A stretch of 64,000 nt of DNA, from assembly GCA_944358705.1 (NCBI GenBank), contig CALVRR010000006.1, positions 1-64,000 on the forward strand, written 5' to 3'. The position numbers and the translations under genes are program-made. Within the stretch, counting starts at the first letter, position 1, and the number at the start of each line of letters is the position of its first letter. This document shows positions 1-64,000 of the stretch, piece after piece. The notes beneath the pieces were generated by a model. The model was not told the DNA's origin, did no database searches, and saw only the letters and a program-made list of their open reading frames with translations. This DNA comes from an uncultured Bacilli bacterium. Lineage in GTDB: Bacteria; Bacillota_I; Bacilli_A; RF39; UBA660.

Positions 1-92
1 CAAAGTTTTTTCTAAATAAATTTTACCATATTTTGGTTCTTTTTATTTAGTGTGAACTTTAAAGGTATTATAATCTTGTTGCATTCTTTTTC

Positions 93-782
93 TTAGGCTA
101 AAATTGATAGTATTGTTAATGCTGTATTATGGAACATATGCATCGCAACGGAGGTATAAATTGTTTCTGTTTTTTGATACATCATTGCAAAGGATGCTCC
201 TAGGGCTCCGTATGGAATAATATATAATAATTCTAATGGAGAAGTCATCGTTGTAATTACGTGTAGGGAACCAAAGACTAATGCGGATAAAATGATAAAT
301 ATCCATTTGTTTGGAAATGCTTTTTTAAAACATTTTCTAAATACGATTTCTTCTGTACATGGAGCAATAATACCAGCGTTTATTACCATTAACCAAGGAA
401 GTGAGGAAATCATTTCTTGTACCGCTTGTTCGTTCGCCGCTTGGTCTAAGTTTAGTACAAAAGTGATTATAATATTTGATATCATCATGGTTCCTAATCC
501 AATTAACCAATATTTTACTCCGGTATCTATATTTTCTAAAAATTTATTTTTGAATTTTTTCCATTCTTTTATTAATTCTTTTCTAAAAATCAAAAATAGA
601 ATTAATAATAAAACGATATTTGAAAAAGTAGATAAGATTACTTGGGTTGAACCAGATACTTCTTTTATGTTAAAAATGAGTATTGGTATTAACTGAAAAT
701 ATGCACTGAAATAAAATAAAGTAAATATAATAATTGCAATAATTAATCCTTTAATGTTAATTAATTTTTCTTTTTGTCTCAT
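93..782 (-). CDS. CPBP-family intramembrane metalloprotease
   Basis: Membrane protein of 229 residues with hydrophobic helices along its length. The CPBP (CAAX protease and bacteriocin-processing) signature is visible: EEIVFR at 144-149 (glutamate pair plus arginine), FGSLH at 170-174, and a C-terminal HMFHN at 215-219 that supplies the last metal-binding histidine and asparagine. Members cleave substrates inside the membrane or provide bacteriocin immunity; the substrate here is unknown. The start is preceded on the minus strand by AGGTGAT at good spacing. It is transcribed divergently from the rimP-like/nusA operon. The family call is firm, the role open. Confidence 0.9.
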   Translation of the reverse strand: MRQKEKLINIKGLIIAIIIFTLFYFSAYFQLIPILIFNIKEVSGSTQVILSTFSNIVLLLILFLIFRKELIKEWKKFKNKFLENIDTGVKYWLIGLGTMMISNIIITFVLNLDQAANEQAVQEMISSLPWLMVINAGIIAPCTEEIVFRKCFKKAFPNKWIFIILSALVFGSLHVITTMTSPLELLYIIPYGALGASFAMMYQKTETIYTSVAMHMFHNTALTILSILA

Positions 783-835
783 GTTATCACCTATTTAAAG
801 AATAGCATAAAAAATGGTAAAATTAAAGATATTTG

Positions 836-864
836 TTGGTATTTTACAAAAAGTATGCTATACT
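836..864 (+). promoter_or_regulatory. Promoter of the rimP-like/nusA/infB operon
   Basis: TTGGTA at 836-841, a 17-base spacer and TATACT at 859-864, with a TGC extended -10 element immediately upstream. It lies between the divergent CPBP gene and the first gene of the operon. Confidence 0.7.
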
Positions 865-876
865 ATGTACAGAAAG

Positions 877-901
877 GAGTGGGAAAGAAAAAGTCCCACT
901 C
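877..901 (+). promoter_or_regulatory. Leader hairpin upstream of the rimP-like gene
   Basis: A perfect 8-bp stem (GAGTGGGA at 877-884 with TCCCACTC at 894-901) closes a 9-base A-rich loop in the 5' leader of the nusA operon. The T-run after it is short, so it may be a leader structure or a weak attenuator rather than a full terminator. It starts about 12 bases after the -10 element and so lies at the very 5' end of the transcript. Confidence 0.5.
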
Positions 902-924
902 TTATTATTTCTAGGAGGTGAAGT

Positions 925-1176
925 ATGAAAGAGAAGATTGTTCCTTTGGTGGAGGAAGATATTCGAGGATTAAATGTTTTTGTTGATGATGTATTTGTAT
1001 CAACAGAAGAGGGAAAGAAGATATTAAATATTGTCTTAGATAGTGAAGAAGTGATTGATTTAAATTTGATTACGGAAGCTTCTAGAATAATCAACAAACT
1101 TATTGATCAAAATCAGGTGTTAGATGATGATATTTATGAAGTAGATATTTATTCTAAAGAGAAGGGAGATAGTTAA
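925..1176 (+). CDS. Short RimP-like ribosome maturation protein (N-terminal domain only)
   Basis: Protein of 83 residues directly in front of nusA, where rimP (ylxS) normally lies. It matches the N-terminal alpha/beta half of RimP: an early VPLVEEDI helix, a strand-rich middle, the segment running through DLNLITEASRIINKLID, and a closing strand IYEVDIYS where RimP has its LEVSSPG motif. Normal RimP is about 150 residues; the C-terminal SH3-like domain is absent, and nusA begins one base after the stop codon, so no frameshifted remainder can be hidden. AGGAGGTGAAGT precedes the ATG. Position is the main support; it may be a functional minimal RimP or a degraded one. Confidence 0.65.
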   Translation: MKEKIVPLVEEDIRGLNVFVDDVFVSTEEGKKILNIVLDSEEVIDLNLITEASRIINKLIDQNQVLDDDIYEVDIYSKEKGDS

Positions 1177-1177
1177 G

Positions 1178-2347
1178 ATGAATGGTAAAGAATTTTTAAA
1201 AGCGTTGAATAATATTGTAAAAGAAAAAAATATTGATCCTGAGATTGTTTATGATGCGATGGAGTTAGCACTTACTTCTGCTTATAAAAAGAATTTTAAT
1301 TCTAAAACGAATGTTAAGGTGTTATTTGATCGTGTTACTGGTGAAATTAAAGTTTATTCTTATTTAACGGTTGTACCAGATGATAAAATGACAAAAGAAG
1401 AATATGAAGATTATTTGTTTGAACATTATACGGATGAAGATGAGGACGAAGAAGATGAAGAAAATGAGGAAGAAGTAGAAGAATATAGTTACTTTAATCC
1501 AGATGTAGAAATTAAGTTAAGTGATGCGAAAAAGTTAGATAAGACATTAGAAATTGGAGATACTATTGATAAAGAAGTTACTCCAAAAGATTTTGGTAGA
1601 GTTGCTACTTCTACGGCAAAACAAGTAGTAATTCAAAAAATTCGTGAAGCTGAAAGAAATAGTATTATGGAAGAGTTTGGTGATAAACAAGATGAACTTT
1701 TAATTGGTACGGTTGCTTTAGAGGATACGGATAATTATTTTATTGATTTGGGACGTACGAATGGAATTTTACCTAAGAAGGATATTATTCCTGGAGAAAA
1801 GATTGAGATGGGAAGTCAAATTAAAGTTTACGTTACTAAAGTAGATAATAATGGTAAGAATTTACTTATTTTACTTAGTCGTAGTCATTATGGATTTGTT
1901 AAAAGACTTTTCGAACTTGAAATCCCTGAACTTGCAGACGGTACTATTATGTTATATAGTGTAGCAAGAGATGCTGGTAACCGAAGTAAAGTTGCGGTTT
2001 ATTCTGAATACTCTAATATTGATCCAATTGGAGCTTGTATTGGAGAAAAAGGTAGTAGAATTGCTCGTATTATTGAAGAGTTACATGGAGAAAAATTGGA
2101 TGTTGTAAAATATGATAAAGATCCAGCTGTGTTTATTGAAAATGCACTTAGTCCTGCAAAAGATTTAACGGTTTGTATTACAGATCCTAAAAAACAAGAA
2201 GCTATGGTTATTGCGGATGGTGATAATTTCTCTTTAGCTATTGGTAAGAAAGGACAAAATGCTCGTCTTGCAAGTAAACTTACCCATTATAAGATAGATA
2301 TTAAAACAACGGATCAAGCAAGAGAGGCTGGAATTAATTTTAGATAA
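1178..2347 (+). CDS. nusA: Transcription termination/antitermination factor NusA
   Basis: NusA of 389 residues, which binds RNA polymerase and nascent RNA and modulates pausing, termination and antitermination. The N-terminal polymerase-binding domain (about 1-135) is followed by an S1 domain (about 170-240) and two KH domains; KH loop motifs IGEKGSRI and IGKKGQNA are clear. An acidic run at about 85-102, almost all Asp and Glu, interrupts the N-terminal domain. Length fits the Firmicute form without extra C-terminal acidic repeats. The ATG follows AGGGAG in the end of the RimP-like gene, one base after its stop, so the two are translationally close. Confidence 0.97.
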   Translation: MNGKEFLKALNNIVKEKNIDPEIVYDAMELALTSAYKKNFNSKTNVKVLFDRVTGEIKVYSYLTVVPDDKMTKEEYEDYLFEHYTDEDEDEEDEENEEEVEEYSYFNPDVEIKLSDAKKLDKTLEIGDTIDKEVTPKDFGRVATSTAKQVVIQKIREAERNSIMEEFGDKQDELLIGTVALEDTDNYFIDLGRTNGILPKKDIIPGEKIEMGSQIKVYVTKVDNNGKNLLILLSRSHYGFVKRLFELEIPELADGTIMLYSVARDAGNRSKVAVYSEYSNIDPIGACIGEKGSRIARIIEELHGEKLDVVKYDKDPAVFIENALSPAKDLTVCITDPKKQEAMVIADGDNFSLAIGKKGQNARLASKLTHYKIDIKTTDQAREAGINFR

Positions 2348-2363
2348 TTTTTAAGGAGGGTTT

Positions 2364-2627
2364 ATGAAAGTTAAAAAGATACCTTTAAGAACTTGTGTTG
2401 TTACAAGGGAAAAATTACCTAAACAAGAGTTGCTTCGTATTGTTCGTACTCCAGAGGGAGAAGTTCTTGTAGATGATAGTGGAAAAATGAATGGACGAGG
2501 TGCATATATTAAAAAAGATGTTACAGTTTTAGAAATGGCACAAAAGAAAAAAGTTCTAGAACGTCATTTGGAATGTAATATAGAAGAGAGTGTATATGAT
2601 GAAATAAGAAAAAGATTAGAAAAATAG
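2364..2627 (+). CDS. rnpM: RNase P modulator RnpM (YlxR, DUF448)
   Basis: Small basic protein of 87 residues between nusA and infB, the conserved location of ylxR. It shows RTCVVTREKLPK near the N-terminus and the diagnostic GRGAYI around residue 50, typical of the DUF448/YlxR fold. YlxR has been described as an RNA-binding protein that interacts with RNase P. A strong AAGGAGGG precedes the ATG. The ylxQ (L7Ae-like) gene that often follows it is missing; infB starts only 15 bases downstream. Confidence 0.93.
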   Translation: MKVKKIPLRTCVVTREKLPKQELLRIVRTPEGEVLVDDSGKMNGRGAYIKKDVTVLEMAQKKKVLERHLECNIEESVYDEIRKRLEK

Positions 2628-2642
2628 TGGAGGTGAAGTGTA

Positions 2643-4781
2643 ATGATGAATTTAGAAGATTATGCTTTAGATGTTGGAAAAACAGTGGAAGAGATTATGT
2701 CTTTATGTGATAAGATTGGTATTAAATATGAAGATTCGTCTACGGTTTTGGATGATACCGATATTACTTTATTAGATAATGAACTTCAAGATCAAGAAGA
2801 TTATATTGAAGGTGATATTGAAGATTTAGAATCGAAATTGTACGAGGAAGAAGTTTATGATAAAGCAGAAGAATTAGCAATGAATACGAAGTTTGATTTG
2901 GATAATTCTACTTCTTTTGAAAAAGTAAAACCTAAGTCACAAAAGAAAAATGATAGTAAGAAGAATGATTTTTTCAAAGAGAGAAAAAAGATTTATAAAC
3001 ATCGTGAAAAGTTACAGAAGAATGAAGCAGCACAAGATGATAACATTATTTTATATAAAAATGGTATGACGGTATCTGAGCTTGCTGGTTTATTAAATGT
3101 AGCGGCTGTGGAATTAGTAAAGAAACTAATGGGACTTGGCGTTATGGCTAATATTAATCAGTCTGTTGATTTTGAAACTGCAGAAGTATTAGTGGCTGAT
3201 TATGGTAAAACTTTAAAGAAAGAGGAAACCGCTGATATTTCAAATTTTGAAAATTTTGAAATTGAGGATAAAGAAGAAGATTTAATTGAACGTCCTCCGG
3301 TTGTTACTATTATGGGACATGTTGATCATGGTAAAACTACTTTACTTGATACGATTCGTAAAAGTAATGTGGTAGGTGGAGAAGCTGGAGGTATTACACA
3401 AGCTATTGGTGCTTATTCTGTTACTTGTAATGGTAAGAAGATTACTTTTATTGATACTCCAGGTCATGCTGCTTTTACTGAAATGAGAGCACGTGGTGCT
3501 TCTATTACGGATATTGTTATTATTATTGTTGCAGCGGATGATGGTGTTATGCCTCAAACGAAAGAAGCTATTGATCATGCAAAAGCTGCTGGAGTTCCTA
3601 TTATTGTTGCTATTAACAAGATTGATAAACCAGAGGCTAATGTAGAACGTGTTATGACAGGGCTTGTAGAAAATGGACTTACTCCAGAAGAATGGGGTGG
3701 AGATGTTATTGTTAATAAAATTTCTGCAGCTACTGGAGAAGGAGTCGAAGAATTACTTGAAAATATTTTACTAGTTGCTGAAATGCAAGAATATAAAGCA
3801 AATCCATCACGTTATGCTAGTGGTGTTGTTATTGAATCTAAGAAAAATAGTAAAGTTGGTTCGGTTGCTACGTTACTTATTCAAAATGGTACACTTCGTT
3901 TAGGAGATCCTATTGTTGTTGGTACTATTTATGGTAAAGTTCGTACCTTAAAAAATGATTTAGGACAAAATATTGTTGAAGCAACTCCATCGATTCCTGT
4001 GGAAGTTACTGGACTTAGTGACGTTCCAAATGCCGGAGATAAGTTTATGGCTTTTGAATCTGAAAAACAAGCAAAACATATTGCAGATGAGAGAAGTTTG
4101 AGAGCTAGAGAGAAAGATACGAACTTTAGTGGTATGTCTTTAGAAGATTTATTTGGACGTATTCAAGAAGGAGTTAAAGAAATTAACGTTGTTTTAAAAG
4201 CAGACGTTAATGGTAGTTTGGAAGCTGTACGTGGAGCTTTGGATAAAATTGATGTTGAAGGTGTTCGTATTAATATTATTCGTGGTGCTGTTGGTGGTAT
4301 TACGGAAAGTGATGTGGTACTAGCTAGAGCAAGTTCTGCTATTATCATCGGATTTAATGTTCGTGCAAATTCTCAAGCACAAGATGATGCAAAAGAATAC
4401 GGGGTAGAAATTAGAACTTATGATATTATTTATAAAGTCGTAGAAGATATGGAAGATGCCATGAAAGGTATGCTTGATCCAGAATATGAAGAAAAAGTTA
4501 CTGGAAAACTTGAAATTCGTCAATTATTTAAATTCTCTAAAGTTGGACTTATTGCTGGATGTCATGTACTTAGTGGTGTTGTTCGTAACAATGAAAAAGC
4601 TCGTATCATCCGTGATGATGTTGTTGTTTATAATGGGGCAGTAAATACTTTACAACATGAAAAAGATCAAGTGAAAGAAGTTACTAAAGGGATGGATTGT
4701 GGTATCACTTTAGAAAACTGTCAAGATTATAAAGAGGGCGATATTATTGAAATTTACGATTTAGTAGAAGTGAAGAGATAG
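2643..4781 (+). CDS. infB: Translation initiation factor IF-2
   Basis: IF-2 of 712 residues, the GTPase that delivers initiator tRNA to the ribosome. A variable charged N-terminal region (about 1-130) and an IF2_N segment (TVSELAGLLNV, near 141-151) precede the G domain, which has G1 GHVDHGKT near residue 225, the G3 DTPGHAAF motif and G4 NKID. Domains II to IV follow, including the conserved LKADVNGSLEA start of domain III. Length is on the short side of normal. GGAGGTG at 2629-2635 suits the first of two adjacent ATG codons. Confidence 0.98.
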   Translation: MMNLEDYALDVGKTVEEIMSLCDKIGIKYEDSSTVLDDTDITLLDNELQDQEDYIEGDIEDLESKLYEEEVYDKAEELAMNTKFDLDNSTSFEKVKPKSQKKNDSKKNDFFKERKKIYKHREKLQKNEAAQDDNIILYKNGMTVSELAGLLNVAAVELVKKLMGLGVMANINQSVDFETAEVLVADYGKTLKKEETADISNFENFEIEDKEEDLIERPPVVTIMGHVDHGKTTLLDTIRKSNVVGGEAGGITQAIGAYSVTCNGKKITFIDTPGHAAFTEMRARGASITDIVIIIVAADDGVMPQTKEAIDHAKAAGVPIIVAINKIDKPEANVERVMTGLVENGLTPEEWGGDVIVNKISAATGEGVEELLENILLVAEMQEYKANPSRYASGVVIESKKNSKVGSVATLLIQNGTLRLGDPIVVGTIYGKVRTLKNDLGQNIVEATPSIPVEVTGLSDVPNAGDKFMAFESEKQAKHIADERSLRAREKDTNFSGMSLEDLFGRIQEGVKEINVVLKADVNGSLEAVRGALDKIDVEGVRINIIRGAVGGITESDVVLARASSAIIIGFNVRANSQAQDDAKEYGVEIRTYDIIYKVVEDMEDAMKGMLDPEYEEKVTGKLEIRQLFKFSKVGLIAGCHVLSGVVRNNEKARIIRDDVVVYNGAVNTLQHEKDQVKEVTKGMDCGITLENCQDYKEGDIIEIYDLVEVKR

Positions 4782-4783
4782 TT

Positions 4784-5203
4784 ATGGAAAGAAGACAATA
4801 TACTGCTTCTGCTTATACAATAGATTTTAAAAATCATTCTGTATTATTAACATATAATTCTAAATTAAAAAAGTGGTTGCAACCGGGTGGTCATATTCTA
4901 GATAGAGAACTAGAGATGCCATGGGATGCAGCGATTCGTGAAACAAAAGAGGAGACAGGTATAGATATTGAAATTATTGGTCCTATTTTATATGGAAAAT
5001 ATCAGCCTATTGCAGTTGAACATTATTCCAACTCTGTTGGTGATATGATTGATATTCAATATCTTGCTCAGCCACTTTCTACAGATATTTCAGGATTTAA
5101 TAATGTTTGTTGGCAAGATATTTTTACTATTGATTTTAATTCTGATATTGATGAAGAAATTAAGGAAAAAGTAAAAGAATTATATAAGATAAATACCAGA
5201 TAG
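4784..5203 (+). CDS. Nudix hydrolase
   Basis: Nudix-fold protein of 139 residues. The Nudix helix reads GGH...E...RETKEETGI (about 36-62), giving the REUXEEXGU metal-binding core; the stretch between the glycine and the first glutamate is about two residues longer than the GX5E consensus. Members hydrolyse nucleoside diphosphates linked to another moiety; the substrate cannot be told from sequence. It starts two bases after the infB stop and ends 12 bases before rbfA, so it sits inside the translation operon where Bacillus has ylxP. Confidence 0.9.
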   Translation: MERRQYTASAYTIDFKNHSVLLTYNSKLKKWLQPGGHILDRELEMPWDAAIRETKEETGIDIEIIGPILYGKYQPIAVEHYSNSVGDMIDIQYLAQPLSTDISGFNNVCWQDIFTIDFNSDIDEEIKEKVKELYKINTR

Positions 5204-5215
5204 GAGGAAACTATT

Positions 5216-5575
5216 ATGGCAAATGTTAAATTGGAAAGACTTAATCATTTAATACAACAAGAAATAAGCATTATCTTAATGGAAGAAGTCAGAGATGAAG
5301 ATTTAAAGTTTGTAACGATTACTGGTTGTGATACTAGTAGTGATTACAGCTATTGTAAAGTTTATTTTACAGTATTAGATGAAGAAAAGAGAGAGGCTAT
5401 TTTAGAAGCTTTAGATGGGGCAAGTTCTTTTATTAGAAGTAAACTTGCTGAACGTATTGATATTCGGCATACTCCAGAATTAAAATTCATTTATGATACT
5501 TCTATTGAATATGGTGAACACATCGAAAGAATTATTGATAAAATTCATGATGAAGATAAAGCAAAAGAGAATTAA
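5216..5575 (+). CDS. rbfA: 30S ribosome-binding factor RbfA
   Basis: RbfA of 119 residues, the cold-shock and 16S rRNA maturation factor. It has the KH-type fold signatures: LERLNHLIQQEISIIL at the N-terminus, the KVYFTVLD strand, and the C-terminal helix/strand HTPELKFIYD. AGGAGG precedes the ATG. It is the last gene of the infB operon here. The usual truB neighbour is absent; instead a convergent minus-strand gene overlaps its last four bases. Confidence 0.96.
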   Translation: MANVKLERLNHLIQQEISIILMEEVRDEDLKFVTITGCDTSSDYSYCKVYFTVLDEEKREAILEALDGASSFIRSKLAERIDIRHTPELKFIYDTSIEYGEHIERIIDKIHDEDKAKEN

Positions 5576-8500
5576 GATTTTTTCCTTAATTCTCTTTTTT
5601 TTATTTGATGGTTGTTTGGTACTAAAGATGATTTTGCACTCTCTAAACAAGCTTTTGTTAAATCTATTACTTCTTGTTCTTCTACATGGAATAATTCCGA
5701 GATACTTTTACTATCTAGTGGACAGTTGAAATAACCTAGTCTTAAGGCAAGCATTGCTTTTTGATTTATTGTACATTTGGATACATATGAGTTAAATATG
5801 GAGTTTTCAAGGTTTATTATTCCTTGTAGTATTTTTTCTTGATGATTGTATTCTCTTTTGCTTCTAGGAATATTTTGACTAGTTATTCTTTCTTGTATTT
5901 CTTTGATATCTTTTTCTTTTAGTTTTATACTATTTTGACTTCTATAATTTTCTTTAATTTTTCTGTCTTCTTCAAAAGAAGGCCATTTTTTTAATATTTT
6001 TTCTTTTACTTCTTTTCTTTGATCGATGATATCTAATGCTTTTTTCTTTAATCTAATAACTGTCGCTAAAGAAATATTCATTCTTGTTGCGATATTTTCT
6101 TGAGAAGAGTAAGTGGTATTTGGTGGAGTAATTTGATAAATTTGTTGTAAAATCGTTAACTCTCTTTCTGTGATGTCTTGCTTTGGTGTTTCTTGTGTTT
6201 GGTTCAAGACTTCTTCTTTTTTTCTTTCTGAAGATTTTTCATCTTCTAGAAATTCTGGATAAAGTTCTAATACGGCATTTTTAAATTCGATATCTTTTTC
6301 ACATCTTTTTCTTGTATCTTCGATGGCTCTTTTTAAGCCTTTTTTTTGTTTATAGGATGTTAATGGTAATAATTGTTGTAAGGTAAGATGATTGTCATGT
6401 TGTTCTTTTAAAATTTGTAATAAGTCTTTTCTTTGTTTTTGTATTATTGTTAGTTTTCTTTTCTTTTCTCTTTTTCTTTTCTTTTTTTCGAAAAATTCAG
6501 GGTAAATTTCTAAAACCATTCTTTTTACTTCGGGATTGTTTTTTGCTTTTCTTTTGATATTCCACATTATTTGATAAAGTGTTTTGTCACTACTATAGTC
6601 TGTTTCATCTACTAGTTCTTTTAGTGCTAGAGAATCTTTGTGGTGTTTTTTTAATACTTTTAATAATTCTTTTTGACTTTCATTTAGTAGTGGAGGTTCT
6701 TCTTTTTTCTTTGGTGGAGTTTCTTGTTGGGGTTTTTCTTTTTCCTCTAAAAATTGTGGATAAATAGTTAATATATAAGTTTTTGCTTTTTCATCCGAAT
6801 CGCATAATTCTCTTAATTTTTTTATTTTTTTTGAAAGACCAGAACTATGTTTATATCCTAATATTTTAGATAATTCTTCTTGTGTTAAGGTATGTTCGTG
6901 ATGTTTGTTTAAGGTTTTTAATATTTCTTTTTCTCTTTTACTTATTAGAGGCCTTTCTTTTGGTTGTTTCTTTTCTTTTTCTCTAGGGGTTTTTCTCTTT
7001 TCCTCTAAAAATTCTGGGTAGATTGCTAGGATATATTCTTTTGTTTTATCGCTTGAATTACATAACTCTTTTAATTTTTTTATATTATAGTACACACTCG
7101 TATTATGTTTATATCCTAATATTTTAGCTATTTCTTCTTTTGTTAAGGGATGTTCGTGATGTTCATTTAGTATTTTTAATAGTTCTTTTTGCTTTTTACT
7201 TATTAGAGGCTTTTTTGTTTGTTCTTTTTTCTTTTCTCTTTTTTCTAAAAAATGAGGGTAAATGGTTAAAACATATGCTTTTACCTTTTCATTGGAATTA
7301 CATAATTCTTTTAGGTCTTTTATCTTTCTTGAAAGACTGGAACTATGTTTATATCCTACGATTTTGGCTATTTCTTGTTGGGAGATAGGATGCTCGTGAT
7401 GTTCATTTAATGCTTTTAATATCGCTTCTTCTTTTTTACTTATTAGAGGTCTTTCTTTCGGTTGTTTCTTTTCTTTTTTCTTTGGTGTTTTTGGTTTTTC
7501 TTCGAAAAACTCTGGATAGATGGTTTCTATGTATTTTTTTATCTCTTCTTTTGCATTACCTAGTTCTTTTAATTTCTTTATTTTTTTAGAAATAGTTATT
7601 TCTGTTTTATATCCTAATATTTTTGCCATTTCTGCATAAGAAAGTGGTTTTTTATGATTTTTACTTAATAATTTTAATAATTCTTTTTGTTTTTGATTTA
7701 ATAAAGGAGCTTGTTTTTTTGATGAAGCTTTTTTTGCTCTTGTTCTTGTATCAAAAAAATGTGGATATAAATTCATTATTTTTTGTTTAGCTACTTCATT
7801 TGTTTCACTAACTATTTTAAGGGATTTTATTAAGTTACTTATACTTTGTTTATTTTTATAGCCCATGATGATTGCTAGTTCTTCTTGACGTAGTGGAGAA
7901 GAGTGATGTTCGTTTAATAATTTTAATAAAGTAATTTGTTTTGGGGTTAATAATGGTTTTTCGGTTTTTATCGGTTGTTCCTTTTTTTCTTGTCTAGAGG
8001 AGTTTTTGTTTAATTTTATCCCTAACGAGTGGGCTTTTATTTCTAACATTCTATTACTATCTGGGTATTTCTCTAAAATAATATTTAAATTATTCGAATC
8101 TGTTAATAAAGAAAAAGCGGTGACTAGTTTTTTTTCAGTTTCTTTTTCTCCTTGGTTTGTTATTTCACTAATTTCCTTTATATCTAAACAGATATCTTCT
8201 ATTTCACCAATATAATAACCGATTAGGAGAATGTCTTCTTCTGATAATGTTGTTTTTTCTTTGAAAAATAATTTTCTATCTTTTAATATTTTTTTATAGT
8301 TTGGATATAATCTTTTGACTTCGTCTTTTTGTTTTTGTAGTTCTAGTTTTTGTAATGCTTGATAAATTGCACCAGAGTTTGTATGCAGACGTTTTATTAT
8401 TTCTTCTTCAGATAAAAACTTATTATTTTCTTGGTGTAGGTAAAGGTGGAGAATCTTTTTTTCTTCTGATGTGAAACTTTCAGAAGGGATAAAGTATATT

Positions 8501-8727
8501 TTTTCTATTTCCTTTTTTAATTTTATTTTTGTATATTGTAGAAAGGGAAAAATAATATTTGGAGTATAAGCGATGATTGTTTCTTGTAGTACTTTTTCTA
8601 TTAACTTTTCTTTTTCTTTGTCAGATATAAAAAGGTAATTTATTTCTTTTTTTAGTTGTTCTTTTATTTTTTCTAGTTCTTCTTTATTAGAAGTTAAAGT
8701 TTGTACATATTCATAATTATTATTCAT
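5572..8727 (-). CDS. Giant tandem helix-turn-helix repeat protein with sigma-factor-like ends
   Basis: Unrecognised protein of 1,051 residues. Eight repeat units of about 68-70 residues occupy 258-325, 341-408, 427-494, 507-574, 593-660, 679-746, 758-827 and 851-920, joined by Lys/Glu/Pro linkers. Each has a KELLKxL helix, a histidine-rich HHEHPL turn, an HTH-like segment EEIAKILGYKHS, a basic helix and an IYPEFLEE end. Two weaker copies are visible at about 86-150 and 160-228. The C-terminus (about 986-1034) resembles sigma-70 region 4 (AMLALRLGY, then an ISELFHVEEQEV HTH), and 41-76 resembles sigma region 2. Start: AGGAG sits upstream of the ATG and a TATAAT -10 (minus strand, 8761-8766) farther up. 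The family is unknown to me; DNA binding or a sigma/regulator-like role is inference. It overlaps the end of rbfA by four bases, convergently. Confidence 0.75.
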   Translation of the reverse strand: MNNNYEYVQTLTSNKEELEKIKEQLKKEINYLFISDKEKEKLIEKVLQETIIAYTPNIIFPFLQYTKIKLKKEIEKIYFIPSESFTSEEKKILHLYLHQENNKFLSEEEIIKRLHTNSGAIYQALQKLELQKQKDEVKRLYPNYKKILKDRKLFFKEKTTLSEEDILLIGYYIGEIEDICLDIKEISEITNQGEKETEKKLVTAFSLLTDSNNLNIILEKYPDSNRMLEIKAHSLGIKLNKNSSRQEKKEQPIKTEKPLLTPKQITLLKLLNEHHSSPLRQEELAIIMGYKNKQSISNLIKSLKIVSETNEVAKQKIMNLYPHFFDTRTRAKKASSKKQAPLLNQKQKELLKLLSKNHKKPLSYAEMAKILGYKTEITISKKIKKLKELGNAKEEIKKYIETIYPEFFEEKPKTPKKKEKKQPKERPLISKKEEAILKALNEHHEHPISQQEIAKIVGYKHSSSLSRKIKDLKELCNSNEKVKAYVLTIYPHFLEKREKKKEQTKKPLISKKQKELLKILNEHHEHPLTKEEIAKILGYKHNTSVYYNIKKLKELCNSSDKTKEYILAIYPEFLEEKRKTPREKEKKQPKERPLISKREKEILKTLNKHHEHTLTQEELSKILGYKHSSGLSKKIKKLRELCDSDEKAKTYILTIYPQFLEEKEKPQQETPPKKKEEPPLLNESQKELLKVLKKHHKDSLALKELVDETDYSSDKTLYQIMWNIKRKAKNNPEVKRMVLEIYPEFFEKKKRKREKKRKLTIIQKQRKDLLQILKEQHDNHLTLQQLLPLTSYKQKKGLKRAIEDTRKRCEKDIEFKNAVLELYPEFLEDEKSSERKKEEVLNQTQETPKQDITERELTILQQIYQITPPNTTYSSQENIATRMNISLATVIRLKKKALDIIDQRKEVKEKILKKWPSFEEDRKIKENYRSQNSIKLKEKDIKEIQERITSQNIPRSKREYNHQEKILQGIINLENSIFNSYVSKCTINQKAMLALRLGYFNCPLDSKSISELFHVEEQEVIDLTKACLESAKSSLVPNNHQIKKRELRKKS

Positions 8728-8873
8728 AGATTTCTCCTAAAACCAGTCTTTTTTTCTCCTATTATAGCCTATATTTGTCAGTTTGACTTATTTTTTATTA
8801 ATTTTTCTTTATTTTTGGTTTCTTTTTAGCAACTTTTAAATATTTATGCTATAATATTTCTAGTGGTGATGCT

Positions 8874-9593
8874 ATGAAAATAAATATTAAAGGAGTTTCA
8901 GTTAATTACATACAATATGGTGAGGGGAAAGATATTTTGTTACTACATGGTTGGGGACAAAATATTGAGATGATGAAATTTATTGGTAATCATTTTTCGG
9001 ATCGGTTTCGTATTACTATTTTAGATTTTCCTGGATTTGGAGAAAGTGAAGAACCATCTAGTGCTTGGACTATTGCTGATTATTCATCATTGATTGAAGA
9101 ATTTGTTTCGTCTTTACATCTAGAAAAACCTATTGTTATGGGGCATTCTTTTGGTGGAAGAGTTGCTATTCATTATTCTTCCAATCATCCTATAGAAAAA
9201 TTGGTATTATTTGCGAGCCCTTGTGTTCGTCTTCAAAAAGAATTGCCTTTATCCGTTAAAATTTTAAAGAAGCTTAAAACTTTACCGGGATTAGATAAGT
9301 TTGGTGAGAAAATGAAGAAGTATATCGGTTCTCGTGATTATAAGGCGGCTAGTCCTATTATGAGGCAAACTTTAGTTAACGTTGTTAATGAAGACTTATC
9401 TGAATATGCCAAACAAATAGAGGAACCTACGCTTTTGATTTGGGGTGAACAAGATGAGGAAGCACCACTGGAAGAGGCAAAACTACTAGAAGCTATTATG
9501 TGTGATGCTGCACTTATTGTTTTACCTGGAACTCATTATGCTTATATTGAAAATTTATCACGAGTTGTTGCCATTTTGAATAATTTTATTTAG
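8874..9593 (+). CDS. Alpha/beta-fold hydrolase
   Basis: Protein of 239 residues with the alpha/beta-hydrolase pattern: oxyanion-hole segment LLHGWG at 24-29, nucleophile elbow GHSFGG at 90-95 (Ser92), an acid in the WGEQDEEAP segment, and a late histidine in GTHYAY. Likely an esterase or related hydrolase of unknown substrate. An extended -10 (TGC then TATAAT at 8850-8855) and GGTGAT before the ATG give it its own promoter. It ends 10 bases before the murF-like gene, so it probably leads a hydrolase/murF/ddl operon. Confidence 0.9.
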   Translation: MKINIKGVSVNYIQYGEGKDILLLHGWGQNIEMMKFIGNHFSDRFRITILDFPGFGESEEPSSAWTIADYSSLIEEFVSSLHLEKPIVMGHSFGGRVAIHYSSNHPIEKLVLFASPCVRLQKELPLSVKILKKLKTLPGLDKFGEKMKKYIGSRDYKAASPIMRQTLVNVVNEDLSEYAKQIEEPTLLIWGEQDEEAPLEEAKLLEAIMCDAALIVLPGTHYAYIENLSRVVAILNNFI

Positions 9594-9603
9594 GAGGATT
9601 TTT

Positions 9604-11217
9604 ATGATTGCAGTATATATTTTTGTATTATTATGTATGTTTGTATGTTTAATTTTTAAATCTAAAAGATATCTTCATATGTTACAACAAAATTTGTATA
9701 ATGAAAATAATCGATATCTAAAATGGGTATTTCGTAATAGTAAACAATTTTTAGATTTGGATTTAATAGCTATTTTACTTTCCTTAATTGGATTATTTGT
9801 TGTTTATGATGTAGATAAATTTGCTATTTTATTACTTTTATTTATGGGAATTTGTTTCCTTGCACTTGCTTATTTATGGCGTAATCGATTAGAAAATGAC
9901 CAAAATAAGAAGCCTCTTGTTATTACTAAAAGAGTAAAACGTTTAATTGTTACTACTTCTATTTTATATTTGATTCCTGTTGTATTTTTACTTTTCCAAC
10001 ATATGGATTCTCAATTTGTATGGATTATGTTTACAGTTCTTACAGTTATGATATTTTTGAATCCATTTGTTGTGTTCTTAGCTAATATTATTAATTTCCC
10101 AATTGAGAGGGGAGTTTATCATTATTATAAACATCAGGCACAATCTAAACTTAAGAGTATGCCTAACTTAAAAATTATTGGTATTACTGGTAGTTATGGT
10201 AAGACAAGTAGTAAAAATATATTGAGTGATATTTTAAATATTAAGTATAATGCACTACCTACACCTAGAAATTTAAATACTTATAATGGTTTAATTATGA
10301 CGGTTAATAATAATTTAACCAAGTTTAATGATATCTTTATTGCTGAGATGGGGGCTTACGTTAAAGGAGAAATTAAAGGTCTTTGTAAGTTAGTAAAACC
10401 TCAATATGGTATTTTAACTCGTCTTGGTACTGCTCATTTAGAGTCTTTTGGAAGTGAGCAAAATATTATTGATGGTAAGTTTGAACTTATTGAATCGTTA
10501 CCTAGTGATGGATTTGCTGTACTTAATGGAGATGATCCAAAGCAAGTTAATTATAAATTAAAAAATAAAGTAAAAGTTATTTGGATTGGTATCGATAATC
10601 CTGATGTTGATGTTCGTGCTACCAATATTAAATGCTCTAGTAAGGGAACAGAATTTGATGTAATTTTCCCTAATGATAAGAAAAAATATCATTTTGAAAC
10701 TAGATTATTAGGAGATCATAATGTTTATAATATTTTAGCAGGTCTTGCTTTTGGATATGAATTTGATATTTCTATTAAAGATTTACAACAAGCAGTTAAA
10801 GGTGTAAAACCAGTAGAACATCGTTTAGAGTTAAAGAAATTAAATAATTTCTATCAGATTGATGATGCTTATAATTCTAATCCTATTGGGGCTGAAAATG
10901 CAGTGAAAGTACTTGGTATGATGCCAGGAGTTAAAGTGGTTGTTACTCCAGGAATGATTGAACTTGGTGAAAAAGAAGATGAATATAATAAGAAGTTTGG
11001 AGAACAAATTGCTGAAGTTGCTGATTATGCAGTGTTAATTGGAGAAAATAGAACAAAACCTATTAAAGAAGGATTACTTTCTAAAGGATTTGATAAAGAA
11101 AAAATAGTTGTATATAATGATGTTCGTGATGCATATCCTTTTATAGGAGAATTAGCGAAGAAAAAAGATGTTTATGCATTATTTGAAAATGATTTACCAG
11201 ATACATATAATGAATAG
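9604..11217 (+). CDS. Membrane-anchored MurF-like UDP-MurNAc-tripeptide ligase
   Basis: Mur-ligase family protein of 537 residues. About five transmembrane helices fill residues 1-165 (near 1-18, 54-70, 72-91, 113-131 and 138-162). The ATPase domain follows with P-loop GITGSYGKTS at 193-202, the AEMGAY motif, and the C-terminal ligase domain with VEHRLE and DDAYNSNP, the MurF-type central motif. The usual soluble N-terminal UDP-binding MurF domain is replaced by membrane helices. MurF adds D-Ala-D-Ala to UDP-MurNAc-tripeptide, and ddl follows directly, which fits that step. A MurT-like or other lipid-linked substrate is the alternative. Confidence 0.8.
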   Translation: MIAVYIFVLLCMFVCLIFKSKRYLHMLQQNLYNENNRYLKWVFRNSKQFLDLDLIAILLSLIGLFVVYDVDKFAILLLLFMGICFLALAYLWRNRLENDQNKKPLVITKRVKRLIVTTSILYLIPVVFLLFQHMDSQFVWIMFTVLTVMIFLNPFVVFLANIINFPIERGVYHYYKHQAQSKLKSMPNLKIIGITGSYGKTSSKNILSDILNIKYNALPTPRNLNTYNGLIMTVNNNLTKFNDIFIAEMGAYVKGEIKGLCKLVKPQYGILTRLGTAHLESFGSEQNIIDGKFELIESLPSDGFAVLNGDDPKQVNYKLKNKVKVIWIGIDNPDVDVRATNIKCSSKGTEFDVIFPNDKKKYHFETRLLGDHNVYNILAGLAFGYEFDISIKDLQQAVKGVKPVEHRLELKKLNNFYQIDDAYNSNPIGAENAVKVLGMMPGVKVVVTPGMIELGEKEDEYNKKFGEQIAEVADYAVLIGENRTKPIKEGLLSKGFDKEKIVVYNDVRDAYPFIGELAKKKDVYALFENDLPDTYNE

Positions 11218-11228
11218 GAGAGATGAGT

Positions 11229-12455
11229 ATGAAAATTAAAGTTGGTGTTGTTTTTGGAGGAAAAACGGTAGAACATGAAGTTAGTATTATTACGGCTTTA
11301 CAAGCAATGAATAAAATGGATCGTGAAAAATATGATATCATTCCTATTTATATTACAAAGAGTGGAGAATGGTATACAGGATCTATGTTGAGTGATATCG
11401 AGGTTTATCAAGATTTAGGATTGATAAAGAAGTATGCTACTAATGTTATTTTGTGTAAAAAAGATGGAGTATTTGTTTTACAAAGCAAAGGATTCTTGAA
11501 AAAGGTTGTTACAGAACTTGATATTGTTTTCCCTATGACTCATGGTACCAATGTAGAAGATGGGGCTTTACAAGGATATTTCCAAACGGTTGGTATTCCT
11601 TATGTAGGTCCTAATGTTTATGCTGCTGCTGTTGGACAAGATAAAGCTTATATGCGTGATATTTTTAAAGCTAATAATCTTCCAATTCCAGAGTATGTTT
11701 GGTTTTATGATAGTGAATATAGAGAAAATGATGAAGAAGTACTTAAGAAGATTGAAAAGATTAAATATCCAGTTATTGTTAAACCTGCCACTACTGGTAG
11801 TAGTGTAGGAATTGGTATTTCTAATAATCGTGAAGAGTTGGTTAAAAATATTGATGAAGCTCTACAATACGATAGTAAGATTGTTGTAGAAGAAGTTATA
11901 TCTCCTTTAACTGAGGTTAATGTTTCTGTCTTGGGTAATTATGAGCACCAAGAACTTAGTGCTATTGAGGAAGTATTTTCTAAGCATAAATTCTTGACTT
12001 ATGAAGATAAATATATTGGTAGTGGAAAAGTAAAAGGAAAATTGGGTGCTAAATTTGCTCCGGTCAAAGGTTCTAAGGGAATGGCTTCTGCAGATCGTAA
12101 GATTCCTGCAGATTTGGATGAAAAAGTAGCGGATCAAGTAAAAGAATTGGCTGTTAAGACATTCAAAGTGTTAGGAAGTAGTGGGGCAGCTCGTGTAGAT
12201 ATGTTAGTTAACGAAAAAACAAATAAAGTTTATGTTAATGAAATTAATTCTATTCCTGGATGTTTAGCTTTCTATTTATGGGAACCTATTGGAAAACATT
12301 ATACTGAGTTACTTGATGATATGATTAATATTGCTATTAAAGATTATAAGAAACGTGAAAGTAAGACTCATAGCTTTGATACTAATATCTTACAAGGATT
12401 TGTTGCTCAAGGTGGTATTAAAGGTTTGAAAGGAACGAAAGGGAAGTTACAATAA
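11229..12455 (+). CDS. ddl: D-alanine--D-alanine ligase
   Basis: ATP-grasp ligase of 408 residues that makes the D-Ala-D-Ala dipeptide used by MurF. Seen are the N-terminal VGVVFGGKTVEHEVS, the ATP-grasp KPATTGSSVGI loop, and the catalytic-end VNEINSIPG with its metal-binding Glu/Asn. AGGAG at 11216-11220 fits the ATG at 11229 (eight-base gap) better than the in-frame ATG at 11223, which would be two bases away. It is slightly longer than usual (about 350-370) through a basic, glycine-rich C-terminal tail. It lies six to twelve bases after the murF-like gene. Confidence 0.96.
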   Translation: MKIKVGVVFGGKTVEHEVSIITALQAMNKMDREKYDIIPIYITKSGEWYTGSMLSDIEVYQDLGLIKKYATNVILCKKDGVFVLQSKGFLKKVVTELDIVFPMTHGTNVEDGALQGYFQTVGIPYVGPNVYAAAVGQDKAYMRDIFKANNLPIPEYVWFYDSEYRENDEEVLKKIEKIKYPVIVKPATTGSSVGIGISNNREELVKNIDEALQYDSKIVVEEVISPLTEVNVSVLGNYEHQELSAIEEVFSKHKFLTYEDKYIGSGKVKGKLGAKFAPVKGSKGMASADRKIPADLDEKVADQVKELAVKTFKVLGSSGAARVDMLVNEKTNKVYVNEINSIPGCLAFYLWEPIGKHYTELLDDMINIAIKDYKKRESKTHSFDTNILQGFVAQGGIKGLKGTKGKLQ

Positions 12456-12469
12456 CTTCTTTTTTCTTT

Positions 12470-13063
12470 ATGAGAAAATTTTTGTTATTGCTTCGTATGG
12501 AAAATACGGAAGAAGAAAATAATTTTTATATCAAAGCTATTACTCAATATGGAGGAGAAGTTCTTTTGGTACGTGATACGGATACAAAAGACGAATTGAT
12601 AACTGTTTTGGAGCAGGTTGAGGGTATTTTATTACCAGGTGGGAATGATGTTGGAAAGTGGGATTATTTTTTTATTGATTATGCTGTTTCTCATCATTTA
12701 AAATTATTCGGTATTTGTCAGGGAATGCAATCGATGGCTCTTTGGAAGAGTAATCGTTCTTTGGTTTCTCTTGATAATGATTTTCATCATCAGATGGAAG
12801 GTTATGTTCATTCGGTGGAGTTAGAAGATAGTAAGTTTAAAGAAATTCTTGGAACGCACTCTATTTGTGTAAATTCTTATCATTATCAAACGGTAGAAAA
12901 TAGTTCTTTTTTTAAGATTGTAGGAAAGTCTTCGGATGGTCTTATTGAGGTGGTAGAAAATAGTGATCATATTTTTCAAATTGGTGTACAGTGGCATCCA
13001 GAGAGAATGTTAGAGTATGATTTGTGTAGTAGAAAGTTATTTTCTTATTTTGTTTCTTGTTGA
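12470..13063 (+). CDS. Gamma-glutamyl-GABA hydrolase family protein (peptidase C26)
   Basis: Class I glutamine-amidotransferase-fold hydrolase of 197 residues. It shows LPGGNDVG, the nucleophile elbow FGICQGMQ (Cys), and the GVQWHPER segment with the catalytic His and Glu, as in PuuD-type and folylpolyglutamate-type C26 peptidases. Substrate is uncertain: a gamma-glutamyl amide, or a gamma-Glu peptide bond. It is compact; PuuD is about 250 residues. No strong Shine-Dalgarno lies between the ddl stop and this ATG, so translation may be coupled to ddl. A related gene lies at 28760-29485. Confidence 0.85.
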   Translation: MRKFLLLLRMENTEEENNFYIKAITQYGGEVLLVRDTDTKDELITVLEQVEGILLPGGNDVGKWDYFFIDYAVSHHLKLFGICQGMQSMALWKSNRSLVSLDNDFHHQMEGYVHSVELEDSKFKEILGTHSICVNSYHYQTVENSSFFKIVGKSSDGLIEVVENSDHIFQIGVQWHPERMLEYDLCSRKLFSYFVSC

Positions 13064-13088
13064 TGATTTCTTTTGTATGCGTTATAAT
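13060..13088 (+). promoter_or_regulatory. Promoter upstream of the 13117 membrane protein gene
   Basis: TTGATG at 13060-13065, 17-base spacer, TATAAT at 13083-13088. The -35 overlaps the final codons of the preceding gene. Confidence 0.75.
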
Positions 13089-13116
13089 AAGGGAAACTTT
13101 ATTTAGGGAGATAATT

Positions 13117-13860
13117 ATGAATCAGTCTTATTTTGATAATGGAGATAGTGTTATTGTTGCGGATGAAAAGGGAAAAATGACGGTTAGAGATAATCATGAA
13201 AATATTACGGAAGAGTTACAGTTAGAAAATTTTTCAGAATATTGTGATAAATATACTTCTAAACTTCAGAAAAAAATTGTAAATTTAGAAGAAGAGAGAG
13301 AGTCTAAACTTAAACTTATCAAGGTTCCTATTATCAGTGGTTTGGCATTCTTTGCTGTCCTTCCTATATTATTTGCTTCTGTTGGACTTTCTTCTTTATT
13401 ACCAGTTGCTTTTGGTACTGGCTCTATCGTAGCTATCCTAGTAGGAGGAGGTATGACTTTATCTTTACTGTCTGCTGTTCCATCTAAGAAAAAGATTGCT
13501 TTTTTGGAGAGAAAATTAAAGTTTTCTCAAGATATGTTTTTAGAGTTAGAAAAAGAAGCTAAGATGAAACAGGAAGATAAAAAGTATACGTCACAGGAGA
13601 AAGTTGTTTCTCAATCTTCGAAAGGGGAAATTCGTGAAGTTTTACCACTTCAACAATCTGAGGATGTAAATGTAGTATTTGATTTTATTCATCATACTAC
13701 TATGGCTAATTCTATGTTGCATGATATGGCAACTTCTGGAAGTTTATCTGAAGTATTATATACTCGTGGGTATACAATAAAACAAGCGGATCTTTTAACT
13801 AGATATTATTCAAATGTGGTAGTATCTGAAAGTACTATAAATAAAAAATTTAATAAATAA
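13117..13860 (+). CDS. Uncharacterised two-helix membrane protein
   Basis: Protein of 247 residues that I do not recognise. A charged N-terminal region with a probable coiled coil (about 44-70) leads into two hydrophobic segments (about 73-95 and 98-120). A Lys/Glu/Gln-rich linker follows, then a small soluble C-terminal domain with FIHHTTMANSMLHDM. The start at 13117 is chosen because AGGGAG sits six bases upstream and a good promoter ends at 13088; the frame is open 20 codons further upstream, but that would run through the promoter. It is followed by a strong terminator. Confidence 0.7.
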   Translation: MNQSYFDNGDSVIVADEKGKMTVRDNHENITEELQLENFSEYCDKYTSKLQKKIVNLEEERESKLKLIKVPIISGLAFFAVLPILFASVGLSSLLPVAFGTGSIVAILVGGGMTLSLLSAVPSKKKIAFLERKLKFSQDMFLELEKEAKMKQEDKKYTSQEKVVSQSSKGEIREVLPLQQSEDVNVVFDFIHHTTMANSMLHDMATSGSLSEVLYTRGYTIKQADLLTRYYSNVVVSESTINKKFNK

Positions 13861-13882
13861 AAAAACCGGTTTTAAACCGGTT
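13859..13882. terminator. Bidirectional terminator between the 13117 gene and tRNA-Lys
   Basis: Palindromic stem AACCGGTTT/AAACCGGTT. On the minus strand it is followed by a run of six T, so it fits termination of the tRNA-Lys transcript; on the plus strand the T-rich tail is weaker. Confidence 0.75.
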
Positions 13883-13893
13883 ATATTTCTTTA

Positions 13894-13969
13894 TGGTGGA
13901 CTGTTAGGGATTCGAACCCTAGACCCACTGATTAAGAGTCAGTTGCTCTACCAACTGAGCTAACAGTCC
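13894..13969 (-). tRNA. tRNA-Lys (CTT)
   Basis: A 76-base cloverleaf on the minus strand with CCA encoded at 13894-13896. The acceptor stem GGACTGT pairs fully, the T-loop carries GTTCGAATC, and the anticodon stem ACTGA/TCAGT holds loop CTCTTAA, giving anticodon CTT (Lys, AAG). A TATAAT-type -10 lies on the minus strand at 13989-13994. Confidence 0.96.
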
Positions 13970-14027
13970 AAATTTCGATTTCTTATTGATTATAACATAA
14001 GAATAATAAAAAGAAAAGGGTTTTTAT

Positions 14028-14053
14028 AAAAAAAATAACTCTATTTGAGTTAT
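14028..14053 (-). terminator. Terminator of the murL-murD operon
   Basis: Stem ATAACTC/GAGTTAT (14035-14041 with 14047-14053) followed on the minus strand by seven T. The stem overlaps the murD stop codon. Confidence 0.8.
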
Positions 14054-15432
14054 TTTGCTTGATTTTTTACCTCTTGTTTATAGTCATTTCCTCGTTCTTC
14101 AAAGTTTTTATAAGAATTATAACTTGCTGCCGCAGGAGATAGGGCACAAGCATAGCCTTTTTCGGTAAAGAGATATGCTTTTTCTACGGCTTCTTTCATA
14201 TTCTTTACTTTTAATAAATTTTTTTGACAATTTAATTTTTGTAATTCTTCACATATTTCATAACCTGTGTCTTTTAGAAAAATTAATGTTTTTAGATGGT
14301 TGTTTTTATTTAAAAAGTTTATTAAAGGATTTAAATCAATATCTCTTTTTAATCCACCAAGGATTATTGTTTGTAGTTTTGGAATGGAATTTATGCAGTT
14401 TATGGTTGCTTCTGGTATAGTTGCGATAGAATCATTATAAAAGATAATTCCATGATAGGTTCCTACTAGTTCTAGACGATGTTCTAATGGTTTAAAGTTA
14501 TCGATTAAATCCGCTACTTTTTCCATGTTTAACTTTAATATATCCGCAACACAGAATACGGCTGCGATGTTATACAGATTATGATTTCCTAGTAAATTTC
14601 TTTTTCTTTGATTACTATATATGATAGATTGTTTTTTATTTTTCTGTAAGTAAAGACCATTTTCTTTTATTATAATTCCTTGGTATGATTCTTTTTCGTC
14701 TTTTGAGAAGACGTAAGTGTGGTTGTTAGGGATTAAATATTTCTTAGAGTCTTTACTGTCTATTCCCCAGATACTATAGTCTGTTTCTTTTTGATATTTA
14801 AATATATTTAATTTTGCTAGTTGATATTCTTCGTATGTTTTGTAATGATCTAGGTGTTCTTGAAATATATTTAATAATATACTTATCTTAGGGGATGCGT
14901 TTACAAATTGCAATTGATGACATCCTAATTCTATTACTACTATGGTATCTTTTTCTAAATCATATATTTTATCAAATACTGGGGTACCTATATTACCAAC
15001 TAAGACACATTTTTTCTCCATTCCTTTTAGAACATGATAAATTAGAGAAGAGGTAGTACTTTTTCCCTTGGTACCTGTAATACCGATAGTTAAGTAAGTC
15101 GAATATTTTAAAAATAAGTCTATTTGAGATGTTATTTTCTTTTGGAAAGAGGTATAGTCTATATTTTTAAAGTTAACGCCAGGAGATTTTATTATTAAAT
15201 CGTATTGGTCTAAATTATTTAGATAGTCATTTCCTAATATTAAATTTAGAAACTTATCTTTTTCTAGTTCTGGATTTTCATTTTCTAAATTATTATTTTC
15301 ATCTGCAATAGTTAATTTTTTTTCTTTTAAATATTTTCTTATGAATTGATAAGTTGATTTTCCTTCTTTTCCATATCCTAATATAACGATTTTTTCTTTG
15401 TTATTTATTTCTTCAATTATATTTTCGATCAT
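14050..15432 (-). CDS. murD: UDP-MurNAc-L-Ala--glutamate ligase (MurD or MurD2)
   Basis: Mur ligase of 460 residues. It has an N-terminal Rossmann segment VILGYGKEGKS (16-26), the ATP-binding loop GITGTKGKST at 117-126, VIELGCHQLQF, GNHNLYNIAAV, LEHRLELV, and the C-terminal SPAAASYNSYKNFEERG typical of MurD. The enzyme adds glutamate to UDP-MurNAc-L-Ala. Because it overlaps murL by 20 bases in one operon, it may be MurD2, which adds L-Glu for later epimerisation; sequence inspection alone cannot settle D- or L-Glu. AAGGAG precedes the ATG inside murL. Confidence 0.93.
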   Translation of the reverse strand: MIENIIEEINNKEKIVILGYGKEGKSTYQFIRKYLKEKKLTIADENNNLENENPELEKDKFLNLILGNDYLNNLDQYDLIIKSPGVNFKNIDYTSFQKKITSQIDLFLKYSTYLTIGITGTKGKSTTSSLIYHVLKGMEKKCVLVGNIGTPVFDKIYDLEKDTIVVIELGCHQLQFVNASPKISILLNIFQEHLDHYKTYEEYQLAKLNIFKYQKETDYSIWGIDSKDSKKYLIPNNHTYVFSKDEKESYQGIIIKENGLYLQKNKKQSIIYSNQRKRNLLGNHNLYNIAAVFCVADILKLNMEKVADLIDNFKPLEHRLELVGTYHGIIFYNDSIATIPEATINCINSIPKLQTIILGGLKRDIDLNPLINFLNKNNHLKTLIFLKDTGYEICEELQKLNCQKNLLKVKNMKEAVEKAYLFTEKGYACALSPAAASYNSYKNFEERGNDYKQEVKNQAK

Positions 15433-16783
15433 TATTAAGCTCCTTTATTACTAAGTCTAAAATGTCTTTTGGAACGTTATTATTTTTATCTATATTCTTT
15501 AATATATCTTCTTTTATTTTTTCTGTTTTATAATTTTTTTTATAGTAGTCTAATAGATAAGGTAGGGGAGAGTCTAACTTGTTTATTAAATTGTTTACTA
15601 CATAAATTACTTCTTCTATGGTACCTACGCATTCTAGTGGTTTGTTTTTTGCGTTACCAGTTAATTCTAAGAAAAATGGTAGCATTTCCTTTTTATCTAG
15701 GAGATTTTCACCAAATATTTTTTCCATTTCTTCTTGGTTTATGAAATTACTCATTAATAAATAGATAAATAAGCATTTTGCACAATTTAGGCACCAACCA
15801 TCTACTTTGCCAATATTTTTTCTTTTTCCTCCGTTGTTGCAACTAATAAAGTGATGGAAGTATTTTGGATACTTAGTGAAAATTTTCATAATTTGTAATT
15901 CATTTAATGGTCTTAGAAGACTGAAATATTCGATTCCCTTGGTTAAATAATTCTTGGTAAAATATCTGAAATCATTCTCAAATTCTAAGCTTTTTGAATA
16001 TTGATGATTGATATTTGTTCCTTTTACGCTTGCTTCGTTGGCGCTAGATTCGTTGGAAAGTACGACATATTTTATACCATTGATATAAGCGGTTAAATAG
16101 GAGATAAAAGCGATACAACTAGAAATAGGGGTATGACCATTTAAAAATCCTTGTTTATTTAATTCTATGATTTCTTTGTCAAAAACTCTTTCTACATTTA
16201 TAATATCTTCTTTGTTTATTCCTGAAGTAAGTGCAGAATCAAAACATATTTTTCTATTGTTCATAATAAATACTTTTTTCTTTGGTTGGTCTTTTAATAT
16301 TTCAAGAGAAGTAATGGAATCTTTTCCACCACCTACTGCAATTAAATATCCATCGTATTTATTATTATCTGGAGTGGTTTCATAAGTTGTTCCTTCACTG
16401 ATTATGGTTACAAAATCTTCATAATTAGGGGTTATGTTATTTACATAAAAAAATTCTCCTAATCCATTGTATATCAATTTTTTTAACCATGATGTTTGTT
16501 CTTCCTTTAAAAGTCCACACTCTATTATTATTTTAGGAGAGCAAGTGGCTTTCCAATAACTTGGTATTTCAGCTAGTCCTGCACTAAATATTATTTTATC
16601 TAATAAAATTTTGTTGTAAGATATATTTTTTGTCTTTGGTACTTTTAATGTTGGATGAAATCTTTTTAACCCTTTGATTTCAAAATCATATGTAATTAAT
16701 AATTCCTTTTTTTTATCTTCTAGTTTAAAACCATGATAATAGAATTCTGGATATGTTTTCCTTAATTCATTATATTTATTCAT
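15413..16783 (-). CDS. murL: UDP-MurNAc-L-Ala-L-Glu epimerase (MurL)
   Basis: Protein of 456 residues with a PP-loop-like ATP site GGGKDS (about residues 151-156) and, further on, LSNESSANE and a cysteine cluster WCLNCAKC. This set matches MurL, which uses ATP to epimerise the terminal L-Glu of UDP-MurNAc-L-Ala-L-Glu to D-Glu. The direct operon link to murD supports the call. AAGGGAG touches the first in-frame ATG at 16792, so the ATG at 16783 (nine-base gap) is the better start. It ends 20 bases inside murD. Confidence 0.85.
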   Translation of the reverse strand: MNKYNELRKTYPEFYYHGFKLEDKKKELLITYDFEIKGLKRFHPTLKVPKTKNISYNKILLDKIIFSAGLAEIPSYWKATCSPKIIIECGLLKEEQTSWLKKLIYNGLGEFFYVNNITPNYEDFVTIISEGTTYETTPDNNKYDGYLIAVGGGKDSITSLEILKDQPKKKVFIMNNRKICFDSALTSGINKEDIINVERVFDKEIIELNKQGFLNGHTPISSCIAFISYLTAYINGIKYVVLSNESSANEASVKGTNINHQYSKSLEFENDFRYFTKNYLTKGIEYFSLLRPLNELQIMKIFTKYPKYFHHFISCNNGGKRKNIGKVDGWCLNCAKCLFIYLLMSNFINQEEMEKIFGENLLDKKEMLPFFLELTGNAKNKPLECVGTIEEVIYVVNNLINKLDSPLPYLLDYYKKNYKTEKIKEDILKNIDKNNNVPKDILDLVIKELNNDRKYN

Positions 16784-16813
16784 CAGTACCATCTCCCTTT
16801 CAAACTATAATTG

Positions 16814-16832
16814 ATTATATCATAATATGATA
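16814..16832 (-). promoter_or_regulatory. murL promoter with an overlapping palindrome
   Basis: A minus-strand -10 TATAAT (plus-strand ATTATA at 16814-16819) is overlapped by the perfect 15-base palindrome TATCATAATATGATA at 16818-16832. A matching -35 is weak. The palindrome is placed like a repressor operator. Confidence 0.5.
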
Positions 16833-16840
16833 CCAAAGAA

Positions 16841-16871
16841 AAAGTAAACACATCTTTTTTGTGTCTACTTT
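16841..16871 (-). terminator. Terminator of the LppM-like lipoprotein gene
   Basis: Stem AAAGTAAACACA/TGTGTCTACTTT with one mismatch, followed on the minus strand by TTTTTCTTT. It separates the lipoprotein gene from murL, both on the minus strand. Confidence 0.75.
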
Positions 16872-16903
16872 TATCTTACAACTTCATTTTTACCAATTCT
16901 TTT

Positions 16904-18073
16904 TTATTGTTGTATGTTTTGATTATTTATATTATTTGAAGGATCTATTGGTGGTGTTTGTGGTTGGATATTATTTTCTACTGGAGGAATATTTGGCTGT
17001 GGTGTTGGTTCTATATTTTGATTTACTGGTTGTTGTAGATTGTTAAAAGTATTTATTGGTTGTACATTTGTATTTTGTTCTATTGGTTGAGGTATGTTAT
17101 TAAAACCATAGGTTGTGTTGTTTTGTTGATTTAAATTCATGTTTGGTATTTCTTGCATTGATGTTTGTGAATTATTGGTAGGTAGTGTTATTGTTTGTGT
17201 ATTGCTTGGTGTGGTAGGGGGAGTTGGTTGATTATTTTGAGAAAGGTCTTTCATTTCTTTGCCTATATTTTTTCTTTTTTTATGTTTGGTTACTGTTACA
17301 ACTATTATGATAATTATTAATAAAGCGATACCACCAATTGTTAAATAGATATTAGTCATGTTGTATAGTTCAAATTCAAAGTTGATTGTTTCGATTTCAC
17401 TAGATGTTAAGTCCCAGGATAATGTTTTATTATCATTTTCTGTTTTGGTTGCATTGTTACTTATTGCTTGATAAGGTAAAGTAACATTTAGACTTAAATC
17501 TAGGTTTGATGTTGCCATGTTTGAAAAATCATCCATAGATGAGTCATTATAACCTTCGGTACTATCCATTGGAAAATCGCTATAACTATCTGGATTTTCT
17601 TCTATGGTTCCATCACTATATCCGTCTGTTATGGTTCCATCACTTGTTTCTTCTTCTGTGATTGCACTATCCTCTGTGTCAAATTTAAAATTTGCGATGT
17701 ATTTATTTTTGAAGAAGCCTTTTTCTACTTTAAACATTTCTTTATCTTTATCTTCTTCTATGTTTGATAAACTATAGTCTGTATTTTCGGTTGTACTAAG
17801 TTTGTCAATATTTTTTATGGATTTGGTTAGGGTAAATCCTTTCATTGTATCTTCTTGATAATCCGTTACTTTAAATCCTTCTTCTTCTAATTCTTTTCTG
17901 TTTTCTTCTGTTAGAACTTCTTGATCTCCAAAATATTGTGTATCCATGGCATATACAATGGAAAAGTCCATTGATTTATCCTTTTTTATTTCCATATTTG
18001 CATTGTATTTTACGCATCCTGATAGACAGATTGCTACTATAAAAATAGTTAAAATATATAAACTTTTTTTCAT
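16904..18073 (-). CDS. LppM-like lipoprotein with a membrane segment and Pro/Gln/Asn-rich tail
   Basis: Protein of 389 residues. Residues 1-20 form a lipoprotein signal ending in lipobox LSGC (Cys20). The start of the mature part (NMEIKKDKSMDFSIVYAMD) resembles LppM-domain proteins. An acidic Asp/Ser/Gly-rich stretch follows, then a transmembrane helix near 250-275 with a basic KHKKRK flank, and about 110 residues rich in Pro, Gln, Asn and Thr. The chosen ATG has AGGAG upstream; the frame is open 25 codons further up, but those give no signal sequence. The tail after the helix is probably cytoplasmic. Function unknown. Confidence 0.8.
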   Translation of the reverse strand: MKKSLYILTIFIVAICLSGCVKYNANMEIKKDKSMDFSIVYAMDTQYFGDQEVLTEENRKELEEEGFKVTDYQEDTMKGFTLTKSIKNIDKLSTTENTDYSLSNIEEDKDKEMFKVEKGFFKNKYIANFKFDTEDSAITEEETSDGTITDGYSDGTIEENPDSYSDFPMDSTEGYNDSSMDDFSNMATSNLDLSLNVTLPYQAISNNATKTENDNKTLSWDLTSSEIETINFEFELYNMTNIYLTIGGIALLIIIIIVVTVTKHKKRKNIGKEMKDLSQNNQPTPPTTPSNTQTITLPTNNSQTSMQEIPNMNLNQQNNTTYGFNNIPQPIEQNTNVQPINTFNNLQQPVNQNIEPTPQPNIPPVENNIQPQTPPIDPSNNINNQNIQQ

Positions 18074-18489
18074 TTCTTTACTCCTATTCTTTTTTCTTTT
18101 TTTTGTTATTATAATTAAACTACTATCATACCTCCAATATAAGGACACCTCTTATCCTATAGTTTGATTATATCATTATTTTTCTTTTTCACAATTTAAA
18201 ATATCGGTGGTTGTCATTATTCGACATTTTCTATTTCTTTCTTTTTCCTATTTTGACGGTATCATGATTTTAGTAACAGCGGTTTGTATTGTTATGTCCC
18301 ATCAGTTATATGCGTTGGTGGAAGGTCAGAAGAATATTTAGAAAAAAAGAAAAGGGGCGAGATAGTGAAGTAAAGAATCAATTTCTTTACTTTTTTTCGA
18401 TTTTTTTAAATTAGGTCTTGACTTTGTTCTATTATTTATAGTATTCTAATATTGCGACTGAAAAAAATGTCATTAAATTCATTTTTTTC
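18074..18489. other. Gene-free stretch between the lipoprotein gene and the tRNA cluster
   Basis: I see no credible gene in these 416 bases. A short region around 18250-18360 is followed by the terminator at 18369-18397, which implies some plus-strand transcript ends there, possibly a small RNA. A second promoter-like pair, TTGACT at 18418-18423 and TATTCT at 18442-18447 (18-base spacer), lies ahead of the tRNA promoter. I could not match SRP RNA, RNase P RNA or tmRNA motifs. Confidence 0.4.
18369..18397 (+). terminator. Orphan terminator
   Basis: Perfect 9-bp stem AGTAAAGAA/TTCTTTACT with a 5-base loop (18369-18391) and a run of T. No plus-strand gene is seen upstream; the preceding gene is on the minus strand and starts at 18073. 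Confidence 0.7.
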
Positions 18490-18518
18490 TTGCAATTGTT
18501 TGAAAAATAGTGTATATT
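18490..18518 (+). promoter_or_regulatory. Promoter of the tRNA-Ile-Asn-Glu cluster
   Basis: TTGCAA at 18490-18495, 17-base spacer, TATATT at 18513-18518, about 20 bases before the first tRNA. Confidence 0.8.
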
Positions 18519-18538
18519 GAATAAGTACTGTTAGTTAT

Positions 18539-18615
<77 letters not shown>

Positions 18616-18623
18616 TTAATAGT

Positions 18624-18700
18624 GCCTCAATAGCTCAGTTGGTTAGAGCACTTGACTGTTAATCAAGGGGTCCTAGGTTCAAGTCCTAGTTGGGGCGCCA
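18624..18700 (+). tRNA. tRNA-Asn (GTT)
   Basis: A 77-base cloverleaf with encoded CCA. Acceptor GCCTCAA pairs with TTGGGGC including one G-T pair; anticodon stem CTTGA/TCAAG holds loop CTGTTAA, anticodon GTT. Confidence 0.96.
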
Positions 18701-18703
18701 TAT

Positions 18704-18780
18704 GGCGAGTTGGTGAAGCGGCTTAACACACTGCCCTTTCACGGCAGCATTCACGGATTCGAATTCCGTACTCGTCACCA
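18704..18780 (+). tRNA. tRNA-Glu (TTC)
   Basis: A 77-base cloverleaf with encoded CCA. Acceptor GGCGAGT pairs with ACTCGTC; anticodon stem CTGCC/GGCAG holds loop CTTTCAC, anticodon TTC. It starts four bases after tRNA-Asn, so the three tRNAs form one transcript. Confidence 0.95.
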
Positions 18781-18791
18781 TTTTGAAGTAT

Positions 18792-18815
18792 AACTCCTAT
18801 TAGGAGTTTTTTTTC
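18792..18815 (+). terminator. Terminator of the tRNA cluster
   Basis: Stem AACTCC/GGAGTT (18792-18808) followed by eight or more T. Confidence 0.85.
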
Positions 18816-18844
18816 TTGTCTTTTTGTCTTTATTATGATATAAT
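18816..18844 (+). promoter_or_regulatory. Promoter of the HD-domain gene
   Basis: TTGTCT at 18816-18821, 17-base spacer, TATAAT at 18839-18844; GGGGAG precedes the start codon 28 bases on. Confidence 0.75.
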
Positions 18845-18871
18845 CTATAAGCAAATTAAGGGGAGATTATT

Positions 18872-19543
18872 ATGAGAATTACTGCGAGTGAGGCTTATCA
18901 ATTGTTGTTAAAAGATGTTGTTTGTTCTGTAGAAGATTGGAACCGTCCAGAAAATCGATGGGTAAAACATTGTGTTTATGTAGGGGAAGCGGCTGGCCGA
19001 ATTGCGGAATGTTTAGGAGTGGATAGTGATTTTGCTAAGGCTTTGGGATATGTTCATGATATTGGAAGAAAGGTAAGTCATCCACGACACGTAATCGAAG
19101 GGTATTCTTATTTAATGAAGCTTGGACTTGATGAAATGGCTGGAAGTTGTCTTACACATTCTTTTATTGATAATGATATTCATTTGACTGCCGGAGGACC
19201 TTTACGAACTGATACGGAAGCTTTTGTTGCTCCCTATTTGAATAGTCATCCTGCTACTATTTATGATAATATTGTACAACTTTGTGATTTGTTTTGTTTA
19301 GAAACAGGGTTTACTACTATTGAAAAAAGAATGTTAGATATCTCTTTACGAAAAGGTGTTTATGATAATTCAAAGGATCATTTTGAACATGTTTTGAAAT
19401 TAAAGAAAAGAATAGAAGATGAAATGGGATGTTCTTTATATTCTTTATTTCCAGAAATTCCTGAGAATGACAGAAATCAAATAAAAGATAACCGTCAAAA
19501 ATTAATGCTTTTGTTAGAAAAACCACCTGTAAAAACAAAATAG
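18872..19543 (+). CDS. HD-domain phosphohydrolase
   Basis: Protein of 223 residues. His33 in the first helix, the HD pair His62-Asp63 in YVHDIGRK, and later His residues (HPRHVIEG, LTHSFID) give the metal-binding pattern of HD-superfamily phosphohydrolases. Substrate is unknown; some relatives act on nucleotides. It has its own promoter and sits alone between tRNA genes. Confidence 0.88.
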   Translation: MRITASEAYQLLLKDVVCSVEDWNRPENRWVKHCVYVGEAAGRIAECLGVDSDFAKALGYVHDIGRKVSHPRHVIEGYSYLMKLGLDEMAGSCLTHSFIDNDIHLTAGGPLRTDTEAFVAPYLNSHPATIYDNIVQLCDLFCLETGFTTIEKRMLDISLRKGVYDNSKDHFEHVLKLKKRIEDEMGCSLYSLFPEIPENDRNQIKDNRQKLMLLLEKPPVKTK

Positions 19544-19556
19544 TTTGTTTTGGGTG

Positions 19557-19588
19557 TTGACATTTCTTTTCTTCTCATGTAATAATAT
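19557..19588 (+). promoter_or_regulatory. Promoter of tRNA-Ser
   Basis: Consensus TTGACA at 19557-19562, with TAATAA from 19580 (17-base spacer) as -10; TAATAT a few bases on is an alternative. Confidence 0.75.
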
Positions 19589-19612
19589 ATGTGCGGAAGC
19601 AATTTGAGATGT

Positions 19613-19703
19613 GGAGTAGTACTCAAGAGGCTGAAGAGGCGCCCCTGCTAAGGGTGTAGGTCGGGCAACTGGCGCGAGAGTTCAAATCTCTCCTACTCCG
19701 CCA
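19613..19703 (+). tRNA. tRNA-Ser (GCT)
   Basis: A 91-base class II tRNA with a long variable arm and encoded CCA. Acceptor GGAGTAG pairs with CTACTCC and the anticodon loop is CTGCTAA, anticodon GCT. Confidence 0.95.
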
Positions 19704-19714
19704 TTATAAAACAC

Positions 19715-19737
19715 AAGAGCTTTAGAGCTCTTTTTTT
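19715..19737 (+). terminator. Terminator of tRNA-Ser
   Basis: Stem AAGAGCT/AGCTCTT with a four-base loop, followed by seven T. Confidence 0.85.
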
Positions 19738-19801
19738 CTTTGTTCTTTACTAGGCGAAATGTTTATTTTATGTTATAATCGGAATTAGGAGTGGTAAGAT
19801 T

Positions 19802-22800
19802 ATGGCAAATTTAGTAAAAAACTTTTTAACAGATTTTGAAGATATTAATGAGTATTATACTTATTTAGTAGATAAGACTAAAAATAAAGAATATGTTGGT
19901 ATAACTAATGAGTGGTTAATTGATAATTTTTATTTATTAGTAGAACATAAAACCAATATTATTCATGACAAAAAATATATTATGAAAGACTTAAAGAAAT
20001 GTAGTCGTGTTTTTTATTGTTTAAAAGATATTGTTGTTCGTAATAATTATAATATTAATTTTCGACTATTAGTGTCTGAGTTAAAAGAATATCAAAAACA
20101 GACTAAAGTGACATTTTCTTATCTTGAACTTGTATGTGTAAAAAACATATTATTATTCCTTTATACAAAAAGACTTTCTGATTTGTGTAGTGAGGAGTAT
20201 CGTAATTTAGTAAATAAAGAACGTGTTTCTAAAATTATTGAAAGTAGAGAAGAAAAAGAAATTGAACTTTCTAATTTTCTAGATGATGATTTTTCAGTTC
20301 AAGAACAGGCAAATTATTTGTTTGAGATAAATAATCAATTAAAAGAAATTGGTGCAAAAAGTAATCGATTGTTTAAAGAATTGAATGAATTATTAGAGAA
20401 AAAGAATGTTAGTTTAAAAGAAATAATTAATAATGAATATCAGAAGAATATTGATAATGATATTTTAATTTCTAATATCTTTGGTGATTTAAAAGAATTT
20501 TTTGAATTTACGGATGAAGATTTGTTTAAAAGAGTTAGTAAGACTGAAAAATTATTATTAGAAGATGAAGTATATGCGAAGATGACTGTTGAATCTAAAA
20601 GATTGTATCGTACTCAGTTGTTGAAGTTAGCTAAGAAACATCATAAGGATGAGCTTACGTATTTAGAAGAATTAGTTGCGAATACCAATGGTAGTGAATA
20701 TCATATTGGATTTCAGTTGTTCCCTAAAAAGAAAACTAGTCTTAGAGTTATTCTTTATATTTGTACTATTGTTTTTGCGACAGTAGGAATTAGTTTTGTT
20801 TTATCTAAGTATTTTATTGCTTGGCGATGGTTAGGTTTTCTTTTATTACTTATTCCAGTTAGTCAGTTGTTTGTACAAATATTTAATCAATTATTGATTC
20901 GATTTGTTCCTACAACTCCACTTCCAAAGTTGGACTATTCAAAAGGAATTCCAGAAGAAACCAAGACTATGGTTGTTATTCCTACGATTGTTTCTAGCAA
21001 AGAGAAAATTAAAACTATGTTTGATGTGTTGGAAACCTTTTATATTATTAATAAGACAGATAATTTATATTTTACCTTGTTAGGTGATGTAAAAGCTGGT
21101 AAGGAAGAGGTTTATGACTTTGATCAAGAATTAGCAGAGTATGGAGTGGAATATGCTTCGCAACAAAATAAAAAATATAAAAAAGATCTTTTCCATTTTC
21201 TTTATCGTAAACGTTTTTGGAATGAGCATGAAAATTGTTATTTAGGGTATGAAAGAAAGAGGGGAGCTTTACTTCAATTTAATCAACTTCTTCTTAAAAA
21301 GATGAGTAAAAAGGAGCAAGATTATTGGTATTTTGCTAATACCTTAGGAGATTTTTCAGAAGATATTCGTTATGTCATTACTTTGGATCAAGACAATCGT
21401 TTGGTATTAAATACAGCACTTAATTTGGTAGGGGCTATGGCGCATCCTTTGAATCGACCAGTGTTAAATAAAGAAGGAACGAAAGTTGTTAAAGGGTATG
21501 CTTTGATGCAACCTAGAGTAAGTTTAGATATTGAGGCAACGAATAAGAGTCTTTATAGTCAAATATTTGCTGGTATTGGTGGTTTTGATACTTATAGTGC
21601 TATTGTACCTAATGTATATCAAGATACCTTTGGTGAAGGTAGCTTTGTTGGGAAAGGTATTTATGATTTAAAAGTTTTTGATCAAGTATTGTCTAATGTC
21701 TTTCCTGATAATTTAATTTTAAGTCATGATTTGTTAGAAGGAAATTATTTACGATGTGGTTATGTTTGTGATATTGAATTGATTGATGATTTTCCATCTA
21801 AGTTTTTAACGGATACAACTAGACATCATAGATGGGCAAGAGGAGATGTACAAATTATAGGATGGTTATTACCTTTTGTTCGTAATCATGATGGACAAAA
21901 AGTAAAGAATCCTATTAATTTGTTAGGTAAATGGAAAATATTTGATAATATTGTTCGTATGTTTTTATATCCGACTTTATTACTTGTATTACTTTGTGCT
22001 ATTTTCTTTGGTCTTATTAGTCCATTATGGTGGATAGGATTAGTTATTTTAGAGATTGCCATTCCTATTTTATTCTTTTTGAAGAGTAAAGTTTATCATA
22101 GAGATGGAAAAAAGGAAAAAGCTACGGTTTATTATAAGAATTTATTGTTTGGTGGAAAAAGTTTATTACTTCGTTCTTATATCTTATTAGCGACACTTCC
22201 TTTTTATTCGAAACTTTATTTGGATGCTTTTTTCCGTACTTGTTATCGTATGTTAATTAGTCATAAGAATTTACTTAACTGGGTTACGGCAGAAGATGCA
22301 GAGAAAAATGCAAATTCTAGTTTTCGTAATTACCTTAGAAAATTTCGATTTCATTTAATATTTAGTTTTCTTTTATTAGTGATTGGACTTGTAACATTTA
22401 ATATTTATGCAAGTTTACTTGCTGTTATCTTCTTTACTGCACCTTTTGTATTGTATTATGTTAGTCTTGATTTAAATCCACAGAAAAAAGAATTAAAAGA
22501 AAAAGAAATTGAAGAAGTTCGAGAAGTTGCTTATCGTACTTGGTGTTATTTTAAGGAAAATTTAAAAGAAGAATATCATTACTTAATTCCAGATAACTAT
22601 CAGGAAAATAGAGAACAGAAATTAGATTTAAGAGCATCTCCTACGGGTATTGGTTTTTCTTTACTTAGTGTTGTTAGTGCTGTTGAATTGGAGTTTCTTT
22701 CTTACGAAGATTCCAAAGAATTAATCTCTCATATTTTAGATAGTGTTGATTCTTTAGAAAAATGGCATGGTCATTTATATAATTGGTATGATATTAAAAG

Positions 22801-25800
22801 CATGAAAGTAATGCATCCTAGTTTTGTATCTACGATTGATTCTGGTAACTTTATTGCCTCTTTAATTGTTGTACGGGAATTTTTACATAATCATGAGGAA
22901 GATACGTTAATAAAACTTTGTGATAAATTAATTCGTAATGCTAACTTTAAAAAGTTATATACGAAGCGAGATGTCTTTAGTATTGGTTATGATGAATTAG
23001 AGGGAAGACTTTCTATTTATAATTATAATAAGTTTGCTAGTGAATCTCGTCTTACTAGCTACTTGGCTATTTGTTTAGGGGATGCTCCAAGTAAACATTG
23101 GTTTTGCTTAGATAAATCTCTTACTACTTATAAAGGTAGAAAAGGTCTTATTTCTTGGTCTGGAACTTCTTTTGAATATTTCATGCCACTTTTGTTTATG
23201 AAAAATTATCCAAATACTTTGTTGGATGAAAGTTATCATTTTGCTAAGTTCTGTCAAGAAGAATATATTGAAAGTGTATCTCGTTCGTTACCATGGGGAA
23301 TTAGTGAATCTGCTTATAATGAACTTGATAATTCATTGAACTATAAATATCATGCTTTTTCTACTCCTTATTTAAAAGCAAAAGAAGATAAAGAAAATAG
23401 GATTGTACTTTCTCCATATTCTTCTTTAATGGCAATTTCTATGTTCCCAAGAGAGGTTTATGATAATTTTGAAAAGTTTAAAAAATTAGATATGCTTGGT
23501 GAATATGGATTTTACGAGTCTTATGATTATGATAATAAGGGTGTTGTAAAAGCATTCTTTGCCCATCATCAAGGAATGAGTTTGGTTGGTCTTACGAATT
23601 ATTTAAAATCTGGTGCGATTCAAAATTATTTTCATCAGAATGTTAATATTAAAACTTTTGATATTTTATTGAAAGAAAAAGTACAAGTACGTACTAGTAT
23701 CGATATGAAGATGGCACGATATAAGAAGTATGATTATCATAAAGAAACTATTGAAAATGATATACGAACCTTTAATTATATTTCTTATTTACCAGAGGTT
23801 AGTGTTTTATCTAATAAAAAGTATTGTTTACTTATGAATGATCGTGGAGATAGTTTTTCTAGATATCGTACTTTACAATTGAATCGTTATCGTAAAGTAA
23901 CAGAGCAAGATTATGGAATTTTCTTATATATTAAAGATTTAGATACTAATTATATTTGGTCAAATACATATGCACCTATCAATAAAAAGCCAGATAAATA
24001 TGAAGTGGTATTTGCTTCTGATAAAATTAAGTATTTACGTACGGATGGAAAAATTACTACGAAAACAGAAATTGTTGTTACTAAAAATCATCATGCGGAA
24101 ATACGTAAGATTACGTTTAAGAATGAAAGTGATGATGTTAAAAGATTAGAGCTTACTAGTTATACGGAACCTATTTTGTCTGAGAATATGGATGATGTTT
24201 CTCATCGTGTATTTAATAGTATGTTTTTAACTAGTATGTATGATAGTAATAGTAATTCATTAATTGTTCGAAGAAAAAGTAGGAATGATTCTAATATTAA
24301 TAGTTATATGTTACATCGATTATTCTTAGAAGAACCAATGAATGAATATAGTTATGAAACCGAGAGAAAGAATTTCTTAGGTCGTAATCAAACGATGCAA
24401 GATCCAAAGGCTCTTCATACTACACTTAGTAATACGGCTGGTACAAATTTAGATCCTGTACTAAGTATTCGAAATACCATTGAAGTATTACCAAATAGTT
24501 CTACTACCGTTTATTTAATTACTGGTTTTGGTAGAAGTATGGAACAAATTCAGGATATTATTTCTTCTTACCATGATGAGAATTCTATTGATAAAGCATT
24601 TAAAGTTTCTACACTTATGAATGTTATTAATACGAAGAATATGAATATTACTGGTAGTGATATGAGAATCTTTAATATTATGCTTAATTATTTGTATCAA
24701 ACGACTAAGCTTTCTGTTACGGAAGAGAGAATGGATTTACTTAGACGTAATGCTTTAGGGCAATCTGGTCTTTGGAAGTTTGGTGTTAGTGGGGATCGTC
24801 CAATTATTTTGGTAGAAATTTCAGATATTGCTGATTTGACTTTTGTTTATGATATATTAAAAGCCTTTGAGTACTATAAAAATAATTCTATTTTTGTAGA
24901 TGTTATTATTGTTAATAATGAGTCTAGTCAGTATGCTAAAATTATTAAAAAAGAAATTGATGATGAACTATATCGTATGTATACGTTAAATAGTTTTTAT
25001 CATATTCCTGGTACGGTTACTGTTGTTGATGGAAGTAATTTAACTCGGGAAGAGAGAAGTTTACTTCATATGGTTGCTAGACTTGCTTTTGTGATTTCTG
25101 AGCATCATTCTTTACAAGAAGAGGTAGAAGAGTTACAGAAGAAAAATAAAGTTAGTGATTATGAAAAAGCTGCTGTTGAAAGTCATGGGGAAGTTATTTC
25201 GAAAGAGAAACTTACTTTTGATAATGGTTATGGTGGATTTAAAAATCATGGTAGTGAATATGTTATTTATAATCCAAATACACCAGCTCCTTGGAGTAAT
25301 ATCATAGCTAATAAGAATTTTGGTACTATTGTTACAAATAATGGTTGTGGTTATACTTACGCTTATAATTCTGGAGAATTTAAAATTACTTCTTGGACGA
25401 ATGATATGGTAGCAAATGATAAGTCAGAAGGATTTAAGTTTAACGGTCGAATCTTTGATCCAATGAAATGTACTCATGGATTTGGTTATAGTATTTTAGA
25501 AAGTGAAAACGATGAACTTAAGAAAGAAATTACGGAGTTTGTTGCGAAAGAAGATACGATTAAGTTTTACTTGGTTAAACTTACGAATAAGTTAGAGAAA
25601 GCCGTAGATATCGATATTGATTTTTGGATTAATCCTGTCTTTGGTAATTTTGAAGAAAAGACCGCAAGACATATCTTAACTGAGTTTATGGGACAAGATA
25701 ATTATTTAAAATTACGTAATGTTTATAGTGCTATTTATAGTGATGTCTGTGTCTTTATGTCTACGGATTTGAAGATTGATTCTACTGTTAATGATAAGAT

Positions 25801-27463
25801 TTTAGTTAAGAGTATTCATACGAAACTACATTTGGATTCTCTAGAGAGTGCCAGTTGTGTCTTTGTTCTTGGTAGTAGTATGGATAGTAACGCTATTGGT
25901 GATATGCTAAAATATGCAGATGTTAAAGCTGCAAAAGCAGAGTTAAAAGCAGTAAAAGATTACTGGAAGAAGACGTTGGGTGTTGTTCAAGTTCATAGTT
26001 CAGATTCTAGCTTTAACTATATGGTAAATGGTTGGTATTTATATCAAGCACTTGCTTCTCGTATTTTAGCAAGAGCTGGTTTTTATCAAGTTAGTGGTGC
26101 TTTTGGATATCGTGATCAATTGCAAGATTCTATGAATGTGGCCTTGGTTCGTCCAGATCAAGCTAGACGTCAGATATTAATTAATGCAGCTCATCAATTT
26201 GAACAGGGAGATGTTTTACATTGGTGGCATGAAAAAAATCATTTTGGACTTCGTAGTCGTTATAAAGATGATTATTTATGGTTAGTTTATGCGACGGCAA
26301 GATATCTTGAAATTACGAAAGATTATTCAATTTTAGAAGAGAAAGTTCCTTATGTTCTTGGTCCAGAGTTAAGTAACTATGAACATGAAAAAGGTATGGT
26401 ATTTACTTATTCTGAGGAAAAGGCTTCTTTATTAGAACACTGTTTGAAATCTTTACGTCTTTCTATGGTTTCTTTAGGAAGTCATGGATTACCACTTATG
26501 GGTGGTGGAGATTGGAACGACGGAATGAATAAAGTCGGTATTAAAGGTAAAGGGGAAAGTATTTGGTTAGGTTTCTTCTTATATCAAGTTATTGAAGAGT
26601 TTATGTCATTTATGAAAGTTTATGACAAGAAGTTTAAATTAAAAGAGTTTAAAGAATTTAATGAAAAATTAAAAGATAATTTAAATAAGAAAGCTTGGGA
26701 TGGAGAATATTATTTAAGAGCTTATTTCGATAATGGAGATAAGTTGGGTAGTCATGAAAATAAGGAATGTAAGATTGATTTAATTTCACAAAGTTTTTCT
26801 ATTTTAAGTGGAGTTGCTTCGAAAGAACGAATACAAAAAGTAATTACTTCGGTAGAAGAAAATTTAGTGGATGATAAAAATAAAATTGTGAAATTACTTA
26901 CTCCTCCTTTTGAAAAGTCATTGAATAATCCTGGATATATTATGAATTATCCAAAAGGTCTTCGTGAAAATGGTGGTCAATATACCCATGCTACTTCTTG
27001 GTATATTATGGCACTTATTCAAACTGGTTATTATGATCGTGCTTATCGTTATTATCAGATGATTAATCCTGTTAATCGTAGTCTAAATTCTACAGGAGTG
27101 GAAAAATATGTAGTAGAACCTTATGTTGTTGCTGCTGATATTTATTCTAATGAACGTTATCCTGGTAGAGGAGGATGGACTTGGTATACCGGTACGGCAG
27201 GTTGGTATTATTATGTTGGTGTTAGTGAGATTTTAGGACTTAAGAAACATGGAGAAGAATTAACAATTGAACCTAATATACCAATTGCCTGGGATTCTTT
27301 CCAGTTGGATTATACTTATATGGATACGGTTTATCATATTGAAGTTATAAAAGCAAAAAAAGAAAGTGTTACTTTAGACCGTAAGAAGTGTAGTAATGGT
27401 ATTATTCCACTTGTAAATGATAAGAAGGAACATGATGTTGTTGTGCATTTTATTGCTGGATAA
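19802..27463 (+). CDS. Cyclic beta-1,2-glucan synthase family protein (GT84 plus GH94)
   Basis: Giant membrane enzyme of 2,553 residues. About 300 charged N-terminal residues lead to two helices (near 310-365). A GT84 glycosyltransferase domain follows with DQD at 529-531, and RHHRWARGD at 674-682 as the QxxRW-like motif. More helices lie near 715-900. A glycoamylase-like domain (PF10091 type) covers about 930-1300, with FAHHQGMSLVGL. The C-terminal third is GH94 phosphorylase-like, with QVSGAFGYRDQLQD, HWWHEKNHFGLRSRY, GGGDWND at 2234-2240 and GGWTWYTGTAGW. NdvB/ChvB proteins of this layout build beta-1,2-glucan and cyclise it with the GH94 domain. An extended -10 (TGT then TATAAT at 19774-19779) precedes it. 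Product identity is inferred. Confidence 0.9.
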   Translation: MANLVKNFLTDFEDINEYYTYLVDKTKNKEYVGITNEWLIDNFYLLVEHKTNIIHDKKYIMKDLKKCSRVFYCLKDIVVRNNYNINFRLLVSELKEYQKQTKVTFSYLELVCVKNILLFLYTKRLSDLCSEEYRNLVNKERVSKIIESREEKEIELSNFLDDDFSVQEQANYLFEINNQLKEIGAKSNRLFKELNELLEKKNVSLKEIINNEYQKNIDNDILISNIFGDLKEFFEFTDEDLFKRVSKTEKLLLEDEVYAKMTVESKRLYRTQLLKLAKKHHKDELTYLEELVANTNGSEYHIGFQLFPKKKTSLRVILYICTIVFATVGISFVLSKYFIAWRWLGFLLLLIPVSQLFVQIFNQLLIRFVPTTPLPKLDYSKGIPEETKTMVVIPTIVSSKEKIKTMFDVLETFYIINKTDNLYFTLLGDVKAGKEEVYDFDQELAEYGVEYASQQNKKYKKDLFHFLYRKRFWNEHENCYLGYERKRGALLQFNQLLLKKMSKKEQDYWYFANTLGDFSEDIRYVITLDQDNRLVLNTALNLVGAMAHPLNRPVLNKEGTKVVKGYALMQPRVSLDIEATNKSLYSQIFAGIGGFDTYSAIVPNVYQDTFGEGSFVGKGIYDLKVFDQVLSNVFPDNLILSHDLLEGNYLRCGYVCDIELIDDFPSKFLTDTTRHHRWARGDVQIIGWLLPFVRNHDGQKVKNPINLLGKWKIFDNIVRMFLYPTLLLVLLCAIFFGLISPLWWIGLVILEIAIPILFFLKSKVYHRDGKKEKATVYYKNLLFGGKSLLLRSYILLATLPFYSKLYLDAFFRTCYRMLISHKNLLNWVTAEDAEKNANSSFRNYLRKFRFHLIFSFLLLVIGLVTFNIYASLLAVIFFTAPFVLYYVSLDLNPQKKELKEKEIEEVREVAYRTWCYFKENLKEEYHYLIPDNYQENREQKLDLRASPTGIGFSLLSVVSAVELEFLSYEDSKELISHILDSVDSLEKWHGHLYNWYDIKSMKVMHPSFVSTIDSGNFIASLIVVREFLHNHEEDTLIKLCDKLIRNANFKKLYTKRDVFSIGYDELEGRLSIYNYNKFASESRLTSYLAICLGDAPSKHWFCLDKSLTTYKGRKGLISWSGTSFEYFMPLLFMKNYPNTLLDESYHFAKFCQEEYIESVSRSLPWGISESAYNELDNSLNYKYHAFSTPYLKAKEDKENRIVLSPYSSLMAISMFPREVYDNFEKFKKLDMLGEYGFYESYDYDNKGVVKAFFAHHQGMSLVGLTNYLKSGAIQNYFHQNVNIKTFDILLKEKVQVRTSIDMKMARYKKYDYHKETIENDIRTFNYISYLPEVSVLSNKKYCLLMNDRGDSFSRYRTLQLNRYRKVTEQDYGIFLYIKDLDTNYIWSNTYAPINKKPDKYEVVFASDKIKYLRTDGKITTKTEIVVTKNHHAEIRKITFKNESDDVKRLELTSYTEPILSENMDDVSHRVFNSMFLTSMYDSNSNSLIVRRKSRNDSNINSYMLHRLFLEEPMNEYSYETERKNFLGRNQTMQDPKALHTTLSNTAGTNLDPVLSIRNTIEVLPNSSTTVYLITGFGRSMEQIQDIISSYHDENSIDKAFKVSTLMNVINTKNMNITGSDMRIFNIMLNYLYQTTKLSVTEERMDLLRRNALGQSGLWKFGVSGDRPIILVEISDIADLTFVYDILKAFEYYKNNSIFVDVIIVNNESSQYAKIIKKEIDDELYRMYTLNSFYHIPGTVTVVDGSNLTREERSLLHMVARLAFVISEHHSLQEEVEELQKKNKVSDYEKAAVESHGEVISKEKLTFDNGYGGFKNHGSEYVIYNPNTPAPWSNIIANKNFGTIVTNNGCGYTYAYNSGEFKITSWTNDMVANDKSEGFKFNGRIFDPMKCTHGFGYSILESENDELKKEITEFVAKEDTIKFYLVKLTNKLEKAVDIDIDFWINPVFGNFEEKTARHILTEFMGQDNYLKLRNVYSAIYSDVCVFMSTDLKIDSTVNDKILVKSIHTKLHLDSLESASCVFVLGSSMDSNAIGDMLKYADVKAAKAELKAVKDYWKKTLGVVQVHSSDSSFNYMVNGWYLYQALASRILARAGFYQVSGAFGYRDQLQDSMNVALVRPDQARRQILINAAHQFEQGDVLHWWHEKNHFGLRSRYKDDYLWLVYATARYLEITKDYSILEEKVPYVLGPELSNYEHEKGMVFTYSEEKASLLEHCLKSLRLSMVSLGSHGLPLMGGGDWNDGMNKVGIKGKGESIWLGFFLYQVIEEFMSFMKVYDKKFKLKEFKEFNEKLKDNLNKKAWDGEYYLRAYFDNGDKLGSHENKECKIDLISQSFSILSGVASKERIQKVITSVEENLVDDKNKIVKLLTPPFEKSLNNPGYIMNYPKGLRENGGQYTHATSWYIMALIQTGYYDRAYRYYQMINPVNRSLNSTGVEKYVVEPYVVAADIYSNERYPGRGGWTWYTGTAGWYYYVGVSEILGLKKHGEELTIEPNIPIAWDSFQLDYTYMDTVYHIEVIKAKKESVTLDRKKCSNGIIPLVNDKKEHDVVVHFIAG

Positions 27464-27467
27464 AATA

Positions 27468-27504
27468 AAACTATCAATAAATTATTTTATTGGTAGTTTT
27501 TTTT
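27468..27504 (+). terminator. Terminator of the glucan synthase gene
   Basis: Stem AAACTATCAATAAA/TTTATTGGTAGTTT with one G-T pair, followed by a run of T. Confidence 0.8.
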
Positions 27505-27532
27505 GTTTGGTGTGGTACAATAAAAGAGAAGT

Positions 27533-27739
27533 TTGAGAGGATTATGTACCTTATGGGAGATTGTTTTTTATTATTTACACGAAGGAAATTTTAACGTTGA
27601 ATTCAGAGGACAATTGGATAGTTATGTCGTACATCTTATAGTAGATAAGGAAGAGTACGTCTTTAGTATTTTAACAAGTGATGAAATGATAGATAAAGAA
27701 TATGTTTTAAATTTGATTGATACAGTTATTTTTGAATGA
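27533..27739 (+). CDS. Small hypothetical protein
   Basis: Open frame of 68 codons from a TTG; the frame has no ATG near its start. The C-terminal two thirds (FNVEFRGQLDSYVVHLIVDKEEYVF) look like a real beta-rich small domain. A TACAAT -10 at 27516-27521 precedes it and a terminator overlaps its stop. An ATG at 27544, three bases after GAGAGG, opens a different frame that ends after 16 codons, so the true start may be misjudged or the 5' end frameshifted. No family recognised. Confidence 0.4.
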   Translation: MRGLCTLWEIVFYYLHEGNFNVEFRGQLDSYVVHLIVDKEEYVFSILTSDEMIDKEYVLNLIDTVIFE

Positions 27740-27769
27740 AATCTTAGTAATTTTAAGATTTCTTTTTTT
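27738..27769 (+). terminator. Terminator after the small hypothetical gene
   Basis: Perfect 9-bp stem GAAATCTTA/TAAGATTTC followed by seven T; it begins in the stop codon of the small ORF, which supports that ORF as a transcribed unit. Confidence 0.8.
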
Positions 27770-27807
27770 ATGGAAACTTCTACTTATTTCTAATAATACA
27801 GTAGGAG

Positions 27808-28755
27808 GTGATAGTTATCACAAAATTTTATACGTGTCGTTATGACCGAGCATTTAAAGAAGTCTTTATGAATGAGAAAAATAAAGACCTACTGATTTAT
27901 TTATTAGAAGGAATATTAAAGGTAAAAATAAAAGAGGTAGAATATCTTAATTTAGAACAGAATGTAGATAATATTTATGTAAAAAGAAAACATTTTGATT
28001 TGAACCTCAAAACAGATGTTGGAAGGATTCAAGTCGAAGTCAATGCTTCCGATTTAGGATATGTAAGACCAAGAAATATGTCATACTTATGTGGAATTTA
28101 TTCTCATCATGTATTAAAGGGACAAAATTATAATCAAGATACGAAAATTATTCAAATTAATTTTAGTTATCATTTAAAAGATAGGGAAGCTTTAAGAATA
28201 TATTATGTACAAGATAAGACATCAAAGAAGTATGTAGAAAACTTCATTATCTATGAAATCAATATGGAAAAGTATATGAGTTTTTGGTATACTAGAGATG
28301 TACAAGCGATAGAGAAAAATAAAGAAATCATCATGTTAGATTTAGGTCTAGAAGAGTTAAAGACTCTATCGAAAAAGGATAGGATGGTGGCAAAGTATAT
28401 GGAAGAGATTAAAAGAGTAAATGAAGATCCTGATTTTTATGAATTTATCAGTGCAGAAGAAGATAACCGAAAAATAGAAAACTCGATTCGAGAAGAGATG
28501 ATAGAAAAGGGTTTAAAAGAGGGATTAGAAAGAGGATTAAAACAAGGATTAGAGCAAGGCTTAGAGCAAGGCTTAGAACAAGGATTAGAACAAGGTCTTA
28601 AACAAGGTCTTGAACAAGGAAAGGAAGAAGCTAATAAACAAGTTGTTACCTCTATGTTGGAGCAGGGATTGGATATAGATACTATTTCAAAATATACGAA
28701 ATTAGACTTAAAAGTTGTTAGGTCATATGAAAGAGAATTTAAGGAGAGGGGTTAA
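27808..28755 (+). CDS. Rpn-family PD-(D/E)XK nuclease / putative transposase
   Basis: Protein of about 312-315 residues matching the Rpn/YhgA (PDDEXK_2) family: N-terminal YDRAFKEVF, then LLEGIL, FDLNLKTDVGRIQVEV holding the acidic nuclease core, and a GIYSHH helix. Rpn proteins promote RecA-independent recombination in E. coli. The C-terminus has nine GLxx units and a short HTH-like end (TISKYTKLDLKVVRSY). Start is unusual: the only canonical codon, GTG at 27808, lies inside the Shine-Dalgarno AGGAGGTG, so translation more likely starts at a non-AUG codon such as ATC at 27817. Its reading frame runs past the start of the next gene's upstream region, the two being close. Confidence 0.82.
   Translation: MIVITKFYTCRYDRAFKEVFMNEKNKDLLIYLLEGILKVKIKEVEYLNLEQNVDNIYVKRKHFDLNLKTDVGRIQVEVNASDLGYVRPRNMSYLCGIYSHHVLKGQNYNQDTKIIQINFSYHLKDREALRIYYVQDKTSKKYVENFIIYEINMEKYMSFWYTRDVQAIEKNKEIIMLDLGLEELKTLSKKDRMVAKYMEEIKRVNEDPDFYEFISAEEDNRKIENSIREEMIEKGLKEGLERGLKQGLEQGLEQGLEQGLEQGLKQGLEQGKEEANKQVVTSMLEQGLDIDTISKYTKLDLKVVRSYEREFKERG
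28508..28620 (+). repeat. Coding 12-base tandem repeat (GLEQ units)
   Basis: About nine 12-base units, consensus CAAGGATTAGAA with variants, encode Gly-Leu-(Glu/Lys)-(Gln/Glu/Arg). Copy number of such runs often changes by slippage. The heptad-free 4-residue pattern suggests a long charged helix. Confidence 0.85.
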
Positions 28756-28759
28756 TAAT

Positions 28760-29485
28760 ATGCCAGTAATTGGAGTACCGTTAAGATATGCTCATTCTGA
28801 TGATGGGCATCCTATTTTATATTTAGCAGAACGTGTTCGAAGAGCTTTTCAATATGCAGGTGCAGATGTTTACTCTATAGTGCCTGTACAGAATGTTGAT
28901 TATATTAATACTAAGGGAAATGAATTTCCTGAATTAACTGTAGAGCAAAAAGCTATTATTCATAGAAATTTAGATTTATGCGATGGAGTGTTTTTTCCTG
29001 GAGGAATAAAATTTACACCATATGATAGATATTTATTAGAAGTTGCGATTGAAAAAAAGATACCGGTTTTGGCGGTTTGTCTTGGTATGCAGATGATGAG
29101 CTGCTATAATGAAGAAGTAAAATTGGAAGCTAATGAGGGTGATGTTTTACATAACCAAAAAAATGATGATTTATCCTTGGTTCATGAAGTAACTATTTTG
29201 AAAGATAGTAAATTATATGAAATTCTTGGTAAAGAAAAAATCATGGTTAATAGTTTTCATAATTATCATGCAACCAGTAATCATGTTTATAGAACGGTTG
29301 CTACTAGTTCTGATGGGCAAATAGAAGCGTTGGAATATCCTGGAGAAACATTTCATTTGGGAGTGCAATGGCATCCGGAAATTAGTTACGAGTTTGATGA
29401 AAACTCTAAAAAAATTATAGATGCTTTTTTAGAAGCTTCGAAGGAAAGAGAAAGAGCTAGAAAAACAAGTCGTTTAACTGTGTAA
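28760..29485 (+). CDS. Gamma-glutamyl-GABA hydrolase family protein (peptidase C26)
   Basis: Class I amidotransferase-fold hydrolase of 241 residues, close to the PuuD length. It opens with IGVPLRY, then FFPGGIKF, nucleophile elbow AVCLGMQM (Cys), VNSFHNYHA and GVQWHPEI with catalytic His and Glu. The substrate is a probable gamma-glutamyl compound. The ATG at 28760 follows AAGGAGAGG; the upstream in-frame ATGs lie inside the Rpn gene and lack ribosome sites. It ends with a basic tail (ERERARKTSR). Paralogous in fold to 12470-13063. Confidence 0.9.
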   Translation: MPVIGVPLRYAHSDDGHPILYLAERVRRAFQYAGADVYSIVPVQNVDYINTKGNEFPELTVEQKAIIHRNLDLCDGVFFPGGIKFTPYDRYLLEVAIEKKIPVLAVCLGMQMMSCYNEEVKLEANEGDVLHNQKNDDLSLVHEVTILKDSKLYEILGKEKIMVNSFHNYHATSNHVYRTVATSSDGQIEALEYPGETFHLGVQWHPEISYEFDENSKKIIDAFLEASKERERARKTSRLTV

Positions 29486-29487
29486 AG

Positions 29488-29516
29488 TTGACATTTTAAA
29501 TAATTTGTGTTATAAT
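29488..29516 (+). promoter_or_regulatory. Consensus promoter of the serine hydrolase gene
   Basis: TTGACA at 29488-29493, 17-base spacer, TATAAT at 29511-29516: a perfect sigma-A-type promoter. Confidence 0.9.
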
Positions 29517-29548
29517 CTATCTACATTCAATGGAGGGGGAATGGTTTT

Positions 29549-30922
29549 ATGAATTATGAAAAAATTTTAGAAAACTTTTTAGATGAATTGCAAAAGGAAG
29601 GAACTTATGCAACTCGTGAAGAATTAGAGGTTGCTACTAAGCCAATGCTTGAAATTATTCAAAATAATCCTGATGCTACACCAGAAGAATTGGTTGAAGC
29701 TGTCATTCAAGATGATATTCGATTTTTAGAAGAGTTACGTAGTAATTATCCTATTCCCGGGTATACAGTTGGTATGCAAGCTGGAAATATTAATGTTAAG
29801 ATGCTTGGTGGTACTATTGGCGTTACTGGGAAAGATATGAGAGAGGATGCTATTTTTGATGTTGCTTCTACTTCTAAATTTTATACTCAAATTATTGCTT
29901 ATAATTTATTGAAAGAAGGAGCATTTACTTTAGATGATAAAGTAAAAGATTTGGATTCTCGTTTTAAAAATGTTGGAGATTTAACTATGCGAGATGTGTT
30001 GACGTTTAATGCTCATTTTGATACTGCTGGACGTCTTTCAGATCAAAGAACTATTGAAGAGGCAAAAGACTGTTTATATAATATGAAAGGTGCTCCTGCT
30101 GGAAAACATGATTATAATGATATGGGTATGATGCTAACTAAGGAAGTTATGGAAAATGTTACTGGTAAGTCTTATCAAGAATTGGTGGATTATTATATTG
30201 TTAATAAATTAGGTTTAAAAGATACTCATTTAGTTCTTCCAAAAAATAAAATTGAAAGATTTACTGGTAGTGCCAATTTTGCTGTTGGTATGGTTAACGA
30301 TCCTAGTGCTTTAGCTGTCGGAGGATATAGTGGTCATGCTGGTATTAAAACTACTAGTGATGATTTAATTTCTTTAGGTGAAGGTGTTTTAACAGGAAAA
30401 ATTCTTCCTAGTGAGATGTTATCTGACGCTTATACTCCTGGTATTAAAGCTAATCGTGGTATCATGGGAAATACTTATACTTCTCATGAGCAAGGTACTG
30501 CAATGACTTATGTTTCTAGACTAGCTCCTAAAAAAGCTTTTGCCGTTCAAGGAAGTACTAGAAATAATGTGGTAATGGGACCTGATTCTATTAGTACTAT
30601 TTTAGTAAGTTCTTGTGCTATGGGATTAGAGCGTGCTAAGGAAGAAGAAGCAAAAGTTAATGCAAAACGTGCTGAAGAAGGAAAAAGTCCATTATCTTTA
30701 GTAAAGGAATTTACTTATGATAGAGATGGCCGAGAAGTTCATTATAATTTAGTAGATGTTAGACAAATGTTACCAAGTGGTGCAACAGTGGAACGTATTA
30801 TTAATAAAAATGCAGAATTAAGTTTAAAATTAAATTTCTTAAATACTGTTATCAAAGCTTACGATTCTCATTATAATCAACCAGTAAATGTTGTTGCAGA
30901 GGCAAAGAGCTTTCAAAAATAA
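29549..30922 (+). CDS. Beta-lactamase-fold serine hydrolase
   Basis: Protein of 457 residues. STSK near residue 108 is the SxxK active site with nucleophile serine, HDYNDMG provides the YxN-type second motif, and GGYSGHAGIKTT fits the glycine-rich third region. This is the class C beta-lactamase/D-Ala-D-Ala carboxypeptidase/esterase fold. There is no signal peptide or lipobox, so a cytoplasmic esterase-like role is likelier than penicillin binding. An N-terminal helical region of about 75 residues precedes the fold. GGAGGGGG lies upstream of the ATG, with a perfect consensus promoter above it. Confidence 0.88.
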   Translation: MNYEKILENFLDELQKEGTYATREELEVATKPMLEIIQNNPDATPEELVEAVIQDDIRFLEELRSNYPIPGYTVGMQAGNINVKMLGGTIGVTGKDMREDAIFDVASTSKFYTQIIAYNLLKEGAFTLDDKVKDLDSRFKNVGDLTMRDVLTFNAHFDTAGRLSDQRTIEEAKDCLYNMKGAPAGKHDYNDMGMMLTKEVMENVTGKSYQELVDYYIVNKLGLKDTHLVLPKNKIERFTGSANFAVGMVNDPSALAVGGYSGHAGIKTTSDDLISLGEGVLTGKILPSEMLSDAYTPGIKANRGIMGNTYTSHEQGTAMTYVSRLAPKKAFAVQGSTRNNVVMGPDSISTILVSSCAMGLERAKEEEAKVNAKRAEEGKSPLSLVKEFTYDRDGREVHYNLVDVRQMLPSGATVERIINKNAELSLKLNFLNTVIKAYDSHYNQPVNVVAEAKSFQK

Positions 30923-30934
30923 AGATTTTCAATG

Positions 30935-30965
30935 GTGCTAAAGTTAACTATTTTAGCACTTTTTT
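30935..30965 (+). terminator. Terminator of the serine hydrolase gene
   Basis: Perfect 8-bp stem GTGCTAAA/TTTAGCAC followed by six T. Confidence 0.85.
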
Positions 30966-31005
30966 AAAAATTAAATAAATTTAGATATAAAAGTTAGAAA
31001 AGTTG

Positions 31006-31034
31006 TTGACAAATTGGAAGTTTTTGCATAAAAT
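31006..31034 (+). promoter_or_regulatory. Promoter of the infC-rpmI-rplT operon
   Basis: Consensus TTGACA at 31006-31011, 17-base spacer, TAAAAT at 31029-31034. Confidence 0.85.
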
Positions 31035-31041
31035 ATTACTA

Positions 31042-31185
31042 GTCGAGAAAAAAGGAAAGAGATTTATATCCACCTGATTGCAACTAGCGATGGGTTCAAG
31101 GCCTAAGAAAACAAAGTTGTTTTGTTATGTTATGGTTTAAGTGGATATAATGTGTATATCCGCTTTTCTTTTTCTTGTAATATAT
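31042..31185 (+). promoter_or_regulatory. Ribosomal L20-type leader with attenuator
   Basis: The leader between promoter and infC can form alternative hairpins: ATATCCAC near 31068 can pair with GTGGATAT near 31141, while GGATATA at 31143-31149 can pair with TATATCC at 31155-31161, followed by a T-rich stretch. This matches, in place and layout, the L20 leader by which free L20 represses infC-rpmI-rplT in Firmicutes. Assignment is by context and visible pairing, not by a covariance search. Confidence 0.65.
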
Positions 31186-31198
31186 GGAGGTGTTAGTT

Positions 31199-31729
31199 AT
31201 AGCAAACAATAAGGGTAATATGTTGATTAACGATCAAATTAAAGCTCGTGAAGTGTTAGTTATTGGTCCAAACGGGGAACAAGTTGGTGTTAAATCTTTA
31301 CAAGATGCACTTACTTTAGCAAGTTATGCCAATTTAGATTTGGTATTAATGAGCCCTAATGCTACTCCACCTGTTTGTAAAGTAATGGATTATAATAAAT
31401 TCCGTTATGAAAAGCAGAAAAAGGAAAAAGAGGCATTAAAAAGACAAAAAGCTAATATGTCTGAGTTAAAGGAATATCGTTTATCACCAGTTATTGATGT
31501 TGGGGATTTCGAAACAAAACTTAGAAATGCTACTAAGTATTTGGAAAAAGGTGATAAAATTAAACTTACTATTCGTTTTAAAGGTCGTCAAATGGCTCAT
31601 ACGGAATTAGGTAAGGAAGTTTTAGAACAATTTGCATCTCGCGTTACAGAAATTGCGGATATAGAACAAAGTCCCAAGTTAGACGGTAGAACCATGACTA
31701 TGTTGTTGGTTCCAAAGAAAAATAAATAG
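31199..31729 (+). CDS. infC: Translation initiation factor IF-3 (probable ATA start)
   Basis: IF-3 of 176 residues. LINDQIKAREVLVI opens the N-terminal domain; MDYNKFRYEKQKKEKE begins the linker; IRFKGRQMAHTELG and DGRTMTMLLVPKK belong to the C-terminal domain. The frame is open to an ATG at 31184, but GGAGGTG at 31186-31192 lies inside that extension. The ATA at 31199, eight bases after GGAGG, is the likely start, consistent with the rare non-AUG infC start that lets IF-3 control its own synthesis. First gene of infC-rpmI-rplT. Confidence 0.95.
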   Translation: MANNKGNMLINDQIKAREVLVIGPNGEQVGVKSLQDALTLASYANLDLVLMSPNATPPVCKVMDYNKFRYEKQKKEKEALKRQKANMSELKEYRLSPVIDVGDFETKLRNATKYLEKGDKIKLTIRFKGRQMAHTELGKEVLEQFASRVTEIADIEQSPKLDGRTMTMLLVPKKNK

Positions 31730-31743
31730 TAGGAGGAAAAGTT

Positions 31744-31929
31744 ATGCCAAAAATTAAAACACATAAAGGTACAGCAAAAGTTGTAAAGAAACGTAAGAAT
31801 GATTATAAAATTGGACGTCCTGGTAGTCGTCATAATACAGGAGATAAGCCAGCTAGTGCTAATAGAAAGAATAGAAAAGGATCTAATTTAAGTAAAGCTG
31901 ATCAAAATAGATTAAAGAATATCATTTAA
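31744..31929 (+). CDS. rpmI: 50S ribosomal protein L35
   Basis: Basic protein of 61 residues, MPKIKTHKGTAKVVKKRKN at the N-terminus, slightly shorter than the usual 64-66. AGGAGG precedes the ATG. Standard position between infC and rplT. Confidence 0.97.
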   Translation: MPKIKTHKGTAKVVKKRKNDYKIGRPGSRHNTGDKPASANRKNRKGSNLSKADQNRLKNII

Positions 31930-31954
31930 GTAATATATTGAAGGAGGAAGAAAT

Positions 31955-32554
31955 ATGGCAAGAGTTAAGAATGGAGCAGTTACAAAAGCTCGTCATAAAA
32001 AAGTTTTAAAACAAGCTAAAGGTTACTTTGGTAGTAAACATAGACTATATAAGTCAGCAAAAGAACAATTAATGCATTCTGGTCAATATGCATTTAGAGA
32101 CAGAAAGCAAAGAAAGAGAGAATTTAGAAAGTTATGGATTACTAGAATTAATGCTGCATGTCGTCAAAATGATATCAGTTATTCTAGATTTATCGAAGGT
32201 TTAACGAAGGCTGGTGTTGAAGTTAACCGTAAAATGTTATCAGAAATAGCAATTAACGATCCTAAGATGTTTAGTGAATTTGTTAAGATTGCTCGTGATG
32301 GTAAAGCAGGAAAAATTACTCCTCAAGAAGAAGTTATTGGACATGAAGTTACTGTAACTGCTTCTAAAGGTGAAGTTAAAGAAACAAAAAAAGAAGAAAA
32401 GAAAGAAGCTAAAAAAGAAGTAAAAGAAGAAAAGGCTGCTGTTGATTATTCTAAGATGACAGTTGCCGAATTAAAGGAAGCTGCAAAGAAAGCTAAAGTA
32501 GAAGGATATTCTACTATGAAAAAAGCAGAATTAGTTGAAGCTTTATCTAAATAA
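31955..32554 (+). CDS. rplT: 50S ribosomal protein L20 with a Rho-N/SAP-like C-terminal extension
   Basis: Residues 1-118 are an ordinary L20 ([19 protein letters not shown], then [15 protein letters not shown]), which binds 23S rRNA and represses its own operon through the leader. The gene then continues to 199 residues: a Lys/Glu-rich linker (about 136-160) and a 36-residue domain at 164-199 ([19 protein letters not shown], then [10 protein letters not shown]) that looks like the Rho N-terminal/SAP helix-extension-helix fold. Normal L20 is about 118 residues. S2, encoded next, ends in nearly the same domain. The added role, perhaps RNA binding, is inference. Confidence 0.95.
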
Positions 32555-32647
32555 AATAAACATATTAGTGGATTTATTTATCTAGTGCCTTAGGGTGATA
32601 AGTATTAGAAACTAATAGAAGAAAAAACGAAAAGGAGAATTATATTT

Positions 32648-33595
32648 ATGGCTATAGTATCAATGAATTATTTATTAGAAGCTGGTGTTCATTTTGGACA
32701 TCAAAAAAGAAGATGGAATCCTAAGATGAAGGAATTCATCTATACGACTAGAGATGATATTTATATTATCGATTTACAAAAAACTGTAAAAAAATTAGAA
32801 GAAGCATATGAAGCAATGAAAGAGATTGCAGAAGCTGGTGGAAAAGTTTTATTTGTAGGAACTAAAAAACAAGCACAAGAAGCTGCTGAAGAATGTGCTA
32901 CTAGAACTAACATGTATTTCGTTAATGAAAGATGGTTAGGTGGTACTTTAACTAATTTTAAGACTATTCGTTCAAGAATTAAGAGAATGGACGATATTGA
33001 TAAAATGGAAGCTGATGGTACTTTTGATTTATTACCTAAAAAAGAAGTTATTCAAATCAAAAAAGAATATGCTAAATTAGATAAAAACTTAAGAGGTATT
33101 CGTGAAATGAAGAGATTACCTCAAGCTTTGGTAATTGTTGATCCTCGTAAAGAAGAAAATGCAATTAAAGAGGCTCGTATTTTAGGAATTCCAGTTTTTG
33201 GTGTTGTAGATACAAACTGTGATCCTGATTTAGTTGATTACGTTATTCCTGGTAATGATGATGCTGTTCGTGCAGTTAAGTTATTAATTGGAGTTTTAAC
33301 TAATGCTATTGCTGAAGTTAATGGTAATGATATTATCGATTATATTAATGATGATGATAAGGCAAAAGCAGAAAAGAAAGCTACAAAGAAGGAAAATGTA
33401 AAAGAACAAAAAGTTGAAGTAAAAGAAGAAAAAGTAGAAGTAAAAGAGGAAAAGAAAGAAGTAGTAGAAGAGAAAAAAGAAGAAGATTATTCTACTATGA
33501 CATTAGCTGATTTAAAAGCAAAGGCTAAAGAAGCTGGTGTTAAAGGATACTCTACTATGAAAAAAGCTGAATTAATTGAAGTATTAACTAAATAA
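32648..33595 (+). CDS. rpsB: 30S ribosomal protein S2 with a Rho-N/SAP-like C-terminal extension
   Basis: Residues 1 to about 240 are S2 ([49 protein letters not shown]). A repeated Lys/Glu/Val linker (about 243-279) and a 36-residue domain at 280-315 follow. This end matches the L20 tail at 25 of 36 positions, including an identical [10 protein letters not shown]. Usual S2 length in Firmicutes is about 230-260. AAGGAG lies upstream of the ATG. The 93 bases between rplT and rpsB hold no clear terminator, so co-transcription is possible. Confidence 0.96.
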
Positions 33596-33660
33596 TTATG
33601 ATAAACTAAAATTGGGAGGGTGGATGGTACTTTCCCTTTTATTGTATAAAGAGGAGGATT

Positions 33661-34545
33661 ATGATGATTAAAGCAAGTGATGTTAAAGAATTAAGAGAGA
33701 GAACTGGAGCTGGAATGCTTGATTGTAAAAAAGCTCTAGAAGCTACTGATGGTAATATGGAAAATGCTATCGATTGGTTAAGAGAAAAAGGAATTAGTAA
33801 AGCTGCTAAAAAAGAAAGTAGAATCGCTGCTGAAGGATTAACAGATGCAGCAAGTGATGATAATGTTGCAGTTATTACTGAAGTTAATTGTGAAACTGAT
33901 TTTGTTGCTCAAAATGAAAATTTTAAGAAGTTAATCGAAGATATTCGTGTAACTTTATTACATAATGATGTAAGTACTATGGAAGAAGCTAATCAATTAA
34001 CTATCGAAGGTGGTAGTGAAACTATTGGAGAAGCTGTTGTTAATTTTACTGCTAAAATTGGAGAAAAGATTAGTTTTCGTAGATTTGAAAGAATTGTAAA
34101 AGAAGATAATCAAGTGTTTGGAATTTATTCTCATATGGGTGGAAAAATTACAGCATTAGTAGTTCTTAATGGTGCTGATAGAGATGTTGCTAGAGATGTT
34201 GCTATGCACGTTGCTGCTATGAGTCCTGTTGCTGTTCGTCGTGATGAAGTTCCAGCTGATATGGTTGAAAGAGAATCTCATGTTATTAAAGAACAAGTTA
34301 TGGGTGAAGGTAAGCCAGCTGATATTGCTGAAAAAATGGTTAACGGTAGACTTAATAAGTTCTATAAAGAGATTTGTCTTGAAGAACAAGCATTTATTAA
34401 AGATTCTAACACTAGTGTATTAAATTATGTAAAATCTAACGGTGGTGAAATCGTTTCTATGAAACGTTATGCTGTTGGTGAAGGAATTGAGAAAAAAGAA
34501 GAAAACTTTGCTGATGAAGTTATGAGTCAAATTCAAGGAGCATAA
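33661..34545 (+). CDS. tsf: Elongation factor Ts
   Basis: EF-Ts of 294 residues, the nucleotide exchange factor for EF-Tu. The N-terminal UBA-like domain (VKELRERTGAGMLDCKKAL), TDFVA motif (NCETDFVAQNENF) and dimerisation domain are all present. GAGGAGG precedes two consecutive ATGs. It follows rpsB as usual; pyrH, which often comes next, is not in the window, and two lipoprotein genes stand between tsf and frr. Confidence 0.97.
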   Translation: MMIKASDVKELRERTGAGMLDCKKALEATDGNMENAIDWLREKGISKAAKKESRIAAEGLTDAASDDNVAVITEVNCETDFVAQNENFKKLIEDIRVTLLHNDVSTMEEANQLTIEGGSETIGEAVVNFTAKIGEKISFRRFERIVKEDNQVFGIYSHMGGKITALVVLNGADRDVARDVAMHVAAMSPVAVRRDEVPADMVERESHVIKEQVMGEGKPADIAEKMVNGRLNKFYKEICLEEQAFIKDSNTSVLNYVKSNGGEIVSMKRYAVGEGIEKKEENFADEVMSQIQGA

Positions 34546-34561
34546 TTTAATAGGAGTAGTT

Positions 34562-35074
34562 ATGAAAAAAGTAGTAATTCTGATTGTATTTTGTTGTATT
34601 ATGTTTTCTATTAGTGGATGTTCCGTTAAAAAGACAGAAAAATTAACGGATGCTGAAAAGTTTGCTAATGAATATTCTATTAGTGAAGAAAATCCTTTTC
34701 AGTATGTTACAACAGATGAAGTTTTAGAATTAGTAAAAAGTAAATCTGGTATTTTGTTTTTAGGAGATTCTGATTCTGAATGGTCTAGTTTTGGTGTTGA
34801 GATTTTGAATAAAGTTGTAAATGAAATGAAAATTGATAAAGTTTATTATTTTAATCCTAATAAATTAAAAAATAAAGAGGATAACGATTACGAACAAGTA
34901 ATAGATTTGTTACAACTTGAAGAAGACAGTTCTTTACCTATTGTTTATGTTTATGAAAAAGGTAAAATAATTGATCAGGTGGATTATCCAGTTCATGATG
35001 ATTCTTCTATTAATGATGATTTTAAGAAACAATTAGAAGATGAATATTTAGATTTACTTTCATTATACCTTTAA
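34562..35074 (+). CDS. Thioredoxin-fold-like lipoprotein
   Basis: Protein of 170 residues with a lipoprotein signal ending in ISGC (Cys20). The mature part reads like a thioredoxin fold: a strand-turn GILFLGDSDSEWS where thioredoxins have WCxxC, then helix, YYFNPNK, and a cis-Pro-like SLPIVYVYEKGKI. Both active-site cysteines are missing, so it is not an oxidoreductase of the normal kind. GGAGTAG precedes the ATG; it starts 16 bases after tsf. Confidence 0.75.
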   Translation: MKKVVILIVFCCIMFSISGCSVKKTEKLTDAEKFANEYSISEENPFQYVTTDEVLELVKSKSGILFLGDSDSEWSSFGVEILNKVVNEMKIDKVYYFNPNKLKNKEDNDYEQVIDLLQLEEDSSLPIVYVYEKGKIIDQVDYPVHDDSSINDDFKKQLEDEYLDLLSLYL

Positions 35075-35108
35075 GAATGTACTAGTTGTTTATTCTAGTC
35101 ATTCTTTT
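35074..35108 (+). terminator. Terminator after the thioredoxin-fold-like lipoprotein
   Basis: Stem of two 5-bp blocks, GAATG and ACTAG with CTAGT and CATTC, separated by one bulged T, followed by a short T run. Confidence 0.65.
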
Positions 35109-35131
35109 ATTTGTTATGAGGGAGGCAAGGT

Positions 35132-35713
35132 ATGAAGAAAAATGTGAAAAAGGTAGCTATTTTTTCTACTATTGGGTTATTATCTGTTTCCTCTATTTCT
35201 TGCTCTAGAAATAGTCAATTTGAGGAAATTGATTCTAGGATTGAGGATATGACTATTGATTCTACAGATTCTATTAGTCTTACGTTAGAAGATGAATTTC
35301 ATATTTCTATTAGTGATGAAGCTAGTGAATATTTAGATAATAGTTGTGTTCAAGATGCTTTGGATGGTCGTATGGATCATGGAGATTATAAGGAACTTAG
35401 TGATGTTTCTTATATGTATTTTTCACAGAGATTGAAAGAAGATAATCCAGAATATGCTCGGGAAAATCTTGCGGTTTCTTATGAGGAGGAACCTGTGATT
35501 TCTATGAATGGAATTTCTTATCTTCCTGATGCGATGGTTGGTGAATACTTAAATGATTTTTATTTACTTCAACAGGGAATGGTATCTCAAGATGAACAGT
35601 TGCCAGAATATGCTTTCGATGTTGCAAAAGACATGATGAGGTTAGCTGTTGTTGAAGTGGAAGTAGATTCTCATCGTGAAGATAATCAGGTATTTGTAAA
35701 AGAGAAAAAATAG
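35132..35713 (+). CDS. Uncharacterised lipoprotein
   Basis: Protein of 193 residues with a basic N-terminus (MKKNVKKVA), a hydrophobic core and lipobox SISC at about residue 24. The mature part is acidic, rich in Asp, Glu, Ser and Tyr, with no motif I recognise. GAGGGAGG precedes the ATG. It is flanked by terminators on both sides, so it may be a single-gene unit despite sitting between tsf and frr. Confidence 0.7.
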   Translation: MKKNVKKVAIFSTIGLLSVSSISCSRNSQFEEIDSRIEDMTIDSTDSISLTLEDEFHISISDEASEYLDNSCVQDALDGRMDHGDYKELSDVSYMYFSQRLKEDNPEYARENLAVSYEEEPVISMNGISYLPDAMVGEYLNDFYLLQQGMVSQDEQLPEYAFDVAKDMMRLAVVEVEVDSHREDNQVFVKEKK

Positions 35714-35737
35714 TTTTTAATATTAAGAAGAATTTAG

Positions 35738-35760
35738 AGTAGATTTATTTCTACTTTTTT
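35738..35760 (+). terminator. Terminator before frr
   Basis: Stem AGTAGA/TCTACT with a six-base loop and a run of six T. Confidence 0.65.
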
Positions 35761-35813
35761 CTTTCTTTTCCTTAAACTTTATATTATAATTATAACAAGG
35801 AGAGATGAATTTA

Positions 35814-36359
35814 ATGGATAATGATATTATCAAATTAACAAAAGAAAGTATGGAAAATACTCTTAAAAATTTAGAAAAAAGATTTTCTACTGTGCGTGCA
35901 GGTAGAGCCAATCCTAGTAGTTTGGATGGTGTTGTTGCGGAATATTATGGAAGTATGACACCTTTGAAACAACTAGCAACTATTTCTGTTCCAGAAGCTA
36001 CTCAATTATTGATTAAACCGTTTGATAGAAGTTGTCTAGGGGCTATTGAAAAAGCGATTTTAGCTGCTAATTTAGGTTATACTCCAAATAATGATGGAGA
36101 AACTATTCGTATTGTTATTCCTCCATTGACGGAAGAAAGACGTAAGGAGCTTACGAAACAAGTAAAGTCTATTGCTGAAGATGCAAAAGTTTCTGTTCGT
36201 AATAATCGACATGAAGCTTTGGAAATGGTTGAAGCAGAAGAGTTTCCAGAGGATATTGAGAAATCTATGGAAAAAGAAATTCAAGAATTAGTAAATTTCT
36301 ATAATAAAAAAATTGATGAAATGTTAAAGGAAAAAGAATCTGAATTGATGACTATTTAG
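35814..36359 (+). CDS. frr: Ribosome recycling factor
   Basis: RRF of 181 residues. The N-terminal helix TLKNLEKRFSTVRAGRANPS, the PEATQLLIKPFD segment, GETIRIVIPPLTEERRKEL and the C-terminal helix are typical. It splits post-termination ribosomes with EF-G. AAGGAGAG at 35798-35805 overlaps an upstream in-frame ATG at 35805, so the ATG at 35814 is the better start. Confidence 0.97.
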   Translation: MDNDIIKLTKESMENTLKNLEKRFSTVRAGRANPSSLDGVVAEYYGSMTPLKQLATISVPEATQLLIKPFDRSCLGAIEKAILAANLGYTPNNDGETIRIVIPPLTEERRKELTKQVKSIAEDAKVSVRNNRHEALEMVEAEEFPEDIEKSMEKEIQELVNFYNKKIDEMLKEKESELMTI

Positions 36360-36382
36360 GTTCTTTTTTTATTTACATTTTT

Positions 36383-36412
36383 TTGACGAAAATTGTCGAA
36401 ATTTGTCAAAAT
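36383..36412 (+). promoter_or_regulatory. Three 10-bp iterons upstream of the surface-protein operon
   Basis: Three end-to-end decamers, TTGACGAAAA (36383-36392), TTGTCGAAAT (36393-36402) and TTGTCAAAAT (36403-36412), lie six bases before the -35 TTTACA at 36418. One helical turn per unit places them on one DNA face, as expected for cooperative binding by an activator or repressor. Confidence 0.6.
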
Positions 36413-36417
36413 AGCGG

Positions 36418-36446
36418 TTTACATCCCAAAATAGTTATGATATCTT
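36418..36446 (+). promoter_or_regulatory. Promoter of the surface-protein operon
   Basis: TTTACA at 36418-36423, 17-base spacer, TATCTT at 36441-36446; AGGAGG follows before the GTG start. The -10 is a moderate match. Confidence 0.55.
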
Positions 36447-36472
36447 TATATTAAGAATAGGAGGAATTGCAA

Positions 36473-37027
36473 GTGAGAGCAAAGAAAAAAAATAGAGTAA
36501 TTATTGTATTGGCAGTTATTGTTGCTTTTATGGCGGTTGGTTATGCTATATTGCAACAAGAACTTACTATTAATGGTACCGGTAATATCGATACTAAATG
36601 GAATGTAGAAATTACAAATATCGAAAGTAGTTTCCTAGAAGGAGCAAAAAATGCAACGGATGAAGATGGAACAGAAATTCTTCCAACGTTTGAAGCAACC
36701 ACGGCAACTTTTAATGCAAGTTTACCAGTTCCTGGATCTGAAGCTGATTATACAATCACAGTTACTAATAAGGGTAACATTCCTGCAAAATTAGTAGAAT
36801 TGCCAACGATGGATACAGTTAATGGACAAGATCCAACTCAGATTTTATATGATGTATTCTTTACTGATGAAGAAAAATATGTATTGCAACCAGATGAGTC
36901 AGTGCAAATAACAGTTGCTGTTAGTTGGGATCCAGAAGATGATGCTGGAGTTCCAGCTCCTGTTAGTAAACAAGCGACAATTACTCTAAATTATCAACAA
37001 GCAGCAGATACTGGCGTAAGTAGTTAG
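36473..37027 (+). CDS. TasA/CalY-like exported surface or fibre subunit
   Basis: Protein of 184 residues starting with a short basic segment and one hydrophobic helix (VIIVLAVIVAFMAVGYAI), then a beta-rich acidic domain with TATFNASLPVPGSEADYTITVTNKG-type strands that resembles SipW-dependent TasA/CalY proteins. There is no lipobox or sortase motif. GTG at 36473 has AGGAGG eight to nine bases upstream; TTG at 36467 is too close to it. A signal peptidase of the SipW/ER type is the next gene, which supports the reading. Polymerisation into fibres is an inference. Confidence 0.7.
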   Translation: MRAKKKNRVIIVLAVIVAFMAVGYAILQQELTINGTGNIDTKWNVEITNIESSFLEGAKNATDEDGTEILPTFEATTATFNASLPVPGSEADYTITVTNKGNIPAKLVELPTMDTVNGQDPTQILYDVFFTDEEKYVLQPDESVQITVAVSWDPEDDAGVPAPVSKQATITLNYQQAADTGVSS

Positions 37028-37031
37028 AACA

Positions 37032-37064
37032 AAGGGAGTAATTGCTCCCTTCTTTTTCTTTTTC
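37032..37064 (+). terminator. Partial terminator between fibre subunit and signal peptidase
   Basis: Stem AAGGGAG/CTCCCTT (37032-37038 with 37045-37051), six-base loop, T-rich tail. The stem contains the only Shine-Dalgarno near the following gene, and a TTG lies in the loop. It probably lets more subunit than peptidase be made. Confidence 0.7.
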
Positions 37065-37065
37065 T

Positions 37066-38223
37066 ATGAATTTAAAATATAGTAGTTATTTTGTTTTCAT
37101 TGTTTTACTTATTATTCGTCTAGCTTGTTTTTTCTTTGATTTTTCTATTCCTATTTTAGATTTGTTGCTTTTTGGTAGTACGCTTTTGATTTTTCTTTTG
37201 TTTTTTTCGAAAAAAGAATTAATTCGTAATTATCATAAAAGTTTAACGAAAACAGTTTTAATTATTACCATTAGTTATTTTATTTTATATTATTTTCTAG
37301 GTGTTGTTATAGGGTTTACTTACAATGTCTATGATACTAGTATCTTGGGAATTCTTTCCAATACTTTTTTCTTAATTCTTCCTTTATTATTTCGAGAAGA
37401 AATTAGAAAAAAATTTGTTTTTTTACATAAAAATAAAATAGCTTGTGTTTTTATTACTATTGTTTTTATTGTATATGAGTTAATTGGTTCTACTTTTTTT
37501 GATTTTCAGAATAACCAAGAATTTTTTTCTAGTTTTTCTACTATTTTTTTGCCTATTGTGATAGAGAATATTTTACTTACTTATTTGGCTTTTGTGGGTA
37601 TTCGAAGTACTGTTTATGCTTATTTTATTCCTAAGCTTATTTCTAGGTATTATATTCCCGTTGTGGTTGATTTCGATTGGTTTTATCAATTGTTATTACA
37701 ATTAGGACTTACTGTAGTTATTTATTCTTTTTTATCGAATGAGTATTTATGGCAAGTAAAGCGAATATATAGTAAGACAACAGATAAAAAGAATTCTTTC
37801 TTATTTGCTACTATTTGTTTTGTTATTTTGATTTTTGGTCTTTTTGTGGCTGGTTGTTTTAAGTATCAGCCAGTAGCTGTACTTACTTATAGTATGGATC
37901 CTACTTTTACTAGAGGGGATGCCGTTGTAATAAAGAAATTAAATAGTAAGGAGAAAGAAAAATTAAAGAAAGGAGATATCATAGAATATCGATATGATCA
38001 AACTGTGGTAATACATCGTATTGTTGATTCCTATATGGTAGATGAGGAGAGAGTCTTTGTACTTAAAGGAGATAATAATGAAAGTGAAGATCCTAAAGTA
38101 GTTCATTATGATCAAATTATTGGTAAAGTATCTTTTTCTATTCCTAAAATAGGATATCCTAGTGTTTGGTTAAGTGAATTTTTGTATCCAGAGAAAGAAG
38201 CGGAAGTAGAAGTGGGAAGGTGA
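37066..38223 (+). CDS. SipW-like (ER-type) signal peptidase I with multi-helix N-terminal domain
   Basis: Protein of 385 residues from the ATG at 37066. The first 260 residues hold about eight hydrophobic helices. The S26 catalytic domain follows: YSMDPT supplies the nucleophile serine, and VVIHRIV carries His where bacterial type I peptidases have Lys, so it is the ER/SipW/archaeal type; LKGDNN is the last conserved box. It should mature the neighbouring exported proteins. The TTG at 37042 is an alternative start, three bases after GGGAG, whereas the ATG at 37066 lacks a clear ribosome site. Confidence 0.85.
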   Translation: MNLKYSSYFVFIVLLIIRLACFFFDFSIPILDLLLFGSTLLIFLLFFSKKELIRNYHKSLTKTVLIITISYFILYYFLGVVIGFTYNVYDTSILGILSNTFFLILPLLFREEIRKKFVFLHKNKIACVFITIVFIVYELIGSTFFDFQNNQEFFSSFSTIFLPIVIENILLTYLAFVGIRSTVYAYFIPKLISRYYIPVVVDFDWFYQLLLQLGLTVVIYSFLSNEYLWQVKRIYSKTTDKKNSFLFATICFVILIFGLFVAGCFKYQPVAVLTYSMDPTFTRGDAVVIKKLNSKEKEKLKKGDIIEYRYDQTVVIHRIVDSYMVDEERVFVLKGDNNESEDPKVVHYDQIIGKVSFSIPKIGYPSVWLSEFLYPEKEAEVEVGR

Positions 38224-38227
38224 TGAT

Positions 38228-39271
38228 ATGGTAAAGCGAATCGCTAAAAAGTTTTCCTTAGGAAAATTAGCTTTTTTAACTATTTTTCTAACGATAATTT
38301 TTTTGCTTGTTTTGTTTTATTCTCATATTTTAAATCCTACTTCTATTAAGAAAACTACTTTTTCTAGTTATCGAAATAATATTAATTATCAAGTTTTTTT
38401 AAGAAATAATAATTTTATTTCTAAACCATCTCTTGGTATGAATCAGGCCTATATTGCTTCTATGGTTGATTCTATTCATGTTAGTTTTGGACAAACAGCT
38501 ACTTTTCAGAAGATGACTTCTTTTCATTATGATTATACTATTTATGCTAAGCTTTCGGCTGTTTATCCTACTGAAAATGGGGAAGAAGAAATTTGGAGTC
38601 AAGTTTATCCTTTGAAAGTTCAAGATACAAAATCAGTTCGTGAAAAGATGCTTTCTATTACTGATCAGGTTTCTATTTCTTATTGGGATTATCAAGCGAT
38701 TGTTAATAATTTTAAAAATACGTATCATTTGAAAGTGGATGCTACGTTAGATATTATTATGGATGTTCATTATGAATATCAAAACCAAGAGGCAAAGTCT
38801 AGTAGTTTATTACTTTCTATTCCAATGAATCAAGAAGTGTTTAAAATTACTACGGATTATAAAAAAGAAGATTCTGTTGTTCAAACGGAAGAAGTTTCTA
38901 ATATGACTATGCCAGCTTTTGTTGTTTTGTTTTTCTTAGTGGTTATTGGATTAAGTGATATTTTTGCTTGTACTTTACTTTTTGTTAAGCTACTTCAATT
39001 ATATTCTATTACTGAATATGAGCGGATGAAGCAGAAGATAAAGAAAGATTATGGCTCTATTATTGTGGATGTTGATAACGCTATTGATTTTTCTAACTTT
39101 ACTATCTTTGAGATTAAGACTATCGAGGAACTTGTAGATTTGGAAGAAGAACTTCGAATACCAATATTATTTTATGAAAAGAAAAAGGCTAGAATTTGTT
39201 ATTTTGTAATTATAAAAGATCATTATATGTATCGATTTACTTTAAGAGATATGGAACAGGAGATTATTTAA
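38228..39271 (+). CDS. DUF5305-like membrane protein
   Basis: Protein of 347 residues: an N-terminal helix (about 13-34), a long extracytoplasmic beta-rich region that includes TTFSSYRNNINYQVFLRNN and WDYQAIVNNF, a second helix near 225-250, and a cytoplasmic end. This layout fits the DUF5305 family, which is often encoded beside SipW-type signal peptidases. GGAAGGTGAT precedes the ATG, four bases after the peptidase stop. A role in assembly or secretion of the surface proteins is inferred from position. Confidence 0.7.
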   Translation: MVKRIAKKFSLGKLAFLTIFLTIIFLLVLFYSHILNPTSIKKTTFSSYRNNINYQVFLRNNNFISKPSLGMNQAYIASMVDSIHVSFGQTATFQKMTSFHYDYTIYAKLSAVYPTENGEEEIWSQVYPLKVQDTKSVREKMLSITDQVSISYWDYQAIVNNFKNTYHLKVDATLDIIMDVHYEYQNQEAKSSSLLLSIPMNQEVFKITTDYKKEDSVVQTEEVSNMTMPAFVVLFFLVVIGLSDIFACTLLFVKLLQLYSITEYERMKQKIKKDYGSIIVDVDNAIDFSNFTIFEIKTIEELVDLEEELRIPILFYEKKKARICYFVIIKDHYMYRFTLRDMEQEII

Positions 39272-39287
39272 TTAGAGGGTGGTTATT

Positions 39288-40121
39288 ATGAGAAGAAGAA
39301 GACAAAGAAGAAAATTATTTATTTTCCTTTTTGTTCTTTCTTCTTTTCTTTTTTTGACCTTTTCTTCTGCTTATGCTATTTTAAATCGTGATGTTGTGGT
39401 TCATGGGAACGCTAGTCTTGTTATTCAAAATAGTAGTGGTGGTAATTTTATTGAAGGGGTTGTGGATGAAGATGATGGACTGGTTGAGAATGGAGATGGA
39501 TCTTCGGATTTTGTTGGAGATAGTGGAACTACGGTAAATAATTTTATTCAAATACTGGGGGATGATTATCTTTGGAGGATTTTATCGATTGATGTAGATG
39601 GTAACTTAAAAATTATTCGTAATCGTGATGAAAGTTTAAGTATGCCTTTTATAAGTTCTGGAGGAAATGCTCGTGATTGGGCAAATACGTTAATATTACA
39701 AAATTTAAAATCTTGGTATCAAGAAAATTTGAGTAGTTATTCCGATATTATTATTCAAAATCCAGAGTGGTTACTTACGGATGCAGCAAAGCCTGGTACT
39801 GTTGTTAATGTTTTAGGTACTTATACCGATAGTCCTATTGGTCTTATTCGTAATGATGAGATTGTAAATAGTTCTTCTACTGGTGCTAGTGGTCAAAGAG
39901 TTTCTTCGTGGTTAAATGATGGTTATATTTGGACTATGACTTATGTTAAGAAAGGTAATAAAACGGATCGTGCTTGGCGAGTAAATGGTGATAAGTTTAT
40001 GGATTCTGCCGCAACTAATGCTGGTAGTACTGTTGCCCGACCAGTTATATATTTAAAGTCTAGTGTTATGTTTTCTTCTGGTACTGGTACAGAGTCTGAT
40101 CCTTTTGTTGTAAAGTATTAA
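39288..40121 (+). CDS. Exported surface protein with a SipW-type signal
   Basis: Protein of 277 residues. A very basic start (MRRRRQRRK) and a hydrophobic helix end in SSAYAILNRDVVVHGNASL, which parallels GYAILQQELTINGTGNI in the subunit at 36473. The mature part has a Gly/Asp linker, a WRILSIDVDGNLKIIR segment and an end ARPVIYLKSSVMFSSGTGTE of the type seen in many exported proteins of gut Firmicutes. No anchor motif. The ATG at 39288 follows GAGGGTGG; upstream GTG at 39279 is less likely. It closes the four-gene locus. Confidence 0.65.
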   Translation: MRRRRQRRKLFIFLFVLSSFLFLTFSSAYAILNRDVVVHGNASLVIQNSSGGNFIEGVVDEDDGLVENGDGSSDFVGDSGTTVNNFIQILGDDYLWRILSIDVDGNLKIIRNRDESLSMPFISSGGNARDWANTLILQNLKSWYQENLSSYSDIIIQNPEWLLTDAAKPGTVVNVLGTYTDSPIGLIRNDEIVNSSSTGASGQRVSSWLNDGYIWTMTYVKKGNKTDRAWRVNGDKFMDSAATNAGSTVARPVIYLKSSVMFSSGTGTESDPFVVKY

Positions 40122-40128
40122 AAAATAT

Positions 40129-40156
40129 TTGTTTTTTAATACTATTATGTTATAAT
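40129..40156 (+). promoter_or_regulatory. Promoter of the T-box/pheST operon
   Basis: TATAAT at 40151-40156 with TTGTTT at 40129-40134 (16-base spacer) as a weak -35. Confidence 0.65.
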
Positions 40157-40165
40157 AAGCGTATC

Positions 40166-40376
40166 GATGTTGATTAAGGAGTAGTAGTAAATGATGTCTT
40201 TTTAGAGAGTCTGTGGTTGGTGGAAACAGATAAGAATAATTTATGAATTCGCCTTAGGAGTCCCTATAACAAAATTATAGGCGTTAATCGCGTTAAGATT
40301 AAGAGGTAGTTAAATAACTATAAATTAAGGTGGTACCGCGTTTTTATACGCCCTTAAGTTTATAGTTATTTTTTTT
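40166..40376 (+). promoter_or_regulatory. Phe T-box riboswitch
   Basis: The T-box sequence AAGGTGGTACCGCG at 40327-40340 is exact. A terminator stem AACTATAAATTAAGG/CCTTAAGTTTATAGTT (40316-40330 with 40352-40367) and a run of eight T follow. In stem I, GAATTCGCC contains TTC as the likely specifier codon, for Phe. The T-box senses uncharged tRNA-Phe and permits readthrough into the downstream genes ending with pheS and pheT. Confidence 0.93.
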
Positions 40377-40386
40377 GGGGTGATTT

Positions 40387-40893
40387 ATGAAAAAGAAATT
40401 TATTATTAAAGATACGGTATTACTTTCTGATTTAGATATTAGTGAAGATGTCTTAAGATTTTTAAAATCTTATCATGCGGAGATTCTTGTTTATTCTGAT
40501 AAATCTTATGAACAAATGAAAAGTTTTAATTTATATGAAAATGTGGATACTCTTATTCCTAATACTACAGACGATAAATTGATTCAATCTTTTTCTAAGA
40601 ATTCTTTTTTATATTTATTTACTTTAAAAAAAGATGATTTGAATGAAAAAAGAAGTTGCCATATTTTAACAAATTGGGAGAAATATTTTGCAGGTGGTTT
40701 TCCTTATCATTTTAAAGAATGGCAAGAAAAGAAAAAATTTTTAAAAGAATTTGTTTTTGTAACCGATTCTATTCAAGTTTATGAGACTTCTAGAGAGCAG
40801 GGCTTTCAGAGCATTTATTATGAAAATGATAGAAAGGTTATTACAGGTAGAAAAATTAAATCTTTGGATACTTTGAAAAGTATTTATTCATAG
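40387..40893 (+). CDS. Uncharacterised protein, possibly a degenerate HAD-fold protein
   Basis: Protein of 168 residues, first gene after the T-box. It reads like a Rossmann-type alpha/beta fold (FIIKDTVLLSDLDIS, then ILVYSDKSYEQM where HADs have their Thr/Ser motif II) but has no DxD nucleophile pair, so it is not an active HAD phosphatase as it stands. The rest, including GGFPYHFKEWQEKKKFL, is unknown to me. GGGGTGATTT precedes the ATG. It precedes a true HAD gene by 9 bases. Confidence 0.6.
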   Translation: MKKKFIIKDTVLLSDLDISEDVLRFLKSYHAEILVYSDKSYEQMKSFNLYENVDTLIPNTTDDKLIQSFSKNSFLYLFTLKKDDLNEKRSCHILTNWEKYFAGGFPYHFKEWQEKKKFLKEFVFVTDSIQVYETSREQGFQSIYYENDRKVITGRKIKSLDTLKSIYS

Positions 40894-40902
40894 GAGGGTG
40901 TT

Positions 40903-41532
40903 ATGATTCGAAGAGTAATATGGGATTTAGATAATACTTTAATGAAGAGAGATTTAAAAGCAGAGGAAGATTTCTTTAAAGAAAATTTATCTGTTGAACA
41001 GGGACTTAGATTAATATCTTTACTTTCGGAATATGAAAATCAATTTCCTAAGTTTGATATTTCGATGATAGCGTCTTTTTGTCAACAGAAAGTAGACTTT
41101 TTTGTCGATGAGAATTTTTTTAGGAGATGGCTTCATGTTCATGTAGAACATCCTGGTAGTATTATTGATGGTGCTTATGATGTACTTTCTGATTTACATA
41201 ATAATGGTTTTGAAAACGTGGTTCTTACTAATGATTATTCTAAGTATCAAAAAGAAAGATTAAGATTGGTTGGACTACTTCCATATATTCAAGAAGTTTG
41301 TGGAGGAGAGTATTATTTTAAGCCACGTGAAGAAGCTTATTTTGCAGCTTGTGATAGCCACTTACCTAGGGAATGTGTTATGGTTGGTGATGATTTAAAA
41401 AAAGATGTTTATGCACCGAGAAGTTTGGGAATTATTTCTTGGCATTATAATCCTAATCATCGTCAGTCTGATTATAGATATGAAATAGATAAGTTAGAAA
41501 AGGTAAAGGAGAAGATTTATGAAAATAGATGA
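40903..41532 (+). CDS. HAD-family hydrolase
   Basis: Protein of 209 residues with HAD motifs: WDLDNTL (Asp8, Asp10), VVLTNDYSK (motif II Thr), KPREEAYF (motif III Lys) and MVGDDLKKDV (motif IV acids). A small-molecule phosphatase is likely. It lies in the Phe T-box operon and its last 14 bases overlap pheS. AGGAGGG precedes the ATG. Confidence 0.88.
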   Translation: MIRRVIWDLDNTLMKRDLKAEEDFFKENLSVEQGLRLISLLSEYENQFPKFDISMIASFCQQKVDFFVDENFFRRWLHVHVEHPGSIIDGAYDVLSDLHNNGFENVVLTNDYSKYQKERLRLVGLLPYIQEVCGGEYYFKPREEAYFAACDSHLPRECVMVGDDLKKDVYAPRSLGIISWHYNPNHRQSDYRYEIDKLEKVKEKIYENR

Positions 41533-42568
41533 ATTAAAAAAGAAGATGTTAGAAGAATTAGAACATGTAGATGATTTGAAAAAATTAAATGATTTGAGAG
41601 TAAAGTATTTGGGAAAAAAGGGACTTATTACAGAACTTAATAGTGAGATAAAAAATGTTCCTAATGAAGAGAAGAAGGTCTTTGGACAAAGAGTCAATGA
41701 AGTGCGTACTTTATTTCAATCTAGTTATGATGAGATAAAAAATCGTTTGGAGGAAGAAGCGTTAAATAAAAAACTTGCGAGTGAAGCTATTGATATTAGT
41801 CTACCTAGTACTAAAGTAACTATGGGAGCTCCTAATATTTTAGAGAAGTTAATTGAAGAAGTAGAAGAAGTTTTTATGTCTATGGGATATGATGTTGTGG
41901 ATGGTCCTGAAATTGAAGAAGATAAATATAATTTTGAGATGTTAAATATTCCTAAGGGACATCCTGCTAGAGATGCTCAAGATACCTTTTATCTAGAAGG
42001 AGAAGAAATTTTACTTCGTAGTCAGACTTCTCCGGTACAGGTTCGTACGATGTTAAAAGGAAAGGGAGAAGCACCTGTTCGTGTTATTTGTCCTGGTAAA
42101 ACATATCGTAGGGATGATGATGATGCTACTCATTCTCATCAATTTATGCAAATTGAAGGATTACTTGTAGATAAAGATATTTCATTATCAGATTTAAAAG
42201 GTACGATTGATGTTATTGTTAAAAAATTGTTTGGAGAAGAGGTAGAAACTCGTTTTCGTCCAAGTTATTATCAATTTACTGAACCTTCGGTAGAAGTTGA
42301 TATTAGTTGTTTTAATTGTAAAGGTAAGGGTTGTAATATCTGTAAACATACTGGTTGGATTACGATTGCTGGTGCTGGAGTGGTTCATCCTAATGTACTT
42401 CGTATGAGTGGTTATGATCCTGAAGTTTGGAGTGGCTTTGCGTTTGGTTTTGGGGCAGAACGTATGGCAATGCTTAAGTATGATATTAATGATTTGCGTG
42501 TGTTCTATAATACAGATTTGAGAGAGGTTTCAAATTTTGATAGAGGGGAGTTAGAGAATAATGATTAG
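41519..42568 (+). CDS. pheS: Phenylalanine--tRNA ligase alpha subunit
   Basis: PheS of 349 residues. Class II aaRS motifs are clear: N-terminal coiled coil, motif 1 near VDGPEIE, motif 2 with HTS-type HPARDAQDTFYL and RSQTSPVQVRTM, and motif 3 FAFGFGAERMAML. A CxxC zinc-like segment (CFNCKGKGCNICK) is usual in Firmicutes. The ATG follows AAGGAG inside the HAD gene. Overlaps pheT by eight bases. Confidence 0.98.
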   Translation: MKIDELKKKMLEELEHVDDLKKLNDLRVKYLGKKGLITELNSEIKNVPNEEKKVFGQRVNEVRTLFQSSYDEIKNRLEEEALNKKLASEAIDISLPSTKVTMGAPNILEKLIEEVEEVFMSMGYDVVDGPEIEEDKYNFEMLNIPKGHPARDAQDTFYLEGEEILLRSQTSPVQVRTMLKGKGEAPVRVICPGKTYRRDDDDATHSHQFMQIEGLLVDKDISLSDLKGTIDVIVKKLFGEEVETRFRPSYYQFTEPSVEVDISCFNCKGKGCNICKHTGWITIAGAGVVHPNVLRMSGYDPEVWSGFAFGFGAERMAMLKYDINDLRVFYNTDLREVSNFDRGELENND

Positions 42569-44933
42569 TTTGGAATGGGTGAAAGATTATATTGATATTA
42601 GTGATCAAGATTTAGAAGAGTTAGCTGTTAAGATTACCGAAGCTGGTATTAATGTTGAAAAAGTAATTAGTAATCATATTGATTACTTGGTTATTGGGAA
42701 AGTAGTTACTTGTGTTCCTCATCCTGATAGTGATCATTTGCATTTATGTCAGGTAGATGTTGGTCAGGAAGAGTTACAACAGATTGTTTGTGGAGCGCCT
42801 AATGTTCGTGAAGGGTTAAAAGTAATTGTTGCGTTACCTGGAGCCGTATTGCCAGGCGACTTTGTTATTAAAGCTAGTAAGATTCGTGGAGTAGAGTCGA
42901 ATGGTATGATTTGTGCTTTATATGAATTAGGACTTGAAGAAAAAACAGAGGAAGCTTATCAACGTGGTATTGAAGAATTATCTGATGATGCACCTATTGG
43001 TCAAGATCCACTTGTTTATTTGAATCTTGAGTCTACTTTATATGAACTTGATATTCATAAGCACCGTAATAATGATTGCTATTACCATATTGGGTTTGCT
43101 TATGAAATTGCCGCTATTTTAAATCGTAAAGTAACGTTACCGGATTGTAGTTATCAAGAAATGGATGATAATATTGATAAACATTTCTCTTTAGAGGTTG
43201 AGACTAGTAAGTGTCCTTATTATTTAGCTAAAATGGTAACGGATGTAAAAATTGGGGAATCTCCTGAATTTATTCAGAGACGTTTGATTGCGGCTGGTAT
43301 GCGACCTATTAACAATGTAGTTGATATTTCTAATTATGTTATGTTAGAGTTTGGTCAACCACTTCATTTCTTTGATAAAGATACTTTAGGTGATTATATT
43401 TTAGTAAGAGATGCTAAAGAAGGAGAAGAAGTTGTTACTCTTGATGGTAAAATTAGAGTTTTACGTAGTAGTGATATTGTTATTACTGATGGTGAGAAGC
43501 CAGTATGTGTTGCTGGTGTCATGGGTGGAGAAAATACTGAAGTAACAGAGAATACGAAAAATATTTTGATTGAAGCCGCTATTTTTGATGCTGTTAGTAT
43601 TCGTTATACAGCACAACATTTAGATCTTAGAAGTGAAGCTAGTATTCGTTATGGTAAAGGTTTAAATTATGAATATACGTTAATGGCAATCAATCGTGCT
43701 TGCCATTTGTTAGAAAAGTATGCTGGTGCGAAAGTGTTATCTGGTATGGTTAGTCATGATGTTGTTGATAAAAGTGAGAAAGTAGTAGAGTTTCGACCAG
43801 AACAAGTAGATAAGATGTTAGGAATTCGTATTACCGAGGAAGATATGAAAGTAGAACTTGAACGACTTGATTTTCCTTATACTTTAGAGAATGGTAAGTT
43901 TCGAATAGTTATTCCTAGGAGAAGATTAGATATTGATCCTAATGTTAATGATATTGCCGAAGAAATTGGTAGACTTTATGGATATCAGAAGCTTGTTTCT
44001 ACTTTACCTAGTGTTGGTATCCGTCGTGGAGAATATATTGGAGATGTTAAATATCGTAAAGCGGTATCGAAAAGACTTCGTAGTTTAGGATTTAATGAGG
44101 TGAAAACTTATACTCTAGTATCTCCTGATATGAGTTCTAAGTTTGACTATGAAGGTAAAGAAAAGGCAATTCTTCCTAATCCGATGAGTATAGATAAAAG
44201 TGTTGTTCGTACTACGTTAATTCCATCTTTATTAAATGTGTATCAATATAATAAAGCACGTAAAGTAGAAGACATTCATATTTATGAAGTAGCGAAAACT
44301 TATGATAAGGATTATCAAGAAGAAAGTAAAATTACTTTCTTAATGAAAGGTAATTATGTTGTTAATCCTTGGAAGGGAAGTATTCCATGTGATTTCTATT
44401 TAATGAAAGGATTTGTAGAAGATATACTTACTTATTTTGGTTTCCAAAACCGTTATAGTTTTGAAGTTAGTACTATTCCAGATATGCATCCTGGTAAATC
44501 TTGTAGAATATTATTAGATAGAAAACCAATTGGTATTTTAGGTCAAGTTCATCCTAATGTGTGTAAAGATGAAGTATATGTTTGTGAACTTTCTTTACAG
44601 GCTTTGATGCAAAAGGTAAAACCTCTTAAATATAAAGAGGCAAGTAAATACCCTGTAATTACAAAAGATGTTGCTTTTGTTGTACCTAGAGAAGTTTCTT
44701 CTAGTGAAATTGAAAAGACAATAAAAAAAGCTGGTGGAAGACTTTTACATTCTATTTCTGTCTTTGATGTTTATGAAGGGGAGCATGTTGAAGAAGGAAT
44801 GAAGTCTATTGCCTATAATTTATTATTTATGGCGAAAGATAGAACATTAACGGATGAAGAAGTTATGCAAGTGTTTAATCAGATTATTGATAAAGTCCTA
44901 TCTGTTCATAATGCAGAATTACGTGACAAGTAG
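42561..44933 (+). CDS. pheT: Phenylalanine--tRNA ligase beta subunit
   Basis: PheT of 790 residues. A tRNA-binding EMAP/OB domain (HPDSDHLHLCQVDVG), B3/B4 editing domain (GGENTEVTENTK), B5 domain and C-terminal anticodon-binding FDX-ACB domain (YPVITKDVAFVV) are in normal order and length. It pairs with PheS as an alpha2beta2 enzyme. Translation is probably coupled to pheS through the eight-base overlap. Confidence 0.98.
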   Translation: MISLEWVKDYIDISDQDLEELAVKITEAGINVEKVISNHIDYLVIGKVVTCVPHPDSDHLHLCQVDVGQEELQQIVCGAPNVREGLKVIVALPGAVLPGDFVIKASKIRGVESNGMICALYELGLEEKTEEAYQRGIEELSDDAPIGQDPLVYLNLESTLYELDIHKHRNNDCYYHIGFAYEIAAILNRKVTLPDCSYQEMDDNIDKHFSLEVETSKCPYYLAKMVTDVKIGESPEFIQRRLIAAGMRPINNVVDISNYVMLEFGQPLHFFDKDTLGDYILVRDAKEGEEVVTLDGKIRVLRSSDIVITDGEKPVCVAGVMGGENTEVTENTKNILIEAAIFDAVSIRYTAQHLDLRSEASIRYGKGLNYEYTLMAINRACHLLEKYAGAKVLSGMVSHDVVDKSEKVVEFRPEQVDKMLGIRITEEDMKVELERLDFPYTLENGKFRIVIPRRRLDIDPNVNDIAEEIGRLYGYQKLVSTLPSVGIRRGEYIGDVKYRKAVSKRLRSLGFNEVKTYTLVSPDMSSKFDYEGKEKAILPNPMSIDKSVVRTTLIPSLLNVYQYNKARKVEDIHIYEVAKTYDKDYQEESKITFLMKGNYVVNPWKGSIPCDFYLMKGFVEDILTYFGFQNRYSFEVSTIPDMHPGKSCRILLDRKPIGILGQVHPNVCKDEVYVCELSLQALMQKVKPLKYKEASKYPVITKDVAFVVPREVSSSEIEKTIKKAGGRLLHSISVFDVYEGEHVEEGMKSIAYNLLFMAKDRTLTDEEVMQVFNQIIDKVLSVHNAELRDK

Positions 44934-44942
44934 TGTATATTA

Positions 44943-44974
44943 AAAAGGTAAAAGGTATACTTTTATCTTTTTTT
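44943..44974 (+). terminator. Terminator of the pheST operon
   Basis: Stem AAAGGTAAAAG/CTTTTATCTTT with one G-T pair and a run of T. Confidence 0.8.
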
Positions 44975-45005
44975 GTTTTATAATTTTTATAGTAGGTGAG
45001 AGATT

Positions 45006-46079
45006 ATGGGTAGAAAGATTATAGAAAAAATTATGGAAGAAAAGAATCCAATTAATCAAGATATGTTAAAGTTACTTGATTCTAAAGAATTAGGTAAGAG
45101 AAAAGTTTTTAATAATCTCTTTTTCGTTCTTTTTTTAATACTTGCTGCTCTTGGGTTGATTTTTACATTTGGTTTTTGTTTAGGTATTTTTCATAGTTCT
45201 AATTTTTTTGCATTTTTAAAATATGGTGTTATGATTTTCCTTTTCTCCTTCTTTTTTCTAGTTACTTTTTCTTTGTCAAGAAAGTTTGAAAAAAGAGCTC
45301 TTGTTTATTCGGGAGAGTTATATCGTAGAATGAAAGAAGCACGAGATAAGAGGGAGGTTTTTACTGGGGAAGAAGCTATTACTACTTCTAAAAGTGATAA
45401 AGAAACGGTTGCGGGGATTCTTTCTGGAAAAGACTTTCGTTTGTTAGATCAAGATGGGGATGGAAAAATTGCTATTCATGAATACTATCCTTTGACTGAA
45501 AAAGAAGTATTAGGGAAAATTTTAAAAGAAGATGAATTTTTTTCTAAAGAGAAATTTTATATTTGGACTCGCTTTGTTTATCAAAGTTTATTAAAAGCTT
45601 TTTGTGAGAAGAAGACATCTTTACTTCGATTTTTTGAGGCGGATTCTTTATATTTTCAACATAAACAAAAAATCGATGAATATATACAGAAAAAGGAAAC
45701 TAGGGTCCTTGAACGAGTGGCTTTTAAAGGGGTATTGCTAAAGGATTATCATATTGAGGGGGAGCAACAAATTTTAGTTGTTGCATTAGCAGCAAATTTA
45801 GTGGATTATCTTTTGGATTCTAATGGGAAAGTTATTCAGGGAAATTCTAGTGAACGTGTTTCGAAACAGTATATTTTGACTTTTATTCGTAATACAGGAA
45901 TAAAAACGACAGAATTTAGTAATCAAACGTCTACTGATTGTCCGAATTGCGGAGCGAATATAGAGCTTTTAGAGGATGGTAAATGTAGTTATTGTGGTAG
46001 TGTTCTTACTACGGGAAAATATGGTTGGGTACTTCTTAGTATCAAAGATATTCGAATTATTGGTGAGAAGAGTGTGTGA
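45006..46079 (+). CDS. Membrane protein with EF-hand loop, Tim44-like domain and zinc ribbon
   Basis: Protein of 357 residues. Two helices (about 36-60 and 74-91) anchor it; residues 148-159 form a textbook EF-hand loop (Asp at positions 1, 3 and 5, Gly 6, Ile 8, Glu 12). A Tim44-like alpha/beta domain covers about 178-310 (FYIWTRFVYQSLL; LKDYHIEGEQQ; YILTFIR), and CPNCG...CSYCG near the C-terminus is a zinc ribbon ending in GKYGWVLLSI. Calcium and zinc binding are predicted from motifs. The next gene is a tandem paralogue. TATAAT at 44979-44984 precedes it. Confidence 0.78.
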   Translation: MGRKIIEKIMEEKNPINQDMLKLLDSKELGKRKVFNNLFFVLFLILAALGLIFTFGFCLGIFHSSNFFAFLKYGVMIFLFSFFFLVTFSLSRKFEKRALVYSGELYRRMKEARDKREVFTGEEAITTSKSDKETVAGILSGKDFRLLDQDGDGKIAIHEYYPLTEKEVLGKILKEDEFFSKEKFYIWTRFVYQSLLKAFCEKKTSLLRFFEADSLYFQHKQKIDEYIQKKETRVLERVAFKGVLLKDYHIEGEQQILVVALAANLVDYLLDSNGKVIQGNSSERVSKQYILTFIRNTGIKTTEFSNQTSTDCPNCGANIELLEDGKCSYCGSVLTTGKYGWVLLSIKDIRIIGEKSV

Positions 46080-46999
46080 TTTTTATGAAAATGAAGGTTT
46101 TAAAATTATGGTTTTTTGTTTTTTTATTAATTCTTTCTTTAGGATGTTTATGGCGTATTTGCGTTGTTGCTAATCAGGCATTAGAATTAGCTAATAATCC
46201 CAATTTTGCTTTCTGGGGTGCTCTTTTTGATACTTCGGATGTTATTTATTTTTTAGGGCTTATTCCTATTTGTATTTTATCTATTAAGACAATTTGCTCT
46301 TATATAAAAGAAGCAAATTCTTTCTATGCAAGTGAACGTGAAATAAGAAACTCTAATAAGACTACTGTTGACGGTATTTTGGATTCTAAGACGAAAAGTG
46401 AAATGGATAAAGATGGGGATGGTAAAATTATGATTTCCGAATATTATCCTTTGTCTGAAGAAGAAGTGTTAGAAAAAATTATTGCGGTAGATGCTAATTT
46501 TTCTAAGGAAAATTTTTATGCCTGGGTGAAACATTTGTATTCTACACTTTTAGAGTCTTTTGATAAAAAGAATCCTATGTTACTACGGCGCTTTGAAAGT
46601 GATTATTTGTATCAGCGGCATGTTGCTTTATTTAAAGATAAAGAGCAACGAGGAGAAGTGATTAATAATTACTATATTAAAGGTGTGTTACTTAAAGATT
46701 TTAAAATAGAAGGAGATAAGGAAGTTATTGAAGTTGCTTTGACCGCTTCTTTAAATAGAAATAAATTTGATGACCTTAAGGAGAACAGAAAGACTTATAT
46801 TTTGACATTTTCTAGAGAAAAAGGATTAAAAACGGAAGGTGATTTATTGGATGATAAAGAGATGAATTGTCCAAATTGCGGAGCTGTTTTAGATTTAGAT
46901 AGTAATGGAATTTGTGCTTATTGTCATACTGTGATTCCTAGTGGAAAATATGGTTGGGTATTGATTGATATGAAATCTATTCAATTGTTAGGGGAATAA
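46076..46999 (+). CDS. Paralogous membrane protein with EF-hand loop, Tim44-like domain and zinc ribbon
   Basis: Protein of about 307 residues with the same order as its upstream neighbour: two hydrophobic helices (about 10-30 and 56-76), EF-hand loop DKDGDGKIMISE at 111-122, a Tim44-like domain (FYAWVKHLYSTLL; LKDFKIEGDKE), and a CPNCG...CAYCH ribbon ending GKYGWVLIDM. Overlaps the previous stop codon by four bases (GTGA), suggesting coupling; the ATG at 46085 is an alternative start. The second ribbon has His for the final Gly after CAYC, which need not affect zinc binding. Confidence 0.75.
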   Translation: MIFMKMKVLKLWFFVFLLILSLGCLWRICVVANQALELANNPNFAFWGALFDTSDVIYFLGLIPICILSIKTICSYIKEANSFYASEREIRNSNKTTVDGILDSKTKSEMDKDGDGKIMISEYYPLSEEEVLEKIIAVDANFSKENFYAWVKHLYSTLLESFDKKNPMLLRRFESDYLYQRHVALFKDKEQRGEVINNYYIKGVLLKDFKIEGDKEVIEVALTASLNRNKFDDLKENRKTYILTFSREKGLKTEGDLLDDKEMNCPNCGAVLDLDSNGICAYCHTVIPSGKYGWVLIDMKSIQLLGE

Positions 47000-47000
47000 A

Positions 47001-47040
47001 AAAGAAACCTTATTTTAGTTGTTTGGTTTCTTTTTTTCTT
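47001..47040. terminator. Bidirectional terminator between convergent genes
   Basis: Stem AAAGAAACC/GGTTTCTTT with T-rich flanks on both strands; it separates the Tim44-like gene from the minus-strand gene and covers the latter's stop. Confidence 0.7.
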
Positions 47041-47365
47041 TTGGAGTTATAATTTTTAATTTCGTATTTATTTGTAGGTGTTTTACTGTATTTAATGGAA
47101 GAAAATAGACATTATAGACTTTTCTTTTTGGAAAAATATATTTTTCTGTTTTCATATTTTCATATAAGTATAAAATATTATCTTCTTTGTCAGTTAAGAC
47201 GATATCGATACGTTGACAGAGAAAATTTGTAGTTACAAACCTTTTTTTAGAAAATTTTATTCCATAATCGATTGGCTCTAATACAAATTTTAGTCCTTTG
47301 AAACGATTCCAAAAACCTTTTAGTTCTATGATTTTTATTTTTTTCTTTTTGACTTGTAAATACAT
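47015..47365 (-). CDS. DUF192-like small protein
   Basis: Basic protein of 116 residues. The pattern FKGLKF, TTNFLCQRIDIVLTDKEDNI and YNVYFLPLNTVKHLQI recalls DUF192, although the family's usual GM-F motif is weak. The start is the ATG with AAAGGAG seven to eight bases upstream; the frame is open 36 codons further up, but those overlap the yebC start. The protein is very Lys-rich and ends in a KEKKKPNN tail. No function is known. Confidence 0.6.
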   Translation of the reverse strand: MYLQVKKKKIKIIELKGFWNRFKGLKFVLEPIDYGIKFSKKRFVTTNFLCQRIDIVLTDKEDNILYLYENMKTEKYIFPKRKVYNVYFLPLNTVKHLQINTKLKIITPKEKKKPNN

Positions 47366-47408
47366 TTTCTTTTCTCCTTTCTTTTTTATTTTATCATGTT
47401 TTCGTACA

Positions 47409-47437
47409 TTTACAAAGAATTTTAAATATGATATTAT
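47409..47437 (+). promoter_or_regulatory. Promoter of yebC
   Basis: TTTACA at 47409-47414, 17-base spacer, TATTAT at 47432-47437; AAGGAGG follows before the ATG. Confidence 0.75.
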
Positions 47438-47461
47438 AGATAAGGAAAAAGGAGGAATAGT

Positions 47462-48184
47462 ATGAGTGGACATTCAAAGTGGGCGACAATTCATCGTAAA
47501 AAAGGGTTGATTGATGCTGCTCGTGGAAAGGTATTTCAAAAATTAGCTAAGGAGATTATGGTAGCAGCAAAAGGTGGTAGTCCTGATCCTGATCAAAATG
47601 CAGCTTTACGTTTAGCTGTTGATAAAGCTAAAGCACAAAATATGCCAAAGGAAAATATTAATAAAGCAATTGAGAAGGCTACTGGAGCTGGAGATGCTGA
47701 GAATTATGAAAGTGTTCGTTATGAAGGATATGGACACGGTGGTGTTGCATTTATGGTCGATTGTTTAACTGATAATCGTAATAGAACAGCTTCTCAAGTG
47801 CGTAGTGCTTTTACTAAAGCTGGGGGGAATTTAGGAACAGATGGTTCTGTTAGTTATATGTTTTCTCGTCGTGGATCTATTGTAATTCCTGCAGATTATG
47901 ATGAAGATACTATGATGATGGTAGCACTTGATGCTGGTGCGGAAGATTTTCAGAAAGTGGAAGATAATTATTTAATTACTACCGATACAGAGAATTTTTC
48001 TAATGTTAGAAATGCTTTAGAAGAAAATGGTGTCAAAGAATTTTTAGAATGTGAACTTACTTATATTCCAAATATGGAAGTAACTCTTGATGAGGAAGGA
48101 CAAGAAAAAGTTCATAAGTTAGTAGATACTCTAGAAGATTTAGATGATGTACAAGATGTTTATTATAATTTAAAAGAAGATTAA
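47462..48184 (+). CDS. yebC: YebC/PmpR-family protein
   Basis: Protein of 240 residues, typical length. MSGHSKWATIHRKKGLIDAARGKVF and PKENINKAIEKATG in domain 1, the YEGYGHGGVAFMVDCLTDNRNRTA block and YMFSRRG are diagnostic. YebC proteins act as transcription regulators, and some relieve ribosome stalling at proline runs. Own promoter; followed after 12 bases by a small membrane protein gene. AAGGAGG precedes the ATG. Confidence 0.95.
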   Translation: MSGHSKWATIHRKKGLIDAARGKVFQKLAKEIMVAAKGGSPDPDQNAALRLAVDKAKAQNMPKENINKAIEKATGAGDAENYESVRYEGYGHGGVAFMVDCLTDNRNRTASQVRSAFTKAGGNLGTDGSVSYMFSRRGSIVIPADYDEDTMMMVALDAGAEDFQKVEDNYLITTDTENFSNVRNALEENGVKEFLECELTYIPNMEVTLDEEGQEKVHKLVDTLEDLDDVQDVYYNLKED

Positions 48185-48196
48185 TAGGAGAATGTT

Positions 48197-48724
48197 GTGA
48201 ATAAAGAGGCAGAATTGAAAAAGATAAATACGGAAATAAAAGTCTATATTAATGAGGCTTCTTTTATTTCTAATAGTTGTCGTAATAAATTAATTAAAAT
48301 GCTTGGAAAAGCTTATGATATAGATTTGCCTGTCGAAGATTTTGCTAGGATTGATGTAGAATTGCTTGAAAACGGTAATATTATTATGCGAGGAGATGAA
48401 TATTCTCGTGATAGTGATTTATCTTTTGAAGAAGTTTTGTCAAGATATGCGCTGTTTAAGACGCAAGTGGATGAGATGCTACAAAGAAGAGGGAAAAAGG
48501 CATTTCCGAATAGTGAGAAAAATAATATTATTAATTTATTTGTTGTATTTTTACTGGGAACGTTTTTCCTTCTTTTAGCTATTTTTGGCATTCGTTCTTT
48601 CTTTGATGGTAGATATTTTGATTGTCTTTCTTTATTGTTTCTTATCGTTTTTTGGCTTATTCCTAGTGTTCGGGAAAGATTTCAGCAAGCTTTTTATTAT
48701 ATTAAGAGAAAGTTTAAAAGATAG
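48197..48724 (+). CDS. Uncharacterised membrane protein
   Basis: Protein of 175 residues, GTG start six bases after AGGAG. The first 110 residues are soluble (helical, DLSFEEVLSRYALFKTQV); two hydrophobic segments follow (about 116-133 and 140-155), then a basic end (YYIKRKFKR). No family recognised. Translation may depend on the yebC transcript. Confidence 0.65.
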   Translation: MNKEAELKKINTEIKVYINEASFISNSCRNKLIKMLGKAYDIDLPVEDFARIDVELLENGNIIMRGDEYSRDSDLSFEEVLSRYALFKTQVDEMLQRRGKKAFPNSEKNNIINLFVVFLLGTFFLLLAIFGIRSFFDGRYFDCLSLLFLIVFWLIPSVRERFQQAFYYIKRKFKR

Positions 48725-48756
48725 CAACAATTCTTAATTGATTGTTGCTTTTATTT
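48723..48756 (+). terminator. Terminator after the yebC operon
   Basis: Perfect 9-bp stem AGCAACAAT/ATTGTTGCT with a nine-base loop and a T-rich tail. Confidence 0.8.
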
Positions 48757-48814
48757 TGCTGTTCGATTGCTAGATTTTGTCTTTTGTTATATAATTGTTT
48801 TGGAGTTGAAGAAT

Positions 48815-49378
48815 ATGTATGACTATATTAATGGAACTATTGCAGAATTAAAATATAATTCGATTGTTGTAGATAACCATGGGATTGGTTATTTAATTTA
48901 TGTTTCCAATCCTTATGCTTTTGAAGTTGGTAAAGAATATAAAGTCTTTGTTTATCAACAAGTTAAGGAAGATGAAGAGGCTTTATTTGGGTTTAAAACT
49001 AGGGAAGAGAAAGAATTGTTTTTAAAATTAATTAGTGTTAAAGGATTAGGGTGTCGTATGGCTCTTCCTATTTTGGCCGTTGGTTCTACGCAAGGAATTA
49101 TGGATGCTATCGAAAGAGAAAATATTTTGTATTTGAAAAAGTTTCCTAAAATTGGGGAAAAGTTGGCTCGACAAATTATTTTGGATTTGAAAGGTAAATT
49201 GGAGTTTATTGGTACTGGTATTACTGATGATGTTGTAGAGAATCAAGAAGAATTACAAGAAGCTCTTCTTGCCCTAGGTTATAAAGAAAAAGAAATTAAG
49301 AAAGTAATTAGTCAAGTAGATGAAAATAAATCTATTGAAGAACAAATTAAGGAAGCATTGAAGTTATTGCTTAGATAG
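48815..49378 (+). CDS. ruvA: Holliday junction branch migration protein RuvA
   Basis: RuvA of 187 residues from the ATG at 48815 (MYDYINGTIAEL). The OB fold (YIYVSNPY), the tandem helix-hairpin-helix region (LISVKGLGCRMA; LKKFPKIGEKLARQIILDLKGKL) and the small C-terminal UBA-like domain III (EALLALGYKEKEI) are present. It binds four-way junctions with RuvB. The frame is open further upstream without a ribosome site. Confidence 0.96.
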   Translation: MYDYINGTIAELKYNSIVVDNHGIGYLIYVSNPYAFEVGKEYKVFVYQQVKEDEEALFGFKTREEKELFLKLISVKGLGCRMALPILAVGSTQGIMDAIERENILYLKKFPKIGEKLARQIILDLKGKLEFIGTGITDDVVENQEELQEALLALGYKEKEIKKVISQVDENKSIEEQIKEALKLLLR

Positions 49379-49385
49379 TGAGTGT

Positions 49386-49778
49386 ATGGGAGATATTATT
49401 TTACTTGAAGATGTTTATTGTGAACGGGTGTTGGATTCCGTTATTGATATGGCTACTATTTTAGAAAATGATGGTGTTGCTATTGATTTTACAGTTCGAG
49501 AACTAAAAGGGATTCTTCATCAATTTTATCAATTATATGAAAGTAAAAGAATACTTTATTCTTATCAAGAAGATATGCAAAGTTATTTTGCTACTATTTT
49601 TACAAATGTGAGTGATTATGGTATCTCAAATGTTTCTTTTTCAACAATTATGGATGGTTTTTTTCAATGTTATAATATGATGAGTCCTGTAGAAGTGACG
49701 AAGAATGATTTTCAAAAGACAATGAAGCATGTCTATAGGATTAAATATTCGAAAGGAGAGAAGTATCGTGCAAGATGA
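49386..49778 (+). CDS. Uncharacterised protein between ruvA and ruvB
   Basis: Protein of 130 residues, acidic and probably all helical, with no motif I recognise. It starts 8 bases after ruvA and overlaps the start of ruvB by 11 bases, so it is translated as part of the ruvAB operon, where these genes are usually adjacent. The ribosome site for its ATG is weak, suggesting coupling to ruvA. Confidence 0.7.
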
Positions 49779-50766
49779 GAGTGTTATTACAAATTATCAT
49801 TTAGAGGATGATCAGTTGATGGATAATACCATTCGTCCTGAGAGTATTGATGAATATATTGGACAGGAAGATGTAAAGGAGAATATTCAGGTTTTTGTAG
49901 AAGCTGCAAAAATGAGAAATGAACCTTTGGATCATGTTTTACTTTATGGTCCTCCAGGATTAGGTAAAACTACCCTTGCTTTTATTATTGCTCATGAATT
50001 AGGAACTAATATTAAAACAGCTAGTGGACCAAGTATTGAGAAGAGTGGAGATTTGGCTGCGATTCTTTCTTCTTTGGAACCTGGAGATGTTTTATTTATT
50101 GATGAAATTCATCGTATGCCTAGGTATATTGAAGAAATTCTTTATCCTGCTATGGAAGATTTTTCTTTGGATATCATTGTTGGTAGCGAGGGAAATAGTC
50201 GTAATATTAAGATTGATTTACCTCCTTTTACTTTGGTTGGAGCAACGACTCGTGCTGGAGATTTGTCTGCACCACTTCGTGATCGATTTGGTATTACTTC
50301 TAAGTTACAATTTTATACGGTAGATGAACTTACTGATATCATTAAACGTACAGCAAGAGTGTTAAATGTAGAAATTGAAGAGGATGCCGCTTGTGAATTG
50401 GCTAAAAGAAGTAGAGGAACACCACGTATTGCTAACCGTTTGTTTAAGCGAGTTCGTGATTTTGCGTTGGTTAAGGGGAATGGCGTAGTTAATTTAGAGA
50501 TTACTGAAGAAGCTTTGGAACGTTTGAAAGTTGATAAGATGGGACTAGATAATACGGATAGAGAATTGTTACTTGCGATTATAGAGAAATTTAATGGAGG
50601 TCCTGTTGGAATTGAAGCTCTTAGTAGTTCTATCGGAGAAGAAGTTACTACGATTGAAGATGTTTATGAACCATATTTATTACAAACTGGGTTGTTAAAA
50701 AGGACCAGTCGTGGTAGAATAGCTACCGATAAGGCATATCAAATTTTAGGAATAGAAAAACAGTAG
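49768..50766 (+). CDS. ruvB: Holliday junction branch migration DNA helicase RuvB
   Basis: AAA+ motor of 332 residues. Walker [11 protein letters not shown], Walker B LFIDEIHR, sensor 1 [18 protein letters not shown], and the C-terminal winged-helix end ([17 protein letters not shown]) are clear. The GTG at 49768 has AAAGGAGAG seven bases upstream and overlaps the preceding gene. Normal length. Confidence 0.97.
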
Positions 50767-50781
50767 GTTTGGTGAAGTAGT

Positions 50782-51372
50782 ATGAAGCAATTTATTTTTG
50801 ATAAAGTAGAAAATATGGGAGATGTTCGTGAAGTTGTGCATTTGCATGCTGATAAGTTGGTTTCTTTTCATCCAGAGTTGTTGGAACAACATTATCAGTC
50901 TTTGGCTTGTATGAATCCTAGTAAAGAAGAAAAATTTTTACCATTTGTACATTATGTAGATCAACAGTTTTCTTCTTATGGATTTTATGGTTTTACTTTT
51001 CAAAAATTAATTACTGTTTTAACAGCTGCCACTTATTATCATATGTTTTATGATAGAATTTCGAATCTTTCTAATGGAGAACTTTCTATTTTAGCAAAGT
51101 ATTCTTTTCTAGATCCCGTGGAGGAGTATTCTAAAAATATCGAATGTTTTCCAAAATCTGTATTATCTTTAGTCGAAGGGAAAACGGCGGATTTTACGAA
51201 GAGAGATGAGTTAATGAAGTGGTATGACTATTCTCTTGGTAAAGGAGAAAAGTCTGAGGAATTATTGCAGCAATTGCAATCTAGTTCTTTAAGTGATTTA
51301 ATTCAAAAATCTTTTCAATTAGAGGATAAAGTATTAGAGGAGGTTGAGTTTTGTGACGGTCGAGGAATTTAA
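50782..51372 (+). CDS. Uncharacterised protein between ruvB and queA
   Basis: Protein of 196 residues, no recognised family; mostly helical with aromatic-rich segments ([15 protein letters not shown]). GGTGAAG precedes the ATG, 15 bases after ruvB, and its last 20 bases overlap queA, so it belongs to the ruvAB-queA operon. No membrane helix or signal. Confidence 0.65.
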
Positions 51373-52378
51373 TTATGATTTGCCAGAAGAGTTAATTGCG
51401 CAAACACCCTTAAAGAAGAGGGATGAATCTAGACTTATGGTTCTTGATAAAGAAACGGGAGAAATTTCTCATAAACATTTTAAAGATATTCTTTCTTATT
51501 TAGAACCAGGGGATACGTTAGTGTTAAATGATACCAAAGTACTTCCTGCTAGACTTTATGGAGAGAAAGTAGATACGAAGGCAGCGATTGAAGTGTTGCT
51601 TTTAAAAAATACGGAAGGAGATACCTGGGAGTGTTTAGTGAAACCAGCTCGCCGTATTAAAGAAGGTACCGTTGTTTCATTTGGGGATGGAAAGTTAAAA
51701 GCTACTTGTGTTTTTGTTGGAGAAGAAGGAATCCGTCATTTTACATTTTCTTATGAAGGAATTTTTTTAGAGGTGTTAGAAGAGTTAGGAACTATGCCAC
51801 TTCCTCCTTATATTCATGAGCAGTTAGAAGATCAATCTAGATATCAAACGGTTTATGCAAGAGAAGTTGGTAGTGCAGCAGCACCTACCGCTGGTCTTCA
51901 TTTTACGAAAGAATTGTTAAAGAAAATAGAGGATAAAGGGGTTCATATTGCTTATATTACTCTTCATGTTGGACTTGGTACTTTTCGACCTGTTAGTGTT
52001 GATAAAGTAGAAGAACATGAAATGCATAGTGAATTTTATCAAATGACTAAGGAAGTAGCTGAGTTATTAACTGAAACGAAAAAAAATGGAAAAAGAATTA
52101 TTAGTGTTGGTACTACTAGTACTAGGACTTTGGAAACGATTATGAGTTTATATCATGAATTTCGTGAATGTAGTGGATGGACGGATATTTTTATTTATCC
52201 AGGTTATCAGTTTAAGGCTATTGATTGTTTAATTACTAATTTTCATTTACCTAAATCTACATTAGTTATGTTGGTTTCTGCTCTTGCTGGAAAAGAAAAT
52301 ATTTTACACGCTTATAAGGTGGCTGTGAAAGAAAAATATCGTTTCTTTTCCTTTGGAGATGCGATGTTTATTAAATAA
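51353..52378 (+). CDS. queA: S-adenosylmethionine:tRNA ribosyltransferase-isomerase QueA
   Basis: QueA of 341 residues, which transfers the ribosyl part of SAM to preQ1-tRNA in queuosine synthesis. It shows [36 protein letters not shown] and [12 protein letters not shown], all typical. GAGGAGG is nine bases before the GTG at 51353; the TTG at 51344 is too close. It commonly follows ruvB in Firmicutes. Confidence 0.97.
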
Positions 52379-52484
52379 GATAAATTATGTTAAGGGAGTT
52401 TCCTTTCGATGTTTTAAAAGATTATATTTATCGTTTTCAATTTGAGAGTTTTTCTAAAACTATGCAATAAAACTTAAAATTCAT

Positions 52485-52513
52485 TTGCAATTTATATTTT
52501 GTTGTGTTATAAT
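52485..52513 (+). promoter_or_regulatory. Promoter of rplS
   Basis: TTGCAA at 52485-52490, 17-base spacer, TATAAT at 52508-52513. Confidence 0.88.
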
Positions 52514-52518
52514 TGTAA

Positions 52519-52594
52519 ACGTCTAAGCGATGATCCGCTGTTTAACTTTGAATATGATCATTTGTGAAATATATATTTAGAGAGGAGAACTTAT
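52519..52594 (+). promoter_or_regulatory. rplS leader, possible L19-type regulatory element
   Basis: The 76-base leader has short self-complementary parts: AGCG...CGCT around ATGATC near 52528-52541, and a second ATGATC further on (near 52555). Firmicutes often have a small L19 leader here. The match is by position and weak pairing only. Confidence 0.4.
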
Positions 52595-52939
52595 ATGAAT
52601 GTTATTGACAAGATTAACAAAAAACAATTAAATCCAAACGTTCCAGAATTTCGTGTTGGAGATACGGTAAGAGTTGATGTTAAGATTATCGAAGGAAAAA
52701 GAGAACGTATCCAAGCTTTCGAAGGTGTAGTAGTTGCTCGTCGTGGTGGTAGTGTTTCAGAAACATTTACAGTTCGTAAGGTGAGTAGTGGAGTTGGAGT
52801 TGAAAGAACTTTCCCAATTCATTCACCAAAAGTTGCTGGTATTACAGTTGTACGTAAAGGTAAAGTAAGACGTGCGAAACTTACATTCCTAAGAGGTATG
52901 GTTGGCGGATACCGTATTAAAGAAAGAGGACAACAATAA
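52595..52939 (+). CDS. rplS: 50S ribosomal protein L19
   Basis: L19 of 114 residues, usual length. [24 protein letters not shown] and [12 protein letters not shown] are standard. Strong GAGAGGAG precedes the ATG. Here it is not linked to rimM/trmD but stands alone with its own promoter and terminator. Confidence 0.98.
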
Positions 52940-52940
52940 A

Positions 52941-52966
52941 AATAAGGCCAAGCCTTATTTTTTTGT
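52941..52966 (+). terminator. Terminator after rplS
   Basis: Perfect 9-bp stem AAATAAGGC/GCCTTATTT with a 3-base loop, followed by T. It lies 13 bases before lepB, which may therefore be expressed by readthrough. Confidence 0.85.
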
Positions 52967-52978
52967 TATAGGTGTCTT

Positions 52979-53491
52979 ATGGAAGAGATAGAAAAGAATA
53001 AAAAGAAGAATTATTTTCGTGAACTTTTACCTTATTTTATTATTATCCTTGTAGTAATTTTTATTAAGGTTTTTATTGTTTCTCCTATTCGTGTGAATGG
53101 GGAGTCTATGGATTCTACTTTGCATGATGGAGATATTATGTTATTAGATGAGGTTAGTTATCGATTTAGTGATATTCAGCGCTTTGATATTGTTGTTATC
53201 CACCGTGAAGATGAATATCTTATTAAACGAGTTATTGGTCTGCCTGGAGAAAAAATTAAATATGTCGATGGAAAACTTTATGTTAATGGTAAATATGTAA
53301 AAGAAGATTTTAAACATAAAAAAACAAATGATTTTTTTGCAATAATTGATGAGGAAAATTATTTTGTTATGGGAGATAATCGTACTAATTCTACGGATAG
53401 TAGAAGTTTCGGTACTGTTTCTCGAGATCAGATTCTTGGTAAAACGAGTTTAACAATTTTTCCGTTTTCTAGATTTGGAAATAAAAAATAG
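52979..53491 (+). CDS. lepB: Signal peptidase I
   Basis: Type I signal peptidase of 170 residues, bacterial Ser/Lys type: one N-terminal helix (about 16-34), GESMDSTL with Ser43, LIKRVIGLPG with Lys83, and MGDNRTNSTDSR. This is distinct from the His-type peptidase at 37066-38223. The general signal peptidase of the cell is the likely role. GGTG lies before the ATG. Confidence 0.95.
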   Translation: MEEIEKNKKKNYFRELLPYFIIILVVIFIKVFIVSPIRVNGESMDSTLHDGDIMLLDEVSYRFSDIQRFDIVVIHREDEYLIKRVIGLPGEKIKYVDGKLYVNGKYVKEDFKHKKTNDFFAIIDEENYFVMGDNRTNSTDSRSFGTVSRDQILGKTSLTIFPFSRFGNKK

Positions 53492-53497
53492 TATATG

Positions 53498-53526
53498 AAA
53501 CATGCTTTTAAGTATGTTTTTTTGTT
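53498..53526 (+). terminator. Terminator of lepB
   Basis: Stem AAACATGCT/AGTATGTTT with one G-T pair and a run of T. Confidence 0.7.
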
Positions 53527-53567
53527 TTTTGTGAATTATAATTTTGATTCTATCTTTCGTTTGATAT

Positions 53568-53596
53568 TTGGTTAACCTCTTTTTTTGTGTTATAAT
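53568..53596 (+). promoter_or_regulatory. Promoter of the methyltransferase-led gene run
   Basis: TTGGTT at 53568-53573, 17-base spacer, TATAAT at 53591-53596; GGGAG precedes the start. Confidence 0.75.
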
Positions 53597-53620
53597 CGTT
53601 TTAGTTAATGGGAGTATAAT

Positions 53621-54229
53621 ATGAAAAAAGCTTATGATACTTTAAATTATTATAATAGTAATGCAAAAGAATTTTATAATCAAACTGTTTTTGCAGATTT
53701 TGAGCGAATTTATCAAAAAGTTTTTATGTTTTTACCTAAACATTCTTATATTTTGGATTTTGGCTGTGGATCTGGAAGAGATAGCAAATATTTTATGGAT
53801 AGGGGATATTTTGTAAAACCTTGTGATGGTTCTATTGAAATGTGTAAATTAGCTAGTAAGTATCTTAATAGAAAAGTAATTTGTATGGATTTTTTGGATC
53901 TTAATGAAGTAAATACTTATGATTGCATTTGGGCTTGTTCTTCTATATTGCATGTAGAAGATGATCATTTATTAGAAGTCTTTAATAAAATGATTGATGC
54001 TTTAAAAGTTGGTGGGATTATTTATACTTCTTTTAAAGTTGGAGAAGGGTATATGATTAAAGAAGGTAAATATTATCGCTTTCTAACTAAGAAAGAAATG
54101 ATTCAACTTTTAGAAAAAACTGGGAAATCGGTTAGACTCATTGATTATTTTGAAAATGAACCTCTTGCTAGAAGAACTTCAAATAGTAATGAAACTTGGG
54201 GAAATTATATTATTCAAAAATATGGTTAG
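53621..54229 (+). CDS. Class I SAM-dependent methyltransferase
   Basis: Protein of 202 residues with motif I DFGCGSGR at 46-53 for SAM binding, an acidic post-II residue in VKPCDGS, and motif IV-like WACSSILHV. Small-molecule methyltransferase of unknown substrate. First gene of the run of accessory enzymes; its own promoter is good. Confidence 0.9.
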   Translation: MKKAYDTLNYYNSNAKEFYNQTVFADFERIYQKVFMFLPKHSYILDFGCGSGRDSKYFMDRGYFVKPCDGSIEMCKLASKYLNRKVICMDFLDLNEVNTYDCIWACSSILHVEDDHLLEVFNKMIDALKVGGIIYTSFKVGEGYMIKEGKYYRFLTKKEMIQLLEKTGKSVRLIDYFENEPLARRTSNSNETWGNYIIQKYG

Positions 54230-54247
54230 AGTGTTAATAGAGTTCGT

Positions 54248-54790
54248 ATGATGATTGTTAGGGGGAATATAAATATAGATGTTTCTAAAATTATTCTAGG
54301 TATTGGAAGTTATTCTACTGTTTTGTCTGGCAATACGGTTTTTATTACTGGAGATGCTGGTAATGCCTGGGAATATTATGGCCCTGCTTATAAAAAACTA
54401 GCTCCTAGATTAGCCACTTATATACCTTATGCTGAGAAGTATGAAGAATTACTTTCTTTAAGGGAGAATGCTTTACAAATACAAGAGTATATGACTATGC
54501 GTAAACAGATAGAAAATCAATATATTGAAAGTTATTATGAAACCAGATTAAAAGAGTTAGATGTGTTAGTGTTGTTGAATACTTTACAGCAAAAATTTGG
54601 AAATCAAATAATTTTATTGTGCCATGAAAATATAGAGGAGTTTTGTCATCGGAGATTGATTGCTGATTATATTGAGTTAAAAACAGGAGTTTATATTCCA
54701 GAAGTTACGGTATCTTCTGATGGTATTATTCAAAGAGTAGAGCCGATTCGTTATAAAGAAAGATTACAAAAAGTAATTTCTAGGAGGTAG
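54248..54790 (+). CDS. DUF488-like protein
   Basis: Protein of 180 residues whose C-terminal half has the DUF488 signature: a strand LLCHENIEEFCHRRLIADYI with the Cys-His-Arg triad. The N-terminal half is less typical, with TLxGDAGNAWEYYGPAYK-like residues in place of the usual DVR motif. DUF488 function is unknown. It starts 18 bases after the methyltransferase and ends 3 bases before the next gene. Confidence 0.7.
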   Translation: MMIVRGNINIDVSKIILGIGSYSTVLSGNTVFITGDAGNAWEYYGPAYKKLAPRLATYIPYAEKYEELLSLRENALQIQEYMTMRKQIENQYIESYYETRLKELDVLVLLNTLQQKFGNQIILLCHENIEEFCHRRLIADYIELKTGVYIPEVTVSSDGIIQRVEPIRYKERLQKVISRR

Positions 54791-54793
54791 AAT

Positions 54794-55408
54794 ATGCTAT
54801 TATATTTATCATCACAAAAGTTAGGAAATCGTGTAGATGTTTTAAAAAAGTGGATAAAAGAGCATGATAATAAAATAATATTAATTTTCAATGCCTTAGA
54901 TGCTAAAGGCCAAGATGTTATTGATAAGAATGTATCGGAGGATAAAAAATTATTAGAAGAAGTAGGATTTGATGTTTCTATTTGTGATTTAAAAAATTAT
55001 TTTGATTGTCCTGAAAAATTAAGAGCAGACTTTACACAATGTCATGCTTTTTGTGTTATGGGTGGTAATGTGTTTTTATTAAGACAGGCTATGAAGTATA
55101 GTGGCTTCGATCAATTTTTAAAAGGAATTTCCTCTTCTGATTATTTATATATCGGGTATAGTGCGGGAAGTGTAATTTTATCTAAAGATTTGAGTGGATT
55201 TCGCGGAATTGATGATGAAGTTTTTTATTACTCGAAGGAAGATTTTTTCTATGAGGGACTTTCTTTGATTGATTATTTATTCATCCCACATTATCAATCC
55301 AACTATCGTAAAGTAGAATTAATTCATAACTTAGTGGAAGATTGTAAGAAAAACGATATTCGTTTTCAAGTTGTTCGAGATGGTGATGTTATCATAGAAA
55401 AAATTTAA
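54794..55408 (+). CDS. Peptidase E-like protein (S51 family)
   Basis: Protein of 204 residues of the class I amidotransferase-like S51 group. MGGNVFLLRQAMK is the family oxyanion region, GYSAGS at 121-126 holds the nucleophile Ser123, and LFIPHYQSN supplies a likely histidine. Alpha-aspartyl dipeptidase activity is known for the family; the substrate here is not established. AGGAGG precedes the ATG. Confidence 0.85.
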   Translation: MLLYLSSQKLGNRVDVLKKWIKEHDNKIILIFNALDAKGQDVIDKNVSEDKKLLEEVGFDVSICDLKNYFDCPEKLRADFTQCHAFCVMGGNVFLLRQAMKYSGFDQFLKGISSSDYLYIGYSAGSVILSKDLSGFRGIDDEVFYYSKEDFFYEGLSLIDYLFIPHYQSNYRKVELIHNLVEDCKKNDIRFQVVRDGDVIIEKI

Positions 55409-55464
55409 ACTGTAGAAAAATAAAATTATATGTAGTGAGATTGGATGTTTTGAGGTGATACTTT

Positions 55465-55554
55465 ATGCTATCAATAATAAAAACTGTTCCTGTTATTAGT
55501 AGAAAAACACCTTTTGAAATAGAGCTTGATAAGAAATTATTAAAGAAGATTTAA
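55465..55554 (+). CDS. Tiny ORF or gene remnant
   Basis: A 29-codon frame (MLSIIKTVPVISRKTPFEIE at the start, then DKKLLKK) with AGGTGATA six bases before the ATG. It may be a small peptide or the leftover 5' end of a decayed gene. It fills the only gap of more than 100 bases between the S51 and DUF402 genes. Confidence 0.35.
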   Translation: MLSIIKTVPVISRKTPFEIELDKKLLKKI

Positions 55555-55594
55555 AGGAACTAATGAAATTTGAGTAATTTTAGAGGTGTGTTTT

Positions 55595-56098
55595 ATGAGA
55601 AGAAGATATGCTAATCAAGTTGATGATAATTATTTGGTAAAAAGATTTGAAGATGATATTTTTAAGGGATATGTTTATTATAGTAAGTTTAAATCTGGGG
55701 AAGCTCTTATTGTTAATAATGGGGTTAGTGATGTCTGTATTAAAAATATAGGTTATGAATGGTTACAAGTTTATCCTGATGATGCAAGGTATGTTATTAC
55801 TATTATGTTTGATAGTGATAAAAAATTAATAGAATGGTATTTTGATATAGCAAAAGAAATTGGAATAGATAATGATATTTGTTATGAAGATGATTTGTAT
55901 TTAGATATGGTTATTATGCCTGATGGGAAAAGTATAGTTCTTGATGAAGATGAGTTGGCTGAGGCTCTTCATAAAGGTGAAGTTACTCAAAGTGATGTAG
56001 ATTATGCTTATAAGGTATTAGGAAAATTAAAAAATAAATATGTAGATCATTTTGATGATTTAATAAGTTTAACAACTTATTTATATGATAAATTTTAA
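55595..56098 (+). CDS. DUF402 domain protein
   Basis: Protein of 167 residues. The core WYFDIAKEIG, DDLYLDMVIMPDG and LDEDELAEAL matches DUF402, a family that contains nucleotide phosphatases with acidic metal ligands. AGAGGTG suits the ATG at 55595 rather than the in-frame GTG at 55586. Substrate unknown. Confidence 0.85.
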   Translation: MRRRYANQVDDNYLVKRFEDDIFKGYVYYSKFKSGEALIVNNGVSDVCIKNIGYEWLQVYPDDARYVITIMFDSDKKLIEWYFDIAKEIGIDNDICYEDDLYLDMVIMPDGKSIVLDEDELAEALHKGEVTQSDVDYAYKVLGKLKNKYVDHFDDLISLTTYLYDKF

Positions 56099-56118
56099 TA
56101 AAAAATAGGAGTTGATTT

Positions 56119-56751
56119 ATGACAACAGTATATTTAATTAGACATTCTATAAAAGAAAAAAATTATGGTGTATTTGATTCTGATGATTCTTCTCAAGTAA
56201 AAAATGAAAAACAAGTTTTAAGTTGTGAAGGAGAAGAGAAAGCCAGAATTTTATCTATGCATCAAGAGTTACAAAATATAGATGTATTATGGTCTAGTAA
56301 CTATGTAAGAGCAATACAAACAGCAAAATATATAGGAAGTCGTAATTTAATTCCAGTTAATATTTCTTCTTCGTTTGATGAAAGACATTATGGTACTTTT
56401 AAGAATGATGTAGAAAAAGAGGAGTTTTGGATAAGGCAGTTTATTGATTGTAAATTAAAAAATGAAGATGGAGAGTCGCAGGTTGATGTATGCAACAGAA
56501 TGACTAAAAAAATAGAAGAATTCTTAGATATTTATAAGAATAAGAGGATAGCTATTGTATGTCATAATGCTTGTATTTTGTTTTATTTATTGCAGTATTG
56601 TGAGTTAGTGGATGCTAAAATTAGAAAGAAGTTAACTATTTGTTTTCGGGGAAAAACGTTAATTTTAGATGATATTATGGAATCTCCTTCTATTATGAAA
56701 TTAGAGTTTGATGATAAGCAGTTAGTTAATTTGTCTTATATAAGAATTTAA
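56119..56751 (+). CDS. Histidine phosphatase family protein
   Basis: Protein of 210 residues of the phosphoglycerate-mutase-like fold. LIRHS gives Arg8-His9, the phosphorylated His; ARxIQTAKYI-like RAIQTAKYI, DERHYG (Glu) and IVCHNA (second His) complete the site. Likely a small-molecule phosphatase. A second member lies at 61729. AGGAG precedes the ATG. Confidence 0.88.
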   Translation: MTTVYLIRHSIKEKNYGVFDSDDSSQVKNEKQVLSCEGEEKARILSMHQELQNIDVLWSSNYVRAIQTAKYIGSRNLIPVNISSSFDERHYGTFKNDVEKEEFWIRQFIDCKLKNEDGESQVDVCNRMTKKIEEFLDIYKNKRIAIVCHNACILFYLLQYCELVDAKIRKKLTICFRGKTLILDDIMESPSIMKLEFDDKQLVNLSYIRI

Positions 56752-56774
56752 TATTATATGTTGGAGGTGATTTT

Positions 56775-57398
56775 ATGACTAAAATATTTTTATTTGATTT
56801 TGATGGTACTTTAGTTACAGAGGATATTTTGGATGTTATGTGTGATATTGTTGGTAAGAAAGAAGAGTCTATTGAACTTAAAAATAAAGTACTTCATGGA
56901 TTTGTTCAAGGGTATGGACCTTTATGTACTAGGATTAATTTTTTACAGGGAGTTACTTATCAACAAATGAAAGATAAATTAGATGAGAATAATTATTTAA
57001 GAGATGGAGTAGTGGAGTTATTTAAAACGCTTAATGATAAGGGATATATTACCGTAGTTTCTTCTGGAAATATTGAACCAGTGTTAAGATATTATCAGGA
57101 GTTGTTGAATATCACTTATGTATTTGGTAGTAAACCTGATATGGATGGAGATAAGATTCTTGGTATTTCAGAATCTAGTTTTCGTAGTCATGATTTTAAA
57201 TATGAAGCTTGTTTGGATGTTATTCATCAGTATGATGAGGAAGAAAAGAAAGTATATGGGGTAGGAGATTCTGCGGTTGATATTTCCATGTTGTCGCTTG
57301 CGGATGTTAAGTTTGCGATTGATCCTAAAGGAGGACTTGACAAACATGTAGATTATGTTATTCATGATATGAGAGAGATTATTGATTATTTGGATTGA
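56775..57398 (+). CDS. HAD-superfamily phosphatase (SerB-like)
   Basis: Protein of 207 residues with FDFDGTLV (Asp8, Asp10), VVSSGN (motif II Ser), and GVGDSAVDISML (motif IV). Motif spacing resembles HAD-IB phosphatases such as phosphoserine phosphatase or MtnX-type, but the substrate is unknown. GGAGGTGA precedes the ATG. Confidence 0.87.
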   Translation: MTKIFLFDFDGTLVTEDILDVMCDIVGKKEESIELKNKVLHGFVQGYGPLCTRINFLQGVTYQQMKDKLDENNYLRDGVVELFKTLNDKGYITVVSSGNIEPVLRYYQELLNITYVFGSKPDMDGDKILGISESSFRSHDFKYEACLDVIHQYDEEEKKVYGVGDSAVDISMLSLADVKFAIDPKGGLDKHVDYVIHDMREIIDYLD

Positions 57399-57434
57399 TT
57401 TGTTATTGTTTTATTGAAATAAGGGGGAAAGGAA

Positions 57435-58079
57435 ATGGAATTACATGATAAATATTTTCATAGCATTCATTCTTATGGTAGTTCCTATGATGATACTTTG
57501 GAAAATATAGAGATGCGATTAGATAAACTTTCTCGTATTTTAGAGTCTGGGGCAATTTTATGTAAAGAAAAAATTATTTCTCGGTATGGTAGTGGTAATT
57601 TTCATTCCAATGCTTCTATTAATGGAGATTTGTTTGTTTCTATTTCTAGATATCAAAATAGTGGGACAGATTATGATAAGCAGTATAAGGAAGAATGTAA
57701 TCCTAGTTATTTTGAAGATGCTTTTCAAGATTTTGTGTTGCAGCAATTTTCTATTGTATTAGACTCGTCTATTGAGAAAGATTTAAAAATATATGAAGGT
57801 GGAATTTACTTAGAAAGACAGGTACCTAGAGAGATTCCTTTAAAATATATGGTAGGAATATCTGTTTTTGATGGAGGAGAGTTGTATCCGTTTTTTCATT
57901 CGGTAGAAGAAGATAGATTTTCTCAATTTTATCAAAATGGTTTTGCTTGTTATGAACTTTCTTCTATTATTGATTTGTTAGAGAAGTATCATTGTTCTGT
58001 TCCTGTAGTTTCTATTTTGGATGGTAATTCTTATCATGATAATATACAATATAGAAAATTTATTAATAAGCGTAATTAG
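57435..58079 (+). CDS. Uncharacterised protein
   Basis: Protein of 214 residues, no certain family. The N-terminal part, with repeated RLDKLSRILESGAILCKEK and then GDLFVSISRY, has the layout of proteins with ADP-ribosyltransferase-like folds (a helix, 'IL-SG-I', then a short strand), but I would not assign that. AGGGGGAAAGG precedes the ATG. Confidence 0.6.
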   Translation: MELHDKYFHSIHSYGSSYDDTLENIEMRLDKLSRILESGAILCKEKIISRYGSGNFHSNASINGDLFVSISRYQNSGTDYDKQYKEECNPSYFEDAFQDFVLQQFSIVLDSSIEKDLKIYEGGIYLERQVPREIPLKYMVGISVFDGGELYPFFHSVEEDRFSQFYQNGFACYELSSIIDLLEKYHCSVPVVSILDGNSYHDNIQYRKFINKRN

Positions 58080-58094
58080 AATAAGAGGTGGAGT

Positions 58095-58865
58095 ATGGAT
58101 AAATATTTTGATTTTTTTAACAAATATAATGATTATTATATGGAAATTGCTAAAGACCAGTTTCAGAAGTTACATATTCATAGAAAAATAGAGCATAGTA
58201 AAAGAGTTTATAAGATTGCCGTTGAGGTTGCTCGAAAGTTAGAATTAAATGAGGAAGAAATTCGTCTTGTTGGTATTGCTTCTTTATTTCATGATATCGG
58301 AAGACTTCCTCAGTTTTTTCAATATAATACTTATAAAGATAGTAAGATTTGCGATCATTCTTTATTAGGAATTCAAGTTTTGGAACAAGAAAAAATATTA
58401 GATGATTTATCTAGCGATGAGAAGAGGATGATTTTAGAAATTATTAGGTTACATGATTATAAGGAACTTCCTTCTGATTTACCTAAGAAATTATATGACT
58501 ATGTATCTATTGTTAGAGATGCTGATAAAATAGATTGGATGTATTCTATGGTGAATATTATTCCTAAATTATCAGAAAAAGATCAGGCAGTTTTTTATTC
58601 GAATAAAGAAAATAAAAATTTTATTTCTAAAAAAGTAGTTGAATCTATATTAAATAATCAAGTGATTAGTAAGAAGGATATGGATACTATAGATGAACTT
58701 AGAGCAGCTGCGATGGGATGGGTAACGTCATTTATAAAATGTCCTCCTAGTTATGAAATTATAAAAAGAGAAAATTTAATTCAAAAAACTTTTAATTTAA
58801 TGGGAGATACGAAAGAAAAACAAGTGATTTTTGATTATGTTAGAATTTGGATAAATAGATTATAA
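58095..58865 (+). CDS. HD-domain phosphohydrolase
   Basis: Protein of 256 residues. His34 (KIEHSKRV), the HD pair His66-Asp67 (LFHDIGR), HSLLG and RDADKID form the metal site of HD phosphohydrolases. No additional domain. It is different in length and motif context from the HD gene at 18872. AGAGGTGGAG precedes the ATG. Confidence 0.88.
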   Translation: MDKYFDFFNKYNDYYMEIAKDQFQKLHIHRKIEHSKRVYKIAVEVARKLELNEEEIRLVGIASLFHDIGRLPQFFQYNTYKDSKICDHSLLGIQVLEQEKILDDLSSDEKRMILEIIRLHDYKELPSDLPKKLYDYVSIVRDADKIDWMYSMVNIIPKLSEKDQAVFYSNKENKNFISKKVVESILNNQVISKKDMDTIDELRAAAMGWVTSFIKCPPSYEIIKRENLIQKTFNLMGDTKEKQVIFDYVRIWINRL

Positions 58866-58900
58866 ATTGAATTTTACATTTAGATTGGAGAGTGGATTTT

Positions 58901-59341
58901 ATGGATATAAAAATAGAAGACTTAAAATATGAAGATATTGAAGAATGCTATAAATTGAACATGGATATTTTTAATGAGAATCGTGATTTACAAGAAATTA
59001 AGGATTTATATAAAAAATATAGTGGTATGAAAGATACTTATCGATATTTAGTAGCGAAAGTTGATGGAAAAATAGTAGGTTATACTTCTTGTATTATAGG
59101 ATATAATTTGTTTGATGGTAAGCATCCATTTATGACTTTATGGTATGTTGGTACACATCCAGATTATAGAAGAAAAGGGGTTGCAACTAAGTTGTTTCAG
59201 ACTATTGAAGAAATTGCTAGAGAAAACCATTGCGAACTTATTTATTTTACTTCTGAGATGTATCGTAAGGATGCCCATGCTTTTTATGAAAAAATGGGAT
59301 ATGCTCAAAATAAAAGTAAGGCTTTTATTAAATATTTATAA
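58901..59341 (+). CDS. GNAT N-acetyltransferase
   Basis: Protein of 146 residues. The acetyl-CoA loop VGTHPDYRRKGVATKLF (Q/RxxGxG/A type) and AHAFYEKMGY are typical. AGGAGAG precedes the ATG at 58901; the in-frame GTG at 58892 is less likely. Acceptor substrate unknown. Confidence 0.9.
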   Translation: MDIKIEDLKYEDIEECYKLNMDIFNENRDLQEIKDLYKKYSGMKDTYRYLVAKVDGKIVGYTSCIIGYNLFDGKHPFMTLWYVGTHPDYRRKGVATKLFQTIEEIARENHCELIYFTSEMYRKDAHAFYEKMGYAQNKSKAFIKYL

Positions 59342-59397
59342 AATGGTATTCTTGTAAGTTTTGAAGATAAAAAATAGTTATACATGAGGTAAATTCT

Positions 59398-59613
59398 ATG
59401 TTAGTTGTTGAAGTTAGATTAAAATTAGATAAATATTTTAAATATTATGATAATCAAGATTATTATGATTTTGATTTCGATATATAAAGAAAAAAGTTGA
59501 TTGATGATCTTAATTCGTATGGATTTCATTTTCATTATGATACTTTAGGATTGGATAAATTAAGAACTTTGTATTATGGAAAAGGAATGTATAGTATGAA
59601 TCAAAATGGATAG
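59398..59613 (+). pseudogene. Small tyrosine-rich gene interrupted by an in-frame stop
   Basis: An ATG at 59398 opens a frame of 29 codons ending in TAA at 59485-59487; the same frame continues without a stop for another 41 codons to TAG at 59611-59613. The two halves have matching composition (Tyr, Asp, Leu, Lys), as expected for one small protein of about 71 residues with a nonsense change. GAGGTAAATTCT precedes the ATG. No family recognised. Confidence 0.5.
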
Positions 59614-59629
59614 AAGGGAATGATAAAAT

Positions 59630-60172
59630 ATGCTTAGTCCGGAAATAGAAACTGAAAGATTACTTTTAAGAAGATATAGAGAAAGTGATGTTGATGCTAT
59701 ATATGAAATTATTACGGATGAGAGACTTTCTAAATATATTAAATTTCCTAAGAAAACGAAAGAAGAGGAATTAGAATGTATAAAACAGTGGATAAAGGAA
59801 GCAGATGATTCTAATTATGAGAAATGGGTAATTGAAAGAAAATCTGATGGTGTTGTGGTTGGTAACATTGATGTTAATACTGTGGTGAAAAAACATAATT
59901 ATTGTAATGTGGGATATACCATAAGGTATGATTACTGGGGAAATGGATATGCCGCTGAAGCTTTAAATGCAATTTCTGATTATTTGTTAAATGATAGATG
60001 TTATTATTTAGTGGAATGTTCTTGTAATGAATTAAATAAACAATCATCAAAAGTTATGTTGAAAGCGGGATTTAAAAAAGATGGTTATATTGCAAATAGA
60101 AGATTAAATCAAGATGGTACATATTCTGGAGTTGAATATTATAGTAAAATGAAAAAGTCTATAGGTGATTAA
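59630..60172 (+). CDS. GNAT N-acetyltransferase, RimJ/RimL type
   Basis: Protein of 180 residues. ETERLLLRRYRESD at the start and GYTIRYDYWGNGYAAEAL (acetyl-CoA loop) then NxxSxxVMLKAGF match the RimJ/RimL-like acetyltransferase group. Acceptor unknown. It follows the broken small gene. Confidence 0.9.
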   Translation: MLSPEIETERLLLRRYRESDVDAIYEIITDERLSKYIKFPKKTKEEELECIKQWIKEADDSNYEKWVIERKSDGVVVGNIDVNTVVKKHNYCNVGYTIRYDYWGNGYAAEALNAISDYLLNDRCYYLVECSCNELNKQSSKVMLKAGFKKDGYIANRRLNQDGTYSGVEYYSKMKKSIGD

Positions 60173-60214
60173 GAAATTTTTATTATTTAATATGTTTTTT
60201 AGGAGAAATAGCTG

Positions 60215-61054
60215 ATGAATACTAATGTGTTTGTAAAAAAAATTAGCAAGCCATGTCAGTTTGTTAGATGGCAACCGTCTGGCTTTAACTTAGATTTATC
60301 TGAAATAGAAAAAGAAGAAATTATTCATTATTCTGTTAAGAATGTAGATAATTTATATAATGGTGTTGTTGTTAGACTTAATAATATTATGGAAAAGAAG
60401 GATGTATTTATTTTTAGCATATCTAAACTTCATTATTTTGATTCTTTAAGTTCAAATATGTTGTATCATAAGTATGCAAATAAAATACAGCAATTGCAAA
60501 ATAATAACACTATGGAAAATAAAATTAGTACAATCTTAATGCAAATAGAAAATGAAGGAATTGGAAGTTTTGAAGAAGTTTTAAATAATCATAAACTTGC
60601 TAATACTATGGCGGTTAGTGTGTTGGTTAAGGATAGGGATGGAAAATACGCCTTGGTTTTGAGAACTAAAAATCTTGCTGTTGGAGCTGGAATGTTGAGT
60701 GTAACAGTTACGGGAGCACTTGATCAGAATGATTATAACTGTGATAATCCAGTTCTAGCATGTGCTAAAAGAGAATTGAGGGAAGAATTAGGGATTTTTT
60801 ATACAATCTGTAGTCAAATTGAATATATTGTTATATCTAAATCAAAGTTGCAACCTATTTTTATTATTAATGCAGAAATCGCTGATAAATGGGAAGACAT
60901 TATTTGTAATTTCAAAAATGCGAAAGATTACAAGAATGAAGTCGAAGAAGTTCTTATCGTTTCTTTGGAAGATATGAAAAAATTAATGCAAAAATATAAT
61001 ATGACAGATGCGACTTTTTTTCATTTTCAAGATGTTATTTCTAGAGTGGAATAA
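60215..61054 (+). CDS. Nudix hydrolase with N-terminal extension
   Basis: Protein of 279 residues. A Nudix domain lies in the C-terminal half: SVTVTGALDQND leads into CAKRELREELGI, the REUXEEXGU helix. Residues 1-130 are a separate domain not recognised. The first part of the Nudix box is expanded by an insertion. Substrate unknown. AGGAGAAA precedes the ATG. Confidence 0.82.
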   Translation: MNTNVFVKKISKPCQFVRWQPSGFNLDLSEIEKEEIIHYSVKNVDNLYNGVVVRLNNIMEKKDVFIFSISKLHYFDSLSSNMLYHKYANKIQQLQNNNTMENKISTILMQIENEGIGSFEEVLNNHKLANTMAVSVLVKDRDGKYALVLRTKNLAVGAGMLSVTVTGALDQNDYNCDNPVLACAKRELREELGIFYTICSQIEYIVISKSKLQPIFIINAEIADKWEDIICNFKNAKDYKNEVEEVLIVSLEDMKKLMQKYNMTDATFFHFQDVISRVE

Positions 61055-61173
61055 GATGAATTTCATAGAAAATATAGTTAATTGAAAAGTAGGAGAAAAT
61101 GTAAAATTAGTAATATCTTAAGAAAAGTACAAGGTACTGTAAATGGAAAGTGATAAATAAAATGAGTGTTTAT

Positions 61174-61285
61174 GAAAGGAGAATGTTATGATACATATAA
61201 AAGAAAACCATATCAGTGTTGAGGAATTTAAAAGGAGAATATTATGATACATATAAAAAAAAAACATATAAGTGTTGAAGAATTT
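61174..61285 (+). repeat. Tandem 56-bp duplication over a gene start
   Basis: Two adjacent 56-base copies, 61174-61229 and 61230-61285, differ at six positions. Each holds the ribosome site AAGGAGAAT, an ATG (61188 and 61244) and the first 14 codons of the GNAT gene that follows. Confidence 0.9.
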
Positions 61286-61658
61286 AATTTGTTATATGAT
61301 TCTGTTGGTTGGGGGCTATCGTAATAATATTTTTAAGAGAGCTTTAGAAAATACATTTTATTCTATTAGTGTTTATGATGATGATAAAATAGTTGGATTT
61401 GGAAGATTAATTGGAGATACTATCTGTTTTATGTATATACATGATGTTATGGTTATGCCAGAATATCAGAGAAAAGAGATTGGTACGATGATTATGAATA
61501 AGTTACTGGAGAAAATTAAAGAATTAAAACAAGAAAACCCTAATATACGAGTATATTTAGGAGCATCTAAAAATAAGGAAAAATTTTATGAAAAGTTTGG
61601 TTTTATTAAGAGAATTGATGCAGATTTGGGATATGGTATGATATTAAAAGAAAAATAA
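61244..61658 (+). pseudogene. Frameshifted GNAT N-acetyltransferase
   Basis: The ATG at 61244 opens a frame (MIHIKKKHISVEEFNLLYDS) that stops at TAA 61322-61324 just past a run of five G at 61309-61313. In the next frame the protein continues in the expected way (YRNNIFKRALENTFYS to KFGFIKRIDADLGYGM) to 61658. Deleting one G restores about 137 codons with the GNAT loop VMPEYQRKEIGTMIM. Either a true frameshift or a sequence error in the G run. Confidence 0.75.
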
Positions 61659-61728
61659 TAAAATGTAAAACTAGGTTGTATTTTAAAATAACAAATTAAA
61701 AGTATATGAACGATTGGAGAAAAATATA

Positions 61729-62235
61729 ATGAAATTGTATTTATTAAGACATGCAGAAAGTGAATATAATAGAATTGGATTATTGCAGGGAAGAATTGAT
61801 TGTAATTTGAGTGATGATGGTTTAAAACAAACATATGAAAAAGCCAAAGTGTTTGATGCTGCTAAGTATGATATCTGTTTTTGCTCTCCATTAAAAAGGA
61901 CTTTACAAACCGCACAAATTTTAGCTCCAAATTTAAAAATAATTTGTGATGATAGAATTATTGAGAGAAGTCTTGGTGATTGGGAAGATACGCCAACCTC
62001 TGATGAGAAGAAATTTTTACTTAATAATATAATGTCTACTCCTCCTAATGGAGAATCTACTTACGAGATTACAACAAGAGTTAAGGATTTTATAGATTTT
62101 TTAAAAGAAAATTATGGTGATAAAAAAGTTCTTGTTGTTACACATGCAGGCATTATTTATGCTGTACAAGTGGCACTTGGATTAGAAATAAATCCTATTA
62201 ACAATTTAGAAATATTAGAAGTATCTATCGATTGA
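61729..62235 (+). CDS. Histidine phosphatase family protein
   Basis: Protein of 168 residues. LLRHAES (Arg7-His8, Glu10), GRIDCNLSDDG, CSPLKRTLQTAQI and VVTHAGI make up the phosphoglycerate-mutase-like fold of the CobC/PhoE type. The ATG at 61729 follows TGGAGAAA. Substrate unknown. Confidence 0.9.
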   Translation: MKLYLLRHAESEYNRIGLLQGRIDCNLSDDGLKQTYEKAKVFDAAKYDICFCSPLKRTLQTAQILAPNLKIICDDRIIERSLGDWEDTPTSDEKKFLLNNIMSTPPNGESTYEITTRVKDFIDFLKENYGDKKVLVVTHAGIIYAVQVALGLEINPINNLEILEVSID

Positions 62236-62352
62236 GTATGTATTGATTATTTATCTTATTAGAAACTTTGAAATTGGGAATATTATTAAAATAATAATTA
62301 TTTGGTAATATATACTTTCTTATAAATTTTGTATGATGAATATAATTTATAG

Positions 62353-62377
62353 AGTAGATTTTTATCTACTTTTTTTG
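62353..62377 (+). terminator. Terminator at the end of the accessory gene run
   Basis: Perfect 7-bp stem AGTAGAT/ATCTACT with a 4-base loop and eight T. It closes the plus-strand run before the convergent LysR gene. Confidence 0.85.
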
Positions 62378-62386
62378 TTTAAAAAG

Positions 62387-63253
62387 TTATAAAAGCTTTA
62401 TGAATTCTTGTATTAAATCATTTTTGGAATCTTTATTATATCCTATGTGAAATGTTCTAGTTGGTAAATCAAAGTCCGTATTAAGAATAACAAAATCTTT
62501 ATTGTTATAGTGGATAGGGTTGCCGATGCCAATTCCATAACCACATTTTATTAATTCTCTGCACAAACTGTAACTATTAAATTCATATGTGGGTATTACT
62601 TTTTTATTATTCTGTTTTAGAAATGTGTCAAAGTTTCTTCTTCCATGTGTTATATTACTTAATAAAACTAATGGTTGATTTAGGATATCATTTAAAGATA
62701 ATTTTTTGTCTATTAAATTACTAAAATATTTTTTAGATGCTATAAATTTATCTTTAATTACAAAAGATTTTATATATGAGAAATTATTAAAATTTTCGTA
62801 ATCATTTTTAATTAGTATATCTAGTTTTCCTACTTTCGCTTTTTCTTCTAATACATCTATTGTTTCTAAAGTAATATCAATATGGATATTAGGGTATTTT
62901 AGTTTAAACTCATTTAATGCTTTTTTTATAAATTCTAAAAAATTTGTAGTTGTTGCTCCTATATATAAATTTCCACCGCTGGTTTTGGTGTTTTCTATTG
63001 TATTGAAAGTTCTTTTTAAATTATTAAACATATCTTTAATATGTTCATATAGGATTTCTCCTTCTGTTGTTGGAGTTACTCCTTTTTTACTTCTTAAAAG
63101 TAATTTTACATTCAGTTCATTTTCTAAGTCCTTTATTGCTTTGGTTATGGCCGGTTGTGATACACATAAGTTTTCACTTGCCTTCGTTATATTTTTGGTA
63201 TTTACTACTTCATAAAAATATTTTAATAAATTTAAATTAATATTATCTAACAT
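62387..63253 (-). CDS. LysR-family transcriptional regulator
   Basis: Protein of 288 residues. The winged HTH (LNLLKYFYEVVNTKNITKAS, then LCVSQPAITKAIKDLENELNVKL) is LysR type; the substrate-binding domain follows. GGTGATAAAATG places the start at 63253. It is divergent from the dehydrogenase gene, the usual position for a LysR gene regulating its neighbour. Confidence 0.93.
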   Translation of the reverse strand: MLDNINLNLLKYFYEVVNTKNITKASENLCVSQPAITKAIKDLENELNVKLLLRSKKGVTPTTEGEILYEHIKDMFNNLKRTFNTIENTKTSGGNLYIGATTTNFLEFIKKALNEFKLKYPNIHIDITLETIDVLEEKAKVGKLDILIKNDYENFNNFSYIKSFVIKDKFIASKKYFSNLIDKKLSLNDILNQPLVLLSNITHGRRNFDTFLKQNNKKVIPTYEFNSYSLCRELIKCGYGIGIGNPIHYNNKDFVILNTDFDLPTRTFHIGYNKDSKNDLIQEFIKLL

Positions 63254-63373
63254 TTTATCACCGCCCATATTTATTATAACACATTCATAAATTAAATTTA
63301 TGGATATGATAAAAATAATATATTTTATTTATATTTATAAAGAATATACAATTATATTGAAGGAGGTGCTATT

Positions 63374-64000
63374 ATGTTTGATAAAAAGTATGTTAAGTGT
63401 TATGAAAATTATCCATATAAAAACCATAATAGTGTAAAATATCTTTATGAATATGATTCACCGTGTTTAAAAATACTTATTGCTATTGATGATACGAGAT
63501 ATGGAACTTCTATAGGAGGGTGTAGATTTCTTAATTATACTCCGAGGAATGAGGCTATTTATGATGTTTGTTCTTTAGCAAAAGCTATGACAAGAAAAAA
63601 TATAATTGCAGGGTTAAAATATGATGGAGGAAAATCATTTATTTATTATTCCTCATTGGAAAGGGATGAAATGTTTAAAGTTTTTAGTGAATTTTTGAAT
63701 TACCTTGATGGGAAATACCAAACTGCAGATGATGTAAATACTAGTGTTAGAGATATGGAATATATGCGTCAATACACGAAATATGCTAGAGGTTATAGGA
63801 TTCATGGGTATCAAATTCCGGCTACTTCTTATGGGGTATATCTAGCAATCAAAGCCGTGGTAAAAGAGGTGCTTCATAAGGAATCCTTAGCTGGATTAAA
63901 GATAGCTATTCAGGGAATAGGAAAAGTTGGATATCCTTTAGCGCAATTACTATATAAGGAAGATTGTATTCTTTTTATATCTGAAGTTGATAAAAATAAA
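63374..64000 (+). CDS. Glu/Leu/Phe/Val dehydrogenase (partial, cut by the right edge)
   Basis: First 209 codons of an amino acid dehydrogenase, running off the end of the window. KNIIAGLKYDGGKSFI carries the catalytic lysine in the GGGK-like region; TADDVNTSVRDMEYM and the Rossmann start LKIAIQGIGKVG follow, as in leucine-type dehydrogenases that deaminate branched-chain amino acids with NAD. Slight variation from the GGGK core (DGGK). AGGAGGTG precedes the ATG. Confidence 0.88.
   Translation, partial: MFDKKYVKCYENYPYKNHNSVKYLYEYDSPCLKILIAIDDTRYGTSIGGCRFLNYTPRNEAIYDVCSLAKAMTRKNIIAGLKYDGGKSFIYYSSLERDEMFKVFSEFLNYLDGKYQTADDVNTSVRDMEYMRQYTKYARGYRIHGYQIPATSYGVYLAIKAVVKEVLHKESLAGLKIAIQGIGKVGYPLAQLLYKEDCILFISEVDKNK

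Follow-up and report, generated by a model that had tools for sequence, protein, structure and literature searches.

The four consecutive genes at 36473-40121 of the window (the whole stretch of 64,000 nucleotides that was analysed) most likely encode a donor-strand fibre system that is related to TasA and to the archaeal bundling pili and has added parts. We put at roughly 0.6 the probability that the locus makes a fibre of the TasA/AbpX type, with the DUF5305 protein as its membrane anchor and the product of the fourth gene (protein 4) as a nucleating, adhesin-like end cap. The evidence computed comprises signal and peptidase motifs, gene linkage, a conserved terminator-like hairpin, a segment shared between exported proteins, a near-identical head block and predicted folds.

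From these data we infer the following course of cleavage, polymerisation, anchoring, capping and adhesion. The subunit would be exported by Sec through a SipW-type signal peptide, and the linked Sec11-like peptidase would cut after a Y-A motif to leave a free N-terminal segment (ILQQELTINGT...). The next subunit would take up the freed segment in the groove of its beta-sandwich, the way subunits of TasA fibres and archaeal bundling pili do, and because of this the fibre could grow without a sortase or usher. The terminator behind the subunit gene would keep subunit mRNA in excess over that of the assembly genes. The DUF5305 protein, with its two TM helices and Ig-like ectodomain, could be a membrane-bound anchor or assembly partner. 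Protein 4 carries the same segment as the subunits on a DUF6273-type head. Because the segment is present and the sandwich absent, it would be a strand donor and not an acceptor, and a protein that gives a strand but takes none would be an end cap, which nucleates the fibre, like TapA, and displays the head. Any role in biofilm is a guess.

An earlier note on this DNA had proposed a surface-fibre locus with its own ER-type peptidase. That proposal is upheld by the gene linkage, the AbpX/TasA-type subunit and the all-or-none presence of the genes, but not by the TasA/CalY profile or by the argument from LepB, as described below. The conserved terminator, the shared N-terminus, the interchangeable fourth slot and the probable head exchange are additions to it. 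With this locus, a fibre type that is already known gains members in a large and so far unstudied family of bacteria. If the reading is true, DUF5305 has a role, as anchor of the fibre or partner in its assembly; TasA-type fibres acquire the principle of a tip head; and the swapped heads are candidate determinants of what these bacteria bind to.

Layout of the locus and linkage of its genes

All four open reading frames listed in the earlier note were found at 36473-40121 on the same strand. The features of the locus and its right-hand border are:

36473..37027, + strand: subunit gene, 184 aa, with a GTG start at 36473 and a good RBS
37032..37062, + strand: terminator-like hairpin AAGGGAGTAATTGCTCCCTT with a T tract, between the subunit and peptidase genes
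37066..38223, + strand: ER-type signal peptidase gene, 385 aa (TIGR02228, SEC11C match, invariant residues, hydropathy)
38228..39271, + strand: DUF5305 gene, 347 aa (PF17231, AlphaFold)
39288..40121, + strand: gene of protein 4, the putative head (end-cap) protein, 277 aa (segment test, profile-profile link)
39530..40157, + strand: head-domain block, probably exchanged recently with genome G005 (DNA identity comparison)
40161..40358, + strand: T-box leader of the next unit (RF00230, 129 bits; gathering threshold 93)

The left neighbour is frr (35805-36359). On the right, the T-box leader, behind which lie a small gene, a HAD-type gene and pheST, is the boundary of the locus and stands outside the fibre system. 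The peptidase was taken to start at the ATG at 37066; a TTG at 37042, inside the hairpin, is a less likely alternative. The source genome assembly has 1.70 Mb in 63 contigs.

The description of the genes as one operon holds in that all four lie on the same strand, but the conserved terminator-like hairpin after the subunit gene interrupts it. This hairpin is the only terminator-like site within 36300-40450, where shuffled sequences average 1.3. Each of the seven full operons of the genus has a strong hairpin and T tract behind the stop codon of the subunit gene, with stem sequences that differ, and the equivalent position is also occupied in several distant loci. By analogy with the terminator behind bsaA of C. 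perfringens, which permits read-through (PMC7395162), the hairpin would be expected to make subunit mRNA abundant while letting some transcription continue into the assembly genes.

The gene neighbourhood comparison that the earlier note had suggested as a check was started both from the peptidase (15 loci with a long peptidase) and from DUF5305 (22 loci), and it confirmed the linkage of the two genes. The DUF5305 gene adjoins the long peptidase in 13 of the 15 peptidase-started loci, all of which have SipW-type subunit genes close by, and the long peptidase lies immediately upstream of DUF5305 in 14 of the 22 DUF5305-started loci. One of the eight others lies at a contig end; seven are not so explained. 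The named relatives from the DUF5305 alignment search are uncultured Bacilli MAGs. This linkage is far beyond chance, and subunit, peptidase and DUF5305 are strongly linked across many genera.

In a sample of 296 genomes of the class, DUF5305 occurred in 22, and 17 of these belong to the same family as the window. Two more distant loci, in G107 (on a haloarchaeal-looking contig) and G224, pair it with an S26 peptidase that carries a C-terminal extension. Throughout a large family of uncultured Bacilli, and on at least one contig of haloarchaeal appearance, DUF5305 regularly accompanies an ER-type peptidase and subunits of the donor-strand-like kind. Within the window's genus, seven genomes have the complete operon, either between frr and pheS or on a short contig, and five others have frr and pheS and lack the operon. 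Genome G008 retains only a head remnant without a signal peptide, and G007 has a partial, different version at another place. DUF5305 and the full-length peptidase occur together in those seven genomes and act as one unit in the genus.

The subunit, its signal peptidase and the DUF5305 protein

The signal peptide of the subunit is of the SipW type and ends in ...AVGYA, with a predicted cut after residue 25. The mature protein would consist of a donor-strand-like segment, ILQQELTINGTGNI, and a beta-sandwich. A profile of 18 subunit sequences matched AbpX with an E-value of 3.7e-7, the next unrelated match being at 0.0079 and TasA chains appearing only near 0.4. By sequence, archaeal AbpX is the closest solved relative, and this match gives the subunit homology to the donor-strand bundling pilins (AbpA/AbpX). 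Structure prediction, also suggested in the earlier note, returned a beta-sandwich (AlphaFold, pLDDT 83), and the Foldseek list for the model contained many donor-strand pilins, including AbpA (prob 0.98), TasA and chaperone-usher pilins; the TasA fibre 8aur was matched with E 0.19 and prob 0.51. The best Foldseek E-value was 6.5e-3, so that no single fold match is significant alone, and the alignment of residues 27-178 with AbpA by VIA-align (Z 6.0, rmsd 7.4, 140 aligned) tied with unrelated Ig-like folds. For these reasons, the sequence match to AbpX is the main evidence for the subunit.

PF12389 (camelysin/TasA) matched neither the window's subunit nor any other protein of the genome, and among the 18 subunit relatives it matched one, at 0.0036. 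The earlier description of the subunit as TasA/CalY-like is therefore not borne out by this profile, although the subunit matches AbpX and its model resembles donor-strand pilins. By the tested profile the system lies outside the TasA/CalY family, yet it probably works in the TasA/CalY mode. In most genomes of the genus, the subunit profile also picks up a paralogue that is encoded next to division genes. We did not count this paralogue as a fibre subunit because it has neither the Y-A site nor the donor-strand segment.

The peptidase passed TIGR02228 (sigpep_I_arch) with 87.3 bits (cut-off 51.85). Ser276, His317-Arg318, KGD334-336 and D342 are invariant across 27 long peptidase relatives, and Ser276, His317 and Asp336 form the Ser-His-Asp set of S26B (Sec11/SipW) instead of Ser-Lys. 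Among solved structures, human SEC11C/A matched the catalytic part best (1.7e-23), with bacterial LepB near 1e-2; the SipW equivalog NF046067 scored 65.8 bits, below its curated cut-off of 190. Alignment-averaged hydropathy gave eight TM segments followed by the usual S26 anchor helix (247-265); positive charge falls in alternate loops of the TM part, the pattern that an outward-facing catalytic domain would give. Since no Pfam model covers the N-terminal part, its earlier description as an unusual eight-helix addition to a His-type peptidase stands; a CPBP-type reading of this part, for which Pfam gave no support, was dropped.

The earlier note had argued that the peptidase is dedicated to this locus, given that the general peptidase LepB is encoded elsewhere. 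A Ser/Lys lepB gene is indeed present at 52979-53491, but the inference is too weak, because the genome holds two further His-type peptidases (on contigs C8 and C12), each next to its own exported proteins. Dedication is still supported by the gene neighbourhoods and the all-or-none presence.

The third protein, which had been called DUF5305-like, matched PF17231 (DUF5305) with 60.3 bits, over the cut-off of 29. Its layout is a TM helix (11-31), an Ig-like ectodomain (39-224), a second TM helix (230-260) and a small cytosolic domain (263-340; AlphaFold pLDDT 86). The fold neighbours (RbmA, transglutaminase, arrestin-like and TRAP-alpha) are generic, and we did not use them to assign a function because we judged them to reflect a common Ig-like arrangement. 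Searches of PDB sequences gave nothing credible, no DUF5305 was found in plasmids, and the collection of literature that was searched contains no paper on DUF5305. Topology and linkage suggest that the protein is a membrane anchor or assembly partner.

The fourth slot and the shared N-terminus

The second exported protein, as reported earlier, is encoded at 39288-40121. Its signal is of the SipW type, ends in ...SSAYA and is followed by a donor-strand-like segment, ILNRDVVVHGNASL, a linker and a head of the DUF6273 superfamily. The reading that suits protein 4 best is that of an exchangeable head bearing the donor-strand-like segment of the subunits. The C-terminal domain has no direct Pfam match, DUF6273 (PF19789) included, and is tied to DUF6273-bearing relatives by profile-profile comparison only (99.1%, E 1.5e-18), which is a superfamily link. 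No PDB sequence matched protein 4 up to E 5, Pfam Lcl_C appeared only at 0.6 and in two of seven members, and a search of phages gave no match. The fourth slot is interchangeable between loci: it holds 270-aa heads in the window's genus, whereas at other loci its occupant may be a protein of 802 aa with fn3 or one of 1998 aa with Listeria-Bacteroides repeats.

One could envision that the locus makes a biofilm-matrix fibre with no adhesive role, like TasA or BsaA, in which protein 4 is a mere TapA-like starter and its head is irrelevant. The closest worked-out relatives, TasA and BsaA, are indeed matrix fibres (PMC9674648, PMC7395162), and we regard this scenario as a real if minor possibility. 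However, the head does not look like that of a passive starter: it is large, forms a conserved domain, can be replaced by other heads from locus to locus and seems to have passed between species. In a relative (G016, locus L115), moreover, a type IV pilin bears a head of this kind. A bolder proposal, which we offer with considerable doubt, is that these loci represent a third class of adhesive pili in Gram-positive-type bacteria, one that needs neither sortase nor usher. Tagged heads would be cut by the multi-TM Sec11-like peptidase, the peptidase and DUF5305 would form the assembly platform, and the heads, swappable between species and loci, would be plugged onto a TasA/AbpX-type fibre.

The likening of protein 4 to TapA comes from the N-termini: that of protein 4 resembles the donor strand of its subunits, as the N-terminus of TapA resembles the TasA donor strand (PMC9674648). 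The pattern common to the subunits behind the [FY]-[AS] cleavage motif is like ALSQTLTINGTATI. When the 17 other exported proteins of these loci were scored against this pattern, 13 had shuffle p-values below 0.001. The window's protein 4 gave 0.0007 (background p 0.0011), and most of its orthologues were stronger. Two fourth-slot proteins (L100 and L109) failed the test as run; both look shifted by one residue.

An alternative explanation is that the locus is an export unit without a fibre, handling unconnected surface or secreted proteins with one type of signal peptide and one peptidase in common; the common N-terminus would then be recognised by the peptidase or DUF5305 and would not be a donor strand. 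The weak fold matches of the subunit, the position of the shared segment, which partly adjoins the cleavage site, and the several dissimilar exported proteins of some loci are consistent with this. We consider it unlikely, however. With residues 4-16 alone, the signal was kept for most proteins (weaker, at p 0.005, for the window's protein 4), whereas the segment was not seen in four exported proteins from SipW-type systems nearby (shuffle p 0.02-0.17). Furthermore, the subunit is homologous to the filament subunit AbpX, and its gene has its own terminator, as expected of a bulk component.

As for the exchange of heads, the head block of the window is 91-98% identical to that of G005 at the DNA level, the rest of the operon about 65% and the flanking housekeeping genes 84-86%. 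Because the block so far exceeds the rest of the operon, the head was probably exchanged recently between these species of the genus. A binning or assembly artefact, which would bear on this step only, seems improbable. The block lies close to a contig end on both of the G005 contigs in which it occurs (C73 has 3,871 bases, and C28 stops just upstream), and contamination is 5-7.5% in the two bins. On the other hand, both contigs also hold their own diverged-lineage DNA (peptidase 58% identical, pheST 86%), and the identity of the block is 91-98% and not 100%.

Comparison with known systems

TasA, ABP and ABPx are donor-strand-exchanged fibres (PMC11952670). The B. subtilis tapA-sipW-tasA operon likewise has an exported sandwich subunit, a linked His-type peptidase and a helper with a donor-strand-like N-terminus (PMC9674648); here, in contrast, the subunit falls outside the camelysin/TasA profile, the peptidase is longer by about eight helices, DUF5305 comes in as a further partner and the helper bears a DUF6273-type head. 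The archaeal bundling pili (AbpA of Pyrobaculum calidifontis and AbpX of Pyrodictium abyssi) include, in AbpX, the nearest solved sequence relative of the subunit, whereas the present system is bacterial. The C. perfringens sipW-bsaABCRSD operon shares a peptidase, a matrix-fibre subunit and a terminator with read-through behind the subunit gene, but it differs in gene order, has its own two-component system, and no DUF5305-type protein is reported in it (PMC7395162). The haloarchaeal-looking locus L087 also has exported proteins beside a His-type peptidase and DUF5305; its peptidase extension is C-terminal, and the contig probably entered a Bacilli bin as contamination.

Chaperone-usher pili (FimA/FimH, PapG) have a similar incomplete-sandwich fold, but the locus contains no chaperone or usher gene, and the head of protein 4 would join by a donated strand rather than by an accepting sandwich. 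Chaperone-usher tip proteins consist of a head and a fibre-joining part, and a protein of G007, in which a single 422-aa chain joins signal, strand, sandwich and DUF6273 head, looks alike.

Head domains of the protein 4 kind beyond the intact operon

The head found on protein 4, the exported protein in the fourth slot of the fibre operon, belongs to the DUF6273 superfamily and was also seen at the following loci in relatives (positions are counted within each locus):

L115 3885-5933 (genome G016, contig C18): type IV pilin-like protein (N_methyl)
L147 4009-4740 (genome G008, contig C1): head-domain ORF, remnant

Because the type IV pilin-like protein bears two head domains of this kind, the head is common to two unrelated fibre types. 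In G008 the operon is gone from the frr-pheS interval and only a head-domain ORF, which lacks a signal peptide, remains; this ORF is a natural deletion remnant.

The fourth slot itself is occupied in another relative by this protein:

L033 7162-9570 (genome G023, contig C9): fourth-slot protein, 802 aa

It contains an fn3 domain. A further stretch appeared Hint/intein-like by eye (CLIEGTKIMLADGTYKNIEDI), and Pfam gave no match for it.

Related peptidase and subunit genes

Related genes lie at these places elsewhere in the genome that holds the window:

L036 132-6849 (contig C12, from 37000): second His-type peptidase set
L155 7697-8272 (contig C14): membrane-anchored relative of the fibre subunit

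The second peptidase is accompanied by exported SipW-like proteins, a DUF2357 protein and, as unexpected company, an AAA+-like membrane protein with a GISGTGKTS motif. In G020 (L027) the DUF5305 operon is likewise succeeded by genes of this kind, among which a small S26-like protein seemingly lacks catalytic residues.

The subunit relative, which has neither the Y-A cleavage site nor the donor-strand segment, adjoins division genes, namely mraW, ftsL and genes for penicillin-binding proteins. Most genomes of the genus contain a membrane-anchored relative of this type.

Other observations

Twin-arginine-like exported proteins occur with an S26 peptidase and DUF5305 on contig C49 of G107 (L087). 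This contig looks haloarchaeal, belongs to a genome that is filed under Bacilli, and is probably a contaminant.

The largest gene of the window, by a wide margin, is the following:

window 19802-27463: ORF of 2553 aa
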